Assembly: GCF_026130165.1 (NCBI RefSeq)
Contig: NZ_JAIHOM010000003.1
Coordinates: 24,347-88,346 of the forward strand
DNA: 64,000 nt
Reading direction: 5' to 3'
From: Spirulina subsalsa FACHB-351
GTDB taxonomy: Bacteria > Cyanobacteriota > Cyanobacteriia > Cyanobacteriales > Spirulinaceae
Position numbers and translations under genes: made by a program. How positions within the stretch are numbered: position 1 is the first letter of the stretch; each line of letters opens with the position of its first letter. The notes below the pieces were generated by a model. The model had not been told where the DNA came from. It did no database searches and saw only the letters and a program-made list of their open reading frames with translations. Positions 1-64,000 of this stretch are shown piece by piece.

Positions 1-180
1 GCAACCGAAAAAGACGTGCAATCCCATCTCGATATGGTTGCCATCGGCATCTACCCAACTGCCTACTTTCCCCCCCACAAAGGGGCGAGACTCAAAAATT
101 TCGACCTCACAGCCTGCATCCACGAGATCCACTGCCGTCGCCATGCCTGCTAGTCCTGCACCAACAATTGCAACCCGCAT
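1..180 (-). CDS. crtQ: Zeta-carotene desaturase, N-terminal 60 residues (gene runs off the left edge)
   Basis: The reverse strand from the ATG at 178-180 reads an N-terminal Rossmann FAD-binding motif ([11 protein letters not shown], GxGxxG type), then an E at the end of the second strand (EIFESRP) and the block [12 protein letters not shown], all without a stop to the window edge. This N-terminus matches cyanobacterial/plant zeta-carotene desaturase (CrtQ/ZDS) better than phytoene desaturase CrtP, which has a different sequence after the FAD motif. The enzyme converts zeta-carotene to lycopene using membrane quinone as electron acceptor (family knowledge). crtH, which acts in the same pathway, lies 4.7 kb away but is not in the same operon. 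Only the 5' part is visible. Confidence 0.88.
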
Positions 181-273
181 TCCTCTTTCCTTTTACGTTT
201 CGTTACATTAACTAATGTACTCTAGATTGATCGCCTTTGTGCTAATACTGTTCTCTATTACCTATTACCTGAC

Positions 274-307
274 CTTGACAAGAGGAGAAAAGGCTTAACT
301 TGTCAAG
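274..307 (+). repeat. 34-nt stem-loop repeat, copy A
   Basis: 9-nt arms CTTGACAAG / CTTGTCAAG are perfectly complementary around a 16-nt loop ending in GGCTTAA. Related copies lie at 1369-1402, 12449-12482 (reverse) and 12756-12789. It sits in the gap upstream of the DNA methyltransferase gene. Confidence 0.8.
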
Positions 308-332
308 CTTGCCTACTACCTATTCCCTGTTC

Positions 333-370
333 CCTTTGTGGATTATAAAACTCAAATGGAAACGCTATAT
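333..370 (+). repeat. Partial copy of the 39.5-kb inverted-end element
   Basis: The stretch TTGTGGATTATAAAACTCAA followed by ATGGAAACGCTATA matches the reverse complement of about 39546-39582 with only two or three differences. It holds one end of that element (TGGAAAYGCTATA); the opposite end is not visible here. Confidence 0.7.
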
Positions 371-423
371 GGGTTCAATCGCTGAATAAATGACAACTTA
401 CTGGTTTCCTATTCTAATCTGCT

Positions 424-1449
424 ATGACCTCACTCGTTCCCTTGACTTTTATTGACCTTTTCGCAGGAATTGGCGGGATGCGTCTAGGGTTTGAGTATCA
501 TAGCGCCCAATGTGTTTTTTCCTCGGAATGGGATGCTTTTGCTCAACAAACTTATCAAGCGAACTTCGGCGAAATTCCTCAAGGGGATATCACCCAAATC
601 AGACCGGAAGATATCCCGAATCATGATATTTTGTTGGCGGGTTTCCCTTGTCAAGCTTTTAGTATTTGTGGGGATCAGAAGGGTTTTTTTGATACGCGAG
701 GGACGTTGTTTTTTAACATTGAAGAAATCTTAAAGGTCAAGCAACCTGCTGCCTTTTTGTTAGAAAACGTCAAAAATTTAAAGTCTCATGATCAGGGTAG
801 AACGTTTAAAACGATTCTCGATCATTTAAAAAATTTGGGCTATTTTATCCATCATAGGGTTTTAAATTCTCTAGATTTTGGTGTTCCCCAAAAGCGAGAA
901 CGGACTTTTATTGTGGGGTTTAAAGAAAATTTGCGATTTTCTTTTCCCAAACCTCTAGGTATTCGTCCCCAACTTCAGGATATTTTAGAACCAGAGAGCC
1001 AAGTTGATCCTCAATATTTTTTGTCGGAAGAGATTAAACAAAAACGACTGGCAAAGGTTAAACCCAATTACCCGATTCCTTCCATTTGGCATGAAAACAA
1101 AAGCGGTAATATTTCGGCGTTAGAATACTCTTGTGCTTTACGTGCGGGGGCTTCTTATAATTATTTGGTGGTCAATGGGGTGAGAAGACCTACAGCGCGG
1201 GAATTGCTGAGATTACAGGGCTTTCCTGATAGTTTTAAGGTTGTTGTTCCCTATTCCCAACTTAGAAAGCAAGTCGGAAATAGTGTGACTATTCCGGTTA
1301 TTCAGTCCATTGCCAGTGAAATGGTTAAAAGTCTGAAGAGTCAACCCAAAGTTGCCACATTTATGGGACTTGACAAAATGCACACAAGCTTAACTTGTCA
1401 AGGTTGCTATCCTATATTCGACCATAACGGGCGATCGCATCATCACTAG
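424..1449 (+). CDS. DNA (cytosine-5-)-methyltransferase, orphan
   Basis: Type II-style C5-cytosine methyltransferase that transfers a methyl group from S-adenosylmethionine to cytosine in duplex DNA. Conserved motifs run in order: I (FIDLFAGIGGMRLGFE, near residue 9), IV (GFPCQAFS with the catalytic Cys, near 76), VI (ENVKNL), VIII (FGVPQKRERTFIVGF) and IX-X (RELLRLQGFP ... VGNSVTIPV). At 341 aa it has a short target-recognition region, and the usual Pro after PCQ is Ala. No restriction endonuclease gene is adjacent, so it looks like a solitary methyltransferase; the target site cannot be read from sequence. The normal domain ends near residue 300. The last ~25 residues are translated from the 34-nt stem-loop at 1369-1402 and overlap the convergent dipeptidase gene by 38 bp. 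Confidence 0.93.
   Translation: MTSLVPLTFIDLFAGIGGMRLGFEYHSAQCVFSSEWDAFAQQTYQANFGEIPQGDITQIRPEDIPNHDILLAGFPCQAFSICGDQKGFFDTRGTLFFNIEEILKVKQPAAFLLENVKNLKSHDQGRTFKTILDHLKNLGYFIHHRVLNSLDFGVPQKRERTFIVGFKENLRFSFPKPLGIRPQLQDILEPESQVDPQYFLSEEIKQKRLAKVKPNYPIPSIWHENKSGNISALEYSCALRAGASYNYLVVNGVRRPTARELLRLQGFPDSFKVVVPYSQLRKQVGNSVTIPVIQSIASEMVKSLKSQPKVATFMGLDKMHTSLTCQGCYPIFDHNGRSHHH
1369..1402 (+). repeat. 34-nt stem-loop repeat, copy B (inside the methyltransferase 3' end)
   Basis: Arms CTTGACAAA / CTTGTCAAG (one mismatch) flank a 16-nt loop ending AAGCTTAA. It belongs to the same family as 274-307, and its loop matches the reverse copy at 12449-12482 (GCACACAAGCTTAA) almost exactly. Confidence 0.8.
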
Positions 1450-2122
1450 AATTCTCCTGTTGCCCTAACCATGCCCACAGTTGATCCCCGAGGGAAAAGT
1501 GCCACCATTCCCGAGGATGACGACGAAATCCAGCCTGAGTCATGATTCGATGGAGGAGTTGGCGATGTTGGTGATAGGTTTGTTCGGGGGGCGTTTGGGC
1601 GGTGGCGTAATAGTCGGGGTGCGATCGCGCTGATAACTCATCAATCTCGGAACCCATATCTACCACGTTCCCCTGTGCGTCTACTAACGTAATATCTAAG
1701 GCGGCCCCGGTGCTGTGGGGGGGCGGTGTGGCGGGATCGGAACTCGGCAGCGCCCAGAGTTCATAAACCACTTGCCAAAGGTCTTGTTTTTCGGCTTCGG
1801 ATAGGTTGGCTTCGTTCAATCCTCGTTGTTGCAGGAGAGTCTGAAAACTATAGTCCACCATGAATTGCTGGACGCTAATGGGTCGAAAGGCATCAAAAAT
1901 TAGGATTTTCCAGTGGGGATGTTCTTCTTGTAGGGCTTGCTGGGCTTGCTGGAGGGCTTGAATCACCCCTTGGCGCAGAAAATAAGGCGATCGCCCTTGA
2001 TAATCTGCCCCCAAGGCCGCGTAGGGGTGGGTGGGGGGGATAACAAACACCTCGCGGGGAATGGGGGCTAAAGGTTCGTGACATTCCACAATGGGAATCT
2101 GTTGATAGGGTTTCAAGTTCAC
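1412..2122 (-). CDS. ddpX: D-alanyl-D-alanine dipeptidase (VanX/DdpX, peptidase M15D)
   Basis: 236-aa zinc dipeptidase expected to split D-Ala-D-Ala in peptidoglycan precursor turnover. It shows the family signatures FDAFRP, the zinc-binding block [11 protein letters not shown] (His and Asp ligands), and EWWHFSLGD near the C-terminus with catalytic Glu and the third zinc ligand His. The start is a GTG at 2120-2122 that overlaps the yidD stop codon by 4 bp (GTGA), so the two genes are probably translationally coupled. The 3' end overlaps the convergent methyltransferase reading frame by 38 bp. No signal peptide is seen, so a cytoplasmic location is likely. Whether the true role is recycling or D-Ala-D-Ala catabolism is not visible. 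Confidence 0.9.
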
Positions 2123-2343
2123 TCTTCGGGTTTGGGGGGTACGGGATCATAGCCTCCGGGGTGGAAGGGATGACAGCGCGCAATACGGCACAGGGTCAAC
2201 CATCCGCCCTTGATCGCTCCGAAACGGGCGATCGCCTCCATCCCATATTGAGAACAAGTCGGCTGGAAACGACACATGGGGGGAAAGAGAGGGGAAATTA
2301 AGGCGCGGTAGGCTCGGATTAGCCCAATTAATAACATTTTCAT
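2119..2343 (-). CDS. yidD: Membrane protein insertion efficiency factor YidD (UPF0161)
   Basis: Complete 74-aa protein with the hallmark pattern [28 protein letters not shown], and a C-terminal [13 protein letters not shown]. In the family it assists YidC-dependent insertion of inner-membrane proteins. It starts at the ATG 2341-2343 and its stop overlaps the GTG start of the dipeptidase gene, giving a two-gene operon. In many bacteria yidD sits beside rnpA/yidC; here it does not. Confidence 0.93.
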
Positions 2344-2464
2344 GATCTTCTTCCGAGAAACCCCATCCTACAAGTGGAGTGGGGTTGTTGACGGTGGGTT
2401 ATTGTTGCAGAAGTCCTGCTTCTTGCAGTTTTCTTAACACGGGATTAGGATCAAATATGCCCAT

Positions 2465-2497
2465 AAAAAACAGGAGATAGTGCTATTCTATCTCCTT
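2465..2497 (-). terminator. Rho-independent terminator of tRNA-Arg
   Basis: On the reverse strand an 8-bp perfect stem GGAGATAG / CTATCTCC with a 7-nt loop is followed two bases later by a run of T. It lies 13 bases past the tRNA 3' end. Confidence 0.75.
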
Positions 2498-2509
2498 GTT
2501 CTTGTTCTA

Positions 2510-2583
2510 CGGGCTAGGAGGGATTCGAACCCCCGACACCGTGGTCCGTAGCCACGTGCTCTAGTCCACTGAGCTACAAGCCC
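2510..2583 (-). tRNA. tRNA-Arg (anticodon ACG)
   Basis: The 74-nt reverse-strand sequence folds as a tRNA. The acceptor arm is GGGCTTG / CTAGCCC (one U-U mismatch) with discriminator G. The D arm contains AGCTCAGTGGAC..AGAGC. The anticodon stem is CGTGG/CCACG with loop CTACGGA, giving anticodon ACG, and the T arm is GGGGGTTCGAATCCCTC. CCA is not encoded. A Rho-independent terminator follows directly. Confidence 0.96.
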
Positions 2584-2638
2584 TTTTCTTTAGCGCTGCT
2601 GTATGCAACGATTAATAAATATAACACAGGAATCTAGA

Positions 2639-3133
2639 ATGGCGCAAGAGTTTTTAGAAAAAAAAGGGTTAACTCATTTAAACAATCGCGGGGAAGCCCA
2701 AATGGTGGACGTTTCGGGGAAACCCATCACCCAACGGCGAGCCATTGCTCAAGGACAAATCCGCATGGCTCTAAGTACCCTAGAAGCGATTGAACAAGGC
2801 AATGCGCCGAAAGGGGATGTGATCACCACGGCGAAACTGGCGGGGATTATGGCCGCGAAACAGACAGCCCAGCTAATCCCGTTGTGTCATCCCCTGCCCT
2901 TGCACAAGATTCAAGTTGAGATTGAGTGCGATCGCCATCTCCCCGGTTATCAAATCCGCGCCACCGTCGGCACTAAGGCCGAAACGGGAGTAGAAATGGA
3001 AGCCCTAACCGCCGTTTCCCTCGCCGCACTGACGCTGTACGACATGGCAAAGGCTTTAGATAAAACCATGACCATTGAAGGGATTCAGGTGATCGAGAAA
3101 ACCGGAGGCCAATCCCAAACTAGCGACAAGTGA
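2639..3133 (+). CDS. moaC: Cyclic pyranopterin monophosphate synthase MoaC
   Basis: Molybdenum cofactor biosynthesis: with MoaA it converts GTP to cyclic pyranopterin monophosphate. Recognised by [19 protein letters not shown] at the N-terminus, the invariant [11 protein letters not shown] block, and [14 protein letters not shown] followed by [11 protein letters not shown] chose the ATG at 2639 (164 aa) because AGGA lies about 8 nt upstream and family members begin close to LTHLN. An in-frame ATG at 2603 would add 12 residues but starts only 20 bp from the tRNA. The 3' end overlaps the convergent small secreted protein by 14 bp. moaE is 8 kb away, so the moa genes are scattered. Confidence 0.94.
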
Positions 3134-3440
3134 TTGTTCGGTTGCCTGTATACTGACAAGTGGTGGTACTGCTCCCACGTCCCCCGGTGGTAGTGGTGGT
3201 GCGGGTGGTGCTGCTTCCCCCGCTGGTGGTGGTAGTGGTAGTTCGGGTGCGGGTGGTGCTACCTCCCCCTGTATTCGTGACGGTTCTGGTTCTCGTGCGG
3301 GTGGTTTGTGCCATTAACCCCGTATTTTCCGAGGATTCCCCTACCCTACTGGAGAGATGGGATAGAGCGGCTGAGGAGGGAAGTTGAGAACCCAGTAAGA
3401 CGATAGCCGCTAGAGACAAGACAAGGCTGTTTTTATTCAT
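3120..3440 (-). CDS. Small secreted Thr/Arg-repeat protein, unknown
   Basis: 106 aa. An N-terminal signal peptide is clear (KN, then [14 protein letters not shown], with a likely cleavage site after SSA). The middle is low complexity: runs of [22 protein letters not shown] and [14 protein letters not shown]. It ends with a Cys pair ([11 protein letters not shown]). I do not recognise a family. The opposite frame (3160-3387) is open only because the repeats are of simple composition; it lacks protein-like character, whereas the signal peptide supports this strand. The 3' end overlaps moaC by 14 bp. Confidence 0.6.
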
Positions 3441-3825
3441 TTTAGCGTTGTGAACGTTGAATAAGGATGAGGTAATCTGAGAAAGTCTTCGGGGAAAATT
3501 CGGGGAAATACCGGATTTTGGTCAGGTGCATGAGCTTGTTCTTTTCACGGATTGGGAGACTTTCCCCTGCACGCAAGATAGGGCTACAAATCGAGTGGGG
3601 TCAGTTACGGATAATTCTGCTCTAGGGAATAATAATTCCCTATTCCCTTGTTGCATTCAAAGAGTGGGGAGGTCAACTATTGGGAACAATCCTGATTGAC
3701 CTACGTCTAGAAGACAGAAATAAGGTCTGCTCTACCATCACCTATTGCACCCATTGCAATTAACAGGATTTCAACTCTCATCCTTCTTGTACACCTAAAT
3801 ATAGTCCTCAATACCATCAGATATC
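3441..3825. other. 385-bp intergenic region
   Basis: Contains the divergent upstream regions of the small secreted protein and the COP23 protein. Short imperfect direct repeats (TTCGGGGAAA-type, near 3489-3510) and an inverted repeat at AGGGAATAATAATTCCCT (about 3623-3640) are visible. No gene or recognisable RNA was found. Confidence 0.5.
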
Positions 3826-4632
3826 ATGGAATATCGAACCAGCTACTCAACTCTCTCTTTGCCTCTGGTTGGTCTTGCGCTGCTGCTGAGTGGTGGAAGC
3901 GCCCAAGCTACAGAACACACCCCACTCCTGCTAAGTCAAGCCACCCCGGAAGCCGAAGATGTCATTATACAAACGGAAGATGACCCCCGTTTTACCTGCC
4001 AATCTAACAACGGGTCTTATACCGTTATGTATACCCCCAAAGAACAACCAGAATATGCTTATCCTTGGGCATCTCCCCAAGACTTAGGGGGGGGCTGGAC
4101 GGCCGATAAACGCTGTAATACAATCAGCCAACGTTTAGAACAATATCGTCCCGATGGTTTGTTAGAACTACGAACCGGGGTAGAAAATAACTATAATGTT
4201 ATTTGCGTAACCACTCAAACAGATCCCAGTTGTCGTATTGTCTTAACGGTGCCTCCCGGACAAGATCCCATCGCTACAAGGGACCAGGTGTTCCAAAATC
4301 TAACACTGGCAGATAGTGGCCAGGCGACTCAAGGGGTAAACACTTTTATTAACGGCGGTAATATGGGGGGTATTATCGGCGAACTGGGCAATATGTTAGG
4401 GATTGATCCCTCTAGCTTAGGGGGCATTTTGGGCGGCAGTGGAGCCACAGGTGGGGGAGCGCCTCTTTCTTCGCCCGGTGGGATTAATTTACGCCCCTTC
4501 CTCGCTCCGTCTGATGGAGGCACCGGAACCCACTTACGGCAAAGTAGCCCGATTCGGAATACTCCTCGCCCCGTCCGTAATCCCGGGAATCCGGGGTCTG
4601 GTCGGACTTTAAACCCGGATAATTTCCGTTAA
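3826..4632 (+). CDS. COP23-domain secreted protein
   Basis: 268-aa exported protein: a signal peptide (YSTLSLPLVGLALLLSGGSAQA) followed by a COP23 (circadian oscillating polypeptide) domain at about residues 55-165. That domain shows paired Cys positions (FTCQSNNGSYTVMY, DKRCNTISQRL, VICVTTQ, PSCRIVL). The C-terminal 90 residues are Gly/Ser/Pro-rich (LGGILGGSGATGGG) and end in a basic, Arg/Asn/Pro-rich tail. COP23 proteins are known in cyanobacteria, some with circadian abundance; molecular function is unknown. A strong hairpin follows the stop codon. Confidence 0.85.
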   Translation: MEYRTSYSTLSLPLVGLALLLSGGSAQATEHTPLLLSQATPEAEDVIIQTEDDPRFTCQSNNGSYTVMYTPKEQPEYAYPWASPQDLGGGWTADKRCNTISQRLEQYRPDGLLELRTGVENNYNVICVTTQTDPSCRIVLTVPPGQDPIATRDQVFQNLTLADSGQATQGVNTFINGGNMGGIIGELGNMLGIDPSSLGGILGGSGATGGGAPLSSPGGINLRPFLAPSDGGTGTHLRQSSPIRNTPRPVRNPGNPGSGRTLNPDNFR

Positions 4633-4646
4633 GGTTGTAGGAAGAG

Positions 4647-4682
4647 GAAACCCGGCGCTAGTTATTCCGAGCGCCGGGTTTC
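4647..4682 (+). terminator. Hairpin downstream of the COP23 gene
   Basis: Perfect 13-bp inverted repeat GAAACCCGGCGCT / AGCGCCGGGTTTC with a 10-nt loop, 15 nt after the stop codon. The following T run is weak, so it may act as a bidirectional terminator or a 3'-end stabiliser. Confidence 0.65.
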
Positions 4683-4839
4683 TCGTTGTTAGGGCATAGT
4701 GCAAAATGGGCTAATCGAGTGGTTGATGGTCTATGGTGCCTCTGAGAACTTTTTGCTCGTAAGACAGAGGATAGAGTCAACAAAACCGCCTAAAATAAGG
4801 GTTGCTCTCCTAGTTGTGCAACTTGATTGTTGAAGACCA

Positions 4840-6375
4840 ATGACGAAAATAGCCCCGACTCCTTCCCATCCTGCATCGACTCGCCCCGATTATGATGTAA
4901 TTGTCATTGGTTCAGGCATTGGTGGACTGGTGACGGCCACCCAACTGGCGGCGAAGGGGGCAAAGGTTTTGGTTTTAGAACGGTATTTGATTCCGGGGGG
5001 GAGTGCGGGGTATTTCGAGCGAGAGGGCTATTGTTTTGATGTGGGTGCCTCGATGATTTTTGGGTTTGGAACCGAAGGCACGACCAATTTACTCACTCGC
5101 GCTTTGGATGCAGTGGGGATGAAAATTGAGACGATTCCCGATAGTTGCCAGATTCATTATCACTTGCCCCAAGGTCTGGAACTCAAGGTGCATCGGGATT
5201 ATGAGCAGTTTTTAGGGGAATTAGGCGATCGCTTTCCCCAAGAACGTCAAGGCATCCGTCGCTTCTATGACGAGTGTTGGCAGGTGTTTAACTGCCTCAA
5301 TGTTATGGAATTACTCTCCCTCGAAGAATTGGGCTATTTATTCCGCGTCTTTTTTCAACACCCCCTCGCCTGTTTAGGTTTAGTGAAATATCTGCCCCAA
5401 AATGTAGGCGATATTGCCCGACGCTACATTAAAGACCCCGAATTACTCAAATTCATTGACATGGAATGTTACTGCTGGTCTGTAGTGCCGGCCGCCAAAA
5501 CTCCCATGATTAACGCTGGAATGGTCTTTTCTGACCGACATTATGGGGGAATTAATTACCCCAAAGGGGGAGTCGGACAAATTGCCCAGAAACTGGTGGA
5601 AGGTTTAGAAAAAGCCGGGGGACAAATTCAATATAAAGCCCGAGTGAGTCAGATTATTCTAGAAAATGGTCGGGCCGTAGGGGTGCAACTGGCAACCGGA
5701 GAACATTACTATGCCACACGGATTGTTTCTAATGCCACCCGTTGGGATACCTTCGAGAAACTCCTCCCCTCAGAACTCATGCCTCCCTCCGAAAAACGTT
5801 GGAAAGAGCGTTATCAAAAGTCCCCCAGTTTCCTCAGTTTACATTTAGGAGTCGATGCCTCCGTGTTAGCCGAAGGAACCGAATGCCATCATATCCTGTT
5901 AGAAGAGTGGGAGAAGATGGAAGAAGCCGAGGGAACTATTTTTGTCTCGATTCCCACCCTCCTTGACCCCAGTTTAGCCCCGGCTGGCCATCACATTATT
6001 CACAGTTTTACACCCAGTTGGATTAAGGATTGGCAAAACTTATCGACCAAGGAATATGAAGAGAAAAAAGAAGCCGCCGCCGACCGTATTATTGACCGTT
6101 TAGAGCAGATTTTCCCCCATTTAACCCAAGCCATTGATTATCAAGAAGTAGGAACAGCACGCACCCATCGCCGCTTTTTAGGGCGGGATGATGGTACCTA
6201 TGGCCCCATTCCGCGCCGCAAGTTGGCGGGATTGTTAGGGATGCCCTTCAATCGAACCGCTATTCCGGGCTTATATTGTGTGGGGGATAGTACGTTCCCC
6301 GGACAAGGTTTAAATGCGGTGGCTTTTTCGGGGTTTGCCTGCGCCCATCGGGTGGCCGTGGATTTGGGCTATTAG
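4840..6375 (+). CDS. crtH: Carotenoid (prolycopene) cis-trans isomerase CrtH/CrtISO
   Basis: 511-aa FAD-binding oxidoreductase that isomerises poly-cis lycopene to all-trans lycopene. The dinucleotide motif [15 protein letters not shown] is at about residue 22, followed by [20 protein letters not shown] and GASMIFGFG, features characteristic of CrtISO rather than bacterial CrtI. The C-terminal flavin motif is [22 protein letters not shown]. Length matches the family. It acts with CrtQ (left edge) and CrtP in the plant-type desaturation pathway. A 226-bp repeat element is inserted 19 bp behind the stop codon. Confidence 0.95.
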
Positions 6376-6394
6376 GCTCCCGCAGACCCTACTT

Positions 6395-6620
6395 AGGGCT
6401 TGCTGACTTCGGGAGTCGGGAGTCGGGGAGCAGGGGAGCAGGGGAGTGGGGGGTCAGGAGTCGGGTGTAATGTCATTGACTAACTTTAGCCAGAAACCGG
6501 GTTGCGTTCATTGTCTAGTTTTCTCGATACACCCTAGCAAAAACCCGGTTTCTAATATCAATTATCAATTATCAATTCCCTATTCCCTAGCCCCACGAGT
6601 AGAGTTATTCAGCAAGCCCT
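6395..6620 (+). mobile_element. 226-bp MITE-like element, copy 1
   Basis: Terminal inverted repeats of 12 bp: AGGGCTTGCTGA at the left and TCAGCAAGCCCT at the right. ACTT flanks both sides (6391-6394 and 6621-6624), and the matching direct repeat can be read as 8 bp (CCCTACTT). Inside is a second inverted repeat, AGAAACCGGGTT / AACCCGGTTTCT. No reading frame of any size is coding. The same sequence in reverse occurs at 12521-12745. The right-hand ACTT overlaps the stop codon of the aspartyl-protease-like gene. Confidence 0.75.
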
Positions 6621-6622
6621 AC

Positions 6623-7696
6623 TTAACGAGAGGGATAGGGAATGAGCAGTAAACGCCCTCCCTGTAACTTCCCTGCCCTCTCCTCTCGGTCAAAACGCCA
6701 ATATTGTTGATACTCGTTCAAGAAGTTCTGCCCTAGAATGCCATCAACTTCTAAGAGTTTCAATACGGGAGAGGCCAGAATAATGGCATCTAAATCCTGT
6801 TGCTCGTGCTGCTCTAACTTCACCTGACGTAAGACCGTTGCTTGAGCGGGTTCTAAGCCACAAAATCCCTGAATTTGAATGGGAGAACGGTCTTCCTCTC
6901 CTAAGTTTAATAATTCTGCTAATCCTTGGGAAATAAACATCCGATCAGCCCCATTATCAATTAAAAAGGTAAAGGGGCCTTCGCCATTAATCTCCACCTG
7001 CACTAATAACACCCCCAAGCGTTCTACTAATGGCACCTCTGCCTCTAAATTTAGTTCAGGGTTACTACCGGGAGGGAGCAGGGTTAACATTCGTTGGCGG
7101 GGGTCTACTTCTAAATCATAATGACCTAGGACATCCATTCCTAACACTCCGTCGAGTCTCCCCGGAATGATGACATCGGTAAATTCTAGACCTTGGAGGC
7201 CTTCAATTCTCAGGGAATCCCGCGTTAAGGGGGGGAAGGTGTGCAAATTGGCGTTCATGGTTTCACACTCGTCTCCAGCTACGGCAGAGGTGAGGAGTTC
7301 TTGGGGTAAGGCTTTCCCTTGGAGTCCTAAATCCTTGACGGTGGGGGTGGATAACATGGAGGTAGAGGCTCCGATGTCAAATAAAAAGGTTGCGGTGCGA
7401 TCGCCTAGCGTCTCAGAATGAGAATCGCCAATGTGCAAATCCAAGACAAAAACCCGGGTTCCCGTCAGCGCCCTCAAGGGAATTGTCTCCTCTCCCGTGG
7501 TTTGGGGGTGGGGCAAATCTAAATCTTGCAGTTGCACAATAGCACGTAAACCTTCCGTCAGGGGGAGGGGAGCCGTAGACTGTAACGGATGGAGAATGAC
7601 CGGGGGGGCGATTTCTGCGAAGGTAGGCTGTTCTCGATAGGGGGTGAGGAACAGGGTTAAACAAGCTGTAGCGATATAGGAAAATCTGTGCATCAT
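6623..7696 (-). CDS. Secreted two-lobed retropepsin-like aspartyl protease family protein
   Basis: 357 aa with an N-terminal hydrophobic export signal. Two similar lobes are visible. Lobe 1 has the DxGA active-site motif at D107 (FDIGAS) and the partner motif DGVLGMDVLG at about 182. Lobe 2 has D247 (IDNGAD) and DGILGQNFLN at about 318. Retropepsin-like proteins normally carry one such lobe and act as homodimers; here two lobes lie in one chain, as in pepsin. The motif residues are D-I-G and D-N-G rather than D-T/S-G, so activity is uncertain. Substrate unknown; probably periplasmic. The stop codon touches the 226-bp repeat. Confidence 0.72.
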   Translation of the reverse strand: MMHRFSYIATACLTLFLTPYREQPTFAEIAPPVILHPLQSTAPLPLTEGLRAIVQLQDLDLPHPQTTGEETIPLRALTGTRVFVLDLHIGDSHSETLGDRTATFLFDIGASTSMLSTPTVKDLGLQGKALPQELLTSAVAGDECETMNANLHTFPPLTRDSLRIEGLQGLEFTDVIIPGRLDGVLGMDVLGHYDLEVDPRQRMLTLLPPGSNPELNLEAEVPLVERLGVLLVQVEINGEGPFTFLIDNGADRMFISQGLAELLNLGEEDRSPIQIQGFCGLEPAQATVLRQVKLEQHEQQDLDAIILASPVLKLLEVDGILGQNFLNEYQQYWRFDREERAGKLQGGRLLLIPYPSR

Positions 7697-7900
7697 TTTG
7701 GGTGAATTGCTCTGAATCTTGAACGGAGAAAACTTTTTCGATAAGCAGGAATCCGACGAGCTTTTACCCGTCTAGAGAATGCCCCTGATTTGAGGATCTG
7801 TCGTCCCGATATTAGCAAAAATCAGAGGGTATACTTAAGAAAAGAGTGGAGTAGTTGTCCGTTGCTGGTGCGCCGCACTCGATCTGTACCGATTTGTACC

Positions 7901-10630
7901 ATGAAAAGAATTCGCTTCTGGTTCGCTTTAACGCTCTGGTTTCTTGTCGGGTTATTGATGGTGCTGTTCCTGTTTCCCCTAACCCTACAAGCTCAATTAA
8001 CCCCCCCTTGGCAAATCTCCCGCACTCAGAGCCAATCCTTTGAGGACTTGGTGCAAGGGAAGCGGGAAAAAGAGGGACTTTTTCGACTTTATGAAGGTGC
8101 GGGGAAACTCTATCTGGAAATCCAACCAGAACAACTGAATCGAGATTATCTCTTAATCACCTCCCTAGCCAGTGGTATTGGGGAAGATCGATTAGTCGCT
8201 GGGTTTCCCATTCGTAGTTTTCTCTTTCGCTTGCGTCGGGTCAATAATCAGATTCAGTTTGTTTTACCGAATCTAAATTTTCGGGTAAGTCAAGATCCGG
8301 CTGTGGAACGTTCTTTGCAACAGTCTTTTAGTGATTCGGTGTTACAAGTTTTACCCATTGCGGCCACTCATCCCACGCGCAATAGTTTGTTAGTGGATTT
8401 TACCCGCTTGTTAATGTCTCAGGATGATGTGTCGGGGTTGGGAAATTATTTGAGTCCCCACTATACTATTGACGCGGACAAGTCCTATCTCAACCAAATT
8501 AAGGCTTTCCCGGAAAATATCGAATTAAATGTAGTTTATGGCTTTTCGTCGGGTAGTCGAGGAACGCTGCCTATTCCTTCGATTCCCGATGCTCGTTCGT
8601 TTAATTTAGGGGTTCACTATAGTATCTCTCAACTGCCCCAAGATAATCGCTATGTTCCCCGCCTCGCGGATGATCGGGTGGGTTATTTTATTAATACTTA
8701 TCAAGATTTGGGAGATACCCGCAGCCGGGATCCGGTGGTGCGGTATATTAAGCGCTGGCGACTGGAACCGCAAGATCCCCTCGCGGTGTCTTCTCCTCCG
8801 GTGAAGCCGATTGTGTTCTGGTTGGAAAATACGATTCCGGTGGAGTATCGGGAAGCGGTACGGGAGGGGGTTTTAGCTTGGAATAAGGCGTTTGCAAAGG
8901 CGGGGTTTCAGGATGCTATTGTGGTGAAACAAATGCCCGATGATGCGACTTGGGATCCGGCGGATGTGCGCTACAATACGGTGCGCTGGTCGAGTACGTC
9001 GAGTTCTGGGATTTTGGGGATTGGCCCGTCTCAGATGAATCCGCTCACGGGGGAAATTCTGGCGGCGGATATTGTGATTAATGGCAATGTGGTGCGCTAT
9101 CTGCAAGATCAATATCAGAACCTCTCGGGGTTGCATCATGGGTTAGAGGATTCTCTGTTTACGGAGGATTGGTGTCGCCAAGGGTTAGGGTTTCAACAGT
9201 ATTGGGGACAAAGTACGGAGGGATGGTCTGAAGAAAGGGAACAGGAGAAGGTTTCGGCGTTGGAACACCTGATGACGGATTATGACCTCTGTTATGGTTT
9301 TGGGGCGTTGGAACAGGCCAATATGGGTATGGTGGGGATGACGTTGTTGGGGGATGTGATTCCCCGACAGGCGGCCCGTGAGCAGTATATTAATCAGTTT
9401 TTGCGTTTTTTGGTGGCGCACGAAATTGGCCACGCTTTGGGTTTGCGACACAATTTCCACGGCAGTACGTTGTTAAAACCGGAGGAGTTGAATAATCTGG
9501 ATGTGACTCATGATAAGGGCTTAGTGAGTTCGATGATGGACTATGTGGGGGTGAATTTGGCTCCGGCTGGTACTCCTCAAGGGGATTTTTTCCCGGTGGT
9601 GGTGGGGCCCTATGATTGTTGGGCGATTGAGTATGGCTATAAGCACAGTGGGGCGTTAGTTTCGGCGGCTGAACGGCGGTTTTTAGATGAGATTGCGAGT
9701 CAGTCTAGCCGTCCGGAGTTAGCCTATGCGACGGATGAGGATTTATTCGGGTTTCAGGATCCGAATGTGAATGCGTTTGATTTGAGTGGGGATGTGTTGA
9801 CGTTTACTGAGTGGCAATTGGAGAATTCCCGTCGGATGTGGCAACAGTTGGAACGGCGCTATCCGGTGGCGGGCGATCGCTATAGTGATATGCGGGCGAA
9901 GTTTAATCAGATTTTTAGTTACTATTCCCGCCAAGTGTCTTTTATCTCGAATTTTATCGGCGGACGTTCGTTTAATCGCGATCGCCCAGGCCGCCCTAAT
10001 AGTCGTTTACCCTTTCAACAGGTGTCGTTACAGCAACAACGGGAGGCTCTGAATTTGTTGCAAAAATATGTTTTTTCGACGGAAGGGTTTAGTTTTTCTT
10101 CGCAGTTATTGAATCAATTGGCTCCTTCTCGTTGGCCGGGTGTGGGACGACCGGTTCCGTTGTTAAATCTGGACTATCCCATTCATGACAATGTTTTGGC
10201 ACTGCAAGGGCGAATTTTGCGATCGCTGCTTTCCCCCCAACGATTGAGTCGTCTACGAGATCAGGAGTTGAAAACCCCCCAAGAGGCCTTAAGTTTGCCG
10301 GAGTTGTACGATACCCTTCAAGGGGGTATCTGGTCGGAAGTCTTGCAGGCGGAACGATCTGGGATTAATATTTCTAGTCTGCGTCGTTCTTTACAACGGG
10401 AACATCTCCAGATTTTGGGGGCTATGGTGCTAGGACGCTCGTCCGTGCCGGAGGATGCTAGAACACTCGCTTGGTATGAGTTGAGGCAGCTTCAAGGGGC
10501 AATTAACCACGTTCTAGGGCGTTTTGGGGGGCAGTTGGATGCCTATACTCGCGCCCATCTTGCGGAAACGAGCGATCGCATTACGGGACTATTAAGTGCT
10601 ACTTTTGAGCAAGTGAGTGTTGACTTATAA
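7901..10630 (+). CDS. Exported zinc-dependent metalloprotease (metzincin type, DUF5117-like)
   Basis: 909 aa from the ATG at 7901. The open frame extends upstream to a TTG at 7790, but the ATG gives a proper signal/anchor sequence (MKRIRFWFALTLWFLVGLLM...LQAQ). The zinc motif HEIGHALGLRHN is at residues 507-518 (ligands H507, H511, H517; catalytic E508), followed by a metzincin-like Met-turn SSMMDYVG. The long N-terminal half, including GLFRLYEGAGKLYLEI and FPIRSFLFRLRRVNNQ, resembles the DUF5117/DUF5118 region of bacterial zinc-dependent metalloproteases. Probable role: extracytoplasmic proteolysis; substrate unknown. It is divergent from the aspartyl-protease-like gene, suggesting a protease locus, although shared regulation is only an inference. 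Confidence 0.85.
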   Translation: MKRIRFWFALTLWFLVGLLMVLFLFPLTLQAQLTPPWQISRTQSQSFEDLVQGKREKEGLFRLYEGAGKLYLEIQPEQLNRDYLLITSLASGIGEDRLVAGFPIRSFLFRLRRVNNQIQFVLPNLNFRVSQDPAVERSLQQSFSDSVLQVLPIAATHPTRNSLLVDFTRLLMSQDDVSGLGNYLSPHYTIDADKSYLNQIKAFPENIELNVVYGFSSGSRGTLPIPSIPDARSFNLGVHYSISQLPQDNRYVPRLADDRVGYFINTYQDLGDTRSRDPVVRYIKRWRLEPQDPLAVSSPPVKPIVFWLENTIPVEYREAVREGVLAWNKAFAKAGFQDAIVVKQMPDDATWDPADVRYNTVRWSSTSSSGILGIGPSQMNPLTGEILAADIVINGNVVRYLQDQYQNLSGLHHGLEDSLFTEDWCRQGLGFQQYWGQSTEGWSEEREQEKVSALEHLMTDYDLCYGFGALEQANMGMVGMTLLGDVIPRQAAREQYINQFLRFLVAHEIGHALGLRHNFHGSTLLKPEELNNLDVTHDKGLVSSMMDYVGVNLAPAGTPQGDFFPVVVGPYDCWAIEYGYKHSGALVSAAERRFLDEIASQSSRPELAYATDEDLFGFQDPNVNAFDLSGDVLTFTEWQLENSRRMWQQLERRYPVAGDRYSDMRAKFNQIFSYYSRQVSFISNFIGGRSFNRDRPGRPNSRLPFQQVSLQQQREALNLLQKYVFSTEGFSFSSQLLNQLAPSRWPGVGRPVPLLNLDYPIHDNVLALQGRILRSLLSPQRLSRLRDQELKTPQEALSLPELYDTLQGGIWSEVLQAERSGINISSLRRSLQREHLQILGAMVLGRSSVPEDARTLAWYELRQLQGAINHVLGRFGGQLDAYTRAHLAETSDRITGLLSATFEQVSVDL

Positions 10631-10675
10631 TCTTGTGCGCTGAAGCGCTACTACGAACCGAACGACTAACTGGAG

Positions 10676-11161
10676 ATGTCCTTAGCGAACGCGGATCAAT
10701 TTAAAATTACCTTGGCTCCCCTAGAACTAGAGGAAGTCTACCGCCTAGCAGATAACCCCGGCAATGGGGCCATTGTCCTGATGAGTGGCACTGTGCGCAA
10801 CAATACGGACGGTAAGGGGGTGAGGTTTCTAGAGTATCAGGCCTATGAACCTATGGCGATCGCAATTTTCCAAAACATCGCCCAGAATATCCGTCGAGAG
10901 TGGCCTGCAACCAATCAGGTCATTATTCACCATCGCATCGGACGGCTACAGATTGGGGAAATTAGCGTCCTCGTCGCCGTAGGATGTCCCCATCGCGGAG
11001 AAGCCTTTGCTGCTTGTCAGTATGCCATTGATACCTTAAAGCACAATGCACCCATCTGGAAAAAAGAACACTGGGTAGACGGTTCCAGTCAATGGGTGAG
11101 TATTGGGGCCTGTGAAGAGGATTCAGGGAAGACAAAAACTCCTCTGAGAAGTGAGAAGTGA
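10676..11161 (+). CDS. moaE: Molybdopterin synthase catalytic subunit MoaE
   Basis: 161 aa. Together with MoaD it inserts dithiolene sulfur into cyclic pyranopterin monophosphate to make molybdopterin. Family blocks are GAIVLMSGTVRNNTDGKGV, LEYQAYEPMA, the HRIGRLQIGEISVLVAVGCPHR core, and the active-site region APIWKKEHW. The normal protein ends near SIGACEE; the last ~12 residues (up to PLRSEK) are translated from a GAAGTGAGAA repeat tract leading into a repeat-element fragment. It starts 45 bp behind the metalloprotease stop codon; functional linkage to that gene is unlikely. Confidence 0.93.
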   Translation: MSLANADQFKITLAPLELEEVYRLADNPGNGAIVLMSGTVRNNTDGKGVRFLEYQAYEPMAIAIFQNIAQNIRREWPATNQVIIHHRIGRLQIGEISVLVAVGCPHRGEAFAACQYAIDTLKHNAPIWKKEHWVDGSSQWVSIGACEEDSGKTKTPLRSEK

Positions 11162-11245
11162 GAAGGGAGAAGTGAGAAGTGAGAATTATTATCGACTCCC
11201 CCTCTCCCCCGCTCCCCCGCTCCCCGAGTTATTCAGTAAGCCCTA
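11161..11245 (+). repeat. Purine/pyrimidine tracts and end fragment of the 226-bp element
   Basis: GAGAAGTGAGAA-type purine repeats, then CTCCCCCGCTCCCC pyrimidine repeats, ending at 11226-11245 in GAGTTATTCAGTAAGCCCTA. This last piece is the same right end seen at 6602-6621. It lies between the convergent moaE and egtD genes. Confidence 0.65.
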
Positions 11246-11258
11246 GCTAGGGATGCCA

Positions 11259-12284
11259 CTAAAATTGAACCTTTTGGACTTGACAAAGCATTAAGCCAAA
11301 CCACTCTTTTTCATCAACCCATCCCCCAATAGATTTTAAACCCTGTTGACTTAAATAGTCGGGTAACGTTTGCCAGTTAAACTTACGAGAAATTTCCGTG
11401 TGGATAGTTTCTCCAGCTTTAAAATCTAGGGTTAAATTGAGGCTGTTTAAACTTACTTTATGGTCCGCTTGCGCGTCTAAGTACATCTCAATTTGATGGT
11501 CTTTGCTGTTATAAATTGCCCGATGTTTAAACAAACTCAAGTTAAAGTTACCATCAAAGCGCCAGTTCAAATGTTCGAGCATATTTAGATTAAAAGCGGC
11601 CGTGACTCCTTGACTGTCATTGTAAGCCGCTTCCAGCACATCAGGGGACTTTTGTAAATCCACTCCCAGTAAAAAATAGTCTCCCGGTTGTAATCCTTGG
11701 GCGACTTCTTGTAAAAAGCGATCGCAATCTTGGGAAGTAAAGTTACCAATACTACTCCCTAAAAAGATGACCAAGCGCCCCGGAGGAGTATTTTCGATCA
11801 ATTGTTCTAATGCCTCATCATAAGTGCCAACTAACCCAGTAACTTTTAAATTAGGGTAATCTGTAACCAATTGTTTGGCACTTTCCACTAGAATCTCTGC
11901 ACTCACATCAATGGGAACATAATGCACAGAATCCCCCAACGTTTGATAGGCATTTAACAACAAACGGGTTTTTGTAGAACTGCCACTGCCCAACTCGACA
12001 ATTTCACAAAGTCCAGTCATAGCAGCAATTTCATTGGCACACTTTTGTAGAATACTCGCCTCAGTGCGGGTGGGATAATATTCCGGGAGTTGACAAATTT
12101 GCTCAAACAGTTGAGAACCTTTGGCATCATAAAAGTAACGAGCAGGCAAGGTTTTAGGAATTTTTTTAAACCCTTCAATAATTTCTGGGTCAAAGTTAGG
12201 GTTATAAATGGGTTGATTGTGATGCAGATATTGAATCTCAATATCACCAACAAGCGACGGGCTAGTTTGAGCAGATGAAATCAT
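11259..12284 (-). CDS. egtD: L-histidine N-alpha-methyltransferase EgtD (ergothioneine biosynthesis)
   Basis: 341-aa SAM-dependent methyltransferase that trimethylates histidine to hercynine, the first step to ergothioneine. Family features are LPARYFYDAKGSQLFEQIC, LPEYYPTRTEA, the SAM motif IVELGSGSSTKTRLLL, YVPIDVSAEIL, and LVIFLGSSIGNFTSQD. The length is standard. The partner sulfoxide synthase EgtB is not adjacent: neighbours are moaE (convergent) and chlB (divergent, 755 bp away). Start chosen at the ATG 12282-12284. Confidence 0.93.
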   Translation of the reverse strand: MISSAQTSPSLVGDIEIQYLHHNQPIYNPNFDPEIIEGFKKIPKTLPARYFYDAKGSQLFEQICQLPEYYPTRTEASILQKCANEIAAMTGLCEIVELGSGSSTKTRLLLNAYQTLGDSVHYVPIDVSAEILVESAKQLVTDYPNLKVTGLVGTYDEALEQLIENTPPGRLVIFLGSSIGNFTSQDCDRFLQEVAQGLQPGDYFLLGVDLQKSPDVLEAAYNDSQGVTAAFNLNMLEHLNWRFDGNFNLSLFKHRAIYNSKDHQIEMYLDAQADHKVSLNSLNLTLDFKAGETIHTEISRKFNWQTLPDYLSQQGLKSIGGWVDEKEWFGLMLCQVQKVQF

Positions 12285-12448
12285 TAGGCTAAAGAGCGAA
12301 TCTGTGTGAGTAAGAACCTATTTGCAAAGTACCTTACTTGGGATTCTTGAGCAAGGACTTATAGCTAATGATACTTCCCTTGGCAGAGGGGACCGAGGCC
12401 TTAAGATGGCTTTTGACTTCTGAGGGCTGAGTTTCCCCTTGAACCAAG

Positions 12449-12482
12449 GCTGACAACTTAAGCTTGTGTGCCTTTTGTCAAG
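12449..12482 (-). repeat. 34-nt stem-loop repeat, copy C (reverse, decayed)
   Basis: On the reverse strand it reads CTTGACAAA, then a loop containing GCACACAAGCTTAA, then a degenerate right arm GTTGTCAGC; only six central arm pairs remain. Its loop is nearly identical to copy B at 1369-1402. Confidence 0.7.
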
Positions 12483-12520
12483 TCCCAGATATAGCGTTTA
12501 ATAAATTTGACAACGCTATT

Positions 12521-12745
12521 TAGGGTTTACTGAATAACTCTACTCGTGGAGCTAGGGAACAGGGAATAGGCAATTGATAATTGATAATTGACATGAGAAA
12601 CCGGGTTTTTGCTAGGGTGTATCGAGAAAACTAGACAATGAATGCAACCCGGTTTCTGGCTAAAGTTAGTCAAAGTTAGTCAATGACATTACACCCGACT
12701 CCTGACCTCCCCTGCTCCCCTGCTCCCCTGCCCCCCTGCTCCCCT
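12521..12745 (-). mobile_element. 226-bp MITE-like element, copy 2 (inverted relative to copy 1)
   Basis: Reads as the reverse complement of 6395-6620 with few changes over about 200 bp, including the internal inverted repeat around AAACCGGGTTTTTGC and AACCCGGTTTCT. It has a 10-bp tandem duplication of AGTTAGTCAA (about 12664-12683). One end (TAGGGTTTACTGAATAACTC) is intact. The other end lacks TCAGCAAGCCCT and instead runs through CCCCTGCTCCCC repeats towards stem-loop copy D. Confidence 0.75.
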
Positions 12746-12755
12746 ATTCCCTAAC

Positions 12756-12789
12756 CTTGACCAGAGGAGAAAAGGCTTAACTGGTCAAG
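12756..12789 (+). repeat. 34-nt stem-loop repeat, copy D (compensatory change)
   Basis: Arms CTTGACCAG / CTGGTCAAG pair perfectly. Compared with copy A (CTTGACAAG / CTTGTCAAG), both arms changed together, which keeps the stem. The 16-nt loop AGGAGAAAAGGCTTAA is identical to that of copy A. Confidence 0.85.
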
Positions 12790-13039
12790 ATTGCCCAAGA
12801 CCTGTTCCTCAACTCTGCAAATAATTATGGCAAAAATTTAAGAATTATTGCACTTAAACAACTGTCATGTTGTTAAAATTATCCCCTAAAAGCGCGCCAA
12901 ACTAGGGATTATAGGCACTTGTAGCCCTTCGTTCTGCCCATTGAAGGATGAAACAGGAAATTCCCCTATCTGAGAAAATGCTTTAGCAATGCAGGCCAAA
13001 AAATCGGGTCGCATTCAACCTACTGGAGGCAGAGATTCT

Positions 13040-14566
13040 ATGAAATTGGCTTATTGGATGTATGCGGGACCAGCCCATATCGGCACCCTGCGGATTGCAA
13101 GTTCTTTTAAAAATGTTCATGCCATTATGCACGCCCCTTTAGGGGATGATTATTTTAATGTTATGCGTTCGATGTTGGAACGAGAGCGCGATTTTACTCC
13201 AGTAACGGCCAGTGTGGTAGATCGGAATGTCTTAGCGCGGGGATCTCAAGAAAAGGTCGTTGATAACATCACCCGGAAAGATCGCGAAGAATCACCAGAT
13301 TTAATTGTTCTCACCCCCACTTGTACCTCCAGCATCTTACAAGAAGATTTACAAAACTTTGTAGATCGCGCTCAACTCGATGCGCGGGGGGATGTACTGT
13401 TAGCGGATGTAAACCATTATCGGGTGAACGAATTGCAAGCAGGCGATCGCACCCTACAACAAATTGTCCAGTTTTACCTCGAAAAAGCCCGCAAAAAAGG
13501 GGACTTACCCACCGAGAAAACCGCCAAACCCAGCGTTAATATTATCGGGATTTCCACCCTCGGATTCCACAATCAACACGACTGCACCGAATTAAAACGC
13601 CTCATGTCCGACTTAGGCATTGAAGTCAACGAAGTTATCCCCGAAGGTGCCAGCGTTCACAACCTCAAAAACCTTCCCCAAGCGTGGTTTAACCTCGTCC
13701 CCTATCGGGAATTAGGCTTAATGACCGCCCAATACTTAGAACAAGAGTTCGGGATGCCCTGTGTAGATATTACCCCGATGGGAGTAGTAGAAACAGCCCG
13801 GTGTATTCGCAAAATTCAACAGCTACTCAATGCACAAGGGGCGGGGGTAGACTATGAAGAGTATATTGACCATCAAACGCGCCATGTCTCCCAGGCCGCT
13901 TGGTTTTCCCGTTCCATCGACTGCCAAAACCTCACCGGGAAAAAGGCCGTCGTGTTTGGGGATAACACCCACGCCGCCGCGATGACCAAGATTTTAGCGC
14001 GGGAGATGGGGATTCATGTAGTCCTAGCGGGGACTTATTGCAAGTATGATGCTGACTGGTTTAAAGCCCAGGTGAGCGAATATTGTGACGAGGTACTGAT
14101 TAGTGATGATAACGGAGCGATTGGGGATGCGATCGCCCGTTTGGAGCCTGCCGCCATCTTCGGCACCCAAATGGAACGTCATATCGGCAAACGTTTAAAC
14201 ATCCCCTGCGGAGTCATTGCCGCCCCCATTCACATCCAAAACTTCCCCATTGGCTACCGTCCTTTCCTCGGCTACGAAGGCACAAATCAAGTCGCCGATT
14301 TAGTCTACAATTCCTTTACCTTGGGCATGGAAGATCATCTCTTAGAAATCTTTGGGGGTCATGATACTAAAGAAGTGATCACTAAAGGAATGTCCGCCGA
14401 TTCTGATTTGAATTGGACCAAAGAAGCCCAAGCGACCTTAAATCAAGTCCCCGGTTTTGTACGCGGTAAAGTCAAGCGCAATACAGAAAAATTCGCCCGT
14501 GAACGAGGTTTAAGTGAGATCAGCCTAGAAGTGTTCTATGCCGCTAAAGAAGCCGTAGGCGCTTAA
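13040..14566 (+). CDS. chlB: Light-independent protochlorophyllide reductase subunit B
   Basis: 508 aa, the standard length. It forms the ChlN-ChlB component of the dark-operative protochlorophyllide oxidoreductase, which reduces ring D of protochlorophyllide with electrons from ChlL. The start is the ATG at 13040 ([20 protein letters not shown], the canonical N-terminus), supported by GGAGG about 10 nt upstream; the open frame extends 17 codons further but is not needed. Conserved blocks include [15 protein letters not shown] with the Fe-S Cys, [25 protein letters not shown], and a C-terminal domain [15 protein letters not shown]. chlL and chlN are not adjacent. A nested hairpin follows. Confidence 0.97.
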
Positions 14567-14605
14567 CTTTTAACCGCTAATCTGGTTCAAAAATCCTTGC
14601 ACCAG

Positions 14606-14680
14606 AAACCCGATTTCTTGACCGTTATTCGTCATCCGTTCACCTGACCGATTACTAATAATCGGTGAGAAATCGGGTTT
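14606..14680 (+). terminator. Nested hairpin downstream of chlB
   Basis: Outer arms AAACCCGATTTCT (14606-14618) and AGAAATCGGGTTT (14668-14680) form a 13-bp perfect stem followed by TT and a short T-rich stretch. Inside it, ACCGATTA/TAATCGGT (14647-14654 and 14659-14666) forms a second 8-bp hairpin. A plausible terminator for chlB, or a decayed palindromic repeat. Confidence 0.65.
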
Positions 14681-14885
14681 TTCTCCCAAGATATAAAGCA
14701 ACATCTCCAAGCTGTATAAGCCCTTGCTTTTCAGTAAAACTACGCAACCCTAACTATAATATAGCTATTCCTAATGAGACGTGAACTCTGGGCTATTGTC
14801 CTATGTCGATTCCAGGCGAGCCTTTTTTGCACGACTCAGATAGGTTCGCTATATTACACAAATATTACAAAAAATAAAGTTTGAC

Positions 14886-14914
14886 TTGACAACCCAACGC
14901 AATCTTAGGGATAA
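14886..14914 (+). promoter_or_regulatory. Possible promoter of the two-gene cassette
   Basis: TTGACA at 14886-14891 matches a -35 box. A spacer of 17 nt leads to GGATAA, a poor match to TATAAT. It lies 39 bp upstream of the ATG at 14953. The match is partial. Confidence 0.25.
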
Positions 14915-14952
14915 GTAGAAAAATTCATCCATCCCACTAGACTTTAAGCGTC

Positions 14953-17900
14953 ATGGTCAATCAACTCAGAGAAAATAACAATGATCTGCCTACCGTAGAT
15001 TATAAGGACTTACTGACACAGATTATTGACACACTGCAAACCTCATCAGGACCCTATTTTAGCATTATTGAAAAAACAGTTGAAAACAAATCTAACAAAA
15101 CTGGAACATCCGATCAATCCGAAAAAAAATCCTATCAACGTTTTATTTTAGATATTGATCAAATTGCTACAACTGTCTCTCAAAAACCAATCCCCAATCC
15201 ATTAAGTCGTATTGGTTATCATAAAATAACAACCCTTAACCTAGTCGCAGAATGCCAAGAACAATTTCCCAGCCAGATTAGGCAAATCCAGCAACTTCTT
15301 CAAAACCTACTACAAAACGCTGTCAAACAATATTTACAAAAACAGAGAAAATCACCCCTTCCTCTTCCAGAATTTATCAAGCAGTTAATTGTCAATTTGT
15401 CAAGTTTTGACCAGAGCAAAGCTACAGCTAATTTTAACTATCCTTTCAGCACCCCTAACCAACTGTACAAGCAGCGATTAACTCTTGATAATCAATCCAC
15501 CCGAGAAAAATGTTTGCGCTTTCACAAGTTAACCATTCGCGTCAATCATGGGACAAACTTTGACGAGCAAGTTAAAGAGGGAATTTTCAACTATTTAGAC
15601 CAAAATTTTAACAACTACTCTGCACAGGAGCAAGAGGAATTAGAGGAGATTGTTGACGACTTATATAATAAACGGCAAGAACCGAACAATGATTTTTCTA
15701 AACTGAAGAAAATCATTAATCAAGAGACATTAGGTAAATTAAAACGCAAAACTCAGATTTTTTATCTCCAGTTTTTGTTAGACCAATATTATCAGAACAG
15801 AAAAGAAGAAACCGAGGAAGAAGGAGCAATTTATTTACAAACTTTAATTCGACGACTCCAGTATATTGATGAATTTATAAATTTAGAGCATTACGCTGAC
15901 GGTGATTATGAAATTACGCACTCCAAGGGCAGCATTAATTACCGAGATATATTTGCTCGTGAAGATGCCTTTAAGGAATTGCCTGTTATCCCCCTGATTG
16001 TCGGAAATCTAGGGGAATCTCGTCTAGATGGAGCCATTGAATTTACACTGGGTCTAAAACTTAAGCTCAATGGAGATGTTAACACATCTGAAGGTGAATC
16101 TTCTTTTCAGTATTACCTTGATTTGTTCAATCCTGATAGTTCACTTCATCAAGAAACCCTCAAAAAACGATTTGGTTTGCAAAGAATCCTCAAAGTTGCT
16201 TTGCTTTATTTCTTTGTCTTTGCTTGTGACAATCCTAATGAACCAGATTATCACCCAATTAAGGATCTAAACTATAATCCCATTGAAAAATTCGAGTCAA
16301 ATATTTTACCCGCTTTCCGAATATCTGAAACGGATATGTTCGCTATGTTAGTGAAAATTCGTAAAGGTTTGATTGGTTATAAAGTCGAAGAAAAAATCAA
16401 TAAACTTGTTGGTTTTCTTAAAAAGGTAATTGACTATAAAACTCTAGCAAAACCCCAAGAAAAGCCAGCCTATCTGACCTTAAAAAACCGTCTACTGAAA
16501 GACAACCTCCGAGAAATCATTGACGAACAAACAGTATTTGATAAATCGGTGACAGGTAATCCTAAGTTAGCGTTGAAATATATAGATGTTACTGAAGCAC
16601 GATCTCAAGAAAATACCTTTTTGAGTATTCCTGTCACCCTGATTATTGGTGATTTGCACTATTTTTTAACTCAAGACAAGCAATCTTTCAAGATGCAGTA
16701 TGACATTGAACCTGTTAAAGCGTTACCTATCATTTTCTATGTGAAGAATCATCCAGCATCTGCTCAATACTATGAAAATCAATTCAACAAACGGAATTGC
16801 TTAGTTTTCCCCCATCAACAAGCAAAACCCAGTGAGACAGAGAACTTTTTCTATAACTTCACTTTTTCGCTCCTGACTTTCACTACTTTAAGTATTTTGC
16901 TCAAAAAAGAACGCTTATTTTTACCCCTTTTACGTCTAGATATTGAAAAAGGTGATAGTGCGGGATTGCGCGAGAAGTTTATGTATAACTTCTCTAAAGT
17001 TTTAGCACATTTATTAAATGAACAACATCGTTCTAATGCACAGGGGATTGATGTTCGTTCTCCCAACTCTTATAAGGTTCTCAATGCCATGAGTTCCCTA
17101 TATTCTGTGCTACCCAAAACCTTTACCCTTCCTCAGCTAACACAACTAGATAAACTGGCAATTATTATTGTCTCTAGTCGTGAACATGATCGGAGTTGGA
17201 AACCGGAGATTAAGCAGAAATATTCTACCCTTATGGGGGAAGTGGTAGGCATCCTGCGGGAACCTAATAATACAATCAAGTATCGTCTCATTCAGACCTT
17301 TTCTGCCAATTATGATCGGGAGACATTATTCACACAACCTATTGTCATGGCTGATGTTATTCAAAAGTTATATCGTCAAGGATATCGACATATTATTTAT
17401 ATTGCCAAAGCACCCTACACCAGCACCTTACATTTAACCCAAAATCAAGATGATGAGGACTTATTCTTTATGTCTAAGGATATCATGCGGTTACTCAAGG
17501 GACAGTATCAGGATTTAAATATCTACCCCATGTTTTTCGACAAATACTATGTAGTCCCCTTGGAAAAACTAGCCCAATCCCTTTATATTGAAGATACAGC
17601 AGAACTGACTCGTTTAGCTGAAGATGACAATAAAATGTTTGCTGTTTTCTTCAACCTATTTAATGGTCAAGCCGTAAGAGAAGTCAATCGAACCTATCGA
17701 GGAGTGATTTCCTACAGCACCTTGTTGAATTTTTATGAGGGAATTCTAGGAGATCAAAAAATTCGGCAAGGATTAATTGATGCAGGACAACTTAAGCAAG
17801 ATATCTTACAGTATCTAACACTGTTTCACTTTGCCAAATATGAGAAAGGGGGTAAAAAGCTCCAGTTAAAACTTGACCCCTATGAGAATTTAATCGGAGA

Positions 17901-18009
17901 TAAGTCGGTGAGTAAGTTAGCGTTAATTCCCCATGCTAACGAAAAGGTTGAGTTCAATGTTTTGGCTTTTTTAACTCGCGTTCAAGAAATTTTACACACC
18001 AAACAGTAA
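14953..18009 (+). CDS. Large protein of unknown function, first gene of a two-gene cassette
   Basis: 1018 aa, not recognised. No signal peptide or membrane segment is seen; it is rich in Lys, Asn, Gln and Ile and its DNA is AT-rich compared with neighbours. Visible features are an acidic/coil-forming region at about 215-300 (EEQEELEEIVDDLYNK), repeated short beta-strand-like segments, and a C-terminal region (about 733-935). In that region alternating hydrophobic strands (LAIIIVSSRE, GEVVGIL, HIIYIAKAPYTST, IYPMFFDKYYVVPL) and helices resemble the strand order of RNase H/PIWI-like domains; the canonical catalytic Asp residues are not obvious. The next gene, a helicase, starts 2 bp after the stop, so both are almost surely co-translated. 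A role in nucleic-acid handling or defence is inferred from that context only. Confidence 0.6.
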   Translation: MVNQLRENNNDLPTVDYKDLLTQIIDTLQTSSGPYFSIIEKTVENKSNKTGTSDQSEKKSYQRFILDIDQIATTVSQKPIPNPLSRIGYHKITTLNLVAECQEQFPSQIRQIQQLLQNLLQNAVKQYLQKQRKSPLPLPEFIKQLIVNLSSFDQSKATANFNYPFSTPNQLYKQRLTLDNQSTREKCLRFHKLTIRVNHGTNFDEQVKEGIFNYLDQNFNNYSAQEQEELEEIVDDLYNKRQEPNNDFSKLKKIINQETLGKLKRKTQIFYLQFLLDQYYQNRKEETEEEGAIYLQTLIRRLQYIDEFINLEHYADGDYEITHSKGSINYRDIFAREDAFKELPVIPLIVGNLGESRLDGAIEFTLGLKLKLNGDVNTSEGESSFQYYLDLFNPDSSLHQETLKKRFGLQRILKVALLYFFVFACDNPNEPDYHPIKDLNYNPIEKFESNILPAFRISETDMFAMLVKIRKGLIGYKVEEKINKLVGFLKKVIDYKTLAKPQEKPAYLTLKNRLLKDNLREIIDEQTVFDKSVTGNPKLALKYIDVTEARSQENTFLSIPVTLIIGDLHYFLTQDKQSFKMQYDIEPVKALPIIFYVKNHPASAQYYENQFNKRNCLVFPHQQAKPSETENFFYNFTFSLLTFTTLSILLKKERLFLPLLRLDIEKGDSAGLREKFMYNFSKVLAHLLNEQHRSNAQGIDVRSPNSYKVLNAMSSLYSVLPKTFTLPQLTQLDKLAIIIVSSREHDRSWKPEIKQKYSTLMGEVVGILREPNNTIKYRLIQTFSANYDRETLFTQPIVMADVIQKLYRQGYRHIIYIAKAPYTSTLHLTQNQDDEDLFFMSKDIMRLLKGQYQDLNIYPMFFDKYYVVPLEKLAQSLYIEDTAELTRLAEDDNKMFAVFFNLFNGQAVREVNRTYRGVISYSTLLNFYEGILGDQKIRQGLIDAGQLKQDILQYLTLFHFAKYEKGGKKLQLKLDPYENLIGDKSVSKLALIPHANEKVEFNVLAFLTRVQEILHTKQ

Positions 18010-18011
18010 TC

Positions 18012-21000
18012 ATGATGAAATCAGAAATTTCTGCGGATTTAGGCCGTTTATTTGAAGTTGGCTTTAATTTAGGGTTGTTAACGGGCATCAAGCAGTCTAA
18101 GGTACAACATTCCTATGGAAATTTGTATCAAAAAGACTTGCAAAATATCCGATTTTCTGAGATGGCGAAAACCTTATTAAGTCAAGTCACCAGTCCTCAA
18201 GAAAAAAGGGTTTTAGAAAAGTGGAGTCAGTTCTTTTTGTTACGAGGTTTTTTAGCGGGGTTAAATTTTTGGCGAGAGTATCTGGAATTTGTTTTTCCGG
18301 GGGAAAGTTCAAGGGTGGAGGTGGTTTATTTGCAATGTTGTTTTAGGGGAGACAATAGTTTAGGACAAAATCGCAAGGAGGGGGACAGTTGGGAACGAGA
18401 TGTTTTGCAACAGTTTCCTAATCTTTCTTCGGTGGATTCTATTATTGCACGCTACAAACAAGGAGGACAGTTTCTCAAGGCAGATACTCTGTTATTGTTG
18501 CGCTTAAATAGGAGACAGGTTAAGTATAGACTGGTGTGTGTTGATTTATCTGCTTTTGTTGCTCAGTTTGCTCCTGAAGGGGAAGATTTAGGTTTTATTC
18601 GGATTATCAAGAATTTATTGTGGCGAGAGATTAATCATTTTCGCTCTAAGAGTGTGTTTGCTCAGTTACGACTGGATACCAGTTGCTTAGACTACTCATT
18701 ATCACAGGCTTTGCGCAGTTATTTCAATGCGTTTTACTCTTCTGATAAGGAGATGGTGAAGTTAATTCAAGCTGGGGGATATGCTTACAGTTTTTATCAA
18801 TTTCTCTGCGAGAGGGAAATTATTAATCCAGAGGATGGGAAAACCTCAATTCTCTTTAATATTATTGGATATACCAATCGTGGACTCTCTTCTGTTTGCG
18901 TGAATCCCCAACAACAGGAAAGTCAGGAATTTTTAGCCACTTGCCAGAAGATTTATCAAGAATACGAAAGAGATCAGGGGATTGATGAGACTCGGGAGCG
19001 TGTGTTAAATAAGATTAAACGGAGTGTGTCGCGCAGTTTTGAGGGGGGGAGGGATTTTGTTAATCAACTCCTGAGTATTACTCCGAATCAGAGGACTTGT
19101 ATAGAACATCAAGAAATCATTACAGGATTTGCTAATTCTGTGGGGGAGGTGTCTCCTGAGTTGCGGGAGAAACTGGGATTGGGGGAGGGGATAAATCTAC
19201 AAGATGCCCATCAGGAGTTAGTGATGCGATCGCTTTCTCCCGACAATTCCCGTCCTTTCCTCTTCCTGACGGGGAATCCGGGAATTGGGAAAACCACCGC
19301 GATCGCCAAATTCCTACAAAATCATGCCGACGAGGGGTTTTTATTCCTCTATGCCAGTCCTCGGAAACAGGTCAATCTCGATATCCTAGAGAAGTTCAAA
19401 AAGCGCCACACTCAGCAACTCTTTCAGGATGGGGTGTTTACCCTTAACTCCCACGCCAACCTGATTAAAAACAACTCTGGCCGCCCTACCATTCAATATC
19501 AGTCTAATACACACCAAGAACATTTTCAACAATCCGGTATTGATTTTAAGGATAGTCGGATTCCAGAGAGTAGCAGAAACCGTCAAATTCCCCTAGAACG
19601 TCTTGATCAAAAGACCATTACTCCAGCCGAAAAATCTTCAGCAGGAGTCTTGCAGAGTGTTGCTAAAGCTATAACTGTATTAATCAATGAAAACATTTCT
19701 CATCAAATTGTGGCTACCGTTTCCATCCAATCTCTTAAACAAACTCGTCAAGGGGATACATTAGACCATTTGCAGGAAATCTTTAAAAATGCTTACCAGG
19801 AACGCGACCGAAAAATTTTGCCCGATAAAATGCAGAATATCTCCCGCAAACTCAAACATCTAATTATTATGATTGATGAAATTACGGGAGATGATACGGG
19901 AGTTGCTTTTTTACAACGCATTGAAGAATTTATCCGTAAATATAAATTAACCGATCCCCAGTATGGCTTTAACTGCAAAGTGATCATTGCCGATGCGTCT
20001 TTAGTCGATGCCTCGGTAATTAATAAACACTTAGAAAAAATTGAACCAGAACCGGATAAAATTTACTTCAGACATTGCCAAACTCCCCCTGAAGCCATTT
20101 CCCTAAAAAGTTTCCAATTCAAACATCATCCCGCTACTCTGATCAATACCAATGCTTACCCAGCCAAACGTTTAACCATCACCTATAAAGTTTTTGTTCA
20201 ATCCTATGCGTCTCAGGAGTCTGACAGCTTGCGTAGACAATATGAAAAGCAACTCGAAAAACAAGAAACCGACCGAATTTTTTCCGATGTGCAAACCTTG
20301 TTAGCCAATCCCCAAGTTGAACAGATTATTGTTTATATCCAAAATAAAAGTAAACTGACCATCCTGATTGACCAATTAACCCAAAGCTTACCTAAATTTA
20401 GCAAAGGAGAAGACTATTTAGAAGTTCATGGCGACATTTCAGAATGGGAAAAACAGCAACTTGAGCAATATAAAAATCAAGTCCGCGTGATTTTCATGAC
20501 ATCCTCTGGGAGTCGAGGTCTATCCTTCCCTAAAGCGAGACATATTCTAGTTGAAATCCCTCGCTTTGCCATTGAAAAAAACCTGATGGAAATTATCCAA
20601 GTCATTTATCGAGGTCGGGGAGATCGAGAGATTGATCAACAGGATAAGTTTTTAACATTTTACCTGACAGAACGAGCCGTTTATTATAAAGAAGATGTAA
20701 AAAGTTCCTTGCAGAAAAGTATTTTAAACCTGTTTAATATTCTACTCTTACTCAAAGCTGCGATTTTAACCCGAATTCAGGGAGTGAGTCCGATTGGTAG
20801 TGATCAATTTTTAATCATTCCCATTGGGGGAAAATCCATGAGTGCAGCCGGACAAACCTTTTCTAATCAATTGGCTAGTTTAGTTCAGAGATTGCAAAAA
20901 GAAACCGCTAAAAATCCCAAGGATACTGTTCTTAAAGAGATTTTAGAGCAGTTAGAACCATTATTGGCGGCAACTGATTTTAGGCTGCATCAGAACAATG

Positions 21001-21695
21001 AGATCCCTAGCTTATCCCATGATATTGCTCAAAACTCCCTGTCGTACCTCCAGTTAAATCAAGATTTTACCCAGCAGTTTCTTAAACCGTTGCAGGGTAA
21101 AACTTTAGATCATTTACTCCAGTTTAATCATCTCGAATTAAGCTATTTAACGGGTAGTTTATTAATTGTTCCGTTAGCAGAAAAAAGGCTTGAAGAGACG
21201 TATTTATTGCGCCTAAATAACATTCTAAAATATCAAGATGGTCACTTACTAGAATTGATGAAAAAAGTCAGTTTCCGTCCCCAATATCCAGATGAGTTAA
21301 AAGAGCAGATAGTCAATGCTATCCAGTTAATTGAAGCGGTGAGAGACTCGGAACGCTCCCAACAATTTCAACAATTCAGTCAACGTTTAGAACGATATTA
21401 TGCTATTCCCCTTTTCGTCTTTATTGTGGGTGATATTTTGCGAGAATTTTTTGAGCAAAAGCAAGAACAAGCAAAAGAAGATTCATTTCGGGAAATTTTA
21501 GCTCAATATGTCCGGTCAATCTATCCCGTTGATTCTAATATTTTACCGATTGGCTATCAGTATGAAGAATTTCCTTTTGTCGTGTTTCACAGTTGTAGTT
21601 TGAAAGAAATCCGTCAACAGGCTTTCTCAGAACAATACTTACTAAACTCTCCGACGTTAAATGTTTTGAACTTAATTTTATCAAAACCTGATTAA
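18012..21695 (+). CDS. SF2-type helicase-like ATPase, second gene of the cassette
   Basis: 1227 aa. Helicase motifs in order: Walker A TGNPGIGKTTA at 420-430; Walker B/DExx IIMIDEITGD at about 619-628 (D622, E623); a second RecA-like lobe from ~770 with IIVYIQNKSK, motif V-like FMTSSGSRGLSFPKA, and motif VI-like QVIYRGRG at 863-870. About 190 residues separate Walker A from DExx, so there is an insert in lobe 1. The N-terminal ~180 residues carry a pattern like a PD-(D/E)xK nuclease fold (GDSWERDVL with E128, KADTLLLLRL with D158, YRLVCVDLS with D178) in which the usual catalytic Lys is Ser180; if real, it may be inactive. Residues from ~930 on are of unknown type. It starts 2 bp after the upstream gene with no good ribosome-binding site, implying translational coupling. 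An in-frame ATG follows at 18015. Confidence 0.72.
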   Translation: MMKSEISADLGRLFEVGFNLGLLTGIKQSKVQHSYGNLYQKDLQNIRFSEMAKTLLSQVTSPQEKRVLEKWSQFFLLRGFLAGLNFWREYLEFVFPGESSRVEVVYLQCCFRGDNSLGQNRKEGDSWERDVLQQFPNLSSVDSIIARYKQGGQFLKADTLLLLRLNRRQVKYRLVCVDLSAFVAQFAPEGEDLGFIRIIKNLLWREINHFRSKSVFAQLRLDTSCLDYSLSQALRSYFNAFYSSDKEMVKLIQAGGYAYSFYQFLCEREIINPEDGKTSILFNIIGYTNRGLSSVCVNPQQQESQEFLATCQKIYQEYERDQGIDETRERVLNKIKRSVSRSFEGGRDFVNQLLSITPNQRTCIEHQEIITGFANSVGEVSPELREKLGLGEGINLQDAHQELVMRSLSPDNSRPFLFLTGNPGIGKTTAIAKFLQNHADEGFLFLYASPRKQVNLDILEKFKKRHTQQLFQDGVFTLNSHANLIKNNSGRPTIQYQSNTHQEHFQQSGIDFKDSRIPESSRNRQIPLERLDQKTITPAEKSSAGVLQSVAKAITVLINENISHQIVATVSIQSLKQTRQGDTLDHLQEIFKNAYQERDRKILPDKMQNISRKLKHLIIMIDEITGDDTGVAFLQRIEEFIRKYKLTDPQYGFNCKVIIADASLVDASVINKHLEKIEPEPDKIYFRHCQTPPEAISLKSFQFKHHPATLINTNAYPAKRLTITYKVFVQSYASQESDSLRRQYEKQLEKQETDRIFSDVQTLLANPQVEQIIVYIQNKSKLTILIDQLTQSLPKFSKGEDYLEVHGDISEWEKQQLEQYKNQVRVIFMTSSGSRGLSFPKARHILVEIPRFAIEKNLMEIIQVIYRGRGDREIDQQDKFLTFYLTERAVYYKEDVKSSLQKSILNLFNILLLLKAAILTRIQGVSPIGSDQFLIIPIGGKSMSAAGQTFSNQLASLVQRLQKETAKNPKDTVLKEILEQLEPLLAATDFRLHQNNEIPSLSHDIAQNSLSYLQLNQDFTQQFLKPLQGKTLDHLLQFNHLELSYLTGSLLIVPLAEKRLEETYLLRLNNILKYQDGHLLELMKKVSFRPQYPDELKEQIVNAIQLIEAVRDSERSQQFQQFSQRLERYYAIPLFVFIVGDILREFFEQKQEQAKEDSFREILAQYVRSIYPVDSNILPIGYQYEEFPFVVFHSCSLKEIRQQAFSEQYLLNSPTLNVLNLILSKPD

Positions 21696-21720
21696 CGACC
21701 AAGCCCTAAGAAAAAGACCC

Positions 21721-21755
21721 GGGGACAAGCAAACGAGTGAAGATCGCTTGCCCCC
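21721..21755. terminator. Hairpin between convergent genes
   Basis: GGGG-A-CAAGC pairs with GCTTG-CCCC (one bulged A). It lies between the stops of the helicase-like gene (+) and the ABC-binding-protein gene (-), so it may terminate both. Confidence 0.5.
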
Positions 21756-21764
21756 AATATGTCC

Positions 21765-23048
21765 TTAACTTTGGGCTTGGTCCCACTGTTGAGCAGCATC
21801 AGCCAGCGCTTGTTCTACAGTTTTTTGCCCTAACATCGCCGCCTGTAAGTTTTCATAAATTGCCCTTTGCAACACATTCAAATTGTCCATGACGGGGATT
21901 AACACCTCAGCATCCTGTAACTGTTTCGCCCCCACTAAAACCGCCTCCTCTTGGGGTGACAACTCACTAGAGCTTTCCAATACCTCAATAAATTCCGCCA
22001 CCGCTTCCTGAGTCGAGGGCAACACCTTCGCCTCTTGGGCAAACGCTAACTGGTTTTGACTATTGGTGACAAACAGAGCAAACTTAACCGCTTCTTCCGG
22101 GTGTCGGGTGGTGCGGGGAATGGTTAAATTCATCACCGCCACATTCTTCTTGCCCGTCTCCCCCGTGATTTCCGGTGCAACTCCCGAGACTTGAGCAATA
22201 TCCGGCGCATTGGTGGCGATCGCATTTAAAAACTGTGGTCCCGTCGCCACCAGCGCCGCCTCCCCCGTTTGATACAGGTCTATACCATAACGATGCCCCC
22301 TTGTCAAGATTTCCGGCGGTAATAATCCCTCCCGATAGAGATTAACCCAGTATTCAAACGCCGCCACCCCTTCAGGACTATTAAACGCCGCCTTCCCCGA
22401 CTCATCCACCAACATCACCCCCATTTTGACCAAAGACTCCAAAACCGCCCCCGAATCTTCAGGAATCAGAGTCACAAACAGCGTAAACTTACCCGTCCTA
22501 TCCTTCACCTGACGCGCCACCCTAGCCAAGTCCTCATAGGTTTGGGGCGGATTCTCAATCCCCGCCGCCTCCAACAGCGCCCGATTATAAATCGTCACCT
22601 GAGTCGTTAAATACCAAGGCAGACCAAACGTCTTCCCATTCAGCGTGCTAGCCTGCCAAATCTTCGGTAAATACAGCCGTTGGTCATCCTCAGACAATTG
22701 TTCATCCAAATTCAGCCAAGCCTCACGACTCGCCAACTGAGAGGCAAACTTGGGATTCAAGTTCACCACATCCGGAGCCGTATTGGCCGCCACCGAGGTG
22801 AGAATTTTACTCTCCATCGCCTCCCAAGGCACATCCACCCAGCGCACCTTAACCCCCGGATTTTCCGCCTCAAACTCCTCAATCAACCCCTCAAAATAGG
22901 CCGTAAATTGGGGTTGGAGTTGCATCGTCCAGAACTCAATCTCCGTTCCCGACGTAGCCGCCGGACGGGAACAACTCACTAACCAACTGACCCCAATCCC
23001 CAACAGGGCAAACAGCCCCAAACGAAACCATTTCGACCATTTATTCAT
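21765..23048 (-). CDS. ABC transporter sugar-binding lipoprotein (extracellular solute-binding protein family 1)
   Basis: 427 aa from the ATG at 23046-23048. The open frame continues 26 codons upstream, but this ATG places a lipoprotein signal at the N-terminus: KWFRLGLFALLGIGVSW then the lipobox LVSC with Cys26. The mature part is a typical family 1 periplasmic binding protein: EIEFWTMQLQPQF, FEAENPGVKVRWVDVPW, NLDEQLSEDD, and AVMNLTIPRTTRHPEEAVKFALFVTN. It likely delivers a sugar (mono- or oligosaccharide) to an ABC permease whose genes are not in the window. Divergent from pilM with 135 bp between. Confidence 0.9.
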   Translation of the reverse strand: MNKWSKWFRLGLFALLGIGVSWLVSCSRPAATSGTEIEFWTMQLQPQFTAYFEGLIEEFEAENPGVKVRWVDVPWEAMESKILTSVAANTAPDVVNLNPKFASQLASREAWLNLDEQLSEDDQRLYLPKIWQASTLNGKTFGLPWYLTTQVTIYNRALLEAAGIENPPQTYEDLARVARQVKDRTGKFTLFVTLIPEDSGAVLESLVKMGVMLVDESGKAAFNSPEGVAAFEYWVNLYREGLLPPEILTRGHRYGIDLYQTGEAALVATGPQFLNAIATNAPDIAQVSGVAPEITGETGKKNVAVMNLTIPRTTRHPEEAVKFALFVTNSQNQLAFAQEAKVLPSTQEAVAEFIEVLESSSELSPQEEAVLVGAKQLQDAEVLIPVMDNLNVLQRAIYENLQAAMLGQKTVEQALADAAQQWDQAQS

Positions 23049-23183
23049 AAAATCGCCTTCCAATTGACTTCCGTCCAGAGAAAAATCTTCCCAGTCCAGC
23101 CATTCTAGGCTAGATTTGAGTAGCATTAGAGAAAAGCCCCTCTAGGCATTCATCCAGCTTCAAGCTCAACGACCAAAACACCT

Positions 23184-24281
23184 ATGTTTGTTAAGAACCT
23201 ATTTGGCAAAAAAACCAAAGGGATTGGCATTGAAGTAGCGCCAGAACGCATTAACATCGTTCAACTGCGTAAACAGGGACAAAACTACAAACTAGAAACC
23301 TACCTCACCCGAGAAGTTCCCGAGGGCATCTTTGAAGAAGGTCAGATTGTAGATTCCCCTGCCCTAGCCGAACTAATCCAAGAACTCCTCACTGAAAATA
23401 ACATTAAAGTGAAAAAAGTGGCCACCTCCGTCCCCATGCGAGAGGCGATCATTCGCATTATTCCCATTCCGGCAGAACTAGACGACCAAGAATTACGGGA
23501 TATGGTCTTGAATCATGAGGCCGGGCTTTATTTGCCCTACCCTCGGGAAGAAGTGGATTTAGACTATCAAAAGTTGGGCTTTTTTGAAGACGAGGACGGC
23601 ATTGAAAAAGTGCAAGTCCTGCTCGTGGCCACCCGTCGGGAAGTCACAGACACCTATCTCGACACCTTCCAACAAGCCGGCCTAGAAGTAGATGTGCTAG
23701 AAATTAATAGTTTTGCTCTGATTCGTACCATTCGCGAACAACTGCGCCAATTTGGTCCCCAAGAAGCCGCCGTCTTAGTCGATATAGAATTTGAAAGTAC
23801 AGAAATTGCTATCGTAGTGGATGGAGTCCCTCAATTTTCTCGCACGGTTCCCATTGGTACCTTTCAACTGCAAAGCGCCCTATCCCGTGCCATGAACTTA
23901 CCCACCAAACGGGATACCGAGATGTTGCAGGGGATGACTATTCCCAACACCCCCGTAGATGGGTTACGCACAGGAGCAACGGGAATTAACCCCGGGATGG
24001 CCGCCTTGTTACGGGTGCTAGGGGAATTAGCCGATGAGTTACGTCGTTCCATTGACTTTTACTTGAATCAAAGTGGGGAATTAGAAGTGGCTCAACTGTT
24101 GCTCGCCGGACCGGGGGGGGGAATTGGTCAACTAGATGAATTTTTTACCAATCGTCTCAGTTTACCCACCGCTCAAATTGACCCCGTGGCCGCACTTTCC
24201 CTAGAAATGGATGAAGAAATTCCCTCAGTGGTGCGGCCGAGTCTGGGCATTGCTTTAGGGTTAGGTTTAAGGGAGATTTAA
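23184..24281 (+). CDS. pilM: Type IV pilus assembly protein PilM
   Basis: 365-aa actin-like ATPase of the type IV pilus alignment complex. It has the N-terminal GIGIEVAPERINIVQLRK phosphate-loop-like strand, the block VATSVPMREAIIRIIPIP, VDLDYQKLG, and an ATPase core (EAAVLVDIEFESTEIAIV, GGIGQLDEFF). In the family it is cytoplasmic and binds the PilN N-terminus. It opens the cluster pilM-pilN-pilO-pilQ; only 6 bp separate it from pilN. Confidence 0.94.
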   Translation: MFVKNLFGKKTKGIGIEVAPERINIVQLRKQGQNYKLETYLTREVPEGIFEEGQIVDSPALAELIQELLTENNIKVKKVATSVPMREAIIRIIPIPAELDDQELRDMVLNHEAGLYLPYPREEVDLDYQKLGFFEDEDGIEKVQVLLVATRREVTDTYLDTFQQAGLEVDVLEINSFALIRTIREQLRQFGPQEAAVLVDIEFESTEIAIVVDGVPQFSRTVPIGTFQLQSALSRAMNLPTKRDTEMLQGMTIPNTPVDGLRTGATGINPGMAALLRVLGELADELRRSIDFYLNQSGELEVAQLLLAGPGGGIGQLDEFFTNRLSLPTAQIDPVAALSLEMDEEIPSVVRPSLGIALGLGLREI

Positions 24282-24287
24282 CATAAA

Positions 24288-25097
24288 ATGTATAGTTTAG
24301 ACATTAATTTTCTTAAAGATAGAGCCGCCATTCCCACAGGCGGGGGGTCAGGATTTGTCCAGGCCAAAACCCCCAAACGGCAAATTGCCAAAGAGGAATT
24401 AATCCCCCTGGGGATTGGAGGAGGTATTGCTGTATTGTGTTTAGGGTTAGTGGGAGCGGCTTATTTTTGGATTGATTATGAAACCACCCGCACCCAGAAC
24501 ACCTTAAGTGGTTTACAGGCGGATATTAGCCAGTTGGAACAAATTGAAACCCAAATTGCCCAGTTAGAAGCTCAATTAACGGTTGCCCAAGAGCAAACCC
24601 GAGGATTAGCCGGGGTTTTCGCCCATATTATCCCCCCATCGGCCATCTTACAGTCCGTTCGCGATGTCACCCCGAGCAGTTTAAAAATCTCTGCCATTGA
24701 AACCATTACCCCTCAAGATACCGGGCAAGAGGTCGAGGGGGGCGGGCGACCTATGCCTATCCTGCGGATATCTGGGGTCGCAGATTCTTATGATAATGTG
24801 AATATCTTCTTGCTAAATCTCAAAGAATCGCCCTTGTTTAATGGTGAATCGGCGCGCATCACCGAAGCGGAATTAGTCGATGATCCCCACAAACCGGAAC
24901 CGGCCGAAGGAGTCACCATTGAAGTGGGAGATGCTTTGGATGATATCAAAGTGGTGCGTTATAGCTTAGAAATTGCGATGCAGGATGTGAGCGAGATTCC
25001 AACGGCTGAATTAATTGCCTATTATGGCAACCGAGGTGCGGCCGGATCGGTAATCCGGTTACAAGCCTTAAAGAATAAGGGGATTCTTGAAGAATAA
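24288..25097 (+). CDS. pilN: Type IV pilus assembly protein PilN
   Basis: 269 aa. The N-terminus SLDINFLKDR carries the family's conserved INFL motif, which docks onto PilM. A single transmembrane helix follows at about residues 46-66, then a coiled coil (LSGLQADISQLEQIETQIAQ) and a ferredoxin-like periplasmic domain. The gene follows pilM by 6 bp and precedes pilO by 15 bp. The central Gly-rich, basic linker before the membrane helix is typical of cyanobacterial PilN. Confidence 0.9.
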   Translation: MYSLDINFLKDRAAIPTGGGSGFVQAKTPKRQIAKEELIPLGIGGGIAVLCLGLVGAAYFWIDYETTRTQNTLSGLQADISQLEQIETQIAQLEAQLTVAQEQTRGLAGVFAHIIPPSAILQSVRDVTPSSLKISAIETITPQDTGQEVEGGGRPMPILRISGVADSYDNVNIFLLNLKESPLFNGESARITEAELVDDPHKPEPAEGVTIEVGDALDDIKVVRYSLEIAMQDVSEIPTAELIAYYGNRGAAGSVIRLQALKNKGILEE

Positions 25098-25112
25098 GGG
25101 GGTTTTTCAACC

Positions 25113-25871
25113 ATGACATTTGCCGATGATTTTGCCCCAATGGAGGGCAGTGAACTAGAGGAACAATCACCCTATCCTAATGTGATGGGGGTTGTCATGA
25201 CTCCCACAATTGGGGGTGCGTTATTGGGGGTGTTGGGGTTGGCTGGTGCGATCGCCTTGGGCTGGTACGTGGTCAAACCCAACTGGGACACCCTGAACAG
25301 TTTGAACTTTGATGTGGATGCCGCCGAAACCCGCAAACAGGAACTTGAACTGAAACGGGAGCAGATTAGCCAGCTGCAAAGTCAACTCCAACAAACCCAA
25401 AACAATCAACGGGAAGTCCTAGGACTCTTTTCCGGTCAAGATACTATGGACACCTTGCTGTTTGTGATCAACCAGCAGATTAGAACTCGGGGGCAATTTG
25501 TCCGTTATACTCCCCCTAGCACGGGTTTAGAAGCCATTCCCCCCGAAGATTTACGCTATGAAGAAACGGTGAAAGGACTCCTCAAGCGGCAAACCCTAAG
25601 TTTACAAATTGAGGCCACTTTCCAAGCGACCCAAGACATTCTACGCAGTTTAGAACGGTTGCAATCGGTGTTAGTGATCCACAATCTGCGCACAGAAGTC
25701 ACGACTCAGGAATCCCGGATCATTGACGCTCAAGGAAATATCGGAATTCAGGGGCAACCGATCCTCACCAGTACGTTTGATGTAGATTTACTCGTGCCAC
25801 TCACGGAGGAAGAATTACTGGAGACGATGGGCGGTCAACAAGGGGCTGAAGGGGAAGCTCCGGTTGAGTAA
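25113..25871 (+). CDS. pilO: Type IV pilus assembly protein PilO
   Basis: 252 aa with one transmembrane helix at about residues 30-50 (GGALLGVLGLAGAIALGWYV), a coiled coil (ETRKQELELKREQISQLQSQ) and a periplasmic domain. Its position between pilN and pilQ supports the assignment; PilN and PilO form a heterodimer in the inner-membrane alignment complex. Cyanobacterial clusters lack pilP, as here. The acidic N-terminus (SELEEQ) precedes the membrane segment. Confidence 0.88.
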   Translation: MTFADDFAPMEGSELEEQSPYPNVMGVVMTPTIGGALLGVLGLAGAIALGWYVVKPNWDTLNSLNFDVDAAETRKQELELKREQISQLQSQLQQTQNNQREVLGLFSGQDTMDTLLFVINQQIRTRGQFVRYTPPSTGLEAIPPEDLRYEETVKGLLKRQTLSLQIEATFQATQDILRSLERLQSVLVIHNLRTEVTTQESRIIDAQGNIGIQGQPILTSTFDVDLLVPLTEEELLETMGGQQGAEGEAPVE

Positions 25872-26098
25872 CACCCGGGATTTAACTTGTTCTCAAGGGA
25901 GTTGTCACCCCCTAGGAATTTTTTCTGGGCGAGGGAATTTCTCCCAATCCTAGAGAATATGGGGTATTATCCATATATCTTAAAAGCCCAGATCGTGGCA
26001 GAAAAACCCCCCGTCTGGGGGAAAGAAAGTCCTAATATTGTGTTGCTAGGTCAATTAAATTAATTTAATAACAATTCGTTTGATGGGTTGAGGAGTGA
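25872..26098. other. 227-bp gap between pilO and pilQ
   Basis: Contains a possible hairpin (CCCAGA at about 25988 pairing with TCTGGG at about 26016) and the short palindrome CCCCC-GTCT-GGGGG. This may be an attenuator or a separate pilQ promoter region. No reading frame. Confidence 0.4.
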
Positions 26099-28522
26099 AT
26101 GGTGAGTATTAATTTTAGGCAAGTCGGGATTTTAACCGGAGCAGCAGCCGTTTTAATGGTGTCCCAGCCTGTGGGGGCGGCTCAAGTCCAAATTACCCAA
26201 GTTCAAGTCCAATCCAACAATAATGGCTTTCAGTTGGTTCTCGGTCTAGCAGACAGCGACACCATCCCCCAAGTGTTAACGGTGGTGCAAGGGAATAGTC
26301 TGGTGGCTGAGATTTTGGCCAGTGAGCTAGCGTTACCGGAAGGGGGCAGCACCTTCCGACAAAATAACCCCGTCCCCGGTATTGCGCGAGTGGAGATGAT
26401 TCAGGTCAACTCAGAAACCGTGCGGGTGATTGTCTCGGGAGAAAACCGCCCCCCCGTAGGTCAAATTTTGCGCCAACAGTCGGGTCAGTTAGTGTTCGGT
26501 TTTGCACCGGGGGGAGCAACGGCTAGCGGTGAGACTCCTCGGGTGGCGGCACAACGACAAACCGATGAGGTGCGACCTCTCCCTCCTCCTCAAGGGAATG
26601 CTCCCCTCCCTTCTACTATTCCTCTCCAAGACCCTCCCCCTCAGCTTACGGTGCCTGAAAATACGGTCAATCCCCAGATTCCTCAACCCGAAGGGAATTT
26701 ACCCCAGTTTGACCCTTCGTTATTTTCCCAAACCCCCCGCTCTGAGGTGTTGGTGCCGAATCCGGCCATTACCATTGAGGGCAGTCCGGCCACTCCAGCG
26801 GCCCCAGCCCAACCCATTGCTCCGGCTCCCCCGTTTCTACCTCGGGCGGTGGCTCCCCCGGTGGGTGATATTGCGGTGGCGAATCTGGACTCTTCTCCAG
26901 AAATTATCGATTTAGGCACGAGCGCCCGAGTGCCGAATATTGTGTTACAGGATGCTCCGGTGCGTGAGGTGTTAGGTCTGTTGGCGCGTTCGGCCGATTT
27001 GAACTTGATTTTTGCTGAAACTGGGGAAGGGGGAGCAGATGGCGGCCCGACTATTTCCTTGGATTTGCAGGATGAGCCGGTGCAGGATGTGTTTAATTAT
27101 GTGATCCAAGCGGCGGGTTTACAAGCGGCTCGGCGGGGGCGGACGGTGTTTGTGGGGACGGAATTGCCCCAAGCGGCTAAAAATATTGTGACGCGCACGT
27201 TTCGCTTAAACCAAGTGACGGCATCAAGTGCGGCGAACTTCTTGGCTACTCAAGGGGCTGAGGTGCAGTTGTTGGTGGAGTTGGAGGAGGATATTATTAA
27301 CCCTCAAACTCAGGAAAGAATTGGTACTCGACAGTTGCCTCCCCGTTTAGAACGGATTACTCCCGAGGTGGATAATTCCCTGGGCCCCCTGTTGTTGGTG
27401 GGGACTTCGGTGGCGGCGGATTCTCGGTTAAATACGGTGACAATTGTCGGAGAACCGCGCAAGGTTCAGATGGCGACGAATTTTTTAAAACAGTTGGATG
27501 CGCGCCGTCGTCAAGTGGCGGTCAATGTGAAAATTATTGATGTCAACTTGAGTAATATTGGACGGTTTGGGACCAGTTTCTCTTTTGGGATTAATGACAC
27601 GGGGGTGATTAATCAGTCGGGGATTGGGATTATTAATTTTGGAACTAGCGATCGCAATGTTCCCCTGAGAACCACTACGGGTTCTATTGAACCTCGATCT
27701 GCGGACCCCAATACGTTTATTGGAGCCGAACCTTTCCAAGTGGGACGGGGAAATATTGGTCCGACTCAACCCAGTATTGGTCTAACCAGTGAAACCGTCG
27801 GTCAGTCTGCGGTGGCGACAGCAGGCAATCCCTCCTTTAACATGGTCAATGCGTTTTTATTGCAGCTTCAAGCCTCGATTCAAAATAATAACGCTAAAAT
27901 TCTCACGGATCCGACGCTGATTGTGCAGGAAGGCCAAACGGCGGCGGTGAATTTAACCCAGGATGTGGTGACGAATATTGAAACCGATGTTCAAGCGGCG
28001 GCGGGTGTTATTACCTCGACGGTGACGGTGGAGGTGAGTCGCGGTGATGCTGGGGTGGGTCTAGTCTTGGCGGTCAATGTGGAACGGATTGATGATAATG
28101 GTTTTATTACCATGCAGGTGAGTCCTCAAGTGAGTACCATTGGGGAAGTTCAAACGATTAATATTGGGGGATCTTCCAATAATATTAGTTTGCTCAGTCG
28201 TCGGAATTTGTCCACTGGAGTGGTGCGGATGCGGGATGGTCAGACGTTGATTCTCTCGGGGATTATCCAAGACCAAGACCGGGTACAGGTGCAGAAGGTG
28301 CCGATTTTGGCCGATATTCCCCTGATTGGCTCCTTGTTCCGTCGGACGAATCGCACGAATCAACGGAATGAGGTGATTGTGATGGTGACTCCCCAGGTGT
28401 TGGATGATTCGGAACGCTTTGGGGGAACGGGTTACACTTACACCCCGGGTCAAGAGTCTCAGCAAATGTTACAGCAGCAAGGGTTCCCGGTGCCGGGTCA
28501 ACCTGTACCCCCCAATCGCTAG
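26099..28522 (+). CDS. pilQ: Type IV pilus secretin PilQ
   Basis: 807 aa with a signal peptide (AAAVLMVSQPVGAAQ). Domain order: an AMIN peptidoglycan-binding domain at about 28-130 (VQITQVQVQSNNNGFQLVLG); a long Pro-rich linker (about 140-255); a secretin/STN-type N domain (NIVLQDAPVREVLGLLARSADLN); an N1-type domain (NTVTIVGEPRKVQMATNFLK); and the secretin channel with the C-terminal signature RDGQTLILSGII...VPILADIPLIGSLF...VIVMVTPQVL. It forms the outer-membrane pore for pili. The ATG at 26099 is preceded by GGAGTGA-type spacing. Downstream, a GT39-type gene begins after 9 bp. Confidence 0.95.
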   Translation: MVSINFRQVGILTGAAAVLMVSQPVGAAQVQITQVQVQSNNNGFQLVLGLADSDTIPQVLTVVQGNSLVAEILASELALPEGGSTFRQNNPVPGIARVEMIQVNSETVRVIVSGENRPPVGQILRQQSGQLVFGFAPGGATASGETPRVAAQRQTDEVRPLPPPQGNAPLPSTIPLQDPPPQLTVPENTVNPQIPQPEGNLPQFDPSLFSQTPRSEVLVPNPAITIEGSPATPAAPAQPIAPAPPFLPRAVAPPVGDIAVANLDSSPEIIDLGTSARVPNIVLQDAPVREVLGLLARSADLNLIFAETGEGGADGGPTISLDLQDEPVQDVFNYVIQAAGLQAARRGRTVFVGTELPQAAKNIVTRTFRLNQVTASSAANFLATQGAEVQLLVELEEDIINPQTQERIGTRQLPPRLERITPEVDNSLGPLLLVGTSVAADSRLNTVTIVGEPRKVQMATNFLKQLDARRRQVAVNVKIIDVNLSNIGRFGTSFSFGINDTGVINQSGIGIINFGTSDRNVPLRTTTGSIEPRSADPNTFIGAEPFQVGRGNIGPTQPSIGLTSETVGQSAVATAGNPSFNMVNAFLLQLQASIQNNNAKILTDPTLIVQEGQTAAVNLTQDVVTNIETDVQAAAGVITSTVTVEVSRGDAGVGLVLAVNVERIDDNGFITMQVSPQVSTIGEVQTINIGGSSNNISLLSRRNLSTGVVRMRDGQTLILSGIIQDQDRVQVQKVPILADIPLIGSLFRRTNRTNQRNEVIVMVTPQVLDDSERFGGTGYTYTPGQESQQMLQQQGFPVPGQPVPPNR

Positions 28523-28531
28523 AAGCTTAAA

Positions 28532-30160
28532 ATGCGATCGCCCCTAAAACTTCTGTTCATCGTAGCCCTGTTGTGGGGCGGGTTTAATCTGTTTTGGCAA
28601 AATGGGGCGATCGCACTCTGGGACCAAGATGAGGCCGCCTACGCCGGATTTGCCCATAATATCTTGAGTACAGGCAACTGGGTTACACCGGATTTTCTCT
28701 GGTCTGACCCCCACCGTAAACCGCCCCTACATTTTTGGGCGATCGCACTTTCCTTTCAAGTCTTCGGCGAACAAGAATTTGCCCTGCGTTTCCCCAGTGC
28801 CTTAGCCGTCCTCTTGACAGGATGCACTATTTATGCTATGGGGCGGTCGGCTTTTGGGGAGAAAACCGCCCGACTGGCGACCATCATTGTTTTTTCCTCC
28901 CTCTTCCTACCCAACTTCGGCAAAGTCTCCCTCACCGATGCCCTCTTAGTCCTCTGGCAAACCATCGCCCTGTTAGCCCTCTGTAATACCCTAGTGCGAC
29001 CGCGAGGGCTTTGGACAGTGTTATTATGGGGGGCCGTGAGTTTGGGAGTCTTAACCAAAGGCCCCCCCATCTTGATTTTAGTTCTCGGCTCCCTCGTCAC
29101 CCTCGCCCTGTTTTCCCCCCAGCGCCGTCATCTGATCGCCCTCCATCCTTGGCTGGGGTTGCCCCTATCCCTGATTCCCCTATTCCTGTGGGGGCGTATG
29201 GCTTGGGTGGCCGATGGGGGGGAATATATTCAATGGATGATTGATTGGTATATTCTCAAACGGGCCAGCGGGGGGATTACCTTTGGACAGTGGGGGCCAC
29301 CGGGGTACTTTTTGGTTGTATTTTGTCTCGGCTTTTTGCCCTGGGTGATTTTCTTCCCGGCCGCTTTAGGAGACTTAGGGCGTAATCTGTGGCGCAAACG
29401 GGAGCAGCCCTTTTATAGTGGGATTACCGCTTGGTTACTTTGGGGCTGGTTGGCCTACGAATTCATTCCCAGTAAACTCCCCTCCTACGCCTTGGGGGCC
29501 TATGGTGCGATCGCCCTATTAATCGCCCATACTATTATTCACCCTCCCCGTCCTAGCTTTCCTTGGGGCGTGCGCCTTTTCCTCCTGCTGTCCTTCCTCG
29601 TCACAGTAGGTTTAGGAGGGGCTGGCTTTTGGCTACTGGGTATCAGGGGCGGGGTTTTGAGCCTGTTGGTGGGAGTCTTTTGGTTGGGGTGGGCGATCGC
29701 AACCGTTCACCAACTCCAACGAGGAAACCTAGAAAACGCCATCACCCTCACCACCTGCAACGGGTTAATCCTCACCTTCCTGATTTGGGGATTCATCATG
29801 CCCCTAGTCAACCTCAACCATTCCGCCACCCAACGAGTCGCCCAACAAATCGCCCAAACCACCTCCCCCGAAACCCTAGTGATCTTTGCTGACTACTTCG
29901 ACCTACCGAGTCTGCCCTTTTACGTCGCCCAACAACAACGGGAGTTTATTGGCTTAGAAAACAATCCCCTGCCCCAATTACAAGCCTATTATGAAGGAGA
30001 ACAGGATACCGTCCTTGTTTTTGCTCAAACCCAAGCCCTCCAACAGTTTTTAGACCAATTAGAAACCGACAACCAACCCACCCCCAAAACAGTGCAAATC
30101 CAAGGCTGGTTCAGTCAGATGGGAACCCTTGAAACCTATACATTAGTTTACGGTCGATAA
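28532..30160 (+). CDS. GT39-family (ArnT/PMT-like) membrane glycosyltransferase
   Basis: 542 aa polytopic membrane protein with about a dozen hydrophobic segments. The N-terminal loop has the family's acidic signature (LWDQDEAAYAGFAHN) after the first helix, followed by HRKPPLHFWAI, the region that contacts the lipid-linked donor. Enzymes of this family transfer sugars from polyprenyl phosphate to lipids or proteins at the outer face of the membrane. It starts 9 bp after pilQ, so it is likely in the pil operon; pilin or surface-protein glycosylation is an inference. Its 3' end overlaps the convergent SPOR protein by 13 bp. Confidence 0.85.
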   Translation: MRSPLKLLFIVALLWGGFNLFWQNGAIALWDQDEAAYAGFAHNILSTGNWVTPDFLWSDPHRKPPLHFWAIALSFQVFGEQEFALRFPSALAVLLTGCTIYAMGRSAFGEKTARLATIIVFSSLFLPNFGKVSLTDALLVLWQTIALLALCNTLVRPRGLWTVLLWGAVSLGVLTKGPPILILVLGSLVTLALFSPQRRHLIALHPWLGLPLSLIPLFLWGRMAWVADGGEYIQWMIDWYILKRASGGITFGQWGPPGYFLVVFCLGFLPWVIFFPAALGDLGRNLWRKREQPFYSGITAWLLWGWLAYEFIPSKLPSYALGAYGAIALLIAHTIIHPPRPSFPWGVRLFLLLSFLVTVGLGGAGFWLLGIRGGVLSLLVGVFWLGWAIATVHQLQRGNLENAITLTTCNGLILTFLIWGFIMPLVNLNHSATQRVAQQIAQTTSPETLVIFADYFDLPSLPFYVAQQQREFIGLENNPLPQLQAYYEGEQDTVLVFAQTQALQQFLDQLETDNQPTPKTVQIQGWFSQMGTLETYTLVYGR

Positions 30161-31281
30161 ACCTGAGCCGTAATCCCCTGATCCTCTAAACGCTCTACCA
30201 ACTGCTTGGCATCAGACTCCCGAATAAACGCCCCCATTTGTAACTGTACCCCTTGAGAAAAGCGCCGCGCATAGGCATCCGGAATCGCAGAACGAGCCTG
30301 TTGTAAAGAAGACGGCCCCGTATAAGGAACCAACACATAGTAGAAATCGCTCGTCGTTGGACCCGGTGCCGCGTTGACAACGACAGGATCATTGGCCAAA
30401 TCTGAGGCAGGAGAGGGACTCGGAGACACTTCCGGACTCGGAGCAGGGGAGGGACTCGGAGACGCTTCCGGACTGGGGGAGGGTTGAATCGGCTGTAACA
30501 GAGCCGTAGTTAAGTCCGTGGTTTCTTCCGGGGGCGGCGGTGGAGGAGCCGAAGGACGACTAGGAGAAGGGTTGAGGAGTTCTATATTAGGCAGTTCTAA
30601 CGTCGGGCTAGGATTCGCCGTAATAGTGCTTAAGGTGTCTAAATTTAACTCCCCAAATTCATCCTGAGCGAGGTTAGGGCCTTGAATCGTCAGGGGGGGA
30701 AGATTCGGCGCGGGAGTCGTGGCAACCGGGGCATCCGGGGCAGGGAACAAGCGGTCATAGAGAGCGCTGAGGCGTTCCGGCTCTAAAATCGCAACCGCCG
30801 TGAGGGTTAAGGCACTGCCTAACAGCACCATAGACCCCAGTCCAATGGGCGTTAAAAGACGATTACGGGGGGGAGTGAGCGGGGGTTCTTTTTCCCCTTC
30901 AGCAAGATTGCGGCGCAGTTGGGCTGAGGACGCTAAATCATCTTGAGGGAGGTCGGAGTCTGGGACGGGGGGGTTGCCCTTTTGGGTGAGGTTAGCAACA
31001 TGGCTTTCCAGTTCAAGGGGCGGTTTTGGGGCTTCTGGGCTAGGGAGTGCATGAGTTGGGGCGGCCTCAGTATCTGGACGGAGGGGAGCAAAAGCCACCT
31101 CAGCCGCCACTCGTTCCGTGAGGGGGGGCATAGTGGGAGTAGGTTCAGGGGTGGCTGTCCGTTGGCGACGGTAGCGGGCTAACTCTTCTTCGAGTTGCAC
31201 ATCTAAGCAACTGAGGGCGCTTTCTAATACCGGACTCATGCCCGATGGGGTGGAATATTGTCCTGAACCGTTTTTTGCCAT
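30148..31281 (-). CDS. Membrane-anchored SPOR-like domain protein
   Basis: 377 aa from the ATG at 31279-31281, which is preceded by a good ribosome-binding site (GGAG, 8 nt away); the open frame extends to 31374. The layout is an N-terminal cytoplasmic part (~170 aa) with many Pro/Glu residues, one transmembrane helix (GLGSMVLLGSALTLTAVAIL), a long low-complexity Pro/Ser linker (SPSPEASPSPSPAPSPE), and a C-terminal ~70-residue region (FYYVLVPYTGPSSLQQA...QLQMGAFIRESDAKQLVERL) that looks like a SPOR domain binding denuded peptidoglycan. Such proteins often work in septation or the cell wall. Its 3' end overlaps the GT39 gene by 13 bp, tail to tail. Confidence 0.7.
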   Translation of the reverse strand: MAKNGSGQYSTPSGMSPVLESALSCLDVQLEEELARYRRQRTATPEPTPTMPPLTERVAAEVAFAPLRPDTEAAPTHALPSPEAPKPPLELESHVANLTQKGNPPVPDSDLPQDDLASSAQLRRNLAEGEKEPPLTPPRNRLLTPIGLGSMVLLGSALTLTAVAILEPERLSALYDRLFPAPDAPVATTPAPNLPPLTIQGPNLAQDEFGELNLDTLSTITANPSPTLELPNIELLNPSPSRPSAPPPPPPEETTDLTTALLQPIQPSPSPEASPSPSPAPSPEVSPSPSPASDLANDPVVVNAAPGPTTSDFYYVLVPYTGPSSLQQARSAIPDAYARRFSQGVQLQMGAFIRESDAKQLVERLEDQGITAQVYRP

Positions 31282-31836
31282 AACTTCACTCCTGAATCTA
31301 GTCGCCGTGTCTATTTTGGCACAGACCCCGCCCAGTTTGCCGAGGCGGAACTTTTTTCTCCCAGTGGGACTCATGGGAACTGTTGGCAGGTCTTTTGAGC
31401 AAATCTTGCGGAAACGACTAGGGGACTGGTGAAGACCTAAAGGACGGGGATCAAGGGTTTTCCTAGACTCAACAGGGTGTTATGGAGAAAAACGCATGAT
31501 TATAACGTTTCTACTATGAAGAAAACATAAAGAAATAAATTAACCCTTCTTAGCCTGAGTTACGCTGAAAATGTAGGGGGCGTTTTTTTCGTGTTGATCA
31601 TTGATTAAAGTCCGGCATTGAGATTGATCCCCAAGTTGATCCCCGTGATCTCAGAGGGTTATCCTCCCAATAGTGTCCGATAAAACAACAAAGTCTAACA
31701 AATTTGTATCTATTTATTGCACAAGCCCACAGACTTTAAAAATTGAATTCAAAATGGAAGAATGAAGTGCGAATAGCATTCCTGTGAGCCTTCCCGAACC
31801 AGTCCCTCTAGCCCTTCTCCCCCCCCAAGAGTTGCC
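31282..31836. other. 555-bp intergenic region, divergent promoters
   Basis: Upstream of both the SPOR protein (-) and the Cys-rich small protein (+). It contains a small direct repeat TTGATCCCC (about 31625 and 31637) and a T-run (GGGGGCGTTTTTTTCG, near 31580). No gene, RNA or clear promoter consensus was recognised. Confidence 0.45.
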
Positions 31837-32148
31837 ATGAATAATCAGCGTTTTTGCACGTCTACCTGTCGCCTCTGTAGCTATTATCAGCCAGAAGGGC
31901 GGCGGGGTGGTCTTTGCGCACAACTAGGTGTTCCGGTCAAAGGATGCTGGAAAGCCTGTAGTCTGGCGGTTCAACCCTTTGCCCATACTAACTGGACTCC
32001 TTTGGGTGAAGATATTGCCTTGTTGGAACAGTCTTTGGCGTTGCCCAATCATTATGGAAAACCGGGTGAATTGAAGCCGTTGGAGCCGATTCGGGATGAG
32101 TTTTTCCCTGACTCTCACCCCCACAGAGAAGAAACCCTAATCTCTTAA
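31837..32148 (+). CDS. Small Cys-rich protein, unknown
   Basis: 103 aa. Six Cys are concentrated in the first 41 residues at C7, C11, C14, C27, C37 and C41 (Cx3Cx2C, then single C, then Cx3C), with the short block YYQPEGRRGGLCAQLGVPV between. That spacing suggests a bound metal or Fe-S cluster, or a zinc fold. The C-terminal 60 residues are Pro/Leu-rich and charged. No signal peptide is seen. I do not recognise the family. It is monocistronic, followed by a strong terminator. Confidence 0.7.
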   Translation: MNNQRFCTSTCRLCSYYQPEGRRGGLCAQLGVPVKGCWKACSLAVQPFAHTNWTPLGEDIALLEQSLALPNHYGKPGELKPLEPIRDEFFPDSHPHREETLIS

Positions 32149-32228
32149 TTAACAAGTTGTGATGGTCTGAGGATAAAATCAAAAATTTTTCAATTTTTTT
32201 TGTTAAAACTTTTTACTGAATATTCTTG

Positions 32229-32268
32229 AATCGCGCTCAAATCGTTTTAAGGTTTGAGCGCGATTTTT
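32229..32268 (+). terminator. Rho-independent terminator after the Cys-rich gene
   Basis: Perfect 13-bp stem AATCGCGCTCAAA / TTTGAGCGCGATT, 11-nt loop, followed by TTT. It lies 80 bp past the Cys-rich gene; the radical SAM gene converges from the other side. Confidence 0.85.
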
Positions 32269-32273
32269 AGATG

Positions 32274-32418
32274 GGGTCTGCTGAAAAAGCCCAACGCTAG
32301 ACTTAACAAGGGAATAGGTAATAGGTAATAATTATCAATTGTCAATTATCAATTATCAATTCCCCTCTCCCCTGCCCCCCTGCTCCCCTGCTCCCGGACT
32401 TATTCAGCAAGGCCTAAC
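32274..32418 (+). repeat. Diverged copy related to the 226-bp element
   Basis: The right end ACTTATTCAGCAAGGCCTAA resembles the 226-bp element end, the left end has GCTGAAAAAGCCC, and between them lie the same AATTATCAATTATCAATTCCC and CCCCTGCTCCCC tracts. It carries the stop codon and last five codons of the convergent radical SAM gene. Confidence 0.6.
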
Positions 32419-35021
32419 TGCTCTCGGTGGGCGTGTAATAACTCAAGGGGTTGCCCAGAAACCTGCTCCAACATGAACAGAATATGTTCAGGGTGGAGAA
32501 CCACGCCCTCGTTGGTGTAACTGCCCAGATAGTGGAGTTTCGCCCCACTGGGGGTAGAAGAGAGGAGAGAGAGGGAGAAAAGGCGATCGCGCAGGTTAAT
32601 CATTTGCCGTTTCCCGGACTTGGTGGTTTTCTCAAACAAAATCTCAGAACGCCCCAACACCTCGTTAATCCAGCCCTCCCAGTTGGCCTCCTCTCCGGCC
32701 ACCTCTAGGGTATATTCCGCTTGTTGTAACAAACGATTGGCCGACTTACTTTGTAGATCAATCTCTTGGACTTCATACACCGGAATATCCGGGGGAAGTT
32801 TCTCCTTCAGCAATCGTTCAAACTCCGCCACCTCATAGCGTTGAGTCAGTTCAAAATCTACTAACTCGCCGCAACTGGTCATTCCCAAGGGTAGGGCTGA
32901 GGTGATAGAAATGCGCGGCATGGGATGATATCCCCCATTAAAGGAGATGGGAATCCCAGCGCGGCGGATCACCCGTTCCCACAGTCGCACTAGGTCGAGG
33001 TGGCTGAGGAGGCGCATTTCCCCTAATTTGCCAAAACGCACCCGCAGGCGCTGAACCCGGTCTTGATTGGGCTTAAAATGCCCTTGGAAAGCGGGAATGG
33101 GTGGGGGTTCAATGACGATATTTTGACCAAAATCCGCCCCACAGATGCCACATTGAGAACAGCCTTCAAAGGCACAATCAGGGACCGTAGCGGCTTCTAG
33201 TGCCCGTTGTAGGTCAGCTTTGAGCCAGTCTTTATCAATGCCTGTGTTGATGTGATCCCAGGGGAGACGGGCGTTAAGGCGCTCATCCCAAGAGTATTGG
33301 GGGCGCTTGCGTTTGGAGTCCAGACGGGTGTTTTGGGACTCCATGACGTTCCATTCTCCCTCCTCAATTTGGCGATATTTCCAACTGAGGTCGGATTCTG
33401 CAATGGCCTGTTCCCAAGCGGCAAAGGCCTGATCTAACCCTTCCATCCAAGCATCCATCCCCGCGCCCAATTCCCAAGCGCGACGGATTACCGGGGCTAG
33501 GGTGCGATCGCCTCGTCCCAGAAAATCCTCCATCACCGAAAAGCGCACATCGGTAAAATTCGCCTTCACCCCTCGCATTCCCCGCAACTCTTGGCGCAAT
33601 AACTCCTGTTTGCGCAAAAACTCCGCCGTCGAGACAGAATGCCACTGAAAAGGGGTGTGGGGTTTGGGCGTAAAATTCGAGATGGTGACATTAAAATCTA
33701 AGCGTTTGCGTCCCTTCACCGCACATTCTCGCCGTAGCCAGCGCAGGGTTTCCGCAATGCCCAAAATATCCGCATCGGTTTCCCCCGGCAAGCCAATCAT
33801 AAAATACAGCTTAACCTTATCCCAGCCCTGTTCGACGGCCGTTTTGATGCCCCGTAATAACTCCTCATTGGTGAGGCCTTTATTAATCACATCCCGCATC
33901 CGTTGGGTACCTGCTTCCGGGGCAAAGGTTAAGCCCGTTTGCCTGGTGCCACCGATAATCTGGGCAATATTTTCATCAAACCGATCCACCCGTTGACTGG
34001 GCAGGGAAAGGGCGATATTTTCGTCCTTGAGGCGGTTTTTAATCTCCATCCCCACCGCAGGCAGGGCTAAATAGTCGGAACAGGAAAGGGACAAGAGGGA
34101 AAACTCATTATAGCCCGTTGCCCGCATTCCCTCAGTAATGGCTTGTACGACCTTTTCCGGCTCCACATCCCGGGCGGGGCGGGTTAACATTCCCGGCTGG
34201 CAAAAACGGCAGCCCCGCGTACATCCCCGGCGAATTTCCACTGTCAGGCGATCGTGTACCGTTTGGATATGCGGCACTAAACCGATGGAATATTCCGGTA
34301 GGGGGGCGGCGACGCGGCGTAAAATGCGGGGGGGAACGTCGGGATGGTTCGGATGCACTGACCCATCCTCGGCCAGATCATAGAAGCAAGGAACATAAAC
34401 CCCTTTGACTTCTTGGGCGAGTTTGAGTAATAAGCCATGGCGAGACAATCCGGCGGCTTTTCCCTCATCAACAGCTTGGCCGATTTCTGGGAGGAGTTCC
34501 TCTCCATCCCCTAGGGCGATAAAATCGAAAAAGTCGGCGTAGGGTTCGGGGTTCGATGTAGCTGTTTGTCCTCCAGCAAAAATAAGGGGATAATGGAGGC
34601 TAGATTCTTCCTGTAAGCGTTGTTGTGCGGTGAGGGGAATTCCTGCTAAGTCGAGCATTTCTAGGATATTAGTTGCCCCTAACTCGTAGCTGAGACTAAA
34701 ACCGAGAATATCAAAATCGAGTAGGGGGCGACGGGCTTCTAAGGCCCAGAGGGGGGTGTGGGTGTCGCGGAGTTTCTGGGCTAAGTCGGGGGCGGGGAGA
34801 TAAGCGCGATCGCACAGTTGACGCGGTTGAGCATTCAGCACATTGTAGAGAATAATATGCCCCAAGTTAGAAGCCCCCACTTCGTACACTTCAGGATAAG
34901 TCAGCACCCAACGCACGGCGGCACTGTCCCAAGGTTTATGCACCGCCCCCACTTCATTCCCTAAGTAGCGGGCTGGTTTATTGATTTCTGGGGTGAGTAA
35001 GTTTTCAATCGCAACAACCAA
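32400..35021 (-). CDS. B12-binding-domain radical SAM protein (TIGR03960-like, with DUF2344 C-terminus)
   Basis: 873 aa. The N-terminal ~200 residues form a B12-binding-like fold (LTYPEVYEVGASNLGHIILYN, and LIFAGGQTATSNPEPYADFFD). The radical SAM core has the cluster motif RGCTRGCRFCQPG (CxxxCxxC) and later TGLTFAPEAGTQRMRDVINKG. After the core a cysteine cluster is seen (CAFEGCSQCGICG), and the last ~200 residues are the DUF2344-type domain (FGKLGEMRLLSHLDLVRLWER). Family function is uncertain. The start is TTG at 35019-35021, fixed by a strong AGGAGG eight bases upstream. The C-terminal LGLAE and stop lie within the adjoining repeat element. Confidence 0.9.
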   Translation of the reverse strand: MVVAIENLLTPEINKPARYLGNEVGAVHKPWDSAAVRWVLTYPEVYEVGASNLGHIILYNVLNAQPRQLCDRAYLPAPDLAQKLRDTHTPLWALEARRPLLDFDILGFSLSYELGATNILEMLDLAGIPLTAQQRLQEESSLHYPLIFAGGQTATSNPEPYADFFDFIALGDGEELLPEIGQAVDEGKAAGLSRHGLLLKLAQEVKGVYVPCFYDLAEDGSVHPNHPDVPPRILRRVAAPLPEYSIGLVPHIQTVHDRLTVEIRRGCTRGCRFCQPGMLTRPARDVEPEKVVQAITEGMRATGYNEFSLLSLSCSDYLALPAVGMEIKNRLKDENIALSLPSQRVDRFDENIAQIIGGTRQTGLTFAPEAGTQRMRDVINKGLTNEELLRGIKTAVEQGWDKVKLYFMIGLPGETDADILGIAETLRWLRRECAVKGRKRLDFNVTISNFTPKPHTPFQWHSVSTAEFLRKQELLRQELRGMRGVKANFTDVRFSVMEDFLGRGDRTLAPVIRRAWELGAGMDAWMEGLDQAFAAWEQAIAESDLSWKYRQIEEGEWNVMESQNTRLDSKRKRPQYSWDERLNARLPWDHINTGIDKDWLKADLQRALEAATVPDCAFEGCSQCGICGADFGQNIVIEPPPIPAFQGHFKPNQDRVQRLRVRFGKLGEMRLLSHLDLVRLWERVIRRAGIPISFNGGYHPMPRISITSALPLGMTSCGELVDFELTQRYEVAEFERLLKEKLPPDIPVYEVQEIDLQSKSANRLLQQAEYTLEVAGEEANWEGWINEVLGRSEILFEKTTKSGKRQMINLRDRLFSLSLLSSTPSGAKLHYLGSYTNEGVVLHPEHILFMLEQVSGQPLELLHAHREQLGLAE

Positions 35022-35284
35022 GGTGTTTTCCTCCTGCGTGAATATATCTATACTATCGCGTTCCCGTATTGTCTCGGCTTTGCTTTGACCTCCTCAGTCA
35101 ATCTTGACGGGTTTGATAATTAATTGATAATTGATAATTGAATTGTTCCCTATCCCCTATCCCCTATCCCCTATTCCCTATTCCCTATTACCTATTCCCT
35201 ATTCCCATGAGTTGTGTTAGGGGGAACATGAATTCCCCCTAGGATATGGGTTAAACTTTCCAAAATGTCACCACTTCAAATTGT
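35022..35284. other. 263-bp gap with short tandem tracts
   Basis: Contains TTGATAATTGATAATTGA and a run of CCCCTATCCCCTATCC-type units (about 35148-35210). These are the same simple tracts found inside the 226-bp element. No gene. Confidence 0.5.
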
Positions 35285-36385
35285 TTAACCCTCCACTAAA
35301 CAATCCTTTAACTGTTGACGCAGTTTATCATGATCCAAATCTTGACCAATCAAGACAATTTGATTCTTTTTCTCCCCTTTCCACTCGTCATCCTCAATAG
35401 AAAACCGCTTACCGCTTAAATGAAAAATATGACGATTGGGACTTTCTTCAAACCAGAGAATCCCCTTAGCACGGAAAATATTAGACGTTAACTGGTTATC
35501 TAAGAAAGACTGAAACTTCCGAATGGCAAAAGGTTTATCACTACTAAAAGAAATAGAGGTGAAACCATCATTTTCTAGGTGATTTGAGTGATGATGATGG
35601 TGGTGATCATGATCGTGATCATGGTGGTGATCATGGTCACAAGTTTCATCACAAACATGATCCTCATGATCATGATCATGGTCATGGTGGTGATGATGAT
35701 CATGGTCATCTTCCACCTGATCAAAGTATTTGTCAGACTCAAATAAACCTACACTTAAAATCAGGGGTAACGGCACTTGTGAACGAGTTGTCCGTAAGAT
35801 TCGCGCCTCGGATTTAATATCCCGAATTCTCACCTCTAGCGCATCTACATTAGCCTCATCGACTAAATCAACTTTATTCAATAAAATCACATCACCATAG
35901 GCAATTTGACTGTAGGCCGCTTCACTGTTAAATAAATCTAGACTGAAGTTCTCACAGTCTACTACCGTGACAATAGAATCTAACCGGGTCATATCCCGAA
36001 TTTCTGTGCCTAAAAAGGTTAAAGCTACAGGTAAAGGGTCAGCTAATCCGGTGGTTTCAACCACTAAATAATCGATCTTATCATCCCGCTCTAAAACCCG
36101 ATACACGGCATTGACTAGATCTTCATTAATCGTGCAGCAAATACAACCATTGCTCAGTTCTACCATATCATCGCCTGTGCTGACGATTAGTTCATTATCA
36201 ATACCAATCTCGCCAAATTCATTGACTAAAACTGCCGTTTTAAGACCTTCTTGGTTGGTCAAAATATGATTAAGGAGGGTGGTTTTACCACTGCCGAGGA
36301 ATCCTGTGATAATCGTCACAGGTAAACCGACTTTAGGAATGTCCATATTGTGGACTGAGTTGTTTTTAGGATCGACTGTCTGCAT
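35285..36385 (-). CDS. COG0523 (CobW/Zng1-type) GTPase with His-rich metal-binding segment
   Basis: 366-aa G3E-family GTPase, the metallochaperone class that delivers zinc or other metals to target enzymes. It shows the Walker A motif GFLGSGKT (28-35), the signature NGCICCTINEDL holding the CxCC metal site, VETTGLADP, and the NKVD guanine motif. A segment at about residues 228-276 is extremely rich in His and Asp (HDHHHHHDHDHDHEDH and similar), typical for metal storage or transfer. The C-terminal CobW_C domain follows. Specific metal unknown; no adjacent zinc regulon gene is visible. It is divergent from the Ser/Thr kinase gene. Confidence 0.88.
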   Translation of the reverse strand: MQTVDPKNNSVHNMDIPKVGLPVTIITGFLGSGKTTLLNHILTNQEGLKTAVLVNEFGEIGIDNELIVSTGDDMVELSNGCICCTINEDLVNAVYRVLERDDKIDYLVVETTGLADPLPVALTFLGTEIRDMTRLDSIVTVVDCENFSLDLFNSEAAYSQIAYGDVILLNKVDLVDEANVDALEVRIRDIKSEARILRTTRSQVPLPLILSVGLFESDKYFDQVEDDHDHHHHHDHDHDHEDHVCDETCDHDHHHDHDHDHHHHHHSNHLENDGFTSISFSSDKPFAIRKFQSFLDNQLTSNIFRAKGILWFEESPNRHIFHLSGKRFSIEDDEWKGEKKNQIVLIGQDLDHDKLRQQLKDCLVEG

Positions 36386-36474
36386 AAGCTTGGTCTGAAA
36401 ACCTATGGGAATCTACATCTCTATCTTATCGGTTTAGGTGTATGCCTTGATGGGGTTAGTCCTTTGGGGGGATG

Positions 36475-36700
36475 ATCAGCGACTGTACCCCTAGCAGATC
36501 AACTGGGAAAGAGCATACTAGGTGAGGGATGGGCTGTTTTTGCCGTTGCAGCAGGGAAAAGGCCCTCTGTCTCGCGAGAGGAGACTGTTAGAATGGGGGG
36601 TGAGTCCCTCGGATGCAGGCTTTAGTGTGAACTTACCAATCTCCTGTTCAAGGGTAGCCTAACGGGAGAGTCTGTCAAGACCTCTGATCTGTTTCTGCGG
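36475..36700. ncRNA. Candidate structured non-coding RNA (weak)
   Basis: The region is more GC-rich than other gaps in the window and can form several nested helices, including a hairpin with loop GTCTCGCG. The segment TTCAAGGGTAGCC near the right side and CCCCT near the left recall 6S-RNA-like bubbles, but no conserved family could be identified. The strand and ends are unknown. Confidence 0.2.
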
Positions 36701-36718
36701 GTGATCTGTTTCTGCGGG
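36685..36718 (+). repeat. 17-bp perfect tandem repeat
   Basis: TGATCTGTTTCTGCGGG occurs twice in direct succession, upstream of the Ser/Thr kinase gene. Confidence 0.8.
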
Positions 36719-36840
36719 GGGGTTGGGTTTTGCGATCGCCTCCCTCAACTTCGTCCCTTGATTATTTTAGCGGATAATACGGTTACAGGGATGTTTAAAG
36801 AAAATGGGATCACCTCACTATTTTGAGTGTAACAGAAAAA

Positions 36841-38559
36841 ATGACACCCACTTTATTAAATAATCGCTATTTAATTATCAATAAACTCGGTCAAGGGGGC
36901 TTTGGTGAAACCTTTTTGGCCAAAGATACCCATATGCCCTCCCAGCGCATTTGTGTCGTTAAAAAATTACAACCCATTGGTCATAAACCCGCCGTTTATC
37001 AATTAGTACAAGAACGGTTTCAACGGGAAGCTGCTATTTTAGAGAAACTCGGCACAGAACAAGTCCAAATTCCCCAACTTTACGCCTATTTTGTAGAAAA
37101 TAATCAGTTTTATCTGGTGCAAGAATACATTGAAGGGCTACCTCTCTCTAAACGGATGCAGCAAGGAACATTAAGCAGCCCAGAAGCGCGGGAAATCCTC
37201 ATGGGTTTATTACCTGTCTTACACTATATCCACAAGGAGGGGATTATTCACCGTGACATAAAACCCGATAATATTATTTTGCGTCAGTCTGATTTTAAGC
37301 CTGTCCTCATTGATTTTGGTGCCGTTAAAGAAACCATGGGAATCGAGGTCAATTCTGAAGGAAAAATGACTTCTTCTATTGTCATTGGAACTCCCGGATT
37401 TATGCCTTCAGAACAAGCCGCCGGACGACCTATTTTTTCCAGTGATTTATATAGCTTGGCTTTAACCATTGTTGCCCTCTTGACAGGTAAGCAACCCTCG
37501 GATTTAATCGACCCACAAACGGGAGAAATTAAGTGGCGAAATCATACATCTAACCTAGACTTAGAATTAGCAGAAGTATTAGATCGTGCCTTAGAATATC
37601 ATCCTCGCGATCGCTTCCGCACCGCACAGGATATGTTAGACGCATTACATCCCCTTGCCGCGACAGTCGTAGCCAGTCCTCCCCCTCCCGTCACTCCCAC
37701 CCCCTCAAAAACCCTCCCTCTGTGGCTGTTTGCAGCCATTATAGGGACAATTATAGGCGTGAGTGGGGTAAGTGCCGTCATGTTTTTGAACGCCTCTAAT
37801 CCCCCCCAAAACCCCCCCACTCCCTCAACTCCTACCACTCCCTCAACTCCTACCCCTCCCTCAACTCCTACCCCTCCCTCAACTCCTACCCCTCCCTCAA
37901 CTCCTACCCTTTCCCCTTTCTACTTTGTCGCGGATTCTGCCTATGAAAACCGGGAAAATGCTCAACAGCGCTTGCGGCAGTTGAGACAAGCAGGATATAG
38001 CAGCGCGGGGGAATTTTGGATTCCTGACTATGCCAACTTATCCGGTCGGCCCTATTATCAAGTTTATGCGGGGAAATTTGATCAGCGCGATCGCTGCCTT
38101 GAACTATTGCGACAACATGGACAACAAATCCCTGATGCCTACTGTTCTTTCGCCAGTCCTAACCCCAACGATAACCCCAATGTCGTTAAATTCCAAGACC
38201 TGCCCACAGACACCCCAAACTCTAACACTAACCCCTCACCCGCTCAAGCCGTGCAAGACTATTATGCAACGATTAACCGTCGTGACTATAACAGCGCTTG
38301 GCAACAACTTTCCCCCGACTTTCAACGCAAACATTCCAACAATCGTTACAGTGACTATACCAACTGGTGGGAGAGTGTAGAAAATGTAGACGTTCAACAA
38401 GTGCAAGTCATCCAAAATACCGGAGAAACCGCAACAGTAATGACCCAACTCCGTTACCAACTTAAAAATGGTCAAACCTCAAGAGATCGTCTCCGTTTTC
38501 GCTTAGAATGGGATGCAAACCGGGAAATATGGGTATTTCAAGACAGCCATCGCCTGTAA
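36841..38559 (+). CDS. Membrane Ser/Thr protein kinase with SPOR-like and NTF2-like C-terminus
   Basis: 572 aa from the ATG at 36841; the open frame extends to a TTG at 36823, but MTPTLLNNRYLI is the usual start in this cyanobacterial family. The kinase domain (about 12-270) has GQGGFGETF, VVKKL, HRDIKPDN and DFGAVKE. A transmembrane helix follows (LWLFAAIIGTIIGVSGVSAVMFL), then a perfectly repeated PSTPT linker, a SPOR-like region (FYFVADSAYENRENAQQRLR), and a C-terminal NTF2-like domain (VQDYYATINRRDYNSAWQQL). The kinase faces the cytoplasm and the last two domains are expected outside the membrane, so it may sense a wall or envelope signal. It ends 2 bp from the convergent sulfotransferase stop. 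Confidence 0.88.
   Translation: MTPTLLNNRYLIINKLGQGGFGETFLAKDTHMPSQRICVVKKLQPIGHKPAVYQLVQERFQREAAILEKLGTEQVQIPQLYAYFVENNQFYLVQEYIEGLPLSKRMQQGTLSSPEAREILMGLLPVLHYIHKEGIIHRDIKPDNIILRQSDFKPVLIDFGAVKETMGIEVNSEGKMTSSIVIGTPGFMPSEQAAGRPIFSSDLYSLALTIVALLTGKQPSDLIDPQTGEIKWRNHTSNLDLELAEVLDRALEYHPRDRFRTAQDMLDALHPLAATVVASPPPPVTPTPSKTLPLWLFAAIIGTIIGVSGVSAVMFLNASNPPQNPPTPSTPTTPSTPTPPSTPTPPSTPTPPSTPTLSPFYFVADSAYENRENAQQRLRQLRQAGYSSAGEFWIPDYANLSGRPYYQVYAGKFDQRDRCLELLRQHGQQIPDAYCSFASPNPNDNPNVVKFQDLPTDTPNSNTNPSPAQAVQDYYATINRRDYNSAWQQLSPDFQRKHSNNRYSDYTNWWESVENVDVQQVQVIQNTGETATVMTQLRYQLKNGQTSRDRLRFRLEWDANREIWVFQDSHRL
37819..37908 (+). repeat. 18-bp coding tandem repeat, five copies
   Basis: Unit (AC/CC)TCCCTCAACTCCTACC, five copies in 90 bp, encoding the (T/P)PSTPT linker of the kinase. 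The last three units are identical in DNA, which suggests slippage-driven copy change. Confidence 0.85.
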
Positions 38560-38561
38560 TC

Positions 38562-39512
38562 TTAATGATTTCCCCCAACTCCCACCCAGTGGCTTAAATC
38601 TCGATGTAATAACTCGCTCAACTGTTCAATTTCTGGCCTAAATTCTCGCTGTAAACGTTCTTTTAACTCAGGATTAAGAGGTGAACGAGATTTTTGTTCA
38701 ACATTGTATTGTTCTAGACTCCCTCTTAAGCTTTTGCGAATCCGAGAGGGAATCAGAAAGCGCACAACAGAACGTAAAGATTTAGGGGGACGACGTAAAA
38801 ATTGCTGAACAGCAATATTGCGGACTTGACGATTAGCATTAACCACCTTAAAATCGGCTGCAAAATCATCTCGACACCCTAAAAACTGTAAAGTCTTTCG
38901 ATACACAGCTAGGGTATCTTGCTTGAAATCATCAAAAATAATGATCTCTACATTCTCTCGTCCAAAAATATCTAGATACCGCTTGACCTGTTCCGTATAA
39001 CAAGCAATTTTCGAATAAAAAAAACATTCAACGGGATGATCCCTTTTTTCAGGAATACCCATCCCTTTTTGCCGGGTAGCTTCTGCCTTTAAAGCTGTTG
39101 CAAAATCTGCAATATTTTCATCTCCCCAAAAAACCAACTGTGAATGCCAAGAATACATCATTTCTAGAGGATTCCTGAGCATAATCAAAATTTTTGCCTC
39201 AGCATTAAACTGCTTAATCTCCTGTGCCGCCCGCTTAAAATAGAGATAAAATACAGATGATTCTCCCCGAATTTTTTCATCCTTAGTCTCATTAAAATAA
39301 CTGAGATATTCCTCAAGAGTAGGTCGGCTAAAATTTAAATCACTACCAAAAAAGTGGATTTCCCTTTTCCCTCCAGCTAAATTGTCCGGGGAGTCGGGGA
39401 TGTTGAGCATAAAAATTTCTGGGTGTTGCTCTAAATAGCTGTGCATTGCCGTTGTGCCGCATTTAGGAGCGCCAACAATGAAAAAGTTGGGTTTTTGAGT
39501 AGGTGTTGTCAT
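38562..39512 (-). CDS. Sulfotransferase
   Basis: 316 aa from the ATG at 39510-39512; a GTG at 39542 would add 10 residues. It shows the 5'-PSB loop for PAPS binding (FIVGAPKCGTTAMHSYL, including Lys) and the 3'-phosphate-binding segment (LIMLRNPLEMMYSWHSQLVF). It transfers sulfate from PAPS to a hydroxyl of an unknown acceptor, possibly a cell-surface glycan. It is oriented opposite to its neighbours, and behind its 5' end lies the 144-bp repeat. Confidence 0.88.
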   Translation of the reverse strand: MTTPTQKPNFFIVGAPKCGTTAMHSYLEQHPEIFMLNIPDSPDNLAGGKREIHFFGSDLNFSRPTLEEYLSYFNETKDEKIRGESSVFYLYFKRAAQEIKQFNAEAKILIMLRNPLEMMYSWHSQLVFWGDENIADFATALKAEATRQKGMGIPEKRDHPVECFFYSKIACYTEQVKRYLDIFGRENVEIIIFDDFKQDTLAVYRKTLQFLGCRDDFAADFKVVNANRQVRNIAVQQFLRRPPKSLRSVVRFLIPSRIRKSLRGSLEQYNVEQKSRSPLNPELKERLQREFRPEIEQLSELLHRDLSHWVGVGGNH

Positions 39513-39545
39513 GAAGAATTTCTCACTATAATGGGGTTGCACTGT

Positions 39546-39689
39546 TATAGCATTTCCATTTGAGTTTTGTAATCCACAAGGAAAAGCAAAGGGAACAAGG
39601 AACAGGGAACAGTATACAAGGGTTACAAGGAGCTTGAAGTATTATGAGAAACTTCCCTGATAGTTGATCAATGATTTGGAAATGCTATA
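39546..39689. mobile_element. 144-bp MITE-like element with 13-bp inverted ends
   Basis: Ends TATAGCATTTCCA (39546-39558) and TGGAAATGCTATA (39677-39689) are perfect inverted repeats. The inside holds AACAAGGAACAGGGAAC repeats and no open frame. A partial second copy, in reverse, is at 333-370. It lies in the gap between the sulfotransferase and a membrane glycosyltransferase gene. Confidence 0.65.
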
Positions 39690-39728
39690 TACAATTACTT
39701 GCCAACATAAGCAACTGATCATTAAGTG

Positions 39729-41102
39729 ATGAAACCTCAAAATCTTACAATCCTTGCATTAGTTTTATTGTCTAGCGTTTCTGCTATTTTGTCCACTCTC
39801 TTAAATATTCCCGGCTGGATATTAGCTGTTCCTATCATCTTGTTATTGTTACATTTTAAAGATAAAGAAGCTCAAGATCACTGGGTTAAAACTACATTAT
39901 TATGGGGGATTAATTTAGGATTATTACTGTTATTGTGTTATCATATTTTTACAATTATTGTTAATAACATAATAAATCTTCCAGACTGGGACTTTCTAGC
40001 GTTTTGGCTAGGAGGAAAAGCGGCTGTTAGTGGTCTAAATCTGTATGATGCTAATGTGCTAAAATCCTTGGTTATTTCCTTTAATTTAAACGAATACATT
40101 GGTGAAGGATTTACTCACGCTTTTCTCTGCTGTGGTTTTCCTTACCCTCCCCCCAGTATCTTGTTATTTATTCCCCTCGGGTGGTTTGAACCTAGATTGG
40201 CGTTGATATTCTGGTATGGGGTTAATATTTTGGTTTTAATTGTAACCATTATTCTGTTGTGGGAAAGGTTCTTTAAACATCATAAAATATTGGGCTTACT
40301 AACTGTAACTAGCTTAACTTTAACTATTTTTGGCGTAAAAAGTAACCTCCTCTTTGCCCAAACCAATTTTATGGTTCTCCTAACTATTTTAATGTATTGG
40401 CGGAATCAGTCTAAACTCATAGGGGGGGGGTGGTTAGGATTAGGCATTTTAATTAAACCCTTTGTTGCTCTACTATTGGTTTATGTGGTTGCTAGACGAC
40501 AATGGAGAATTGTAGCATCAGCTTTTGGGGTATTAATAGGACTGACTTTGGTAACTTTGTTAATTATTGGAGTCAAGCCATTTCATACTTATTTAACGGA
40601 TGCTCCCTATTCTGCTTTACCGTTTGAAGTGTATATTGAACCCATCAACGGGTCACTATTAGCAAATATATTACGCTTGACTAATTACACACCTTCTGGT
40701 GGTTCACCGATTTTCCATCCGCTACATATTACCATTGGATTATTATTAGGTTTAACGACTCTGTGGGTTTGTCTTAGGGTAAATCAGAAAAATGAGCAAT
40801 GGGCTTTTATGTCTATGCTGATGTTATCTTTAATTATCTATCCCGGTTCTCTTTTGCATTCCAGTGTAATTAATATTATCCCAATTCTCTTTTTATGGGG
40901 TAATCGTCACAAGGTTGAAACTGGACATTGGTGGTTACTGGGACTAATTACTGTAGAATATATGCTGTTACATAATCAGTATATGTTTATTGCCAATATG
41001 TTGCTCTGGATTGTTTTCACTGGAATTAGTTTAAGCCTAATTCATCCTCAGCAGTTGGCAAAACTTAAAGCGTTGAGTAGAGGACAACTAACACAAGAGT
41101 AA
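39729..41102 (+). CDS. GT87-like (DUF2029) membrane glycosyltransferase
   Basis: 457 aa, strongly hydrophobic, about a dozen transmembrane segments. After the second or third helix comes DWDFLAFWLGGKAAVSGLNLYD, the acidic loop typical of GT87/DUF2029 polyprenyl-phosphate-sugar-dependent transferases. FPYPPPSILLFIPLGW and LGLGILIKPFVALLLVYV also fit. The DNA is AT-rich relative to neighbours. Start chosen at the ATG at 39729, 3 bp behind a GTG at 39726. It ends tail to tail with, and overlaps by 15 bp, the STAS gene. Acceptor unknown. Confidence 0.8.
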   Translation: MKPQNLTILALVLLSSVSAILSTLLNIPGWILAVPIILLLLHFKDKEAQDHWVKTTLLWGINLGLLLLLCYHIFTIIVNNIINLPDWDFLAFWLGGKAAVSGLNLYDANVLKSLVISFNLNEYIGEGFTHAFLCCGFPYPPPSILLFIPLGWFEPRLALIFWYGVNILVLIVTIILLWERFFKHHKILGLLTVTSLTLTIFGVKSNLLFAQTNFMVLLTILMYWRNQSKLIGGGWLGLGILIKPFVALLLVYVVARRQWRIVASAFGVLIGLTLVTLLIIGVKPFHTYLTDAPYSALPFEVYIEPINGSLLANILRLTNYTPSGGSPIFHPLHITIGLLLGLTTLWVCLRVNQKNEQWAFMSMLMLSLIIYPGSLLHSSVINIIPILFLWGNRHKVETGHWWLLGLITVEYMLLHNQYMFIANMLLWIVFTGISLSLIHPQQLAKLKALSRGQLTQE

Positions 41103-41414
41103 CCGAATCCCAGAATCAAAAACTTCCTCTAAACTGTCAATGATTTTAAACTCTTTGTCTAACTCGGTAATTTCTAACATATAACGCACTTGCTGCTTGA
41201 CATTTAATAAGTACAAACGACACTTATACTGTCTCGCAGCCCGACGGACAGCCATTAAAGCAGTTAGCCCAAAGTGGTTCACTGAATTGACTTGAACTAA
41301 ATCAATGACCCAGCAAGAATTATCGGGGGCTGGTAGTAAGTTGACGACTTTTTGTTGCAGTAGGGAAGCACCTTTAATATCTAAATCCCGTTGGGGGCGT
41401 AGAACAATATTCAT
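41088..41414 (-). CDS. STAS-domain (anti-anti-sigma-factor-like) protein
   Basis: 108 aa, a lone STAS domain (VIDLVQVNSVNHFGLTALMA, VRRAARQYKCRLYLLNV). The position that holds the phosphorylated Ser in SpoIIAA-type proteins (D-S-S-G) here reads N46-H47-F48-G49, so ordinary phosphorylation control is unlikely. It starts 21 bp after the histidine kinase stop on the same strand, so it is probably the last gene of that operon. Its 3' end overlaps the GT87-like gene by 15 bp. Confidence 0.85.
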   Translation of the reverse strand: MNIVLRPQRDLDIKGASLLQQKVVNLLPAPDNSCWVIDLVQVNSVNHFGLTALMAVRRAARQYKCRLYLLNVKQQVRYMLEITELDKEFKIIDSLEEVFDSGIRLLLC

Positions 41415-41435
41415 TGTACCCTTAATTGATATGGA

Positions 41436-43658
41436 TTAATTGATGTTTAATGTAAAATAGAAAGTTGCCCCTTGATTGACTATTGCTTCGGCCCAAATTT
41501 TGCCCCCATGCCGTTGAATAATACGTTGAACTGTGGTTAAACCGATCCCTGTTCCTTCAAATTCTCGTTGAGAATGTAAACGACCAAAGGTGGTAAATAA
41601 TTTGTCGGCATATTCCATATTAAATCCTGCGCCATTGTCGCGGACAAAATAGACTATTTCGGTGTTTTTTTCCAGATTTTGATCTGAATTATCATCTAGA
41701 CTCTCCTCGTTGAGTTCCCCTGTTTCTGTGGGAAGGGATAATGCTCCAAATTCAATTTTAGTTTCGGTTTGTTTTTTGGTATATTTCCAGGCATTGCCTA
41801 GGAGGTTTTCTAGGGCAACTTGTAGTAATCCCTCATTGCCATAAACGATTAAGTTAGGGACAATAGAACAGATAACCTGACGTTGGGGATTATTGCGTTG
41901 AAAGTCTTGTATAATTTTTTCCGCCATTTGACTTAGGTCAACTTGACCAATGGTTAACTCTGTGCGGGTCACATGGGCTAATTGTAGAAGATCGTGGATC
42001 ATCTGGCGCATTCTAACACAGGATTTTCTAATTTGCTCTAGATAATCTTTGCCTTCGTCATCTAAACAGTCTCCATATTCTTCTAATAGTATTTGGTTGA
42101 AGAATTCTATATGGGAAAGGGGGGTTTTTAGGTCATGGGAAACGGTGCGGGAGAAGGATTCAAGTTCTTCGTTGACTAATTCGAGTTCTCGGGTACGCTC
42201 TTGTAAGGAGGAATTCAGATTCTTGATTTTAAGTTCGGCTCGTTTGCGCTCGGTAATATCTCGACCTACATAAACAAATTCCTGCATTCCTTCTTCGGTT
42301 TCAATGGGGGAACGGGAGAAGGAAACGGATATTTCTTCCCCTGTTTTTTTACAACAAGTAATTTCGGTTTGGGATAAAGTGTGATGGTGTTGTTTATCTT
42401 GTAGAATATCAAAGTAGTAGGGAGCAAATATTTTGTTAATCGGTTGTCCTAATAGTTCAAGTTCCCGATAACCAAAGAGTTTTTGGGTGGCGGGGTTAAT
42501 TTTTTTGATTAGCCCGGTTTTGGTGGTGACAATCAGAGCATCAGCCATTGACAAAATGATCTGGTTGATGTAGTCTTTGGTGCTAGAAAGTCTTTTCAGT
42601 AAGAGTTGGGTTTCGTTGGCGGTTTGCATCAGCTTTTGCTGGAATACCATGCGTTCGGTAGCGTTATTGAGCAGGATGATTAAACATCTTTTCCCTGCTA
42701 TACTTTCTGGGTATTTCATGACATGAATATCAAAATATAAAGGATTTTCATGTTGGGGGTTTTCTGGTTGGTCAAAGCGACCTAATCCTAGGAGTTCAAA
42801 TGATTTTTTCTTTCCTTTAATGATTTGGATAAGGCTATCTTCTGAGCCAATAAACTCAGGAAAAAACTTGCGCAAATCTTCACCTTTTTTTAGGGTGTAT
42901 TTTCCATCAGAAAAGCGAGCGACGTTTTCGGAAAATTCTTTAATGGTGAAGTTACTGTTAACAATGACATAATCTTGGTGAATGACGGGGTTTGGGGTGA
43001 CTTCTTGTAATTGGGACTGGGTATCAATGAGTAAATCGCCGACTAATTGCTGCATTAGATTGGCCCGGTCTAAAATGCTGGTTAAATAGTCGTTAGCGGT
43101 TGTATCTAGGGGGACTTGTCGGGATTGTTCTAGAAGTTCCGAGAGTTGATTTTTAAATTGAATGAGGGTTTGGCGGAGGTGATGGGTTGCAATGTAGGGA
43201 AATTGCATTAAGGTCGCTTGCTTAATGTTGTCGAGATGGAGGGGGCGTAAACTGCCATTATTGTGGAATTGAAAGCGTTCTGGGTCTGGAGTTGCTGGTT
43301 GAAGTTGTTTGTGCCAAATGGTGAGACGGAGGTTAATTTGCTCGGGGGAGGCGGGAAGAATGAGATAATCGTTGCCACCATGATTGAGCCAAGGTTCGAG
43401 GATGGTGGGGTTTTCGTGAGTGGTGATGGCAATGCAGAGGAGGTTAGGAAAGCGCGATCGCATTTCTTGGCAGAGGTGTAGACGGGGGTCTAATTCCTCC
43501 CCCAAGGTCATCCAGACCCAAGGAAACACTTCTTGGGCAAAGATTTCCCAAGCGCTATTGACATCAGAACAACGGGTAATCTGATAATTTTGCGATCGCA
43601 AGACTTGTTCCAACGAATTTAGGTTATGGCTTGCATCGTCTACTATTAAGGTCTTCAT
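41436..43658 (-). CDS. Histidine kinase with degenerate N-terminal receiver domain
   Basis: 740 aa. An N-terminal receiver-like domain (1-115: TLIVDDASHNL) keeps the two acidic residues D7 and D8, but the phosphoacceptor position is Thr51 (WVWMTLGEE) and the conserved Lys is Leu (YLILPASP), so it is a pseudo-receiver. A long middle part holds a PAS domain (ALIVTTKTGLIKKINPATQKLFGY) with PAC (EEISVSFSRSPIE). A coiled-coil is followed by the kinase core with H-box FSRTVSHDLKTPLSHIEF, N-box LLGNAWKYTKK, G1 DNGAGFN and G2 GTGIGLTT. No membrane segment is seen, so it is probably cytoplasmic. The STAS protein follows on the same strand. Confidence 0.88.
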   Translation of the reverse strand: MKTLIVDDASHNLNSLEQVLRSQNYQITRCSDVNSAWEIFAQEVFPWVWMTLGEELDPRLHLCQEMRSRFPNLLCIAITTHENPTILEPWLNHGGNDYLILPASPEQINLRLTIWHKQLQPATPDPERFQFHNNGSLRPLHLDNIKQATLMQFPYIATHHLRQTLIQFKNQLSELLEQSRQVPLDTTANDYLTSILDRANLMQQLVGDLLIDTQSQLQEVTPNPVIHQDYVIVNSNFTIKEFSENVARFSDGKYTLKKGEDLRKFFPEFIGSEDSLIQIIKGKKKSFELLGLGRFDQPENPQHENPLYFDIHVMKYPESIAGKRCLIILLNNATERMVFQQKLMQTANETQLLLKRLSSTKDYINQIILSMADALIVTTKTGLIKKINPATQKLFGYRELELLGQPINKIFAPYYFDILQDKQHHHTLSQTEITCCKKTGEEISVSFSRSPIETEEGMQEFVYVGRDITERKRAELKIKNLNSSLQERTRELELVNEELESFSRTVSHDLKTPLSHIEFFNQILLEEYGDCLDDEGKDYLEQIRKSCVRMRQMIHDLLQLAHVTRTELTIGQVDLSQMAEKIIQDFQRNNPQRQVICSIVPNLIVYGNEGLLQVALENLLGNAWKYTKKQTETKIEFGALSLPTETGELNEESLDDNSDQNLEKNTEIVYFVRDNGAGFNMEYADKLFTTFGRLHSQREFEGTGIGLTTVQRIIQRHGGKIWAEAIVNQGATFYFTLNIN

Positions 43659-43807
43659 CTTGTTTTAGACTCCCACTATCAGGCCCCAGGTATTGATTCA
43701 CCCCAAATTAATGAACATTAGATCATTTCTCTTTTCATCATAAAGAGCAATGTAGCCACTACACAGAAAGCCATAGGAAAATTAATTAACCTTACTAACA
43801 ACACAAA

Positions 43808-44737
43808 ATGGAATGGCTGACTCAATCCCTCTATCCTCGTCTGAAACCCTACCTGCGCTGGTTGGTGATGGGGGTGGTGGGGTTTTTCCTGTTGCAAACC
43901 CTAAGTTCCCACTGGTCTGAAGTCCTCACCTTACAACTGGAGGGAGGGAGTGGGCTAAAATTGGCGATCGCACTTGTCCTCACCCTCCTCGCTCATATTT
44001 GGTCCGGTTGGGTGTGGGGGTGGATTCTCCAAACCCTACAATATCCCGTCACAGCGCAATGGAGCATCCGCGTCTATCTCCTAACCAATCTAGCCAAATA
44101 CCTCCCGGGCAATGTGTGGCATTTTTACGGTCGTGTGGTGGCCGCCCAACGGCAAAACGTCCCCCTGGCCATTGCCACCCTCAGCGTCCTCCTAGAACCC
44201 CTCCTCATGGTTGCTGCGGCCCTTCTGCTGACCCTCCTCCTGCGGCCTAACCTCTACCTCGCCCTCCAACTCCCCATTCTGATAGGGGTTCTCATCGCCA
44301 TTCACCCCCGCTTTCTCAACCCCCTTCTCCGGGCGGCCTCCCAAATCAAAGGCCGTCTCAAAGGACTCCCCCAGGCCGGGTATTCCCTGCCCACCATCAC
44401 GCACTACCCCCTCAAACCCCTTGCCGGAGAACTGATCTTTCTTCTCCTACGGGGCAGTGGTTTTGTTCTCACCCTGTTGGTCTTTCAGTCCCTCACCCCA
44501 AACCAACTCCCTCTCCTTTTAAGCAGTTTTTGTCTAGCTTGGCTGCTGGGTTTAGTCATCCCCGGGGCTCCCGGTGGGATTGGGATTTTTGAGGCCACCA
44601 TTCTTTCTCTCTTACAACCCCAATGGAGTCCCAGTGTCATCTTAGCCACCGTCGCCGTTTATCGTTTAATCGCCACCCTCGCAGAAACCCTAGGCGCGTT
44701 TCTGGCTTGGTTATCCCAGAAACGGTTCAGTTTTTGA
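43808..44737 (+). CDS. UPF0104 / lysylphosphatidylglycerol synthase-like membrane protein
   Basis: 309 aa, six to eight transmembrane helices. It matches the LPG_synthase_TM/UPF0104 family: LTNLAKYLPGNVWHFYGR, and the C-terminal VIPGAPGGIGIFEATIL that marks the flippase-like domain. Proteins of this type are membrane integral and of uncertain function; those related to MprF move lipids across the membrane. There is no synthase domain here, so a flippase-like function is only a guess. The ATG is at 43808. Confidence 0.8.
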   Translation: MEWLTQSLYPRLKPYLRWLVMGVVGFFLLQTLSSHWSEVLTLQLEGGSGLKLAIALVLTLLAHIWSGWVWGWILQTLQYPVTAQWSIRVYLLTNLAKYLPGNVWHFYGRVVAAQRQNVPLAIATLSVLLEPLLMVAAALLLTLLLRPNLYLALQLPILIGVLIAIHPRFLNPLLRAASQIKGRLKGLPQAGYSLPTITHYPLKPLAGELIFLLLRGSGFVLTLLVFQSLTPNQLPLLLSSFCLAWLLGLVIPGAPGGIGIFEATILSLLQPQWSPSVILATVAVYRLIATLAETLGAFLAWLSQKRFSF

Positions 44738-44850
44738 CGTCCTAGGTCTAAAGGCGTGAGGAGTCTTAGATTGATCGGACTTAAATTAGGCAGCTATAGC
44801 ATTCTTGGCTGGTAGAATGAAATACAACAATCCCCCAACTCAACAGCAGT

Positions 44851-45537
44851 ATGGAACGCGGTTATTCCGAAATTGACTTAGCTGAGTATATAGATCAGGC
44901 TGTATTACAACCCACAGCGACCTTAGAAGCGGTACAACAGGCCTGTGGGGAAGCACTTCGCTATGATTTCCCGGCGGTCTGTGTTTATCCTTGGGCGGTT
45001 TCCACGGCCAGGGAAGCCCTCCAAGGAAAAGTCCCTCAAGTCTGTGCGGTGATTGGTTTTCCCTCGGGGGCCTCTACGAGAGCCACGAAAGTGTATGAAG
45101 CCCTCGAAGCGGTGGAAAATGGGGCGCGGGAGTTGGATGTGGTGATTAATTTAGGTTGGTTAAAGGGGGGAGATACAGAACGTATTTATCAGGAAATGGC
45201 GGAGATTTGTGAGGAAAGTGGGCAAACGGTTAAGGCGATTTTAGAAATGGCGGTGTTGACAGAGGGGGAAAAACGCCTCGCGGCGGAGGTGTGTTTAGAT
45301 GCGGGGGTGTCTTTCCTTAAAACCAGTACAGGCTGGTTTGGGGGGGCAACGGTGGCCGATGTGCGCTTGCTCAAGGATATCACCCGGGGACAGGTGGGGA
45401 TTAAGGCCTCGGGGGGGATTCGCACCCCACAACAGGCTTTAGAATTGATTCAGGCCGGGGCGACGCGCTTGGGAACCTCTCGGGGGGTGGACTTGCTGCG
45501 CCAACGGGAGGCGATCGCCTTTGAGGACAAAGAATGA
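44851..45537 (+). CDS. deoC: Deoxyribose-phosphate aldolase
   Basis: 228-aa (beta/alpha)8 aldolase that splits 2-deoxyribose-5-phosphate into glyceraldehyde-3-phosphate and acetaldehyde. It shows [17 protein letters not shown] near the N-terminus, the [15 protein letters not shown] block, [16 protein letters not shown], and the Schiff-base lysine in [10 protein letters not shown], with the second Lys in [11 protein letters not shown]. Its stop overlaps the recO ATG by 4 bp (ATGA), giving the deoC-recO order common in cyanobacteria. Confidence 0.96.
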
Positions 45538-46361
45538 GTCGGACCTATAAAGCCACGGGGATTAATTTGAAGAGTTTGGCGCTGGGAGAGTGCGATCGCC
45601 TCGTGACCATCCTCACCGCCGAATATGGTTTAGTGCAGGCCGTCGCCCCCGGTGCGCGCAAACCCAAGTCCTCCCTCCGGGGACGCATTGAACCCTTTGT
45701 CGTCAATGAACTGTTATTGGTCAAAGGGCGATCGCTCGATAAAATCATTCAAGCCGAAACCCTCGAATCCTACCCCCGTCTCAGCCAAGATTTAGGCAAA
45801 CTCGCCACCAGTCAATACTGGGCCGAAATGGTCTTAGCCGTTGGCCTCAGTGACCAACCCCAAGCCGAACTCCTAGAACTGCTGAAATTACACCTGCAAC
45901 GCCTCGATCAACTCCCCAACCATCCCCCCTCCCATAGCAGTGATTTTGCCGCCGTCTCCCTCCTCTGCTCCCTCACTCAGGGCGTTTTCCACCTGCTCAC
46001 CCTAGCCGGACTAGCCCCCCAAGTCCAAGGACACCTCACCCCCGGCGAACGAGTAGGCTTTAGCTTTGAAGTGGGCGGCGTGGTTCCCCTCTCGGGTCCC
46101 CCCCACCCCGCCTCCACCTATTGCGTCGAATACGACCTAATCACCCCACCCCCCATGAACACCTTCCTCGGGGCCCAAGAACTCACCCTCCTCCAACACC
46201 TCGCCCAGATTGAACCCTGCAATCCCCACAACCTGAACGCCCTCAACAAAGCCCTCTGGCTTAAAATTGAGCAAACCCTCCGGAACTACACCCAATATCA
46301 TTTAGGCAAGCCCATTCGATCGGCCGCATTAGTTGATACCTTATTTACAGTAGATTTTTAA
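45534..46361 (+). CDS. recO: DNA repair protein RecO
   Basis: 275 aa, loader of RecA in the RecFOR recombination pathway. N-terminal OB-fold features are [44 protein letters not shown] and [16 protein letters not shown]. The helical middle and the zinc-finger-like C-terminal region (of the family's C...C..H type) are poorly conserved. It is translationally coupled to deoC through a 4-bp overlap. Confidence 0.92.
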
Positions 46362-46430
46362 AATTTCTTAGCTTTTCTTAATCTCACTTAATTCGTAATT
46401 CGTTTTAGTTAAAAAGATAATCCCTTAGTG

Positions 46431-47843
46431 ATGCAGTTGTTTGAACCTGAACAAGAAAAACGCCAACGTCCCCATTCCACAACCCCGACCCCAGAAGCCT
46501 CTGACCCCCATCATCTGCCCCGGTCTGAGTGCCTCTCACCGACCGTTAAGCGGGGGTTTGGGCCAGTCCTAGAAAACCCGCGCTTTCTCGTCCTCTGGTT
46601 GGGTCAAGTCTTCTCCCAACTGGCCGATAAAATCTATCTGGTGCTAATGATTGCCCTGATTGCCAGCCGCTTCCAAGCACCGGATCAGCCCATTAGTGGC
46701 TGGGTGTCCGCCATTATGATCGCCTTCACCATCCCCGCCGTCCTCTTTGGCTCCCTAGCCGGGGTTTTTGTGGATCGTTGGCCGAAAAAAGATGTGCTAG
46801 TGTTAAGCAATCTCCTACGGGGGGGTGCTGTTTTAGCCATTCCGCCCCTACTCTGGTTAGCCCGAGATGGGGGCTGGTTGTGGGGAGTTCCCCTGGGCTT
46901 TCTCCTGCTCCTCGTCATCACCTTCTTTGTCTCCACCCTAACCCAATTTTTCGCCCCAGCCGAACAGGCCGCCCTACCCCTGATTGTCAAACGGCAAAGC
47001 CTCCTCCCGGCTAACTCCCTCTACACCACCACCATGATGGCGCTGTTAATCATTGGTTTTGCCGTTGGGGAACCCCTCCTGGCCGCCATGGATCATCTAG
47101 GGACTGCGCTCGGCTGGTCTTTTGGCAAAGAATTATTAGTGGGCGGGGCCTATGCGATCGCCGGAATAATTCTCCTGTTCCTCAAAACCGGAGAAAAGCG
47201 AGCCGCCCTCGAAATCGAACGCCCCCACGTCTTCCAAGACATCTGGGACGGGATTCAGTACCTCCAAGCCCATCATCGCGTGCGGAACGCCCTCGTCCAG
47301 TTAGTCATCCTCTTCTCCGTCTTCGCCGCCCTCGCCGTCCTAGCGGTTCCCCTGGCCGCCTCCATCCCCAGCCTCAAAGCAGAACAATTCGGCTTTCTCC
47401 TCGCCTCTGCCGGACTCGGCATGGGCTTAGGCGCCGCCTTTTTAGGTCACTGGGGGCAAGGATTCCGCAACGCTCAACTGAGTCTCTGGGGGTCCGCCGG
47501 AATGGCCCTCTCCCTCCTCGGCCTCTCCTTCTCCACCCACAACCTCATTCTCGCCCTCCTGATGACCGGATGTTTGGGCATTTTTGCCGCCCTGATTGGC
47601 GTTCCCATGCAGACCACCATCCAAGCCGAAACCCCCGAAGAAATGCGCGGGAAAGTCTTTGGGCTACAAAATAACGCCATTAACATCGCCCTCTCCCTCC
47701 CCCTCGCCCTGGCCGGAGTGGCTGAGTCCTTCTGGGGCTTAAAAACCGTCTTATGGGTGCTAGCGGCCTTTGTCGTCCTTGGGGGGACCCTAACCTGGTA
47801 TATTGCCCAAAAAGGGTCAATTGCACCTAGATCCGGGAATTAA
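46431..47843 (+). CDS. Major facilitator superfamily transporter
   Basis: 470 aa. A hydrophilic N-terminal extension of ~35 residues is followed by about 12 transmembrane helices. Loop 2-3 carries the MFS motif VFVDRWPKKDVLVLSN (GxxxDRxGRR type). The middle cytoplasmic loop and a second half with LGMGLGAAFLGHWGQGF complete the fold. It is near MFS drug/lipid exporters of the EntS/LplT type, but substrate cannot be told. Start chosen at the ATG at 46431; a GTG lies 3 bp before it. Confidence 0.82.
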   Translation: MQLFEPEQEKRQRPHSTTPTPEASDPHHLPRSECLSPTVKRGFGPVLENPRFLVLWLGQVFSQLADKIYLVLMIALIASRFQAPDQPISGWVSAIMIAFTIPAVLFGSLAGVFVDRWPKKDVLVLSNLLRGGAVLAIPPLLWLARDGGWLWGVPLGFLLLLVITFFVSTLTQFFAPAEQAALPLIVKRQSLLPANSLYTTTMMALLIIGFAVGEPLLAAMDHLGTALGWSFGKELLVGGAYAIAGIILLFLKTGEKRAALEIERPHVFQDIWDGIQYLQAHHRVRNALVQLVILFSVFAALAVLAVPLAASIPSLKAEQFGFLLASAGLGMGLGAAFLGHWGQGFRNAQLSLWGSAGMALSLLGLSFSTHNLILALLMTGCLGIFAALIGVPMQTTIQAETPEEMRGKVFGLQNNAINIALSLPLALAGVAESFWGLKTVLWVLAAFVVLGGTLTWYIAQKGSIAPRSGN

Positions 47844-47911
47844 TAGTATCATGTGAACGATCATCCCTGTCTGATTGTTTCCCTCAAGAGTTGTTACTCC
47901 CTTATTTGTGA

Positions 47912-49072
47912 ATGCACCATCACCATATCGCTTGGCTGGGGAAAAAATCCCCGTTTTGTGGCAACGTCACCTACGGTCGAGAAATCAGTAACGCCCTCCT
48001 AGAACGCAACCATCGCGTGAGTTTCCTCCACTTTGCCCAAGAGGAATCCCTCTCTGATAGTTGGGCCCACCATTCTGAGGTCGTGCTACCCTTCTTGTAT
48101 AAATCCCAGATTTACACCATCCCCACGCCGAAGTCGAGTAAAGTGTTGATGCGATCGCTCGCTGACCTCAAACCTGACCTTGTTCACGCCTCCCTCACCC
48201 TTTCCCCCCTTGATTTCCGCCTACCGGAAATTTGCGCCGAATTAAACCTTCCCCTCATTGCCACCTTTCACCCCCCCTTCGACAGCAAACTACGCAACCT
48301 CAAATCCAGCGCCCAGTTTCTCACCTATCAGCTATACGCCCCCTGTTTAGCCAACTACGACCGGGTGATTGTCTTTTCCCAAATCCAGAAAGACCTCCTA
48401 GTGCGTTTAGGAGTCCCCGACCCCAAAGTAGTCATCATTCCCAACGGCGTAGACGTACAAAAATACTCCCCTGGCCCCTCTCGCTTTAAAGCCCAACTGG
48501 GGGCAAAACGGCTATTTGTCTACATGGGACGCATCTCCACCGAGAAAAACGTGGAGGCCATGCTCAAAGCTTGGAAACTAGCCAACATGGGGCCTGATTG
48601 CAAATTAGTTATCGTGGGAGATGGCCCCCTCAGCACCGTGTTAAAACCCTTCTACACCCCAGAAGACGGCATTCTCTGGTACGGATTTGTCGCCGACGAA
48701 CAACAGCGCATTGAGATTCTACGCGCTGCCGATGCCTTTATTCTGCCCTCCCTAGTGGAAGGTCTATCCCTCTCCCTCTTGGAAGCGATGGCCTGTGGAG
48801 TGGCCTGCATTGCTACCGATGCCGGGGCTGATGCCGAAGTGATTGAAGACGGGGCCGGGGTGGTCATGAGTACCCAAGGGGTCACAACTCAATTAAAAAC
48901 CCTACTCCCTCTCTTCCGAGATCAACCGGAATTAACTGTATTATTGGGTCAGAAAGGCCGCAAACGGGTTTTAGAACGCTACACCCTCAGCCGCAATATT
49001 ACCCAGTTAGAGCAACTCTATCAGGAGGTTTTGACCGAAACTCAGACCTTAACCTATACTCGCTGGGCTTAA
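47912..49072 (+). CDS. GT4-family glycosyltransferase (GT-B fold)
   Basis: 386 aa. The N-terminal lobe begins HHHHIAWLGKKSPFCGNVTYGREIS and continues LIATFHPPFDSKLRNL. The C-terminal lobe has the donor-binding motifs RLFVYMGRISTEKNVEAMLKA, KLVIVGDGPL, and the E-x7-E motif PSLVEGLSLSLLEAMACG. Soluble, retaining GT4 type; acceptor unknown, perhaps a glycolipid. It is followed after 7 bp by a PLP decarboxylase, so the two may be co-transcribed. Confidence 0.9.
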   Translation: MHHHHIAWLGKKSPFCGNVTYGREISNALLERNHRVSFLHFAQEESLSDSWAHHSEVVLPFLYKSQIYTIPTPKSSKVLMRSLADLKPDLVHASLTLSPLDFRLPEICAELNLPLIATFHPPFDSKLRNLKSSAQFLTYQLYAPCLANYDRVIVFSQIQKDLLVRLGVPDPKVVIIPNGVDVQKYSPGPSRFKAQLGAKRLFVYMGRISTEKNVEAMLKAWKLANMGPDCKLVIVGDGPLSTVLKPFYTPEDGILWYGFVADEQQRIEILRAADAFILPSLVEGLSLSLLEAMACGVACIATDAGADAEVIEDGAGVVMSTQGVTTQLKTLLPLFRDQPELTVLLGQKGRKRVLERYTLSRNITQLEQLYQEVLTETQTLTYTRWA

Positions 49073-49079
49073 TCTGCCA

Positions 49080-50462
49080 ATGGTTTTAGAAGATGCCAGT
49101 TTAGCACTACTCCAAACCGCCCTTAAACGCTTAAAGGAGGGCTTTAACACCCTGCCCGAGGTAGAACAGCCTCTGGACTTAGAAGCTGTCCAGAATCTGC
49201 TGCTAGAGGTGGCTGAACGAATGCAGGATAACTACCCCTATCCTCATCCCTTGTATGCGGGACAAATGTTAAAACCTCCCGCCCCTATAGCGCGTCTGGC
49301 CTATATGTTGTCTTTATGGATTAACCCCAATAATCACGCGCTGGATGGGGGAAAAGCGAGTTCCGCCCTAGAGAAAGAGGCCGTGGCAGATTTAGCTAAA
49401 ATGTGCGGCTGGGAGCGCCATTTAGGCCATTTATGCAGTGGGGGAACGGTGGCTAATTTAGAGGCCCTATGGGTGGCTAAAAATCTACATCCGGGTCAAA
49501 AAATTGTCGCCTCTAGCCAAGCCCATTATACTCATTCTCGCATTTGTAAGGTCTTAGATATTCCCTTTTTAGCTGTTCCCTGTAATCCTCGCGCTCAGAT
49601 GGATGTGGGGGAGCTTAAACGACTTTTAGAGACTGAAAAAATCGGCACGGTTGTTGTTACTCTGGGAACAACGGCTACCGGTTCAGTTGACCCATTACCG
49701 GAAATTTTGGAGCTACAAAAAGACTATAGATTTCGCCTTCATGCTGATGCCGCTTATGGGGGGTATTTTCGCTTAGTTGAAGATTTAGCCCCAGAGACTA
49801 AACAAGCCTTTGATTGCCTGAATCAAGTGGATTCAATTGTTATTGATCCTCATAAACATGGACTTCAACCCTATGGCTGTGGTTGTGTGTTGTTTAAAGA
49901 GCCAACAGTGGGCCGTTTTTATCATCATGATTCCCCCTATACTTATTTTAGTTCAGACGAGTTGCATTTAGGAGAAATTAGCCTCGAATGTTCTAGACCG
50001 GGATCGGCTGCGGTTGCACTGTGGGCGACTCAGAGGTTATTTCCCTTAGTCCCAGATGGGGAGTTTGCCCAAGGTTTAACTCAGTCTTGTCAAGGGGCTA
50101 GAATTTTGTTTAATAAGCTGCAACAGGACTCCCGGTTTATAGTTGCTTTTCCTCCAGAGTTAGATATTGTAATCTGGGCGGTTTCTGGCGAAAGGGCGAG
50201 TCAGTCTTCTCGGTTAGCACAAGCGGTTTTTAAGGCGGCTGCACGGGAAAATTTACACCTCGCTTTAGCCACCTTACCCCGATATTTATTGGAACAGCAG
50301 GGAGTGGTGATGGAGTGGGATCAAGACTTTATCACTTGTTTACGATCTTGTTTAATGAAACCGGAACATTTAGCTTGGATTGAGTCTATTTGGGCAATTT
50401 TAGATCGGGTGACAGAGGGAGTTTTGAAGGGAGAAAACTTTGTAACAAATCTTAATGATTAG
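49080..50462 (+). CDS. Pyridoxal-phosphate-dependent (group II) decarboxylase
   Basis: 460 aa fold-type I PLP enzyme. It has CSGGTVANLEALWVA near residue 120, the cofactor-binding aspartate in FRLHADAAYGGYF, and the Schiff-base lysine in IVIDPHKHGLQPYGCGCV. Members of this group decarboxylate glutamate, tyrosine, DOPA or aspartate; substrate is not clear from sequence. It follows the GT4 gene by 7 bp. Confidence 0.87.
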   Translation: MVLEDASLALLQTALKRLKEGFNTLPEVEQPLDLEAVQNLLLEVAERMQDNYPYPHPLYAGQMLKPPAPIARLAYMLSLWINPNNHALDGGKASSALEKEAVADLAKMCGWERHLGHLCSGGTVANLEALWVAKNLHPGQKIVASSQAHYTHSRICKVLDIPFLAVPCNPRAQMDVGELKRLLETEKIGTVVVTLGTTATGSVDPLPEILELQKDYRFRLHADAAYGGYFRLVEDLAPETKQAFDCLNQVDSIVIDPHKHGLQPYGCGCVLFKEPTVGRFYHHDSPYTYFSSDELHLGEISLECSRPGSAAVALWATQRLFPLVPDGEFAQGLTQSCQGARILFNKLQQDSRFIVAFPPELDIVIWAVSGERASQSSRLAQAVFKAAARENLHLALATLPRYLLEQQGVVMEWDQDFITCLRSCLMKPEHLAWIESIWAILDRVTEGVLKGENFVTNLND

Positions 50463-50890
50463 CACCTTGAGTTAAAATCCCTTCCTGGCTACTTGAGCTA
50501 GGTCAATTGAGCAACCAATAGAGGTCAGATTAAGAAATGTTATGACCTTGGGGGAAGATAGAGGGGGCTTCGTTTATTGTGGAGAATTTAACCTAAAATT
50601 AAGGAATAAGGTCTGGGGGGTCGTCTGCTATGACAATTAAATTCTCTCCGCGAAGAGATGTCTTCGCTTAACAATCCATTGGCTAGGATTGTTTCTCTCT
50701 TTCCTGTAGTAAGTCTCCATGAAAGGTAAAGAATCGGGTTGAGAAAACGATTGACTTTTGATAACACCCAATGGAGAGATGACATGGGCTTTCCTTGTTG
50801 TCTACAATATGGGGATCACATTTGGCTCACCATGATGGCACTATTTTCCTCATTGTTTCTCTGCACTCTTTGGCAATCTTTTGGGTTCAT
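50463..50890. other. 428-bp intergenic region
   Basis: Contains an 8-bp hairpin AACAATCC / GGATTGTT at 50670-50693 followed by a pyrimidine tract, perhaps the terminator of the upstream gene, and a short hairpin TCTC/GAGA at about 50643. The open frame of the next gene reads upstream to 50795, but that segment lacks protein character. Confidence 0.45.
50670..50693 (+). terminator. Possible terminator after the PLP decarboxylase
   Basis: Perfect 8-bp inverted repeat AACAATCC / GGATTGTT with 8-nt loop, then TCTCTCTTT. T run is interrupted, so weak. Confidence 0.35.
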
Positions 50891-53800
50891 ATGGCAAATC
50901 TCGCGAAAATATCCTCTGTGAAACCCCCCACTCTTAAGGGGTATACTATCCTTGAGTTATTATATTTAGGTTCTCGGACGGCTGTTTATCGAGGGGTAGA
51001 GGATGAGTCGCAGACTCCGGTGGTGATTAAGGTGTTGCGACGGGAATATCCGAGTTTTGGGGAGTTAGTGCAGTTACGGAATCAATATGCGATCGCCAAA
51101 AATCTCCCGATAGCAGGTATTGTAAAACCCCTGTGCTTAGAATCTCTCGGCAATGGCTATGCTTTCGTGATGGAAGATGTGGGGGGGGTAGCATTAGGAG
51201 ACTACTGTCAGCAAAAGCGGTTAGTGGTGTCTGAGGTGTTAGAGATTGCTATTCAAGTGGCTGGGATTCTCCATGATCTCCATCAACACCGCATTATTCA
51301 TAAAGATATTAAACCCGCCAATCTGTTAATTCATCCTGAATCTAAACAGGTGAAATTAATTGATTTTAGTATTGCCTCGTTGTTACCGAAAGAAACCCAA
51401 GAAATTCAAAGTCCAAATATTTTAGAAGGGACTTTAGCCTATATTGCACCGGAACAGACGGGACGCATGAATCGGGGTATTGATTATCGCACCGATTTCT
51501 ATGGATTGGGGGTGACTCTGTACGAATTGCTGACGGGGAGGCTTCCCTTTACGGCTACGGATCCCTTAGAGTTAATTCACTACCATATTGCACAGATGCC
51601 AACCCCAATGGAGGAGCTAAATCCAGCCGTTCCGTTGATGGTGAGTGCGATCGCCGCTAAACTCATGGCCAAGAATGCCGAAGATCGCTATCAAAGTGCC
51701 TTGGGGGTGCAATATGACCTCGAACAGTGTTTAACCCAGTGGCAGGCCTCCGGGGAGATTAGGGAATTTCCCCTCGGTACCCGGGATTTAAGCGATCGCT
51801 TTCTCATCCCCGAAAAGCTCTATGGACGACAGGCAGAGGTTAAGACCCTTTTAGAAGCTTTTGATCGGGTGGCTCAAGGTGCTGTTGAACTCATGTTAGT
51901 AGCTGGCTTTTCTGGCATTGGCAAAACAGCCGTTATTAACGAAGTTCATAAGCCCATTGTACGCCAACGAGGGTATTTTATCAAGGGCAAATTTGATCAA
52001 TTTAATCGTAATATTCCCCTTTCTGCCTTTATCCAAGCACTACAGGATTTAATGGGTCAATTACTCTCTGAATCCGATACCCAATTAGAGCAATGGAAAG
52101 CTAAAATTTTAGCCGCTTTGGGAGACAATGGACAGGTTCTAATTGAAGTATTACCGGAGTTAGAACAAGTCATTGGTTCACAACCGGAAGTAACAGAACT
52201 TTCAGGAACAGCTGCTCAAAATCGCTTTAGTTTACTCTTCCAGAAATTTATTTCTGTTTTCACTACCCCAGAACATCCCCTAGTTTTATTTCTAGATGAT
52301 TTACAGTGGGCAGATCCCGCATCTTTACAACTGATTAAGCTCCTAATGAATGAGCAGGGGTATTTACTTTTATTAGGAGCTTATCGCGATAATGAAGTGT
52401 TCCCCAGTCATCCTTTTATCGTGACGGTAGAAGAATTGAAAAAAGCGGAGAAAATTATACATACTTTAACCCTAGCACCCCTGAAATTGAAGGATGTGAA
52501 TGATCTCGTTTCTGATGCCCTTCATTGCTCCCCAGATTTAGCAGAACCCCTCACACAATTAATTAACCAAAAGACCCAAGGTAATCCCTTTTTTGCCACC
52601 CAATTTCTCAAAGCTCTTCATGACGATCAATATATTTTCTTTAATTACGACCAACGTTATTGGCAATGTGATCTAGAACAAGTTCACACTTTATCCCTGA
52701 GTAATAATGTAGTTCAGTTCATGGCTTTACAGTTACAAAAGCTGCCTGAAACCAGCCAAGAACTACTTAAATTAGCTGCTTGTATTGGCAATCAGTTTGA
52801 TTTAAACACCTTAGCTATTGTGTCTGAAAAAACGCCCCATGAGGTGGCACTTGCTCTGTGGCAAGTTTTACGGGAAGGGTATATCATTCCCACCAGTCGC
52901 GTCTATAAATTCTTTCAGTCGGAACAGGAACAACAGATAGTTTCTCAAGAGCAAGTTAACCCCACCTATCGCTTTTTGCATGATCGAGTCCAACAAGCGG
53001 CTTATTCTTTAATTCCCCATGATCAAAAACAAGTTACTCACCTTAAGATAGGGAAATTACTACAAGAAAATTTAACTGAAATTGAACGAGACGAAAAGCT
53101 TTTTGATATTGTGGGACATTTGAATCTCGGCCAAGTTTTAATAAAAGACCCAGCTGAACGAGAAAAATTAGTCCAATTGAACTTAAAAGCTGCCGAAAAA
53201 GCCCGCACATCAACAGCTTATAGTGCAGCACTGGAGTTTGTACAGATGGGGTTAAATTTATTAGCCGAGCAAAGCTGGAAAACTCACTATAACTTAACCT
53301 TAGAACTCCATATTTTAGGGGCAGAAGTTGCCTATTTAAATGGGGATTTAATCCAGATGGAGACGAGGATTGAAGCGGTTTTAAATTCGGCTCAAAATAT
53401 CTTAGATCGGGTGAAAGTCTATGAGATTAAAATTAATGCTCTCACCGCTCAAACTCGGATGTTAGATGCCGTTGAAGTGGGTCGAAATGCCCTCGCACAG
53501 CTAGGGATTGATTTGCCAACCGAACCCGATGAAACTAAAATCAAGCAAGCTCTTCACAAATTAAGTGCAAGATTAGAAGGACAAAAAATTGCGAATCTCG
53601 CCAATCTAACAGCCATGACTAATCCCCAGATGAGTGCTGGGATGGAATTATTAGGAATGTTGTTTGCGCCTATTTTTCAAGGAGCAACTCATTTAATGCC
53701 TTTATTAACTTGTGAGATGGTGAGTCTCTCCCTAGAATTTGGCAATGCTCCCGCCTCAATTATTGGCTATGTGGCTCATGGGATGGTGCTTTGTGCCTTT

Positions 53801-56299
53801 TTGGGAGAGGTGGAGTTAGGCTATCAGTTTGGCCGTTTGGCTATGAGTTTATTAAATAAGCCTGAAAATCAACCGTTTAAGTCTTGTATTTTACTGCTAT
53901 TTGGGAACTTCATTCATCATCATAAAGAGTCGATTCAAAAAACTTTTACCGTCTTTAAGCAGGGAATGCTAGCGGGAATAGAAGTGGGCGATTTTGTCTA
54001 TTATGGTTATAACGTCACGGTGAACTTTTCCCATCATTTGTTTGCTGGAATCTCTCTTAATGACTGGCAAGAACAAATGGAGGGATATTGTACTTTTTTA
54101 GAGCAAATTAAACAATATTCTGGTTTAACTTATGTCAAGATGGAGCAGGAAGTTATCCAAAATTTGATCTCGTTTACTGCCACTCCAGAGGTGTTAGAAG
54201 GCAAGGCTTATGATGAGAAGGTGATGTTAGCAAAACATCATCAAGAACAGGAATTAACGCCCCTTGGTTTTCTCTATGTTTATAAGTTATTATTGGCTTA
54301 TTTATTCGGACGTTATGACCAAGCGTTAGCCGCGATTCAGACGGTACAACCCTATATTATTGCTGTGACGGGAATGTTCCAAACTCCGGTTTTTCATTTC
54401 TATGCAGGGTTGACTTCTTTACAACAGTATGCAGGGGCAAAAGAAGAGGAGCAACCAGTTATTTTAGAGCGAGTCCAGGAGCATCAACAAATTTTAGCGC
54501 GGTGGGCTAAGTTTGCTCCGATGAATCATCAGCATAAGGTGGATTTACTGGAGGCGGAAAAATGCCGGGTTTTGGGCAATAAAGCGGGGGCGATTGAGGG
54601 ATATGATCGGGCGATCGCACAAGCTCAAACTAATGGCTACCTTCACGAGGCCGCACTAGGGAACGAACTGGCGGCACAATTTTATCTAGATTGGGGGAAA
54701 GAGGCGATCGCCCAAACCTACCTTACCCAAGCCTACTATAGTTATGTTCACTGGGGAGCAACGGCTAAAGTGGAGCAGTTAGAGCAATGTTACCCCAGTT
54801 TGTTAGCCCCCATCTTACAAACCATTCAAAGTCCCCTCTCGGCCACAGAAACCGTCTTTAGTCCCACACCTTTCTCCCACTTACCTACCCTCGGAGAACA
54901 GACTTCCAGTTCCACCAGTATAGCTCAAACCCTTGATCTGACGACAGTTTTAAAGGCTTCTCAAACCCTCTCTCGTGAGATTAAATTAGAGCAACTCCTC
55001 AGTACCCTTCTCCAGACTGTACTAGAAAACGCGGGGGCCGATAAAGGGGTGTTATTAATGCCCCATGAGTCCAAATGGTATGTAGAAGCAGTCGCTCAAT
55101 TGGGAGAGTCGGCACAGGTGACACCTGTTCCCTTGACCCATAGTATATGTGTTCCCCACAGTTTAATCCATAGCATTAAACGCAGCCTACAGCCCACTGT
55201 GATTATGGATGCCACAGCGGACCCCAGTTTAAGCACCGATGCCTATATTCTCCAACAGCAACCCAAGAGTGTGTTATGTACTCCCATTTTGCATCAGGGG
55301 AAACTGGTGGCCATCTTGTACTTAGAGAATCGTCTCACCGTTGGGGTATTTACAGGCGATCGCGTGGAACTCCTGCGTTTCCTTTGTACCCAGGCCGCCA
55401 TTAGCTTAGAAAACGCTCGTCTCTATCAACAAGCGCAACAGGCCTTAAAAGACTTACAAGAGGCACAATTACAGATGGTGCAAAGTGAGAAAATGTCTGC
55501 ATTAGGGAATTTAGTCGCTGGGATTGCCCACGAAATCAATAATCCCGTCGGTTTTATCTTAGGGAATGTGAAAGAGGCGATCGCCAACTTTACCGACATT
55601 ACCGACTATTTGCGACTCTATCAAGAGAAATACCCAGATGATGAGGACATTTTAGCCCAAGGGCAAGAACTCGAAATCGACTATTTGCTCGAAGATTTCC
55701 CCAATTTGTTAGCCTCCATGGCGACTGGGTGCGATCGCATCCAAGAAATCAGCACCAGTTTACGCATTTTCTCCCGCGCTGATCATAAGCGTAAAATTTC
55801 CTTTAATCTCCATGATGGCATTAATAGTACCCTGCTCATCCTCAAACATCGCCTTAAAGCCAACGCCTCTCGCCCCGCCATTGAAATCATCCAAAACTAC
55901 GGTAAAATCCCCCCCATTCCCTGCTTTCCCGGGGAATTAAACCAAGTTTTCATGAACATCTTAGCCAATGCCATCGATGCCTTAGAAGAAAGTAGCCACA
56001 ACAAAACCTTTGCCGAAATTGTCGCCCATCCCAATCAAATTACCATTCAAACTTCCCTAGTAGACCACAGCGTAAAGATTTCCATTGCCGATAATGGTCA
56101 AGGCATTGAAGAAAGCGTAAAACCCCACATTTTTGACCATTTATTCACCACCAAAGCCGTCGGCAAAGGAACCGGTCTAGGTTTAGCCATTGCCCGTCAA
56201 ATTGTAGTCGAGAAACATCAAGGAGAGATTACCGTTAACTCTCAACCGGGTCAAGGAACAGAGTTTATAATTACCTTACCCTTAGACCGTCATCAATAA
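50891..56299 (+). CDS. Trifunctional Ser/Thr kinase - AAA ATPase - GAF - histidine kinase
   Basis: 1802 aa from the ATG at 50891 (MANLAKISSVKPPTLKGYTI). Order of parts: a Ser/Thr kinase domain (about 10-275) with VVIKVLRREYP, HKDIKPANLL and LIDFSIASL (DFS in place of DFG, HKD in place of HRD); an AAA_16-type ATPase (about 310-560) with Walker A GFSGIGKT and Walker B LVLFLDDLQWAD; a long alpha-helical TPR-like region (about 700-1330); a GAF domain (about 1370-1510, ILENAGADKGVLLM-type); a coiled coil; and a histidine kinase core with H-box EKMSALGNLVAGIAHEINNP, DNGQGIEESV, and KAVGKGTGLGLAIA. Such architectures are known from cyanobacteria and resemble PknK-type regulators. It converges with a second histidine kinase at 2-bp spacing. 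Confidence 0.9.
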   Translation: MANLAKISSVKPPTLKGYTILELLYLGSRTAVYRGVEDESQTPVVIKVLRREYPSFGELVQLRNQYAIAKNLPIAGIVKPLCLESLGNGYAFVMEDVGGVALGDYCQQKRLVVSEVLEIAIQVAGILHDLHQHRIIHKDIKPANLLIHPESKQVKLIDFSIASLLPKETQEIQSPNILEGTLAYIAPEQTGRMNRGIDYRTDFYGLGVTLYELLTGRLPFTATDPLELIHYHIAQMPTPMEELNPAVPLMVSAIAAKLMAKNAEDRYQSALGVQYDLEQCLTQWQASGEIREFPLGTRDLSDRFLIPEKLYGRQAEVKTLLEAFDRVAQGAVELMLVAGFSGIGKTAVINEVHKPIVRQRGYFIKGKFDQFNRNIPLSAFIQALQDLMGQLLSESDTQLEQWKAKILAALGDNGQVLIEVLPELEQVIGSQPEVTELSGTAAQNRFSLLFQKFISVFTTPEHPLVLFLDDLQWADPASLQLIKLLMNEQGYLLLLGAYRDNEVFPSHPFIVTVEELKKAEKIIHTLTLAPLKLKDVNDLVSDALHCSPDLAEPLTQLINQKTQGNPFFATQFLKALHDDQYIFFNYDQRYWQCDLEQVHTLSLSNNVVQFMALQLQKLPETSQELLKLAACIGNQFDLNTLAIVSEKTPHEVALALWQVLREGYIIPTSRVYKFFQSEQEQQIVSQEQVNPTYRFLHDRVQQAAYSLIPHDQKQVTHLKIGKLLQENLTEIERDEKLFDIVGHLNLGQVLIKDPAEREKLVQLNLKAAEKARTSTAYSAALEFVQMGLNLLAEQSWKTHYNLTLELHILGAEVAYLNGDLIQMETRIEAVLNSAQNILDRVKVYEIKINALTAQTRMLDAVEVGRNALAQLGIDLPTEPDETKIKQALHKLSARLEGQKIANLANLTAMTNPQMSAGMELLGMLFAPIFQGATHLMPLLTCEMVSLSLEFGNAPASIIGYVAHGMVLCAFLGEVELGYQFGRLAMSLLNKPENQPFKSCILLLFGNFIHHHKESIQKTFTVFKQGMLAGIEVGDFVYYGYNVTVNFSHHLFAGISLNDWQEQMEGYCTFLEQIKQYSGLTYVKMEQEVIQNLISFTATPEVLEGKAYDEKVMLAKHHQEQELTPLGFLYVYKLLLAYLFGRYDQALAAIQTVQPYIIAVTGMFQTPVFHFYAGLTSLQQYAGAKEEEQPVILERVQEHQQILARWAKFAPMNHQHKVDLLEAEKCRVLGNKAGAIEGYDRAIAQAQTNGYLHEAALGNELAAQFYLDWGKEAIAQTYLTQAYYSYVHWGATAKVEQLEQCYPSLLAPILQTIQSPLSATETVFSPTPFSHLPTLGEQTSSSTSIAQTLDLTTVLKASQTLSREIKLEQLLSTLLQTVLENAGADKGVLLMPHESKWYVEAVAQLGESAQVTPVPLTHSICVPHSLIHSIKRSLQPTVIMDATADPSLSTDAYILQQQPKSVLCTPILHQGKLVAILYLENRLTVGVFTGDRVELLRFLCTQAAISLENARLYQQAQQALKDLQEAQLQMVQSEKMSALGNLVAGIAHEINNPVGFILGNVKEAIANFTDITDYLRLYQEKYPDDEDILAQGQELEIDYLLEDFPNLLASMATGCDRIQEISTSLRIFSRADHKRKISFNLHDGINSTLLILKHRLKANASRPAIEIIQNYGKIPPIPCFPGELNQVFMNILANAIDALEESSHNKTFAEIVAHPNQITIQTSLVDHSVKISIADNGQGIEESVKPHIFDHLFTTKAVGKGTGLGLAIARQIVVEKHQGEITVNSQPGQGTEFIITLPLDRHQ

Positions 56300-56301
56300 T
56301 A

Positions 56302-58581
56302 TCATAAAGGTAACTCAATCACAAAACAACTTCCTTGCCCATAAACTGAAGAACAAGTAAGAGAACCCCCATGATTTTGGGTCACAATTTGATAGCTTGT
56401 AGCCAGTCCCATCCCCGTTCCTTTTCCGACAGGTTTAGTCGTGAAAAACGGGTTAAAGATTTGGGCTTGTACCTCTGGAATCATCCCCACTCCATTATCT
56501 TCAATAGTAATCACAACCTGATTATTGTCCCCCACTGTTGTCGTAATCGTCAATTGACCTTGATAGGATTCCTGCCCTCCCTCCAAATCTCTCATATTGT
56601 CCCGTTCAATAATAGCATCAATTCCATTGATTAACAAATCCATAAACACTTGATTTAATAACCCCCCATAGCACTCCACAAGGGGTAAATCTCCATAATG
56701 TTTAATCACTTCAATAGTACAATTTCCTGCCCTACCACTAATTTTATTTTCCAAAATAACCAGCGTGCTATCAATATTGTCATGGAGATCAATGGGTTTC
56801 AATTCAGCCTCATCCAGCTTAGAAAACGTGCGTAAAGAACGAATAATATCCCGAATACGAGCCGCCCCAGTTTTCATAGAATCTAACACTTTAGGCAAAT
56901 CCGCTAAAATAAAATCCAGATCAATCGATTCTATTTGATCTATAATAACTGGCTTTGGCTGAGGATAATTTTGTTGATAAAGAGCAATCAAGTCCAGCAG
57001 ATTTTCAATATACTCTGTCATGTGATTAATGTTGCCATAAATAAAGCTCACAGGGTTATTGATTTCATGGGCAATCCCAGCCACTAACTGCCCCAAACTT
57101 GACATCTTCTCCCCTTGGATTAATTGAGTTTGTGCCTGCTGAAGTTCTTGATAAGCTTGCTCTAATTGAACCGTTTTGCCTTGAGATTCCTGATATAATT
57201 GGGCTTGATAAATAGCAATGGCAACCTGATCTCCAATTCGTTGCAGTAACTCAATCTCATCCTCTTGCCACGGTTTATCTGTGCCGACTCTGCCCAACTC
57301 AAAGCCGCCAATTTGTCCCCCAGCCGTGTGAATAGGCAGGATTAAATAAAAATCAACCCCCACCTCCTCGCAAAATTCAGTTAAACCAATTTCCGTGGAA
57401 TCATGGCGATTAAATTGGTGAATTTTTTCTTCAAAAATATGATTAGCGACTAATGGGAAGTCCTCCATTTTATAACAGCCTAGCCAACTGGGTAAATCGA
57501 CCCTTTTTTGCTCTTGAACCAACTCCCATGAGGGGGGGACAGCTTCAGGACGAAACCAGCCAAAGGCACAAACATCTACATTTAATTCTGTGACTATTGC
57601 ATTGACAGCATTTTGTAAAATAGTTTCTAAGTCCAGAGAATTCCTAATTTCTGTACTGATTTTATTCAGTAGGTTACTCCGATTAACTAACGCTTCTAAA
57701 GCTTGCTCTGTAGCTAGCCGTTCCGTAATATCTCGTGCGGCCGCATAGGTGAATTCTCCCGAGGGAGCAGATGACCATTCAATTGCCCGATATTCTCCAT
57801 TTTTTGCCCGATAACGGTTGACAAAATGGAGAACTGTATGATCTGCGTCCAAATCAGCCATTGCGGCTAATGTAGCGTCTATATCATCGGGATGGACTAA
57901 TTCTAAAAATGGCTTGCCTTCTAGTTCAGAGAGAGCATAACCTAATATGTTTTCCCACGCTCGATTCAGACGACGAAAACGCCCTTGATTATCAGCAATG
58001 CACAGTAAATCTAAACTGATATTAAAAAACTGTTCTAGGTCTAATTCTGCTCTTATTTCCTGATCTGAAATAGAAGATTGTAGAGGATGTTCTTGAACCG
58101 TCATCGCCTGCATTTCGGCTTCATTAAAAACCCGCGCCGTGATATCTCGTAAAATGGACAAATGAAGATGGGGTAAAAAATTAGCTGTGGCGCGATATTC
58201 TATGGTGCGAATTTCCCCATCTTCACGAATTAAGAAAAACTCCCCTTGGGCTTCTCCTTGATTCAGAAATTGTTGCCAAACTTGCTCAAAATTAAAGTCT
58301 GGGGTGGTAAAGTCACTGATGGAACGTCCTACTAAGGCAGAGGGAGCTATGCCAAACAATTGACAAGCGGCAGGATTGGCGGCTCGATATTGCCCTTGAT
58401 CATCAGCAATCAGGATAGCATCAAAGGCTTGGGTAAAGAGAGTTTTGAGGGCAGGATGATCAACATCGAGGGGGAGAAAATCCACTGCTGACACCTCTGT
58501 GGAGACAGATTCAGGATTAAGTGCTAAGTTGCGATCGCGGCACTGGGGGAATTGCGTCCAGAGTTGGGGGGGAAAGAGCAT
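56302..58581 (-). CDS. PAS-PAS-GAF sensor histidine kinase
   Basis: 759 aa, apparently cytoplasmic. The N-terminus has two PAS domains (FDAILIADDQGQYRAANPAA near 55; LDLLCIADNQGRFRRLNRAW near 190, followed by a PAC-like block). Next comes a GAF-like domain (about 320-465), a coiled coil (QAYQELQQAQTQLIQGEKMS), and the kinase core with H-box VAGIAHEINNPVSF, FMDLLINGIDAI (N), DNGVGM (G1) and KPVGKGTGMGLATS (G2). The kinase core resembles that of the giant protein converging from the other side (shared AHEINNP and VGKGTG), suggesting duplication. No response regulator is adjacent. Confidence 0.9.
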   Translation of the reverse strand: MLFPPQLWTQFPQCRDRNLALNPESVSTEVSAVDFLPLDVDHPALKTLFTQAFDAILIADDQGQYRAANPAACQLFGIAPSALVGRSISDFTTPDFNFEQVWQQFLNQGEAQGEFFLIREDGEIRTIEYRATANFLPHLHLSILRDITARVFNEAEMQAMTVQEHPLQSSISDQEIRAELDLEQFFNISLDLLCIADNQGRFRRLNRAWENILGYALSELEGKPFLELVHPDDIDATLAAMADLDADHTVLHFVNRYRAKNGEYRAIEWSSAPSGEFTYAAARDITERLATEQALEALVNRSNLLNKISTEIRNSLDLETILQNAVNAIVTELNVDVCAFGWFRPEAVPPSWELVQEQKRVDLPSWLGCYKMEDFPLVANHIFEEKIHQFNRHDSTEIGLTEFCEEVGVDFYLILPIHTAGGQIGGFELGRVGTDKPWQEDEIELLQRIGDQVAIAIYQAQLYQESQGKTVQLEQAYQELQQAQTQLIQGEKMSSLGQLVAGIAHEINNPVSFIYGNINHMTEYIENLLDLIALYQQNYPQPKPVIIDQIESIDLDFILADLPKVLDSMKTGAARIRDIIRSLRTFSKLDEAELKPIDLHDNIDSTLVILENKISGRAGNCTIEVIKHYGDLPLVECYGGLLNQVFMDLLINGIDAIIERDNMRDLEGGQESYQGQLTITTTVGDNNQVVITIEDNGVGMIPEVQAQIFNPFFTTKPVGKGTGMGLATSYQIVTQNHGGSLTCSSVYGQGSCFVIELPL

Positions 58582-58864
58582 AGGATCGCGATCTCCAATG
58601 GGTCGATGAGTATTAAATCATCCTAGCGAAAATTGCCCACCTTTGTGCATTGATGAGCCGAGCAATCACCTTGATTTCAAACAGATATTACAGTCCCAGA
58701 AATTCGGGAAGTCTGATCAGAACAGTTCAGAGGGGGCTGGGATAGAAACCATTAAAGTGTAACGCTTATTGGCAGTTCAGCTAAAAATTTCCCAAATTTT
58801 CCCCTAACTATCGATTGAGACTTGATAATGAAGAGATGAATCATTGATTAAAGAGGGTGTTAAC

Positions 58865-59971
58865 GTGACCTATCGTATTTTGAGCCTAGATGGGGGCGGG
58901 ATTCGAGGCGTTTTATCTGCTCAATTGTTGGTACAAGTCGAGAAAATTGTCCAACGAGAGAAAGGGCAAAAACTTCATGAGTATTTTGATTTAATCACTG
59001 GAACATCTAGTGGTTCTATTGTCGCCACCGGAATCGCCGTCGGCAAGACAGCGCGGCAAGTGGTGGATCTGTTCCGCAACGATGGCAAGCGGATTTTTCC
59101 CTACTCCGGGGCAATGGGTTACTTATCTCCTCAACGGTTTAGTTTAATCTGGGAACATGGGATATCTGCGCCGAAATTTTCCCATTCGGGCTTTACAGCT
59201 GTGTTACAAGAAGCCTTTGAGGAAAAAACTCTCATGGAGCAGGGAGAAAAGCCTAAACTACTGGTGACATCCTACGATACGATGGCCCGTCAACCCATTG
59301 TGTTCAAAAGTTGGCGCAAGGATGAATGGTATTCTGAAATTCCCCTGTGGAAAGCTTGCCTCTGTTCCAGTTCCGCGCCTACCCTCTTCCCGGCCTATTA
59401 TTTAGACTATGGGGGGCGGAAGTGTTCCGCCATTGATGGGGGAGTTGGGGCGACGAATCCCACCACTTGCGCGATCGCCGAAGCCCTCCGTTTTGGCGTT
59501 CCCGTAGCCGATTTGCGCGTCCTCTCCGTCGGTGCAGGCCGTGCCAGCCAAGGCTTTAGCTACACAGAAACCCGCAGTTGGGGCCTATTGCAATGGGCCG
59601 GGCATATGTTAGATTTACTACTCAACGCCCCCCTAGATGTCAATGAATACATCGCCCGGCAAATTATTGCCAGTATCCCCGATAGTCAGTCCCACTATCT
59701 CCGCCTACAGCCCCTCCTGTCCACCAGTGAATTCCTCAGACTCCTAGACTTTGACCCCATTTATAAAAACCTCATACAGGAGAAACTCAAAGATCACCCC
59801 CTGAAAATTACCGACAGCATTGATGATGCCAGCGAGATCAATCAATCCCTGCTCACCGTCCTAGCCGATTGTTATGTCAAATATGGTACATTGGCCGTGC
59901 GAGACGAAGATAAAGATATCCTCTCCGCCTCGGTCAAGGAACGGATTGATCAATTTGTACAATCCAGTTAA
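58865..59971 (+). CDS. Patatin-like phospholipase
   Basis: 368 aa from the GTG at 58865 (read MTYRILSLDGGGIRG), which has GAGGG 8 nt upstream; the frame extends upstream to a TTG at 58844. Patatin signature: oxyanion hole DGGGIRG (9-15), nucleophile S48 in GTSSG, and catalytic D191 in DGGVGATNP. Proteins of this family cleave acyl esters of lipids. It resembles both general lipases and the CapV-type effectors of CBASS anti-phage systems, but no cyclase or other CBASS gene is near. A methyltransferase gene of the DNA phosphorothioation-associated type starts 17 bp after its stop. Confidence 0.88.
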   Translation: MTYRILSLDGGGIRGVLSAQLLVQVEKIVQREKGQKLHEYFDLITGTSSGSIVATGIAVGKTARQVVDLFRNDGKRIFPYSGAMGYLSPQRFSLIWEHGISAPKFSHSGFTAVLQEAFEEKTLMEQGEKPKLLVTSYDTMARQPIVFKSWRKDEWYSEIPLWKACLCSSSAPTLFPAYYLDYGGRKCSAIDGGVGATNPTTCAIAEALRFGVPVADLRVLSVGAGRASQGFSYTETRSWGLLQWAGHMLDLLLNAPLDVNEYIARQIIASIPDSQSHYLRLQPLLSTSEFLRLLDFDPIYKNLIQEKLKDHPLKITDSIDDASEINQSLLTVLADCYVKYGTLAVRDEDKDILSASVKERIDQFVQSS

Positions 59972-59988
59972 AACGCTCTTAAACTGCC

Positions 59989-62058
59989 ATGCAGCCCGAC
60001 TCTGAGCCATTTCGCCAACTGGTCCAAAAGTGCCAAGAGAGTCCCATTGGGAAACACCTTCCGGGGGCGCTCTATATCCATCAGAGCGCCCTATCCGCCC
60101 TTGACCCCCAATTGCAAGTTTATGAGCAAAAAGCCCGCACCCTTGCCCCCCAAAGCCACCAAGCCACCCTAATTAAATTTAACTACGACCGCCCCACCCT
60201 CTCCTACTTGTTTTATCCCGACTTTGACCAAGACCCCCACCCCGCCCTACAAGGCAGCATTCAGGTCAATCTCACCGAGGAAACCGTGCAGTATCGGGAC
60301 TATAGCACCTCAGAGAACCCCCCCATCCTCCACCGCAAGGAAACCTTTGTCACCCCCGAATATCCCCACTATGCAGTTTTTCTAGAGTTGACCCGACGAG
60401 AGGAAAACCTCGGCCTACTCGATGACCCGCGCTTGATTGGTACCCAACGGGAATGGAATAAACGCCTCGAAACCTATGGCGTGACCCTTGAAGGTCATGC
60501 CCTGCTACGCCATACCAATCGTCTCCCCATTGGCCAATTTCCGCGCATCCAACGCCATAAAGCGGCAATGGTGAGGAAAACCCTCTCCCGCCCCGTGCGA
60601 GCCGCCTTAGAGGCCGAATTATTCAGCCCAGAGACAACATTTTTTGACTATGGTTGTGGCTACGGCAGTGATTTAGAATTTATCGCCCAAAAAGGCTACA
60701 TCAGTTCCGGCTGGGATCCCTACTATCGCCCCGATACCCCCCGCACCCCGGCGGATATTGTCAACTTGGGCTATGTGATTAATGTCATTGAAGATCCCCC
60801 AGAACGACGGGAAGCCCTGATCAAGGCTTGGGAATTGACCCAACAGGTGTTAATTGTCGCCGCTCAGGTCTTGATTCGGGATAACTTAGACGGACAACTG
60901 GCCTATGGGGATGGGATTATTACCCGCCGCAATACCTTCCAAAAATATTATGAACAAGAGGAACTCAAAGCCTATATTGACCAAGTTTTAGGAGTGGATG
61001 CCATTCCCGTGGCCTTGGGGATTTATTTTGTCTTTCGCCAAGAAGAACAGGCGGAAATTTTCCGGGCTGCCCGTTTTCGCTCCCGGGCCACCACTCCTCG
61101 GGTACGTCTTCAGGTGAAGAAATTTGAGGACTATGAAACCTTGCTCACTCCCTTAATGGCTTTTATTACTCAACGGGGGCGCTTACCCGTTAAAGGGGAA
61201 TTAGCCCAAGAAGAGGAGATATTAGCCGAGTTTGGCAACTTCCGCCGGGCCTTCAGTTTGGTGCTTCAGGCAACAGATGAGGCCGAATGGGAAGCGATCG
61301 CCGAAAAACGCCGCCAAGACCTCAAACTCTATCTCGCCCTCACCCACTTCGGCAAGCGCCCCAAAGCCCAAGAGTTCTCCCCCACCGTCAAAGAAGACTT
61401 TAAAGCCCTCTTCGGTAGTTATAAACAGGCCTGTTTATTAGCCGACATGATGCTCTTTAGTGTCGGCGACTTAGAAAACCTCGCCGACCTTTGCCAACAA
61501 AGTCCCATCGGCAAAAAACGCCGTCAAGCCTTTTGGATTCACATTAGCGCGTTGGAAACCTTAGATCCCCTCCTGCGACTCTATGAAGGTTGTGCCAGTC
61601 GCACCATCGGCCGCTTAGAATCCGCCACCGTGATTAAATTTCACCTCAATCAGCCCAAAATTTCCTATCTCGACTATCCCCATTTTGATCAAGATCCCCA
61701 CCCCGCCCTCCATGCCACAATGCAGATTGATCTGCGGGATCTCCATGTGTCTTACTGGGAAGCCGATCCCGAAAATCCGCCCCTTTTACACCGTAAGGAA
61801 CAACTCCTCACCCCCGATTATCCCCATTACGCCAAATTTGCCCGTTTAAGCCAACAGGAAGAAGATCGAGGCCTATTTGATCAGCCCCAAGCGATTCGCA
61901 CCCGTCAGGATTGGTTAAAATATATGGCTCAACAGGGTGTGAGGTTGAAAAATCATTGCATCACTTGGCGGGAGGATGTCGATCCCTATCGTTTGAAAGT
62001 GTTACGGGCGGCCTTGCGTCGTCGTCAAAAACAACGACGGAAGCGGGAGCTTTCCTGA
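59989..62058 (+). CDS. DNA phosphorothioation-associated-type putative methyltransferase with duplicated flanking domains
   Basis: 689 aa. The central SAM-dependent methyltransferase core carries the SAM-binding motif FFDYGCGYGSD at about 218-228 and DIVNLGYVINVIEDP near 256. It matches the family named DNA phosphorothioation-associated putative methyltransferase. The N-terminal (~10-172) and C-terminal (~496-662) segments are homologous to each other: CQESPIGK / CQQSPIGK, YPDFDQDPHPAL / YPHFDQDPHPAL, and TPEYPHYA / TPDYPHYA, roughly 45% identical by eye. No dnd or ssp gene is in the window. The extreme C-terminus is basic (RRRQKQRRKR). It follows the patatin-like gene by 17 bp. Confidence 0.8.
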   Translation: MQPDSEPFRQLVQKCQESPIGKHLPGALYIHQSALSALDPQLQVYEQKARTLAPQSHQATLIKFNYDRPTLSYLFYPDFDQDPHPALQGSIQVNLTEETVQYRDYSTSENPPILHRKETFVTPEYPHYAVFLELTRREENLGLLDDPRLIGTQREWNKRLETYGVTLEGHALLRHTNRLPIGQFPRIQRHKAAMVRKTLSRPVRAALEAELFSPETTFFDYGCGYGSDLEFIAQKGYISSGWDPYYRPDTPRTPADIVNLGYVINVIEDPPERREALIKAWELTQQVLIVAAQVLIRDNLDGQLAYGDGIITRRNTFQKYYEQEELKAYIDQVLGVDAIPVALGIYFVFRQEEQAEIFRAARFRSRATTPRVRLQVKKFEDYETLLTPLMAFITQRGRLPVKGELAQEEEILAEFGNFRRAFSLVLQATDEAEWEAIAEKRRQDLKLYLALTHFGKRPKAQEFSPTVKEDFKALFGSYKQACLLADMMLFSVGDLENLADLCQQSPIGKKRRQAFWIHISALETLDPLLRLYEGCASRTIGRLESATVIKFHLNQPKISYLDYPHFDQDPHPALHATMQIDLRDLHVSYWEADPENPPLLHRKEQLLTPDYPHYAKFARLSQQEEDRGLFDQPQAIRTRQDWLKYMAQQGVRLKNHCITWREDVDPYRLKVLRAALRRRQKQRRKRELS

Positions 62059-62095
62059 GACAAAAGAACCCTGTACAATTTTCCATTATCCATGG

Positions 62096-62212
62096 TTATT
62101 TCTTTACCGCCATGAGGCGATCGCGAAAATAGGGACTCAGTTCCGCAAGTGTTCTCAAATCTACTATTCTTCCTTGCAACAAACCCGATAACACCTCCTC
62201 TATCTCAGCCAT
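62096..62212 (-). CDS. Possible 38-aa small ORF
   Basis: Starts with ATG at 62210-62212 and reads MAEIEEVLSGLLQGRIVDLR, then TLAELSPYFRDRLMAVKK. The composition is protein-like and helical, but the upstream sequence is a GC-rich hairpin with no ribosome-binding site. It may be a remnant of a larger gene or chance. Confidence 0.25.
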   Translation of the reverse strand: MAEIEEVLSGLLQGRIVDLRTLAELSPYFRDRLMAVKK

Positions 62213-62215
62213 TGA

Positions 62216-62260
62216 GGGAGGTGGGGTGTGGCTGGGCGATCGCACCCCACCCCACCTCCC
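62216..62260. terminator. Long GC-rich hairpin between genes
   Basis: GGGAGGTGGGGTGTGG (62216-62231) pairs with CCCCACCCCACCTCCC (62245-62260) with a single mismatch; no T run follows on either strand. It might protect mRNA ends or stop transcription. Confidence 0.4.
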
Positions 62261-62367
62261 CTAAAAGTTAAGCCCATCCGGGAACAGATTACGCTTAACC
62301 CCCCGTCTACAAGCTACAATCACACAGAACCTGTGATTGTTGAACCCTTGTCCATCTAAACCCAGTC

Positions 62368-63936
62368 ATGTTTAAAACCTCCCTTCTCATCCTCCTACCC
62401 CTATCCCTCCTCAGTGTTAACCCCTCCCTCGCCCAAGCCACCGTTACCATTGATGTAGGCATAGTCCAACGGTTTGGAGAAGAAGACAGCGACCGACTCA
62501 CCCTCTCCGGCAGCGATAACACCCCCCTCACCCTAGAATTTTTGGCCGGGGATGGTAGCACCCAAACCGTCACCACCCCCAGCGTCACCTTAGAAATCGT
62601 CCGCCAACCCCAAGAAAACCCCCTCGTGCGAGAATGGGTCGTATTAAGTGATCATGCCACCTTTGAAACCGCCGAAAATAGCGCCAAAGCTTGGCAAGAA
62701 AAAGGCATTGAAGTTGAAGTCACCCAGCCCGGACGCTGGCAAGTGTGGGCTAAACGGGACGTTTATAATACCCCCCTCCTGCGGCGAATGTTAATCCAGA
62801 ATCTCCAAGAAGCAGGAGAAAGCGAAATCTATTTACAGTCAGAAGTCTTAGAAACCACCCCCGTCGTCTCCTTTGTCGTGGGCAATTTCCGCTACAACCG
62901 AGCTAATTTTGCCATTCGCAGCGCCAACAATCGTATCCGGGTCAACGACGGCACCAATCAATACGTTTATGCCGGAGACTTACGCATTCAACCCAATGCC
63001 TACGGGGATTTTACCCTCGTTAATAACATTGACATTGAAACCTATTTGCGAGGAGTTGTTCCCCACGAAATTGGCCCCAATGCCCCTTACAATGCAGTAG
63101 AAGCCCAGGCCATCATTGCCCGCACCTATGCCCTGCGCAATTTACGCCGTTTTAAAGCCGATAATTACGAACTCTGCGCCACCGTTCACTGTCAAGTTTA
63201 TCGCGGACTGACCGGGACAGTGGAACGCTCAGACCGCGCCATTACCGCCACAGCCGGACTGGTCTTAACCTACAACAACGAGCTAGTAGACGCGCTCTAT
63301 TCTGCCCACAGTGGCGGCACTACCTCCCCTTTTGAGGATACTTGGGATGGGGAACCCCGCCCCTACTTACAAGCCCAAGTGGATGCGGTGACACCTCCTT
63401 GGGATTTAACCGCACGGCCTTTAAATAATGAACAGGCCTTTCGGGAGTTCATGAGTTTACAAACGGGACTGAATGGCTCCAATAGCTCCGTATTTCGCTG
63501 GAGTCGGGAAAGCAGTATTGAGGAGTTAACGGCTGATTTAAACCGCTATTTGGAGCGGACAAAACACCCTCTGGCGGGGATTAATCGCATTTTAAGTATG
63601 GAAGTGGCAGAACGCTCAGTAGCAGGTCGGATTTTGCGCTTTGTGGTGGAAACGGACAAAGGAACAGTGGAACTCCACAAAACCGAAGCCCGCAGCGCCT
63701 TCGGTCCCCCCCGCAGTACCTTATTTTATGTAGACCCGATTCGGGATGGCAATCAAAATCTAACGGGATATCGCTTTGTAGGGGGCGGTTTCGGTCATGG
63801 TGTGGGCTTGAGTCAGTATAGTTCCTATACCTTGGCCAATTTAGGCTGGAATGCGACCCGGATTTTAGAGTTCTATTATCCCGGTGCGAAGGTTGAACCG
63901 CTCAATGATTCTCTTGTTTTTTATCCTGAAGATTAG
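62368..63936 (+). CDS. Exported SpoIID/LytB-domain protein
   Basis: 522 aa with a signal peptide (LLILLPLSLLSVNPSLAQ). The SpoIID domain at about 190-480 shows NIDIETYLRGVVPHEIG, VEAQAIIARTYALRN, and LYSAHSGGTTSPFEDTW, ending in the signature GGGFGHGVGLSQYSS. In other bacteria SpoIID is a lytic transglycosylase; cyanobacterial homologues are expected to act on peptidoglycan in the periplasm. The N-terminal ~170 residues are unassigned. It is separated from the methyltransferase by 309 bp, so it is likely its own unit. Confidence 0.9.
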   Translation: MFKTSLLILLPLSLLSVNPSLAQATVTIDVGIVQRFGEEDSDRLTLSGSDNTPLTLEFLAGDGSTQTVTTPSVTLEIVRQPQENPLVREWVVLSDHATFETAENSAKAWQEKGIEVEVTQPGRWQVWAKRDVYNTPLLRRMLIQNLQEAGESEIYLQSEVLETTPVVSFVVGNFRYNRANFAIRSANNRIRVNDGTNQYVYAGDLRIQPNAYGDFTLVNNIDIETYLRGVVPHEIGPNAPYNAVEAQAIIARTYALRNLRRFKADNYELCATVHCQVYRGLTGTVERSDRAITATAGLVLTYNNELVDALYSAHSGGTTSPFEDTWDGEPRPYLQAQVDAVTPPWDLTARPLNNEQAFREFMSLQTGLNGSNSSVFRWSRESSIEELTADLNRYLERTKHPLAGINRILSMEVAERSVAGRILRFVVETDKGTVELHKTEARSAFGPPRSTLFYVDPIRDGNQNLTGYRFVGGGFGHGVGLSQYSSYTLANLGWNATRILEFYYPGAKVEPLNDSLVFYPED

Positions 63937-63979
63937 GGGGCTTTCACCCTTGCTGAATACGCATCTAATCCCGATTAGA

Positions 63980-64000
63980 TAGGGTTTGCTGAATAACTCG
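63980..64000 (+). repeat. End of another copy of the 226-bp element, cut by the window edge
   Basis: TAGGGTTTGCTGAATAACTC matches the outer end of the elements at 6395-6620 (reverse) and 12521. A small hairpin ATCTAAT/ATTAGAT precedes it. Confidence 0.65.

Follow-up and report, generated by a model that had tools for sequence, protein, structure and literature searches.

Two adjacent genes in Spirulina subsalsa FACHB-351 encode P1, a protein with a predicted Argonaute-like fold, and P2, an SF2 helicase with a likely nuclease domain. Given an Argonaute-like protein and a helicase-nuclease, the two together would probably find and destroy foreign DNA, and we favor a reading in which a noncutting Argonaute directs its partner, by means of a guide, in the destruction of plasmid or phage DNA. 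A wider proposal is put forward tentatively, with slightly less than even confidence: that P1 founds a separate bacterial PIWI/Argonaute branch, invisible to sequence profiles and with a helicase of its own, in which the catalytic lysine of the N-terminal nuclease has shifted to a K-x3-K-x2-Q-x3-Y helix. The pair would then be a third design, after PIWI-RE and DdmDE/ApsAB, in which an inactive Argonaute and a helicase-nuclease destroy DNA under the direction of a guide, and it would have spread among cyanobacteria, proteobacteria, and the plasmids of both.

Organization of the P1-P2 locus

The window analyzed here is a 64,000-nucleotide stretch of contig NZ_JAIHOM010000003.1. Gene 1 (positions 14953 to 18009, forward strand) has an ATG start and encodes P1 (1,018 amino acids), which is Argonaute-like by predicted structure and falls in no curated family; gene 2 (18012 to 21695, forward strand), also with an ATG start, encodes P2 (1,227 amino acids), the SF2 helicase with an inferred N-terminal nuclease-like domain. 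The original prediction described two long ORFs on one strand, 2 bp apart, the second without a ribosome-binding site. The ORF list of the window confirmed the coordinates and the 2-bp gap, and no purine-rich ribosome-binding site was found in the bases preceding the P2 ATG (caccaaacagtaatcATGATG). An intergenic region (14567 to 14952) separates the pair from chlB upstream. Residue and GC counts also agree with the reported bias in composition: GC content is 0.361 for P1 and 0.391 for P2 but 0.485 and 0.515 for the neighboring chlB and ABC genes, and Lys, Asn, and Gln make up 21.8% of P1 and 19.7% of P2, versus 14.6% and 14.8%, respectively. Another gene in the window (11259 to 12284) is likewise AT-rich (GC, 0.401), however, so composition by itself is a weak sign of transfer.

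P1 has a predicted Argonaute-like fold

P1, previously described as unrecognized, had no Pfam match above threshold, and searches of NCBIfam and PADLOC, run to E values of 1, yielded no family. Curated Piwi and pPIWI-RE models, including RNaseH_pPIWI_RE (PF13032), found no match in P1 of the window, 16 A4 members, or 9 distant or divergent members, and hmmsearch of PDB sequences with P1 returned no Argonaute at E values up to 10. Used as a profile against 5.8 billion proteins, the C-terminal half gave 498 matches, of which 120 were listed, all without a Pfam domain. Profiles of P1 (branch A, branch B, A+B, and A+B plus four distant members; for the first three, also the C-terminal halves) were compared by hhalign with 7 cyanobacterial PIWI-RE and 16 cyanobacterial pAgo sequences, one of 8 and two of 18 having been omitted as too short, and nothing was found; the control comparison of PIWI-RE with pAgo was also weak (probability, 1.8; E value, 0.027), so this null result decides nothing. 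The first contig scan of genomes, which used a single protein as the query, gave no match. An ORF upstream of a branch-B helicase (L151:6240-9326) was considered as a P1 and rejected, as it did not match the P1 profile.

Argonaute is the guide-carrying protein of RNA interference. Structure prediction and a Foldseek search, both proposed alongside the original prediction, gave an Argonaute-like fold for P1. The C-terminal half of the AlphaFold2 model aligns with the Argonaute MID-PIWI module; Foldseek ranks 1 to 18 in the PDB are all Argonaute or Piwi, and nearly all of the 50 rows listed by VIA-align are Ago, Piwi, or Med13, with a Med13 chain at the top, at modest Z scores and for one model. 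On the MID-PIWI fold of this one model, P1 is predicted to belong to the PIWI/Argonaute superfamily. The predicted module occupies residues 576 to 1012, approximately (16678 to 17988, forward strand), the span of the VIA-align rows to AfPiwi and AfAgo.

A MID-like motif, Y678-x3-K682...Q697-G698...K708, lies at residues 678 to 708 (16984 to 17076, forward strand). Window P1 carries Y678, K682, Q697, and K708, but only QG is general: among full-length homologues, Q697 is found in 137 of 138 and G698 in all 138. Branch B has Y678 in 57 of 59 sequences but Q682 in 55, and K682 is found in 41 of 75 branch-A sequences. The predicted PIWI (RNase H-like) domain covers residues 734 to 1015, approximately (17152 to 17997, forward strand), by model secondary structure, with the catalytic aspartates apparently absent at columns 740 and 819/820. 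Column 740, at the end of strand 1, is V, Y, I, or F in all 138 homologues, and column 819, at the end of strand 4, is K, H, Q, N, or S in 135; both were placed by secondary structure, not superposition. Both catalytic aspartates of the PIWI site (DEDX) appear to have been lost in P1; catalytic aspartates are missing from inactive Argonautes too.

Were the PIWI reading a modeling artifact, P1 could be an unrelated large adaptor in a two-component helicase defense, for example, type III Druantia (DruH plus DruE). The missing PIWI family link at the sequence level would fit this, as would the 116 of 1,018 P1 residues with pLDDT below 50, several of them within the PIWI region. We nonetheless consider it quite improbable: the top fold matches are almost purely Argonaute, the invariant QG sits where the order of MID helices predicts, and no PADLOC Druantia model matches window P1, P2, or 16 P2 relatives. 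It is also unlikely that the Argonaute fold serves without a guide as a protein scaffold, as argued for Med13, while P2 alone senses DNA ends or replication intermediates in the manner of stand-alone helicase defense systems. Q697-G698 and other MID-PIWI residues are near-invariant in very distant members, which fits a binding site that has been kept.

P2 combines a helicase core with a likely nuclease site

The helicase motifs reported for P2 were borne out by Pfam matches above threshold to Helicase_C (34.2 bits; cutoff, 23.5) and AAA_22 (29.1 bits; cutoff, 27). The motifs are a Walker A sequence, GNPGIGKTT (residues 421 to 429), MIDE (620 to 623), MTSSGSRGLSFP (829 to 840), and QVIYRGRG (863 to 870). 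The core extends from about residue 389 to about residue 934 (19176 to 20813, forward strand); these bounds rest on conservation and on fold matches at residues 379 to 924 in the model of a relative, P0066, which correspond to positions about 9 residues further along in window P2.

Ahead of the core, conservation points to a PD-(D/E)XK/RecB-like site with a displaced lysine, G152...D158...D178-x-S180...K246...K250-x2-Q253-x3-Y257, at residues 152 to 257 (18465 to 18782, forward strand). G152, D158, K246, K250, Q253, and Y257 are invariant in all 138 homologues, position 178 is D or E in all 138, and S180 is found in 135. From this pattern, the N-terminal domain is likely a nuclease site. The C-terminal region (20814 to 21692, forward strand) is mainly helical in a low-confidence model, and across the 138 homologues it has no lysine column conserved above 95% and no conserved DxK. 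Only one column is cysteine in more than 60% of sequences (106 of 138), and a DinG/XPD-type identity was rejected because the conserved cysteines are absent. In PADLOC scans of 16 single P2 relatives, 7 matched mad8, 3 matched MkoA, and 1 or 2 each matched PDC-S49 and others (best E value, 8.5e-7); we read these matches as common helicase/ATPase similarity.

Distribution and genomic context

Near-universal presence in cyanobacteria, which would have spoken against the original prediction, was not what we found: gene 1 is present in 43 of 386 cyanobacterial genomes and in 3 of 13 genomes of the window organism's own family, the pair being absent from the other 10, two of which are about 80% complete. 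The proposed co-occurrence held, with gene 2 within 500 bp of gene 1 in 36 of the 43 genomes (counted from match tables). Divergence of P1 and P2 is correlated (r, 0.97 and 0.99). Gene order was measured at the 84 loci that have two full-length ORFs on the same strand, and P1 comes first at every one of them. The earlier suggestion that the proteins act jointly on nucleic acid gains from this pairing, from the correlated divergence, and from the Argonaute-like model; joint action itself is what we infer. No third partner gene emerged, as no other gene cluster is common to more than 18 of 41 or more than 10 of 74 loci.

The pair is broken in several genomes, a second branch of the family extends to proteobacteria, and relatives are found on 11 plasmid records; in the culturable Trichormus variabilis ATCC 29413, the pair is on plasmid C. 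Acinetobacter and Acetobacter also have family members. In the other genome of the window's genus the pair likewise follows chlB, and so it is not new at that site. The patchy, broken, and plasmid-borne occurrence is in keeping with the prediction of a transferred module, but recent transfer into the window genome in particular is not supported. A phage or prophage origin was rejected, with no match in phages (tblastn with window P2) or in viral contigs (pattern scan). At 11 loci of one family (f6), genes on one flank are conserved, indicating vertical inheritance there, as would be expected if the two genes had a housekeeping role in cyanobacterial DNA repair or replication. Such a role is, however, scarcely credible: it is already disfavored by the distribution given above, both in the 386 genomes and in the organism's own family, and the broken copies and plasmid carriage also speak against it.

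Restriction, Shango, and other defense genes lie near the proteobacterial pairs. For proteobacteria and a few MAGs of other labels, 100 of 160 neighbors were scanned in PADLOC (first 25 of 132 families listed). Among 20 hand-picked, mostly large neighbors of the proteobacterial set scanned singly, a set without a matched control, 9 matched PADLOC at 1e-15, these including partial matches to PD-T4-1 (two), MkoA, and LmuA. In cyanobacteria, 62 neighbors at nine branch-B loci were compared with 72 of 188 ORFs from 19 arbitrary regions of those genomes; the pair neighbors matched 93 PADLOC families at 1e-10 and the control ORFs 54. Among the first 25 families listed for each, many models are redundant (one set has PD-T4-6 and the other Cas12f); because of this redundancy and the partial listings, we do not claim enrichment near defense genes for cyanobacteria. 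The PADLOC edition used (2023) covers systems named by then. Taken with the patchy distribution, broken copies, and plasmids, the proteobacterial neighbors support the original prediction of a defense or genome-conflict module.

Proposed mechanism and significance

We suggest that P1 holds a short guide, of DNA or RNA, in its predicted MID pocket (Q697-G698) and, having apparently lost the two PIWI aspartates, would not cut. Pairing with a target would lead P1 to recruit or activate P2, which might then move along one strand, cutting or unraveling that strand by way of its N-terminal site.

Few PIWI branches are known, two of them found via remote homology (PMC3702460). If our proposal is true, a further branch with a helicase-nuclease would widen guide-directed DNA defense to lineages in which annotation calls both proteins "hypothetical" or "helicase-related." It would also offer a testable reason for the plasmid and conjugation resistance of some cyanobacteria, a new scaffold for programmable proteins, and a natural series of designs serving one task.

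Comparison with known systems

A literature search, in which subscription papers were little covered and bioRxiv not as such, found no report of the P1-P2 pair. DdmDE, which eliminates plasmids in Vibrio cholerae, combines an inactive Argonaute with an SF2 helicase bearing a PD-(D/E)XK domain, and the Argonaute nature of DdmE was first suspected through structural modeling, as outlined in PMC12409362. Both systems are two-gene units of an Argonaute-like protein (here, by predicted model) and an SF2 helicase. In DdmD, however, an N-terminal helicase is followed by a C-terminal nuclease, whereas the nuclease-like site of P2 precedes the helicase, and in the present pair the Argonaute-like gene comes first. 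The labels DdmE and DdmD do not appear among the fold rows listed for P1 and P0066, which is not evidence of absence.

ApsAB, an antiplasmid system of E. coli ST38, likewise joins a novel Argonaute-like protein to a helicase/nuclease. The Argonaute-like protein has a MID-like Y-x3-K...QG...K motif, of which window P1 carries all the residues but P1 homologues in general only QG. ApsAB is described in PMC11096173 as found chiefly in Enterobacterales and also in other gammaproteobacteria, some betaproteobacteria, and cyanobacteria, with Shango also within some of its E. coli islands. The motifs published there for ApsA (GFGKS, DELH, SAT, and QAVGRVER, with a C-terminal D...DVK site) differ from GNPGIGKTT, MIDE, and QVIYRGRG in P2, which lacks a conserved C-terminal DxK. 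By the same description, the search for ApsB homologues looked downstream of apsA, whereas the Argonaute-like gene of the present pair lies upstream of its helicase gene.

PIWI-RE, a proposed guide-dependent restriction system, is presented in PMC3702460 as a triad of REase, DinG, and pPIWI-RE, three genes in strict order with PIWI last; its DinG-type helicase has an iron-binding region rich in cysteine, and an R and an E in the beta-sheet extension are invariant. As predicted for the present pair, a bacterial PIWI branch is accompanied by a helicase of SF2 and a nuclease of the restriction fold; the present pair, however, has two genes, with the PIWI-like gene first, and no conserved cysteine cluster. 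We found PIWI-RE in 8 of 194 cyanobacterial genomes, the window genome not among them. Med13 (MedPIWI) has a similarly divergent Argonaute fold but is a eukaryotic Mediator subunit without a helicase partner.

The identical parts list, an Argonaute-like protein, an SF2 helicase, and a nuclease-like domain, together with the reported range of ApsAB-like systems, which takes in some betaproteobacteria and cyanobacteria, might suggest that the pair is a diverged member of PIWI-RE or ApsAB/DdmDE and no separate branch. We regard this as very unlikely, given the absence of a PIWI-RE Pfam match, of a DinG-like Fe-S cysteine set, and of a third gene, the P2 motifs unlike those published for ApsA, and a gene order and nuclease-domain position unlike those described for ApsAB and DdmDE. 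With DdmDE and ApsAB set apart by their descriptions, not by sequence, our best reading is that the pair resembles DdmDE, ApsAB, and PIWI-RE and, in keeping with its original placement outside named systems, differs from each in at least one tested feature.

Two adjacent ORFs and their database relatives

The first gene (P1; 14953-18009, + strand, 1018 aa) and the second (P2; 18012-21695, + strand, 1227 aa) are separated by 2 bp, as in the original prediction of two very long genes on the same strand. That prediction had the second gene lacking a ribosome-binding site, and none is visible in the bases preceding P2. The adjacent chlB and ABC genes are indeed less AT-rich and less Lys/Asn/Gln-rich than the pair, but the gene at 11259-12284 (GC 0.401) is nearly as AT-rich as P1 and P2. 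Another AT-rich stretch (GC 0.36-0.40) lies at 39001-43000 of the window.

P1 gave no matches in NCBIfam or PADLOC, and none above threshold in Pfam. P2 exceeded the Pfam cut-offs for AAA_22 and Helicase_C; its PADLOC matches were all weak, the best being mad8 (E 6e-4). An unrecognised first protein beside a helicase-like second was what had been predicted, and we consider the original prediction as a whole correct in its main points. A search of 5.8 billion proteins identified 407 relatives of P1 and 642 of P2, each among about 8000 scored candidates; named relatives among the 120 matches listed per search were cyanobacterial, commonly labelled "helicase" or "helicase-related," and "hypothetical." In public sources two P1 relatives, P0156 and P0212, are entered as "SEC7 domain-containing protein" and as "ribosomal protein S20," apparently by misnaming. 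PF02171 and PF13032 (RNaseH_pPIWI_RE) had no match anywhere in the window's genome.

Conserved residues of P1 and P2

Conservation was assessed in 138 full-length homologues: 75 from branch A (cyanobacterial pairs, including that of the window), 59 from branch B (a second branch, reaching proteobacteria), and 4 distant. P1 is Argonaute-like by predicted structure. Its residues G698, Y921, H959, and P976 are each present in 138/138, Q697 in 137, and R661 in 136. Among the MID-like motif residues QG alone is general: branch B has Y678 in 57/59, yet Q682 in 55, and K682 occurs in 41/75 branch A sequences. Of the expected PIWI aspartate positions, placed by secondary structure rather than superposition, 740 is V, Y, I, or F in 138/138 and 819 is K, H, Q, N, or S in 135/138; since both aspartates appear to be replaced, P1 is predicted to be non-cutting.

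P2 was modeled through a 1200-aa relative, P0066 (pLDDT 67.8, pTM 0.53). Residues 379 to 924 of the model match SF2 helicases, and confidence is low over much of its last 300 residues. In the N-terminal domain of P2, G152, D158, K246, K250, Q253, and Y257 are each found in 138/138 homologues, position 178 is D or E in all 138, and S180 occurs in 135; the only invariant lysines in the protein are K246, K250, and the Walker A K427. PD-(D/E)XK and RecB-like nucleases follow the pattern G...D...[D/E]-x-K...QxxxY. From these motifs we read the N-terminal site as PD-(D/E)XK or RecB-like with a displaced lysine, because S180 occupies the usual lysine place and K246 and K250 are invariant. Across the 138 homologues, cysteine exceeds 60% in a single column of P2, and no lysine column of the C-terminal part exceeds 95%.

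Pairing and gene order

With branch A profiles, P2 was matched in 54 and P1 in 43 of 386 cyanobacterial genomes, all 43 belonging to the taxonomic order of the window's genome. The original prediction had proposed counting co-occurrence across cyanobacteria; in the match tables the two lie at most 500 bp apart in 36 of the 43 genomes with P1, 1.2-7.5 kb apart in three, and on separate contigs in three, and one has a short P1 fragment alone. Ten P2 matches belong to branch B, each adjoined by its own P1-like gene (one truncated). Genomes G046, G302, G121, G193, and G256 carry broken, fused, or truncated copies; in the last, a single 1118-aa frame (C100:4793-8113) joins P1 model positions 4-589 to P2 positions 704-1201, likely a deletion fusion. 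At L037:6510-13843 (genome G181), about 7.4 kb separates P1 from P2 and holds small ORFs on the same strand and an ORF of 1054 aa; the latter has an NPPY motif and looks like an adenine-methylating restriction-modification enzyme, a defence-type gene inside the pair. At L059:8680-10385 (genome G223), three opposite-strand ORFs between P1 and P2 are possibly an insertion element.

A scan of 84,980 species with both branch profiles gave 260 stretches encoding a relative, of which the best 80, representing 74 loci, were retained; these include Methylomonas, Chromatium, Thauera, Cupriavidus, Rubrivivax, and many Nostocales. P1 adjoins P2 in 66 of the 74; two of the other eight start at a contig end and six have no recognisable P1, four of these with truncated P2. 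In Achromatium, a 1028-aa ORF (L151:6240-9326) stands in P1's place upstream of a branch B helicase and does not match the P1 profile. The two branches are homologous in both P1 (950 columns, E 2.5e-26) and P2 (1163 columns, E 3.3e-92). The order is P1 then P2 in all 84 loci with both ORFs full-length and on the same strand, with a gap of at most 11 bases or an overlap in 48/53 B and 14/31 A loci. Divergence of P1 tracks that of P2 (r 0.97 in 31 A loci, 0.986 in 53 B loci), part of which follows from shared organismal ancestry alone.

Neighbouring genes, plasmids, and inheritance

The surroundings of the pair differ among families; exceptions are 11 loci of one family (f6) that share a conserved flank, and other local blocks. 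Restriction genes of types I, II, and III and Shango SngA are among the near neighbours in proteobacteria, where models of Mokosh, PD-T4-1, and Lamassu are matched in part; of 20 neighbours scanned singly, 9 matched defence models, in a set without a matched control. A wider scan (100 of 160 neighbours), likewise without a matched control, shows ZacB and TRIP13, SAVED, and effector models, the last three known as CBASS parts. Cyanobacterial branch B neighbours could not be distinguished from arbitrarily chosen regions in those genomes.

P2 matches eleven plasmid records, and in six the match spans 80% or more of the query; six of the eleven are typed conjugative. Hosts are Nostocales, Stanieria, Acetobacter, Acinetobacter, and Cupriavidus, and on four divergent plasmids (Acinetobacter, Acetobacter, Nostoc N6, and Cupriavidus) the upstream gene matches the P1 profile (243-1085 bits). 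The very divergent pair of the Acinetobacter sp. PK01 plasmid (L162) is accompanied by a DUF4011 protein, a HigB-family toxin with an HTH protein, and a Fic protein; on the Acetobacter persici plasmid (L165:8073-12055), P2 is annotated as two genes (998 and 329 aa) overlapping by 4 bases. Searches of phage records and of viral contigs yielded no relatives.

P1 occurs in 3 of 13 genomes of the family of Spirulina subsalsa FACHB-351. The other genome of the genus likewise carries it after chlB, with 89% identity in P1, 98% in chlB, and 95% in the ABC gene, which stands elsewhere there. In a FastTree phylogeny of branch B P2, Cyanophyceae form one clade, and Betaproteobacteria and Gammaproteobacteria need six and four changes; these counts suggest transfer within proteobacteria, and transfer between phyla looks rare.

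Proposed mechanism and comparison with known systems

We propose that P1 would pair a guide with its target, after which P2 would load, translocate, and cut. The proposal draws on a single structure prediction and residue conservation; it is specific and testable in culturable strains. There is a chance that P1 is a separate PIWI branch, which, if true, would enlarge a small and important superfamily by one branch. In DdmDE, the Argonaute, loaded with DNA guides, pairs with plasmid DNA and then recruits the helicase, which is loaded on the non-target strand and cuts (PMC12409362). By analogy, P1-P2 would most likely work in the same way in outline. DdmDE and ApsAB share its predicted parts list, an inactive Argonaute-like sensor plus an SF2 helicase with a nuclease. 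PIWI-RE differs from P1-P2 in sequence family, gene number, gene order, and helicase type; ApsAB in the order of its genes, the place of the nuclease, and the motifs of the helicase; and DdmDE in nuclease position. As each of the three differs from the pair in at least one tested feature, we provisionally place the pair outside them, as a variant of their design.
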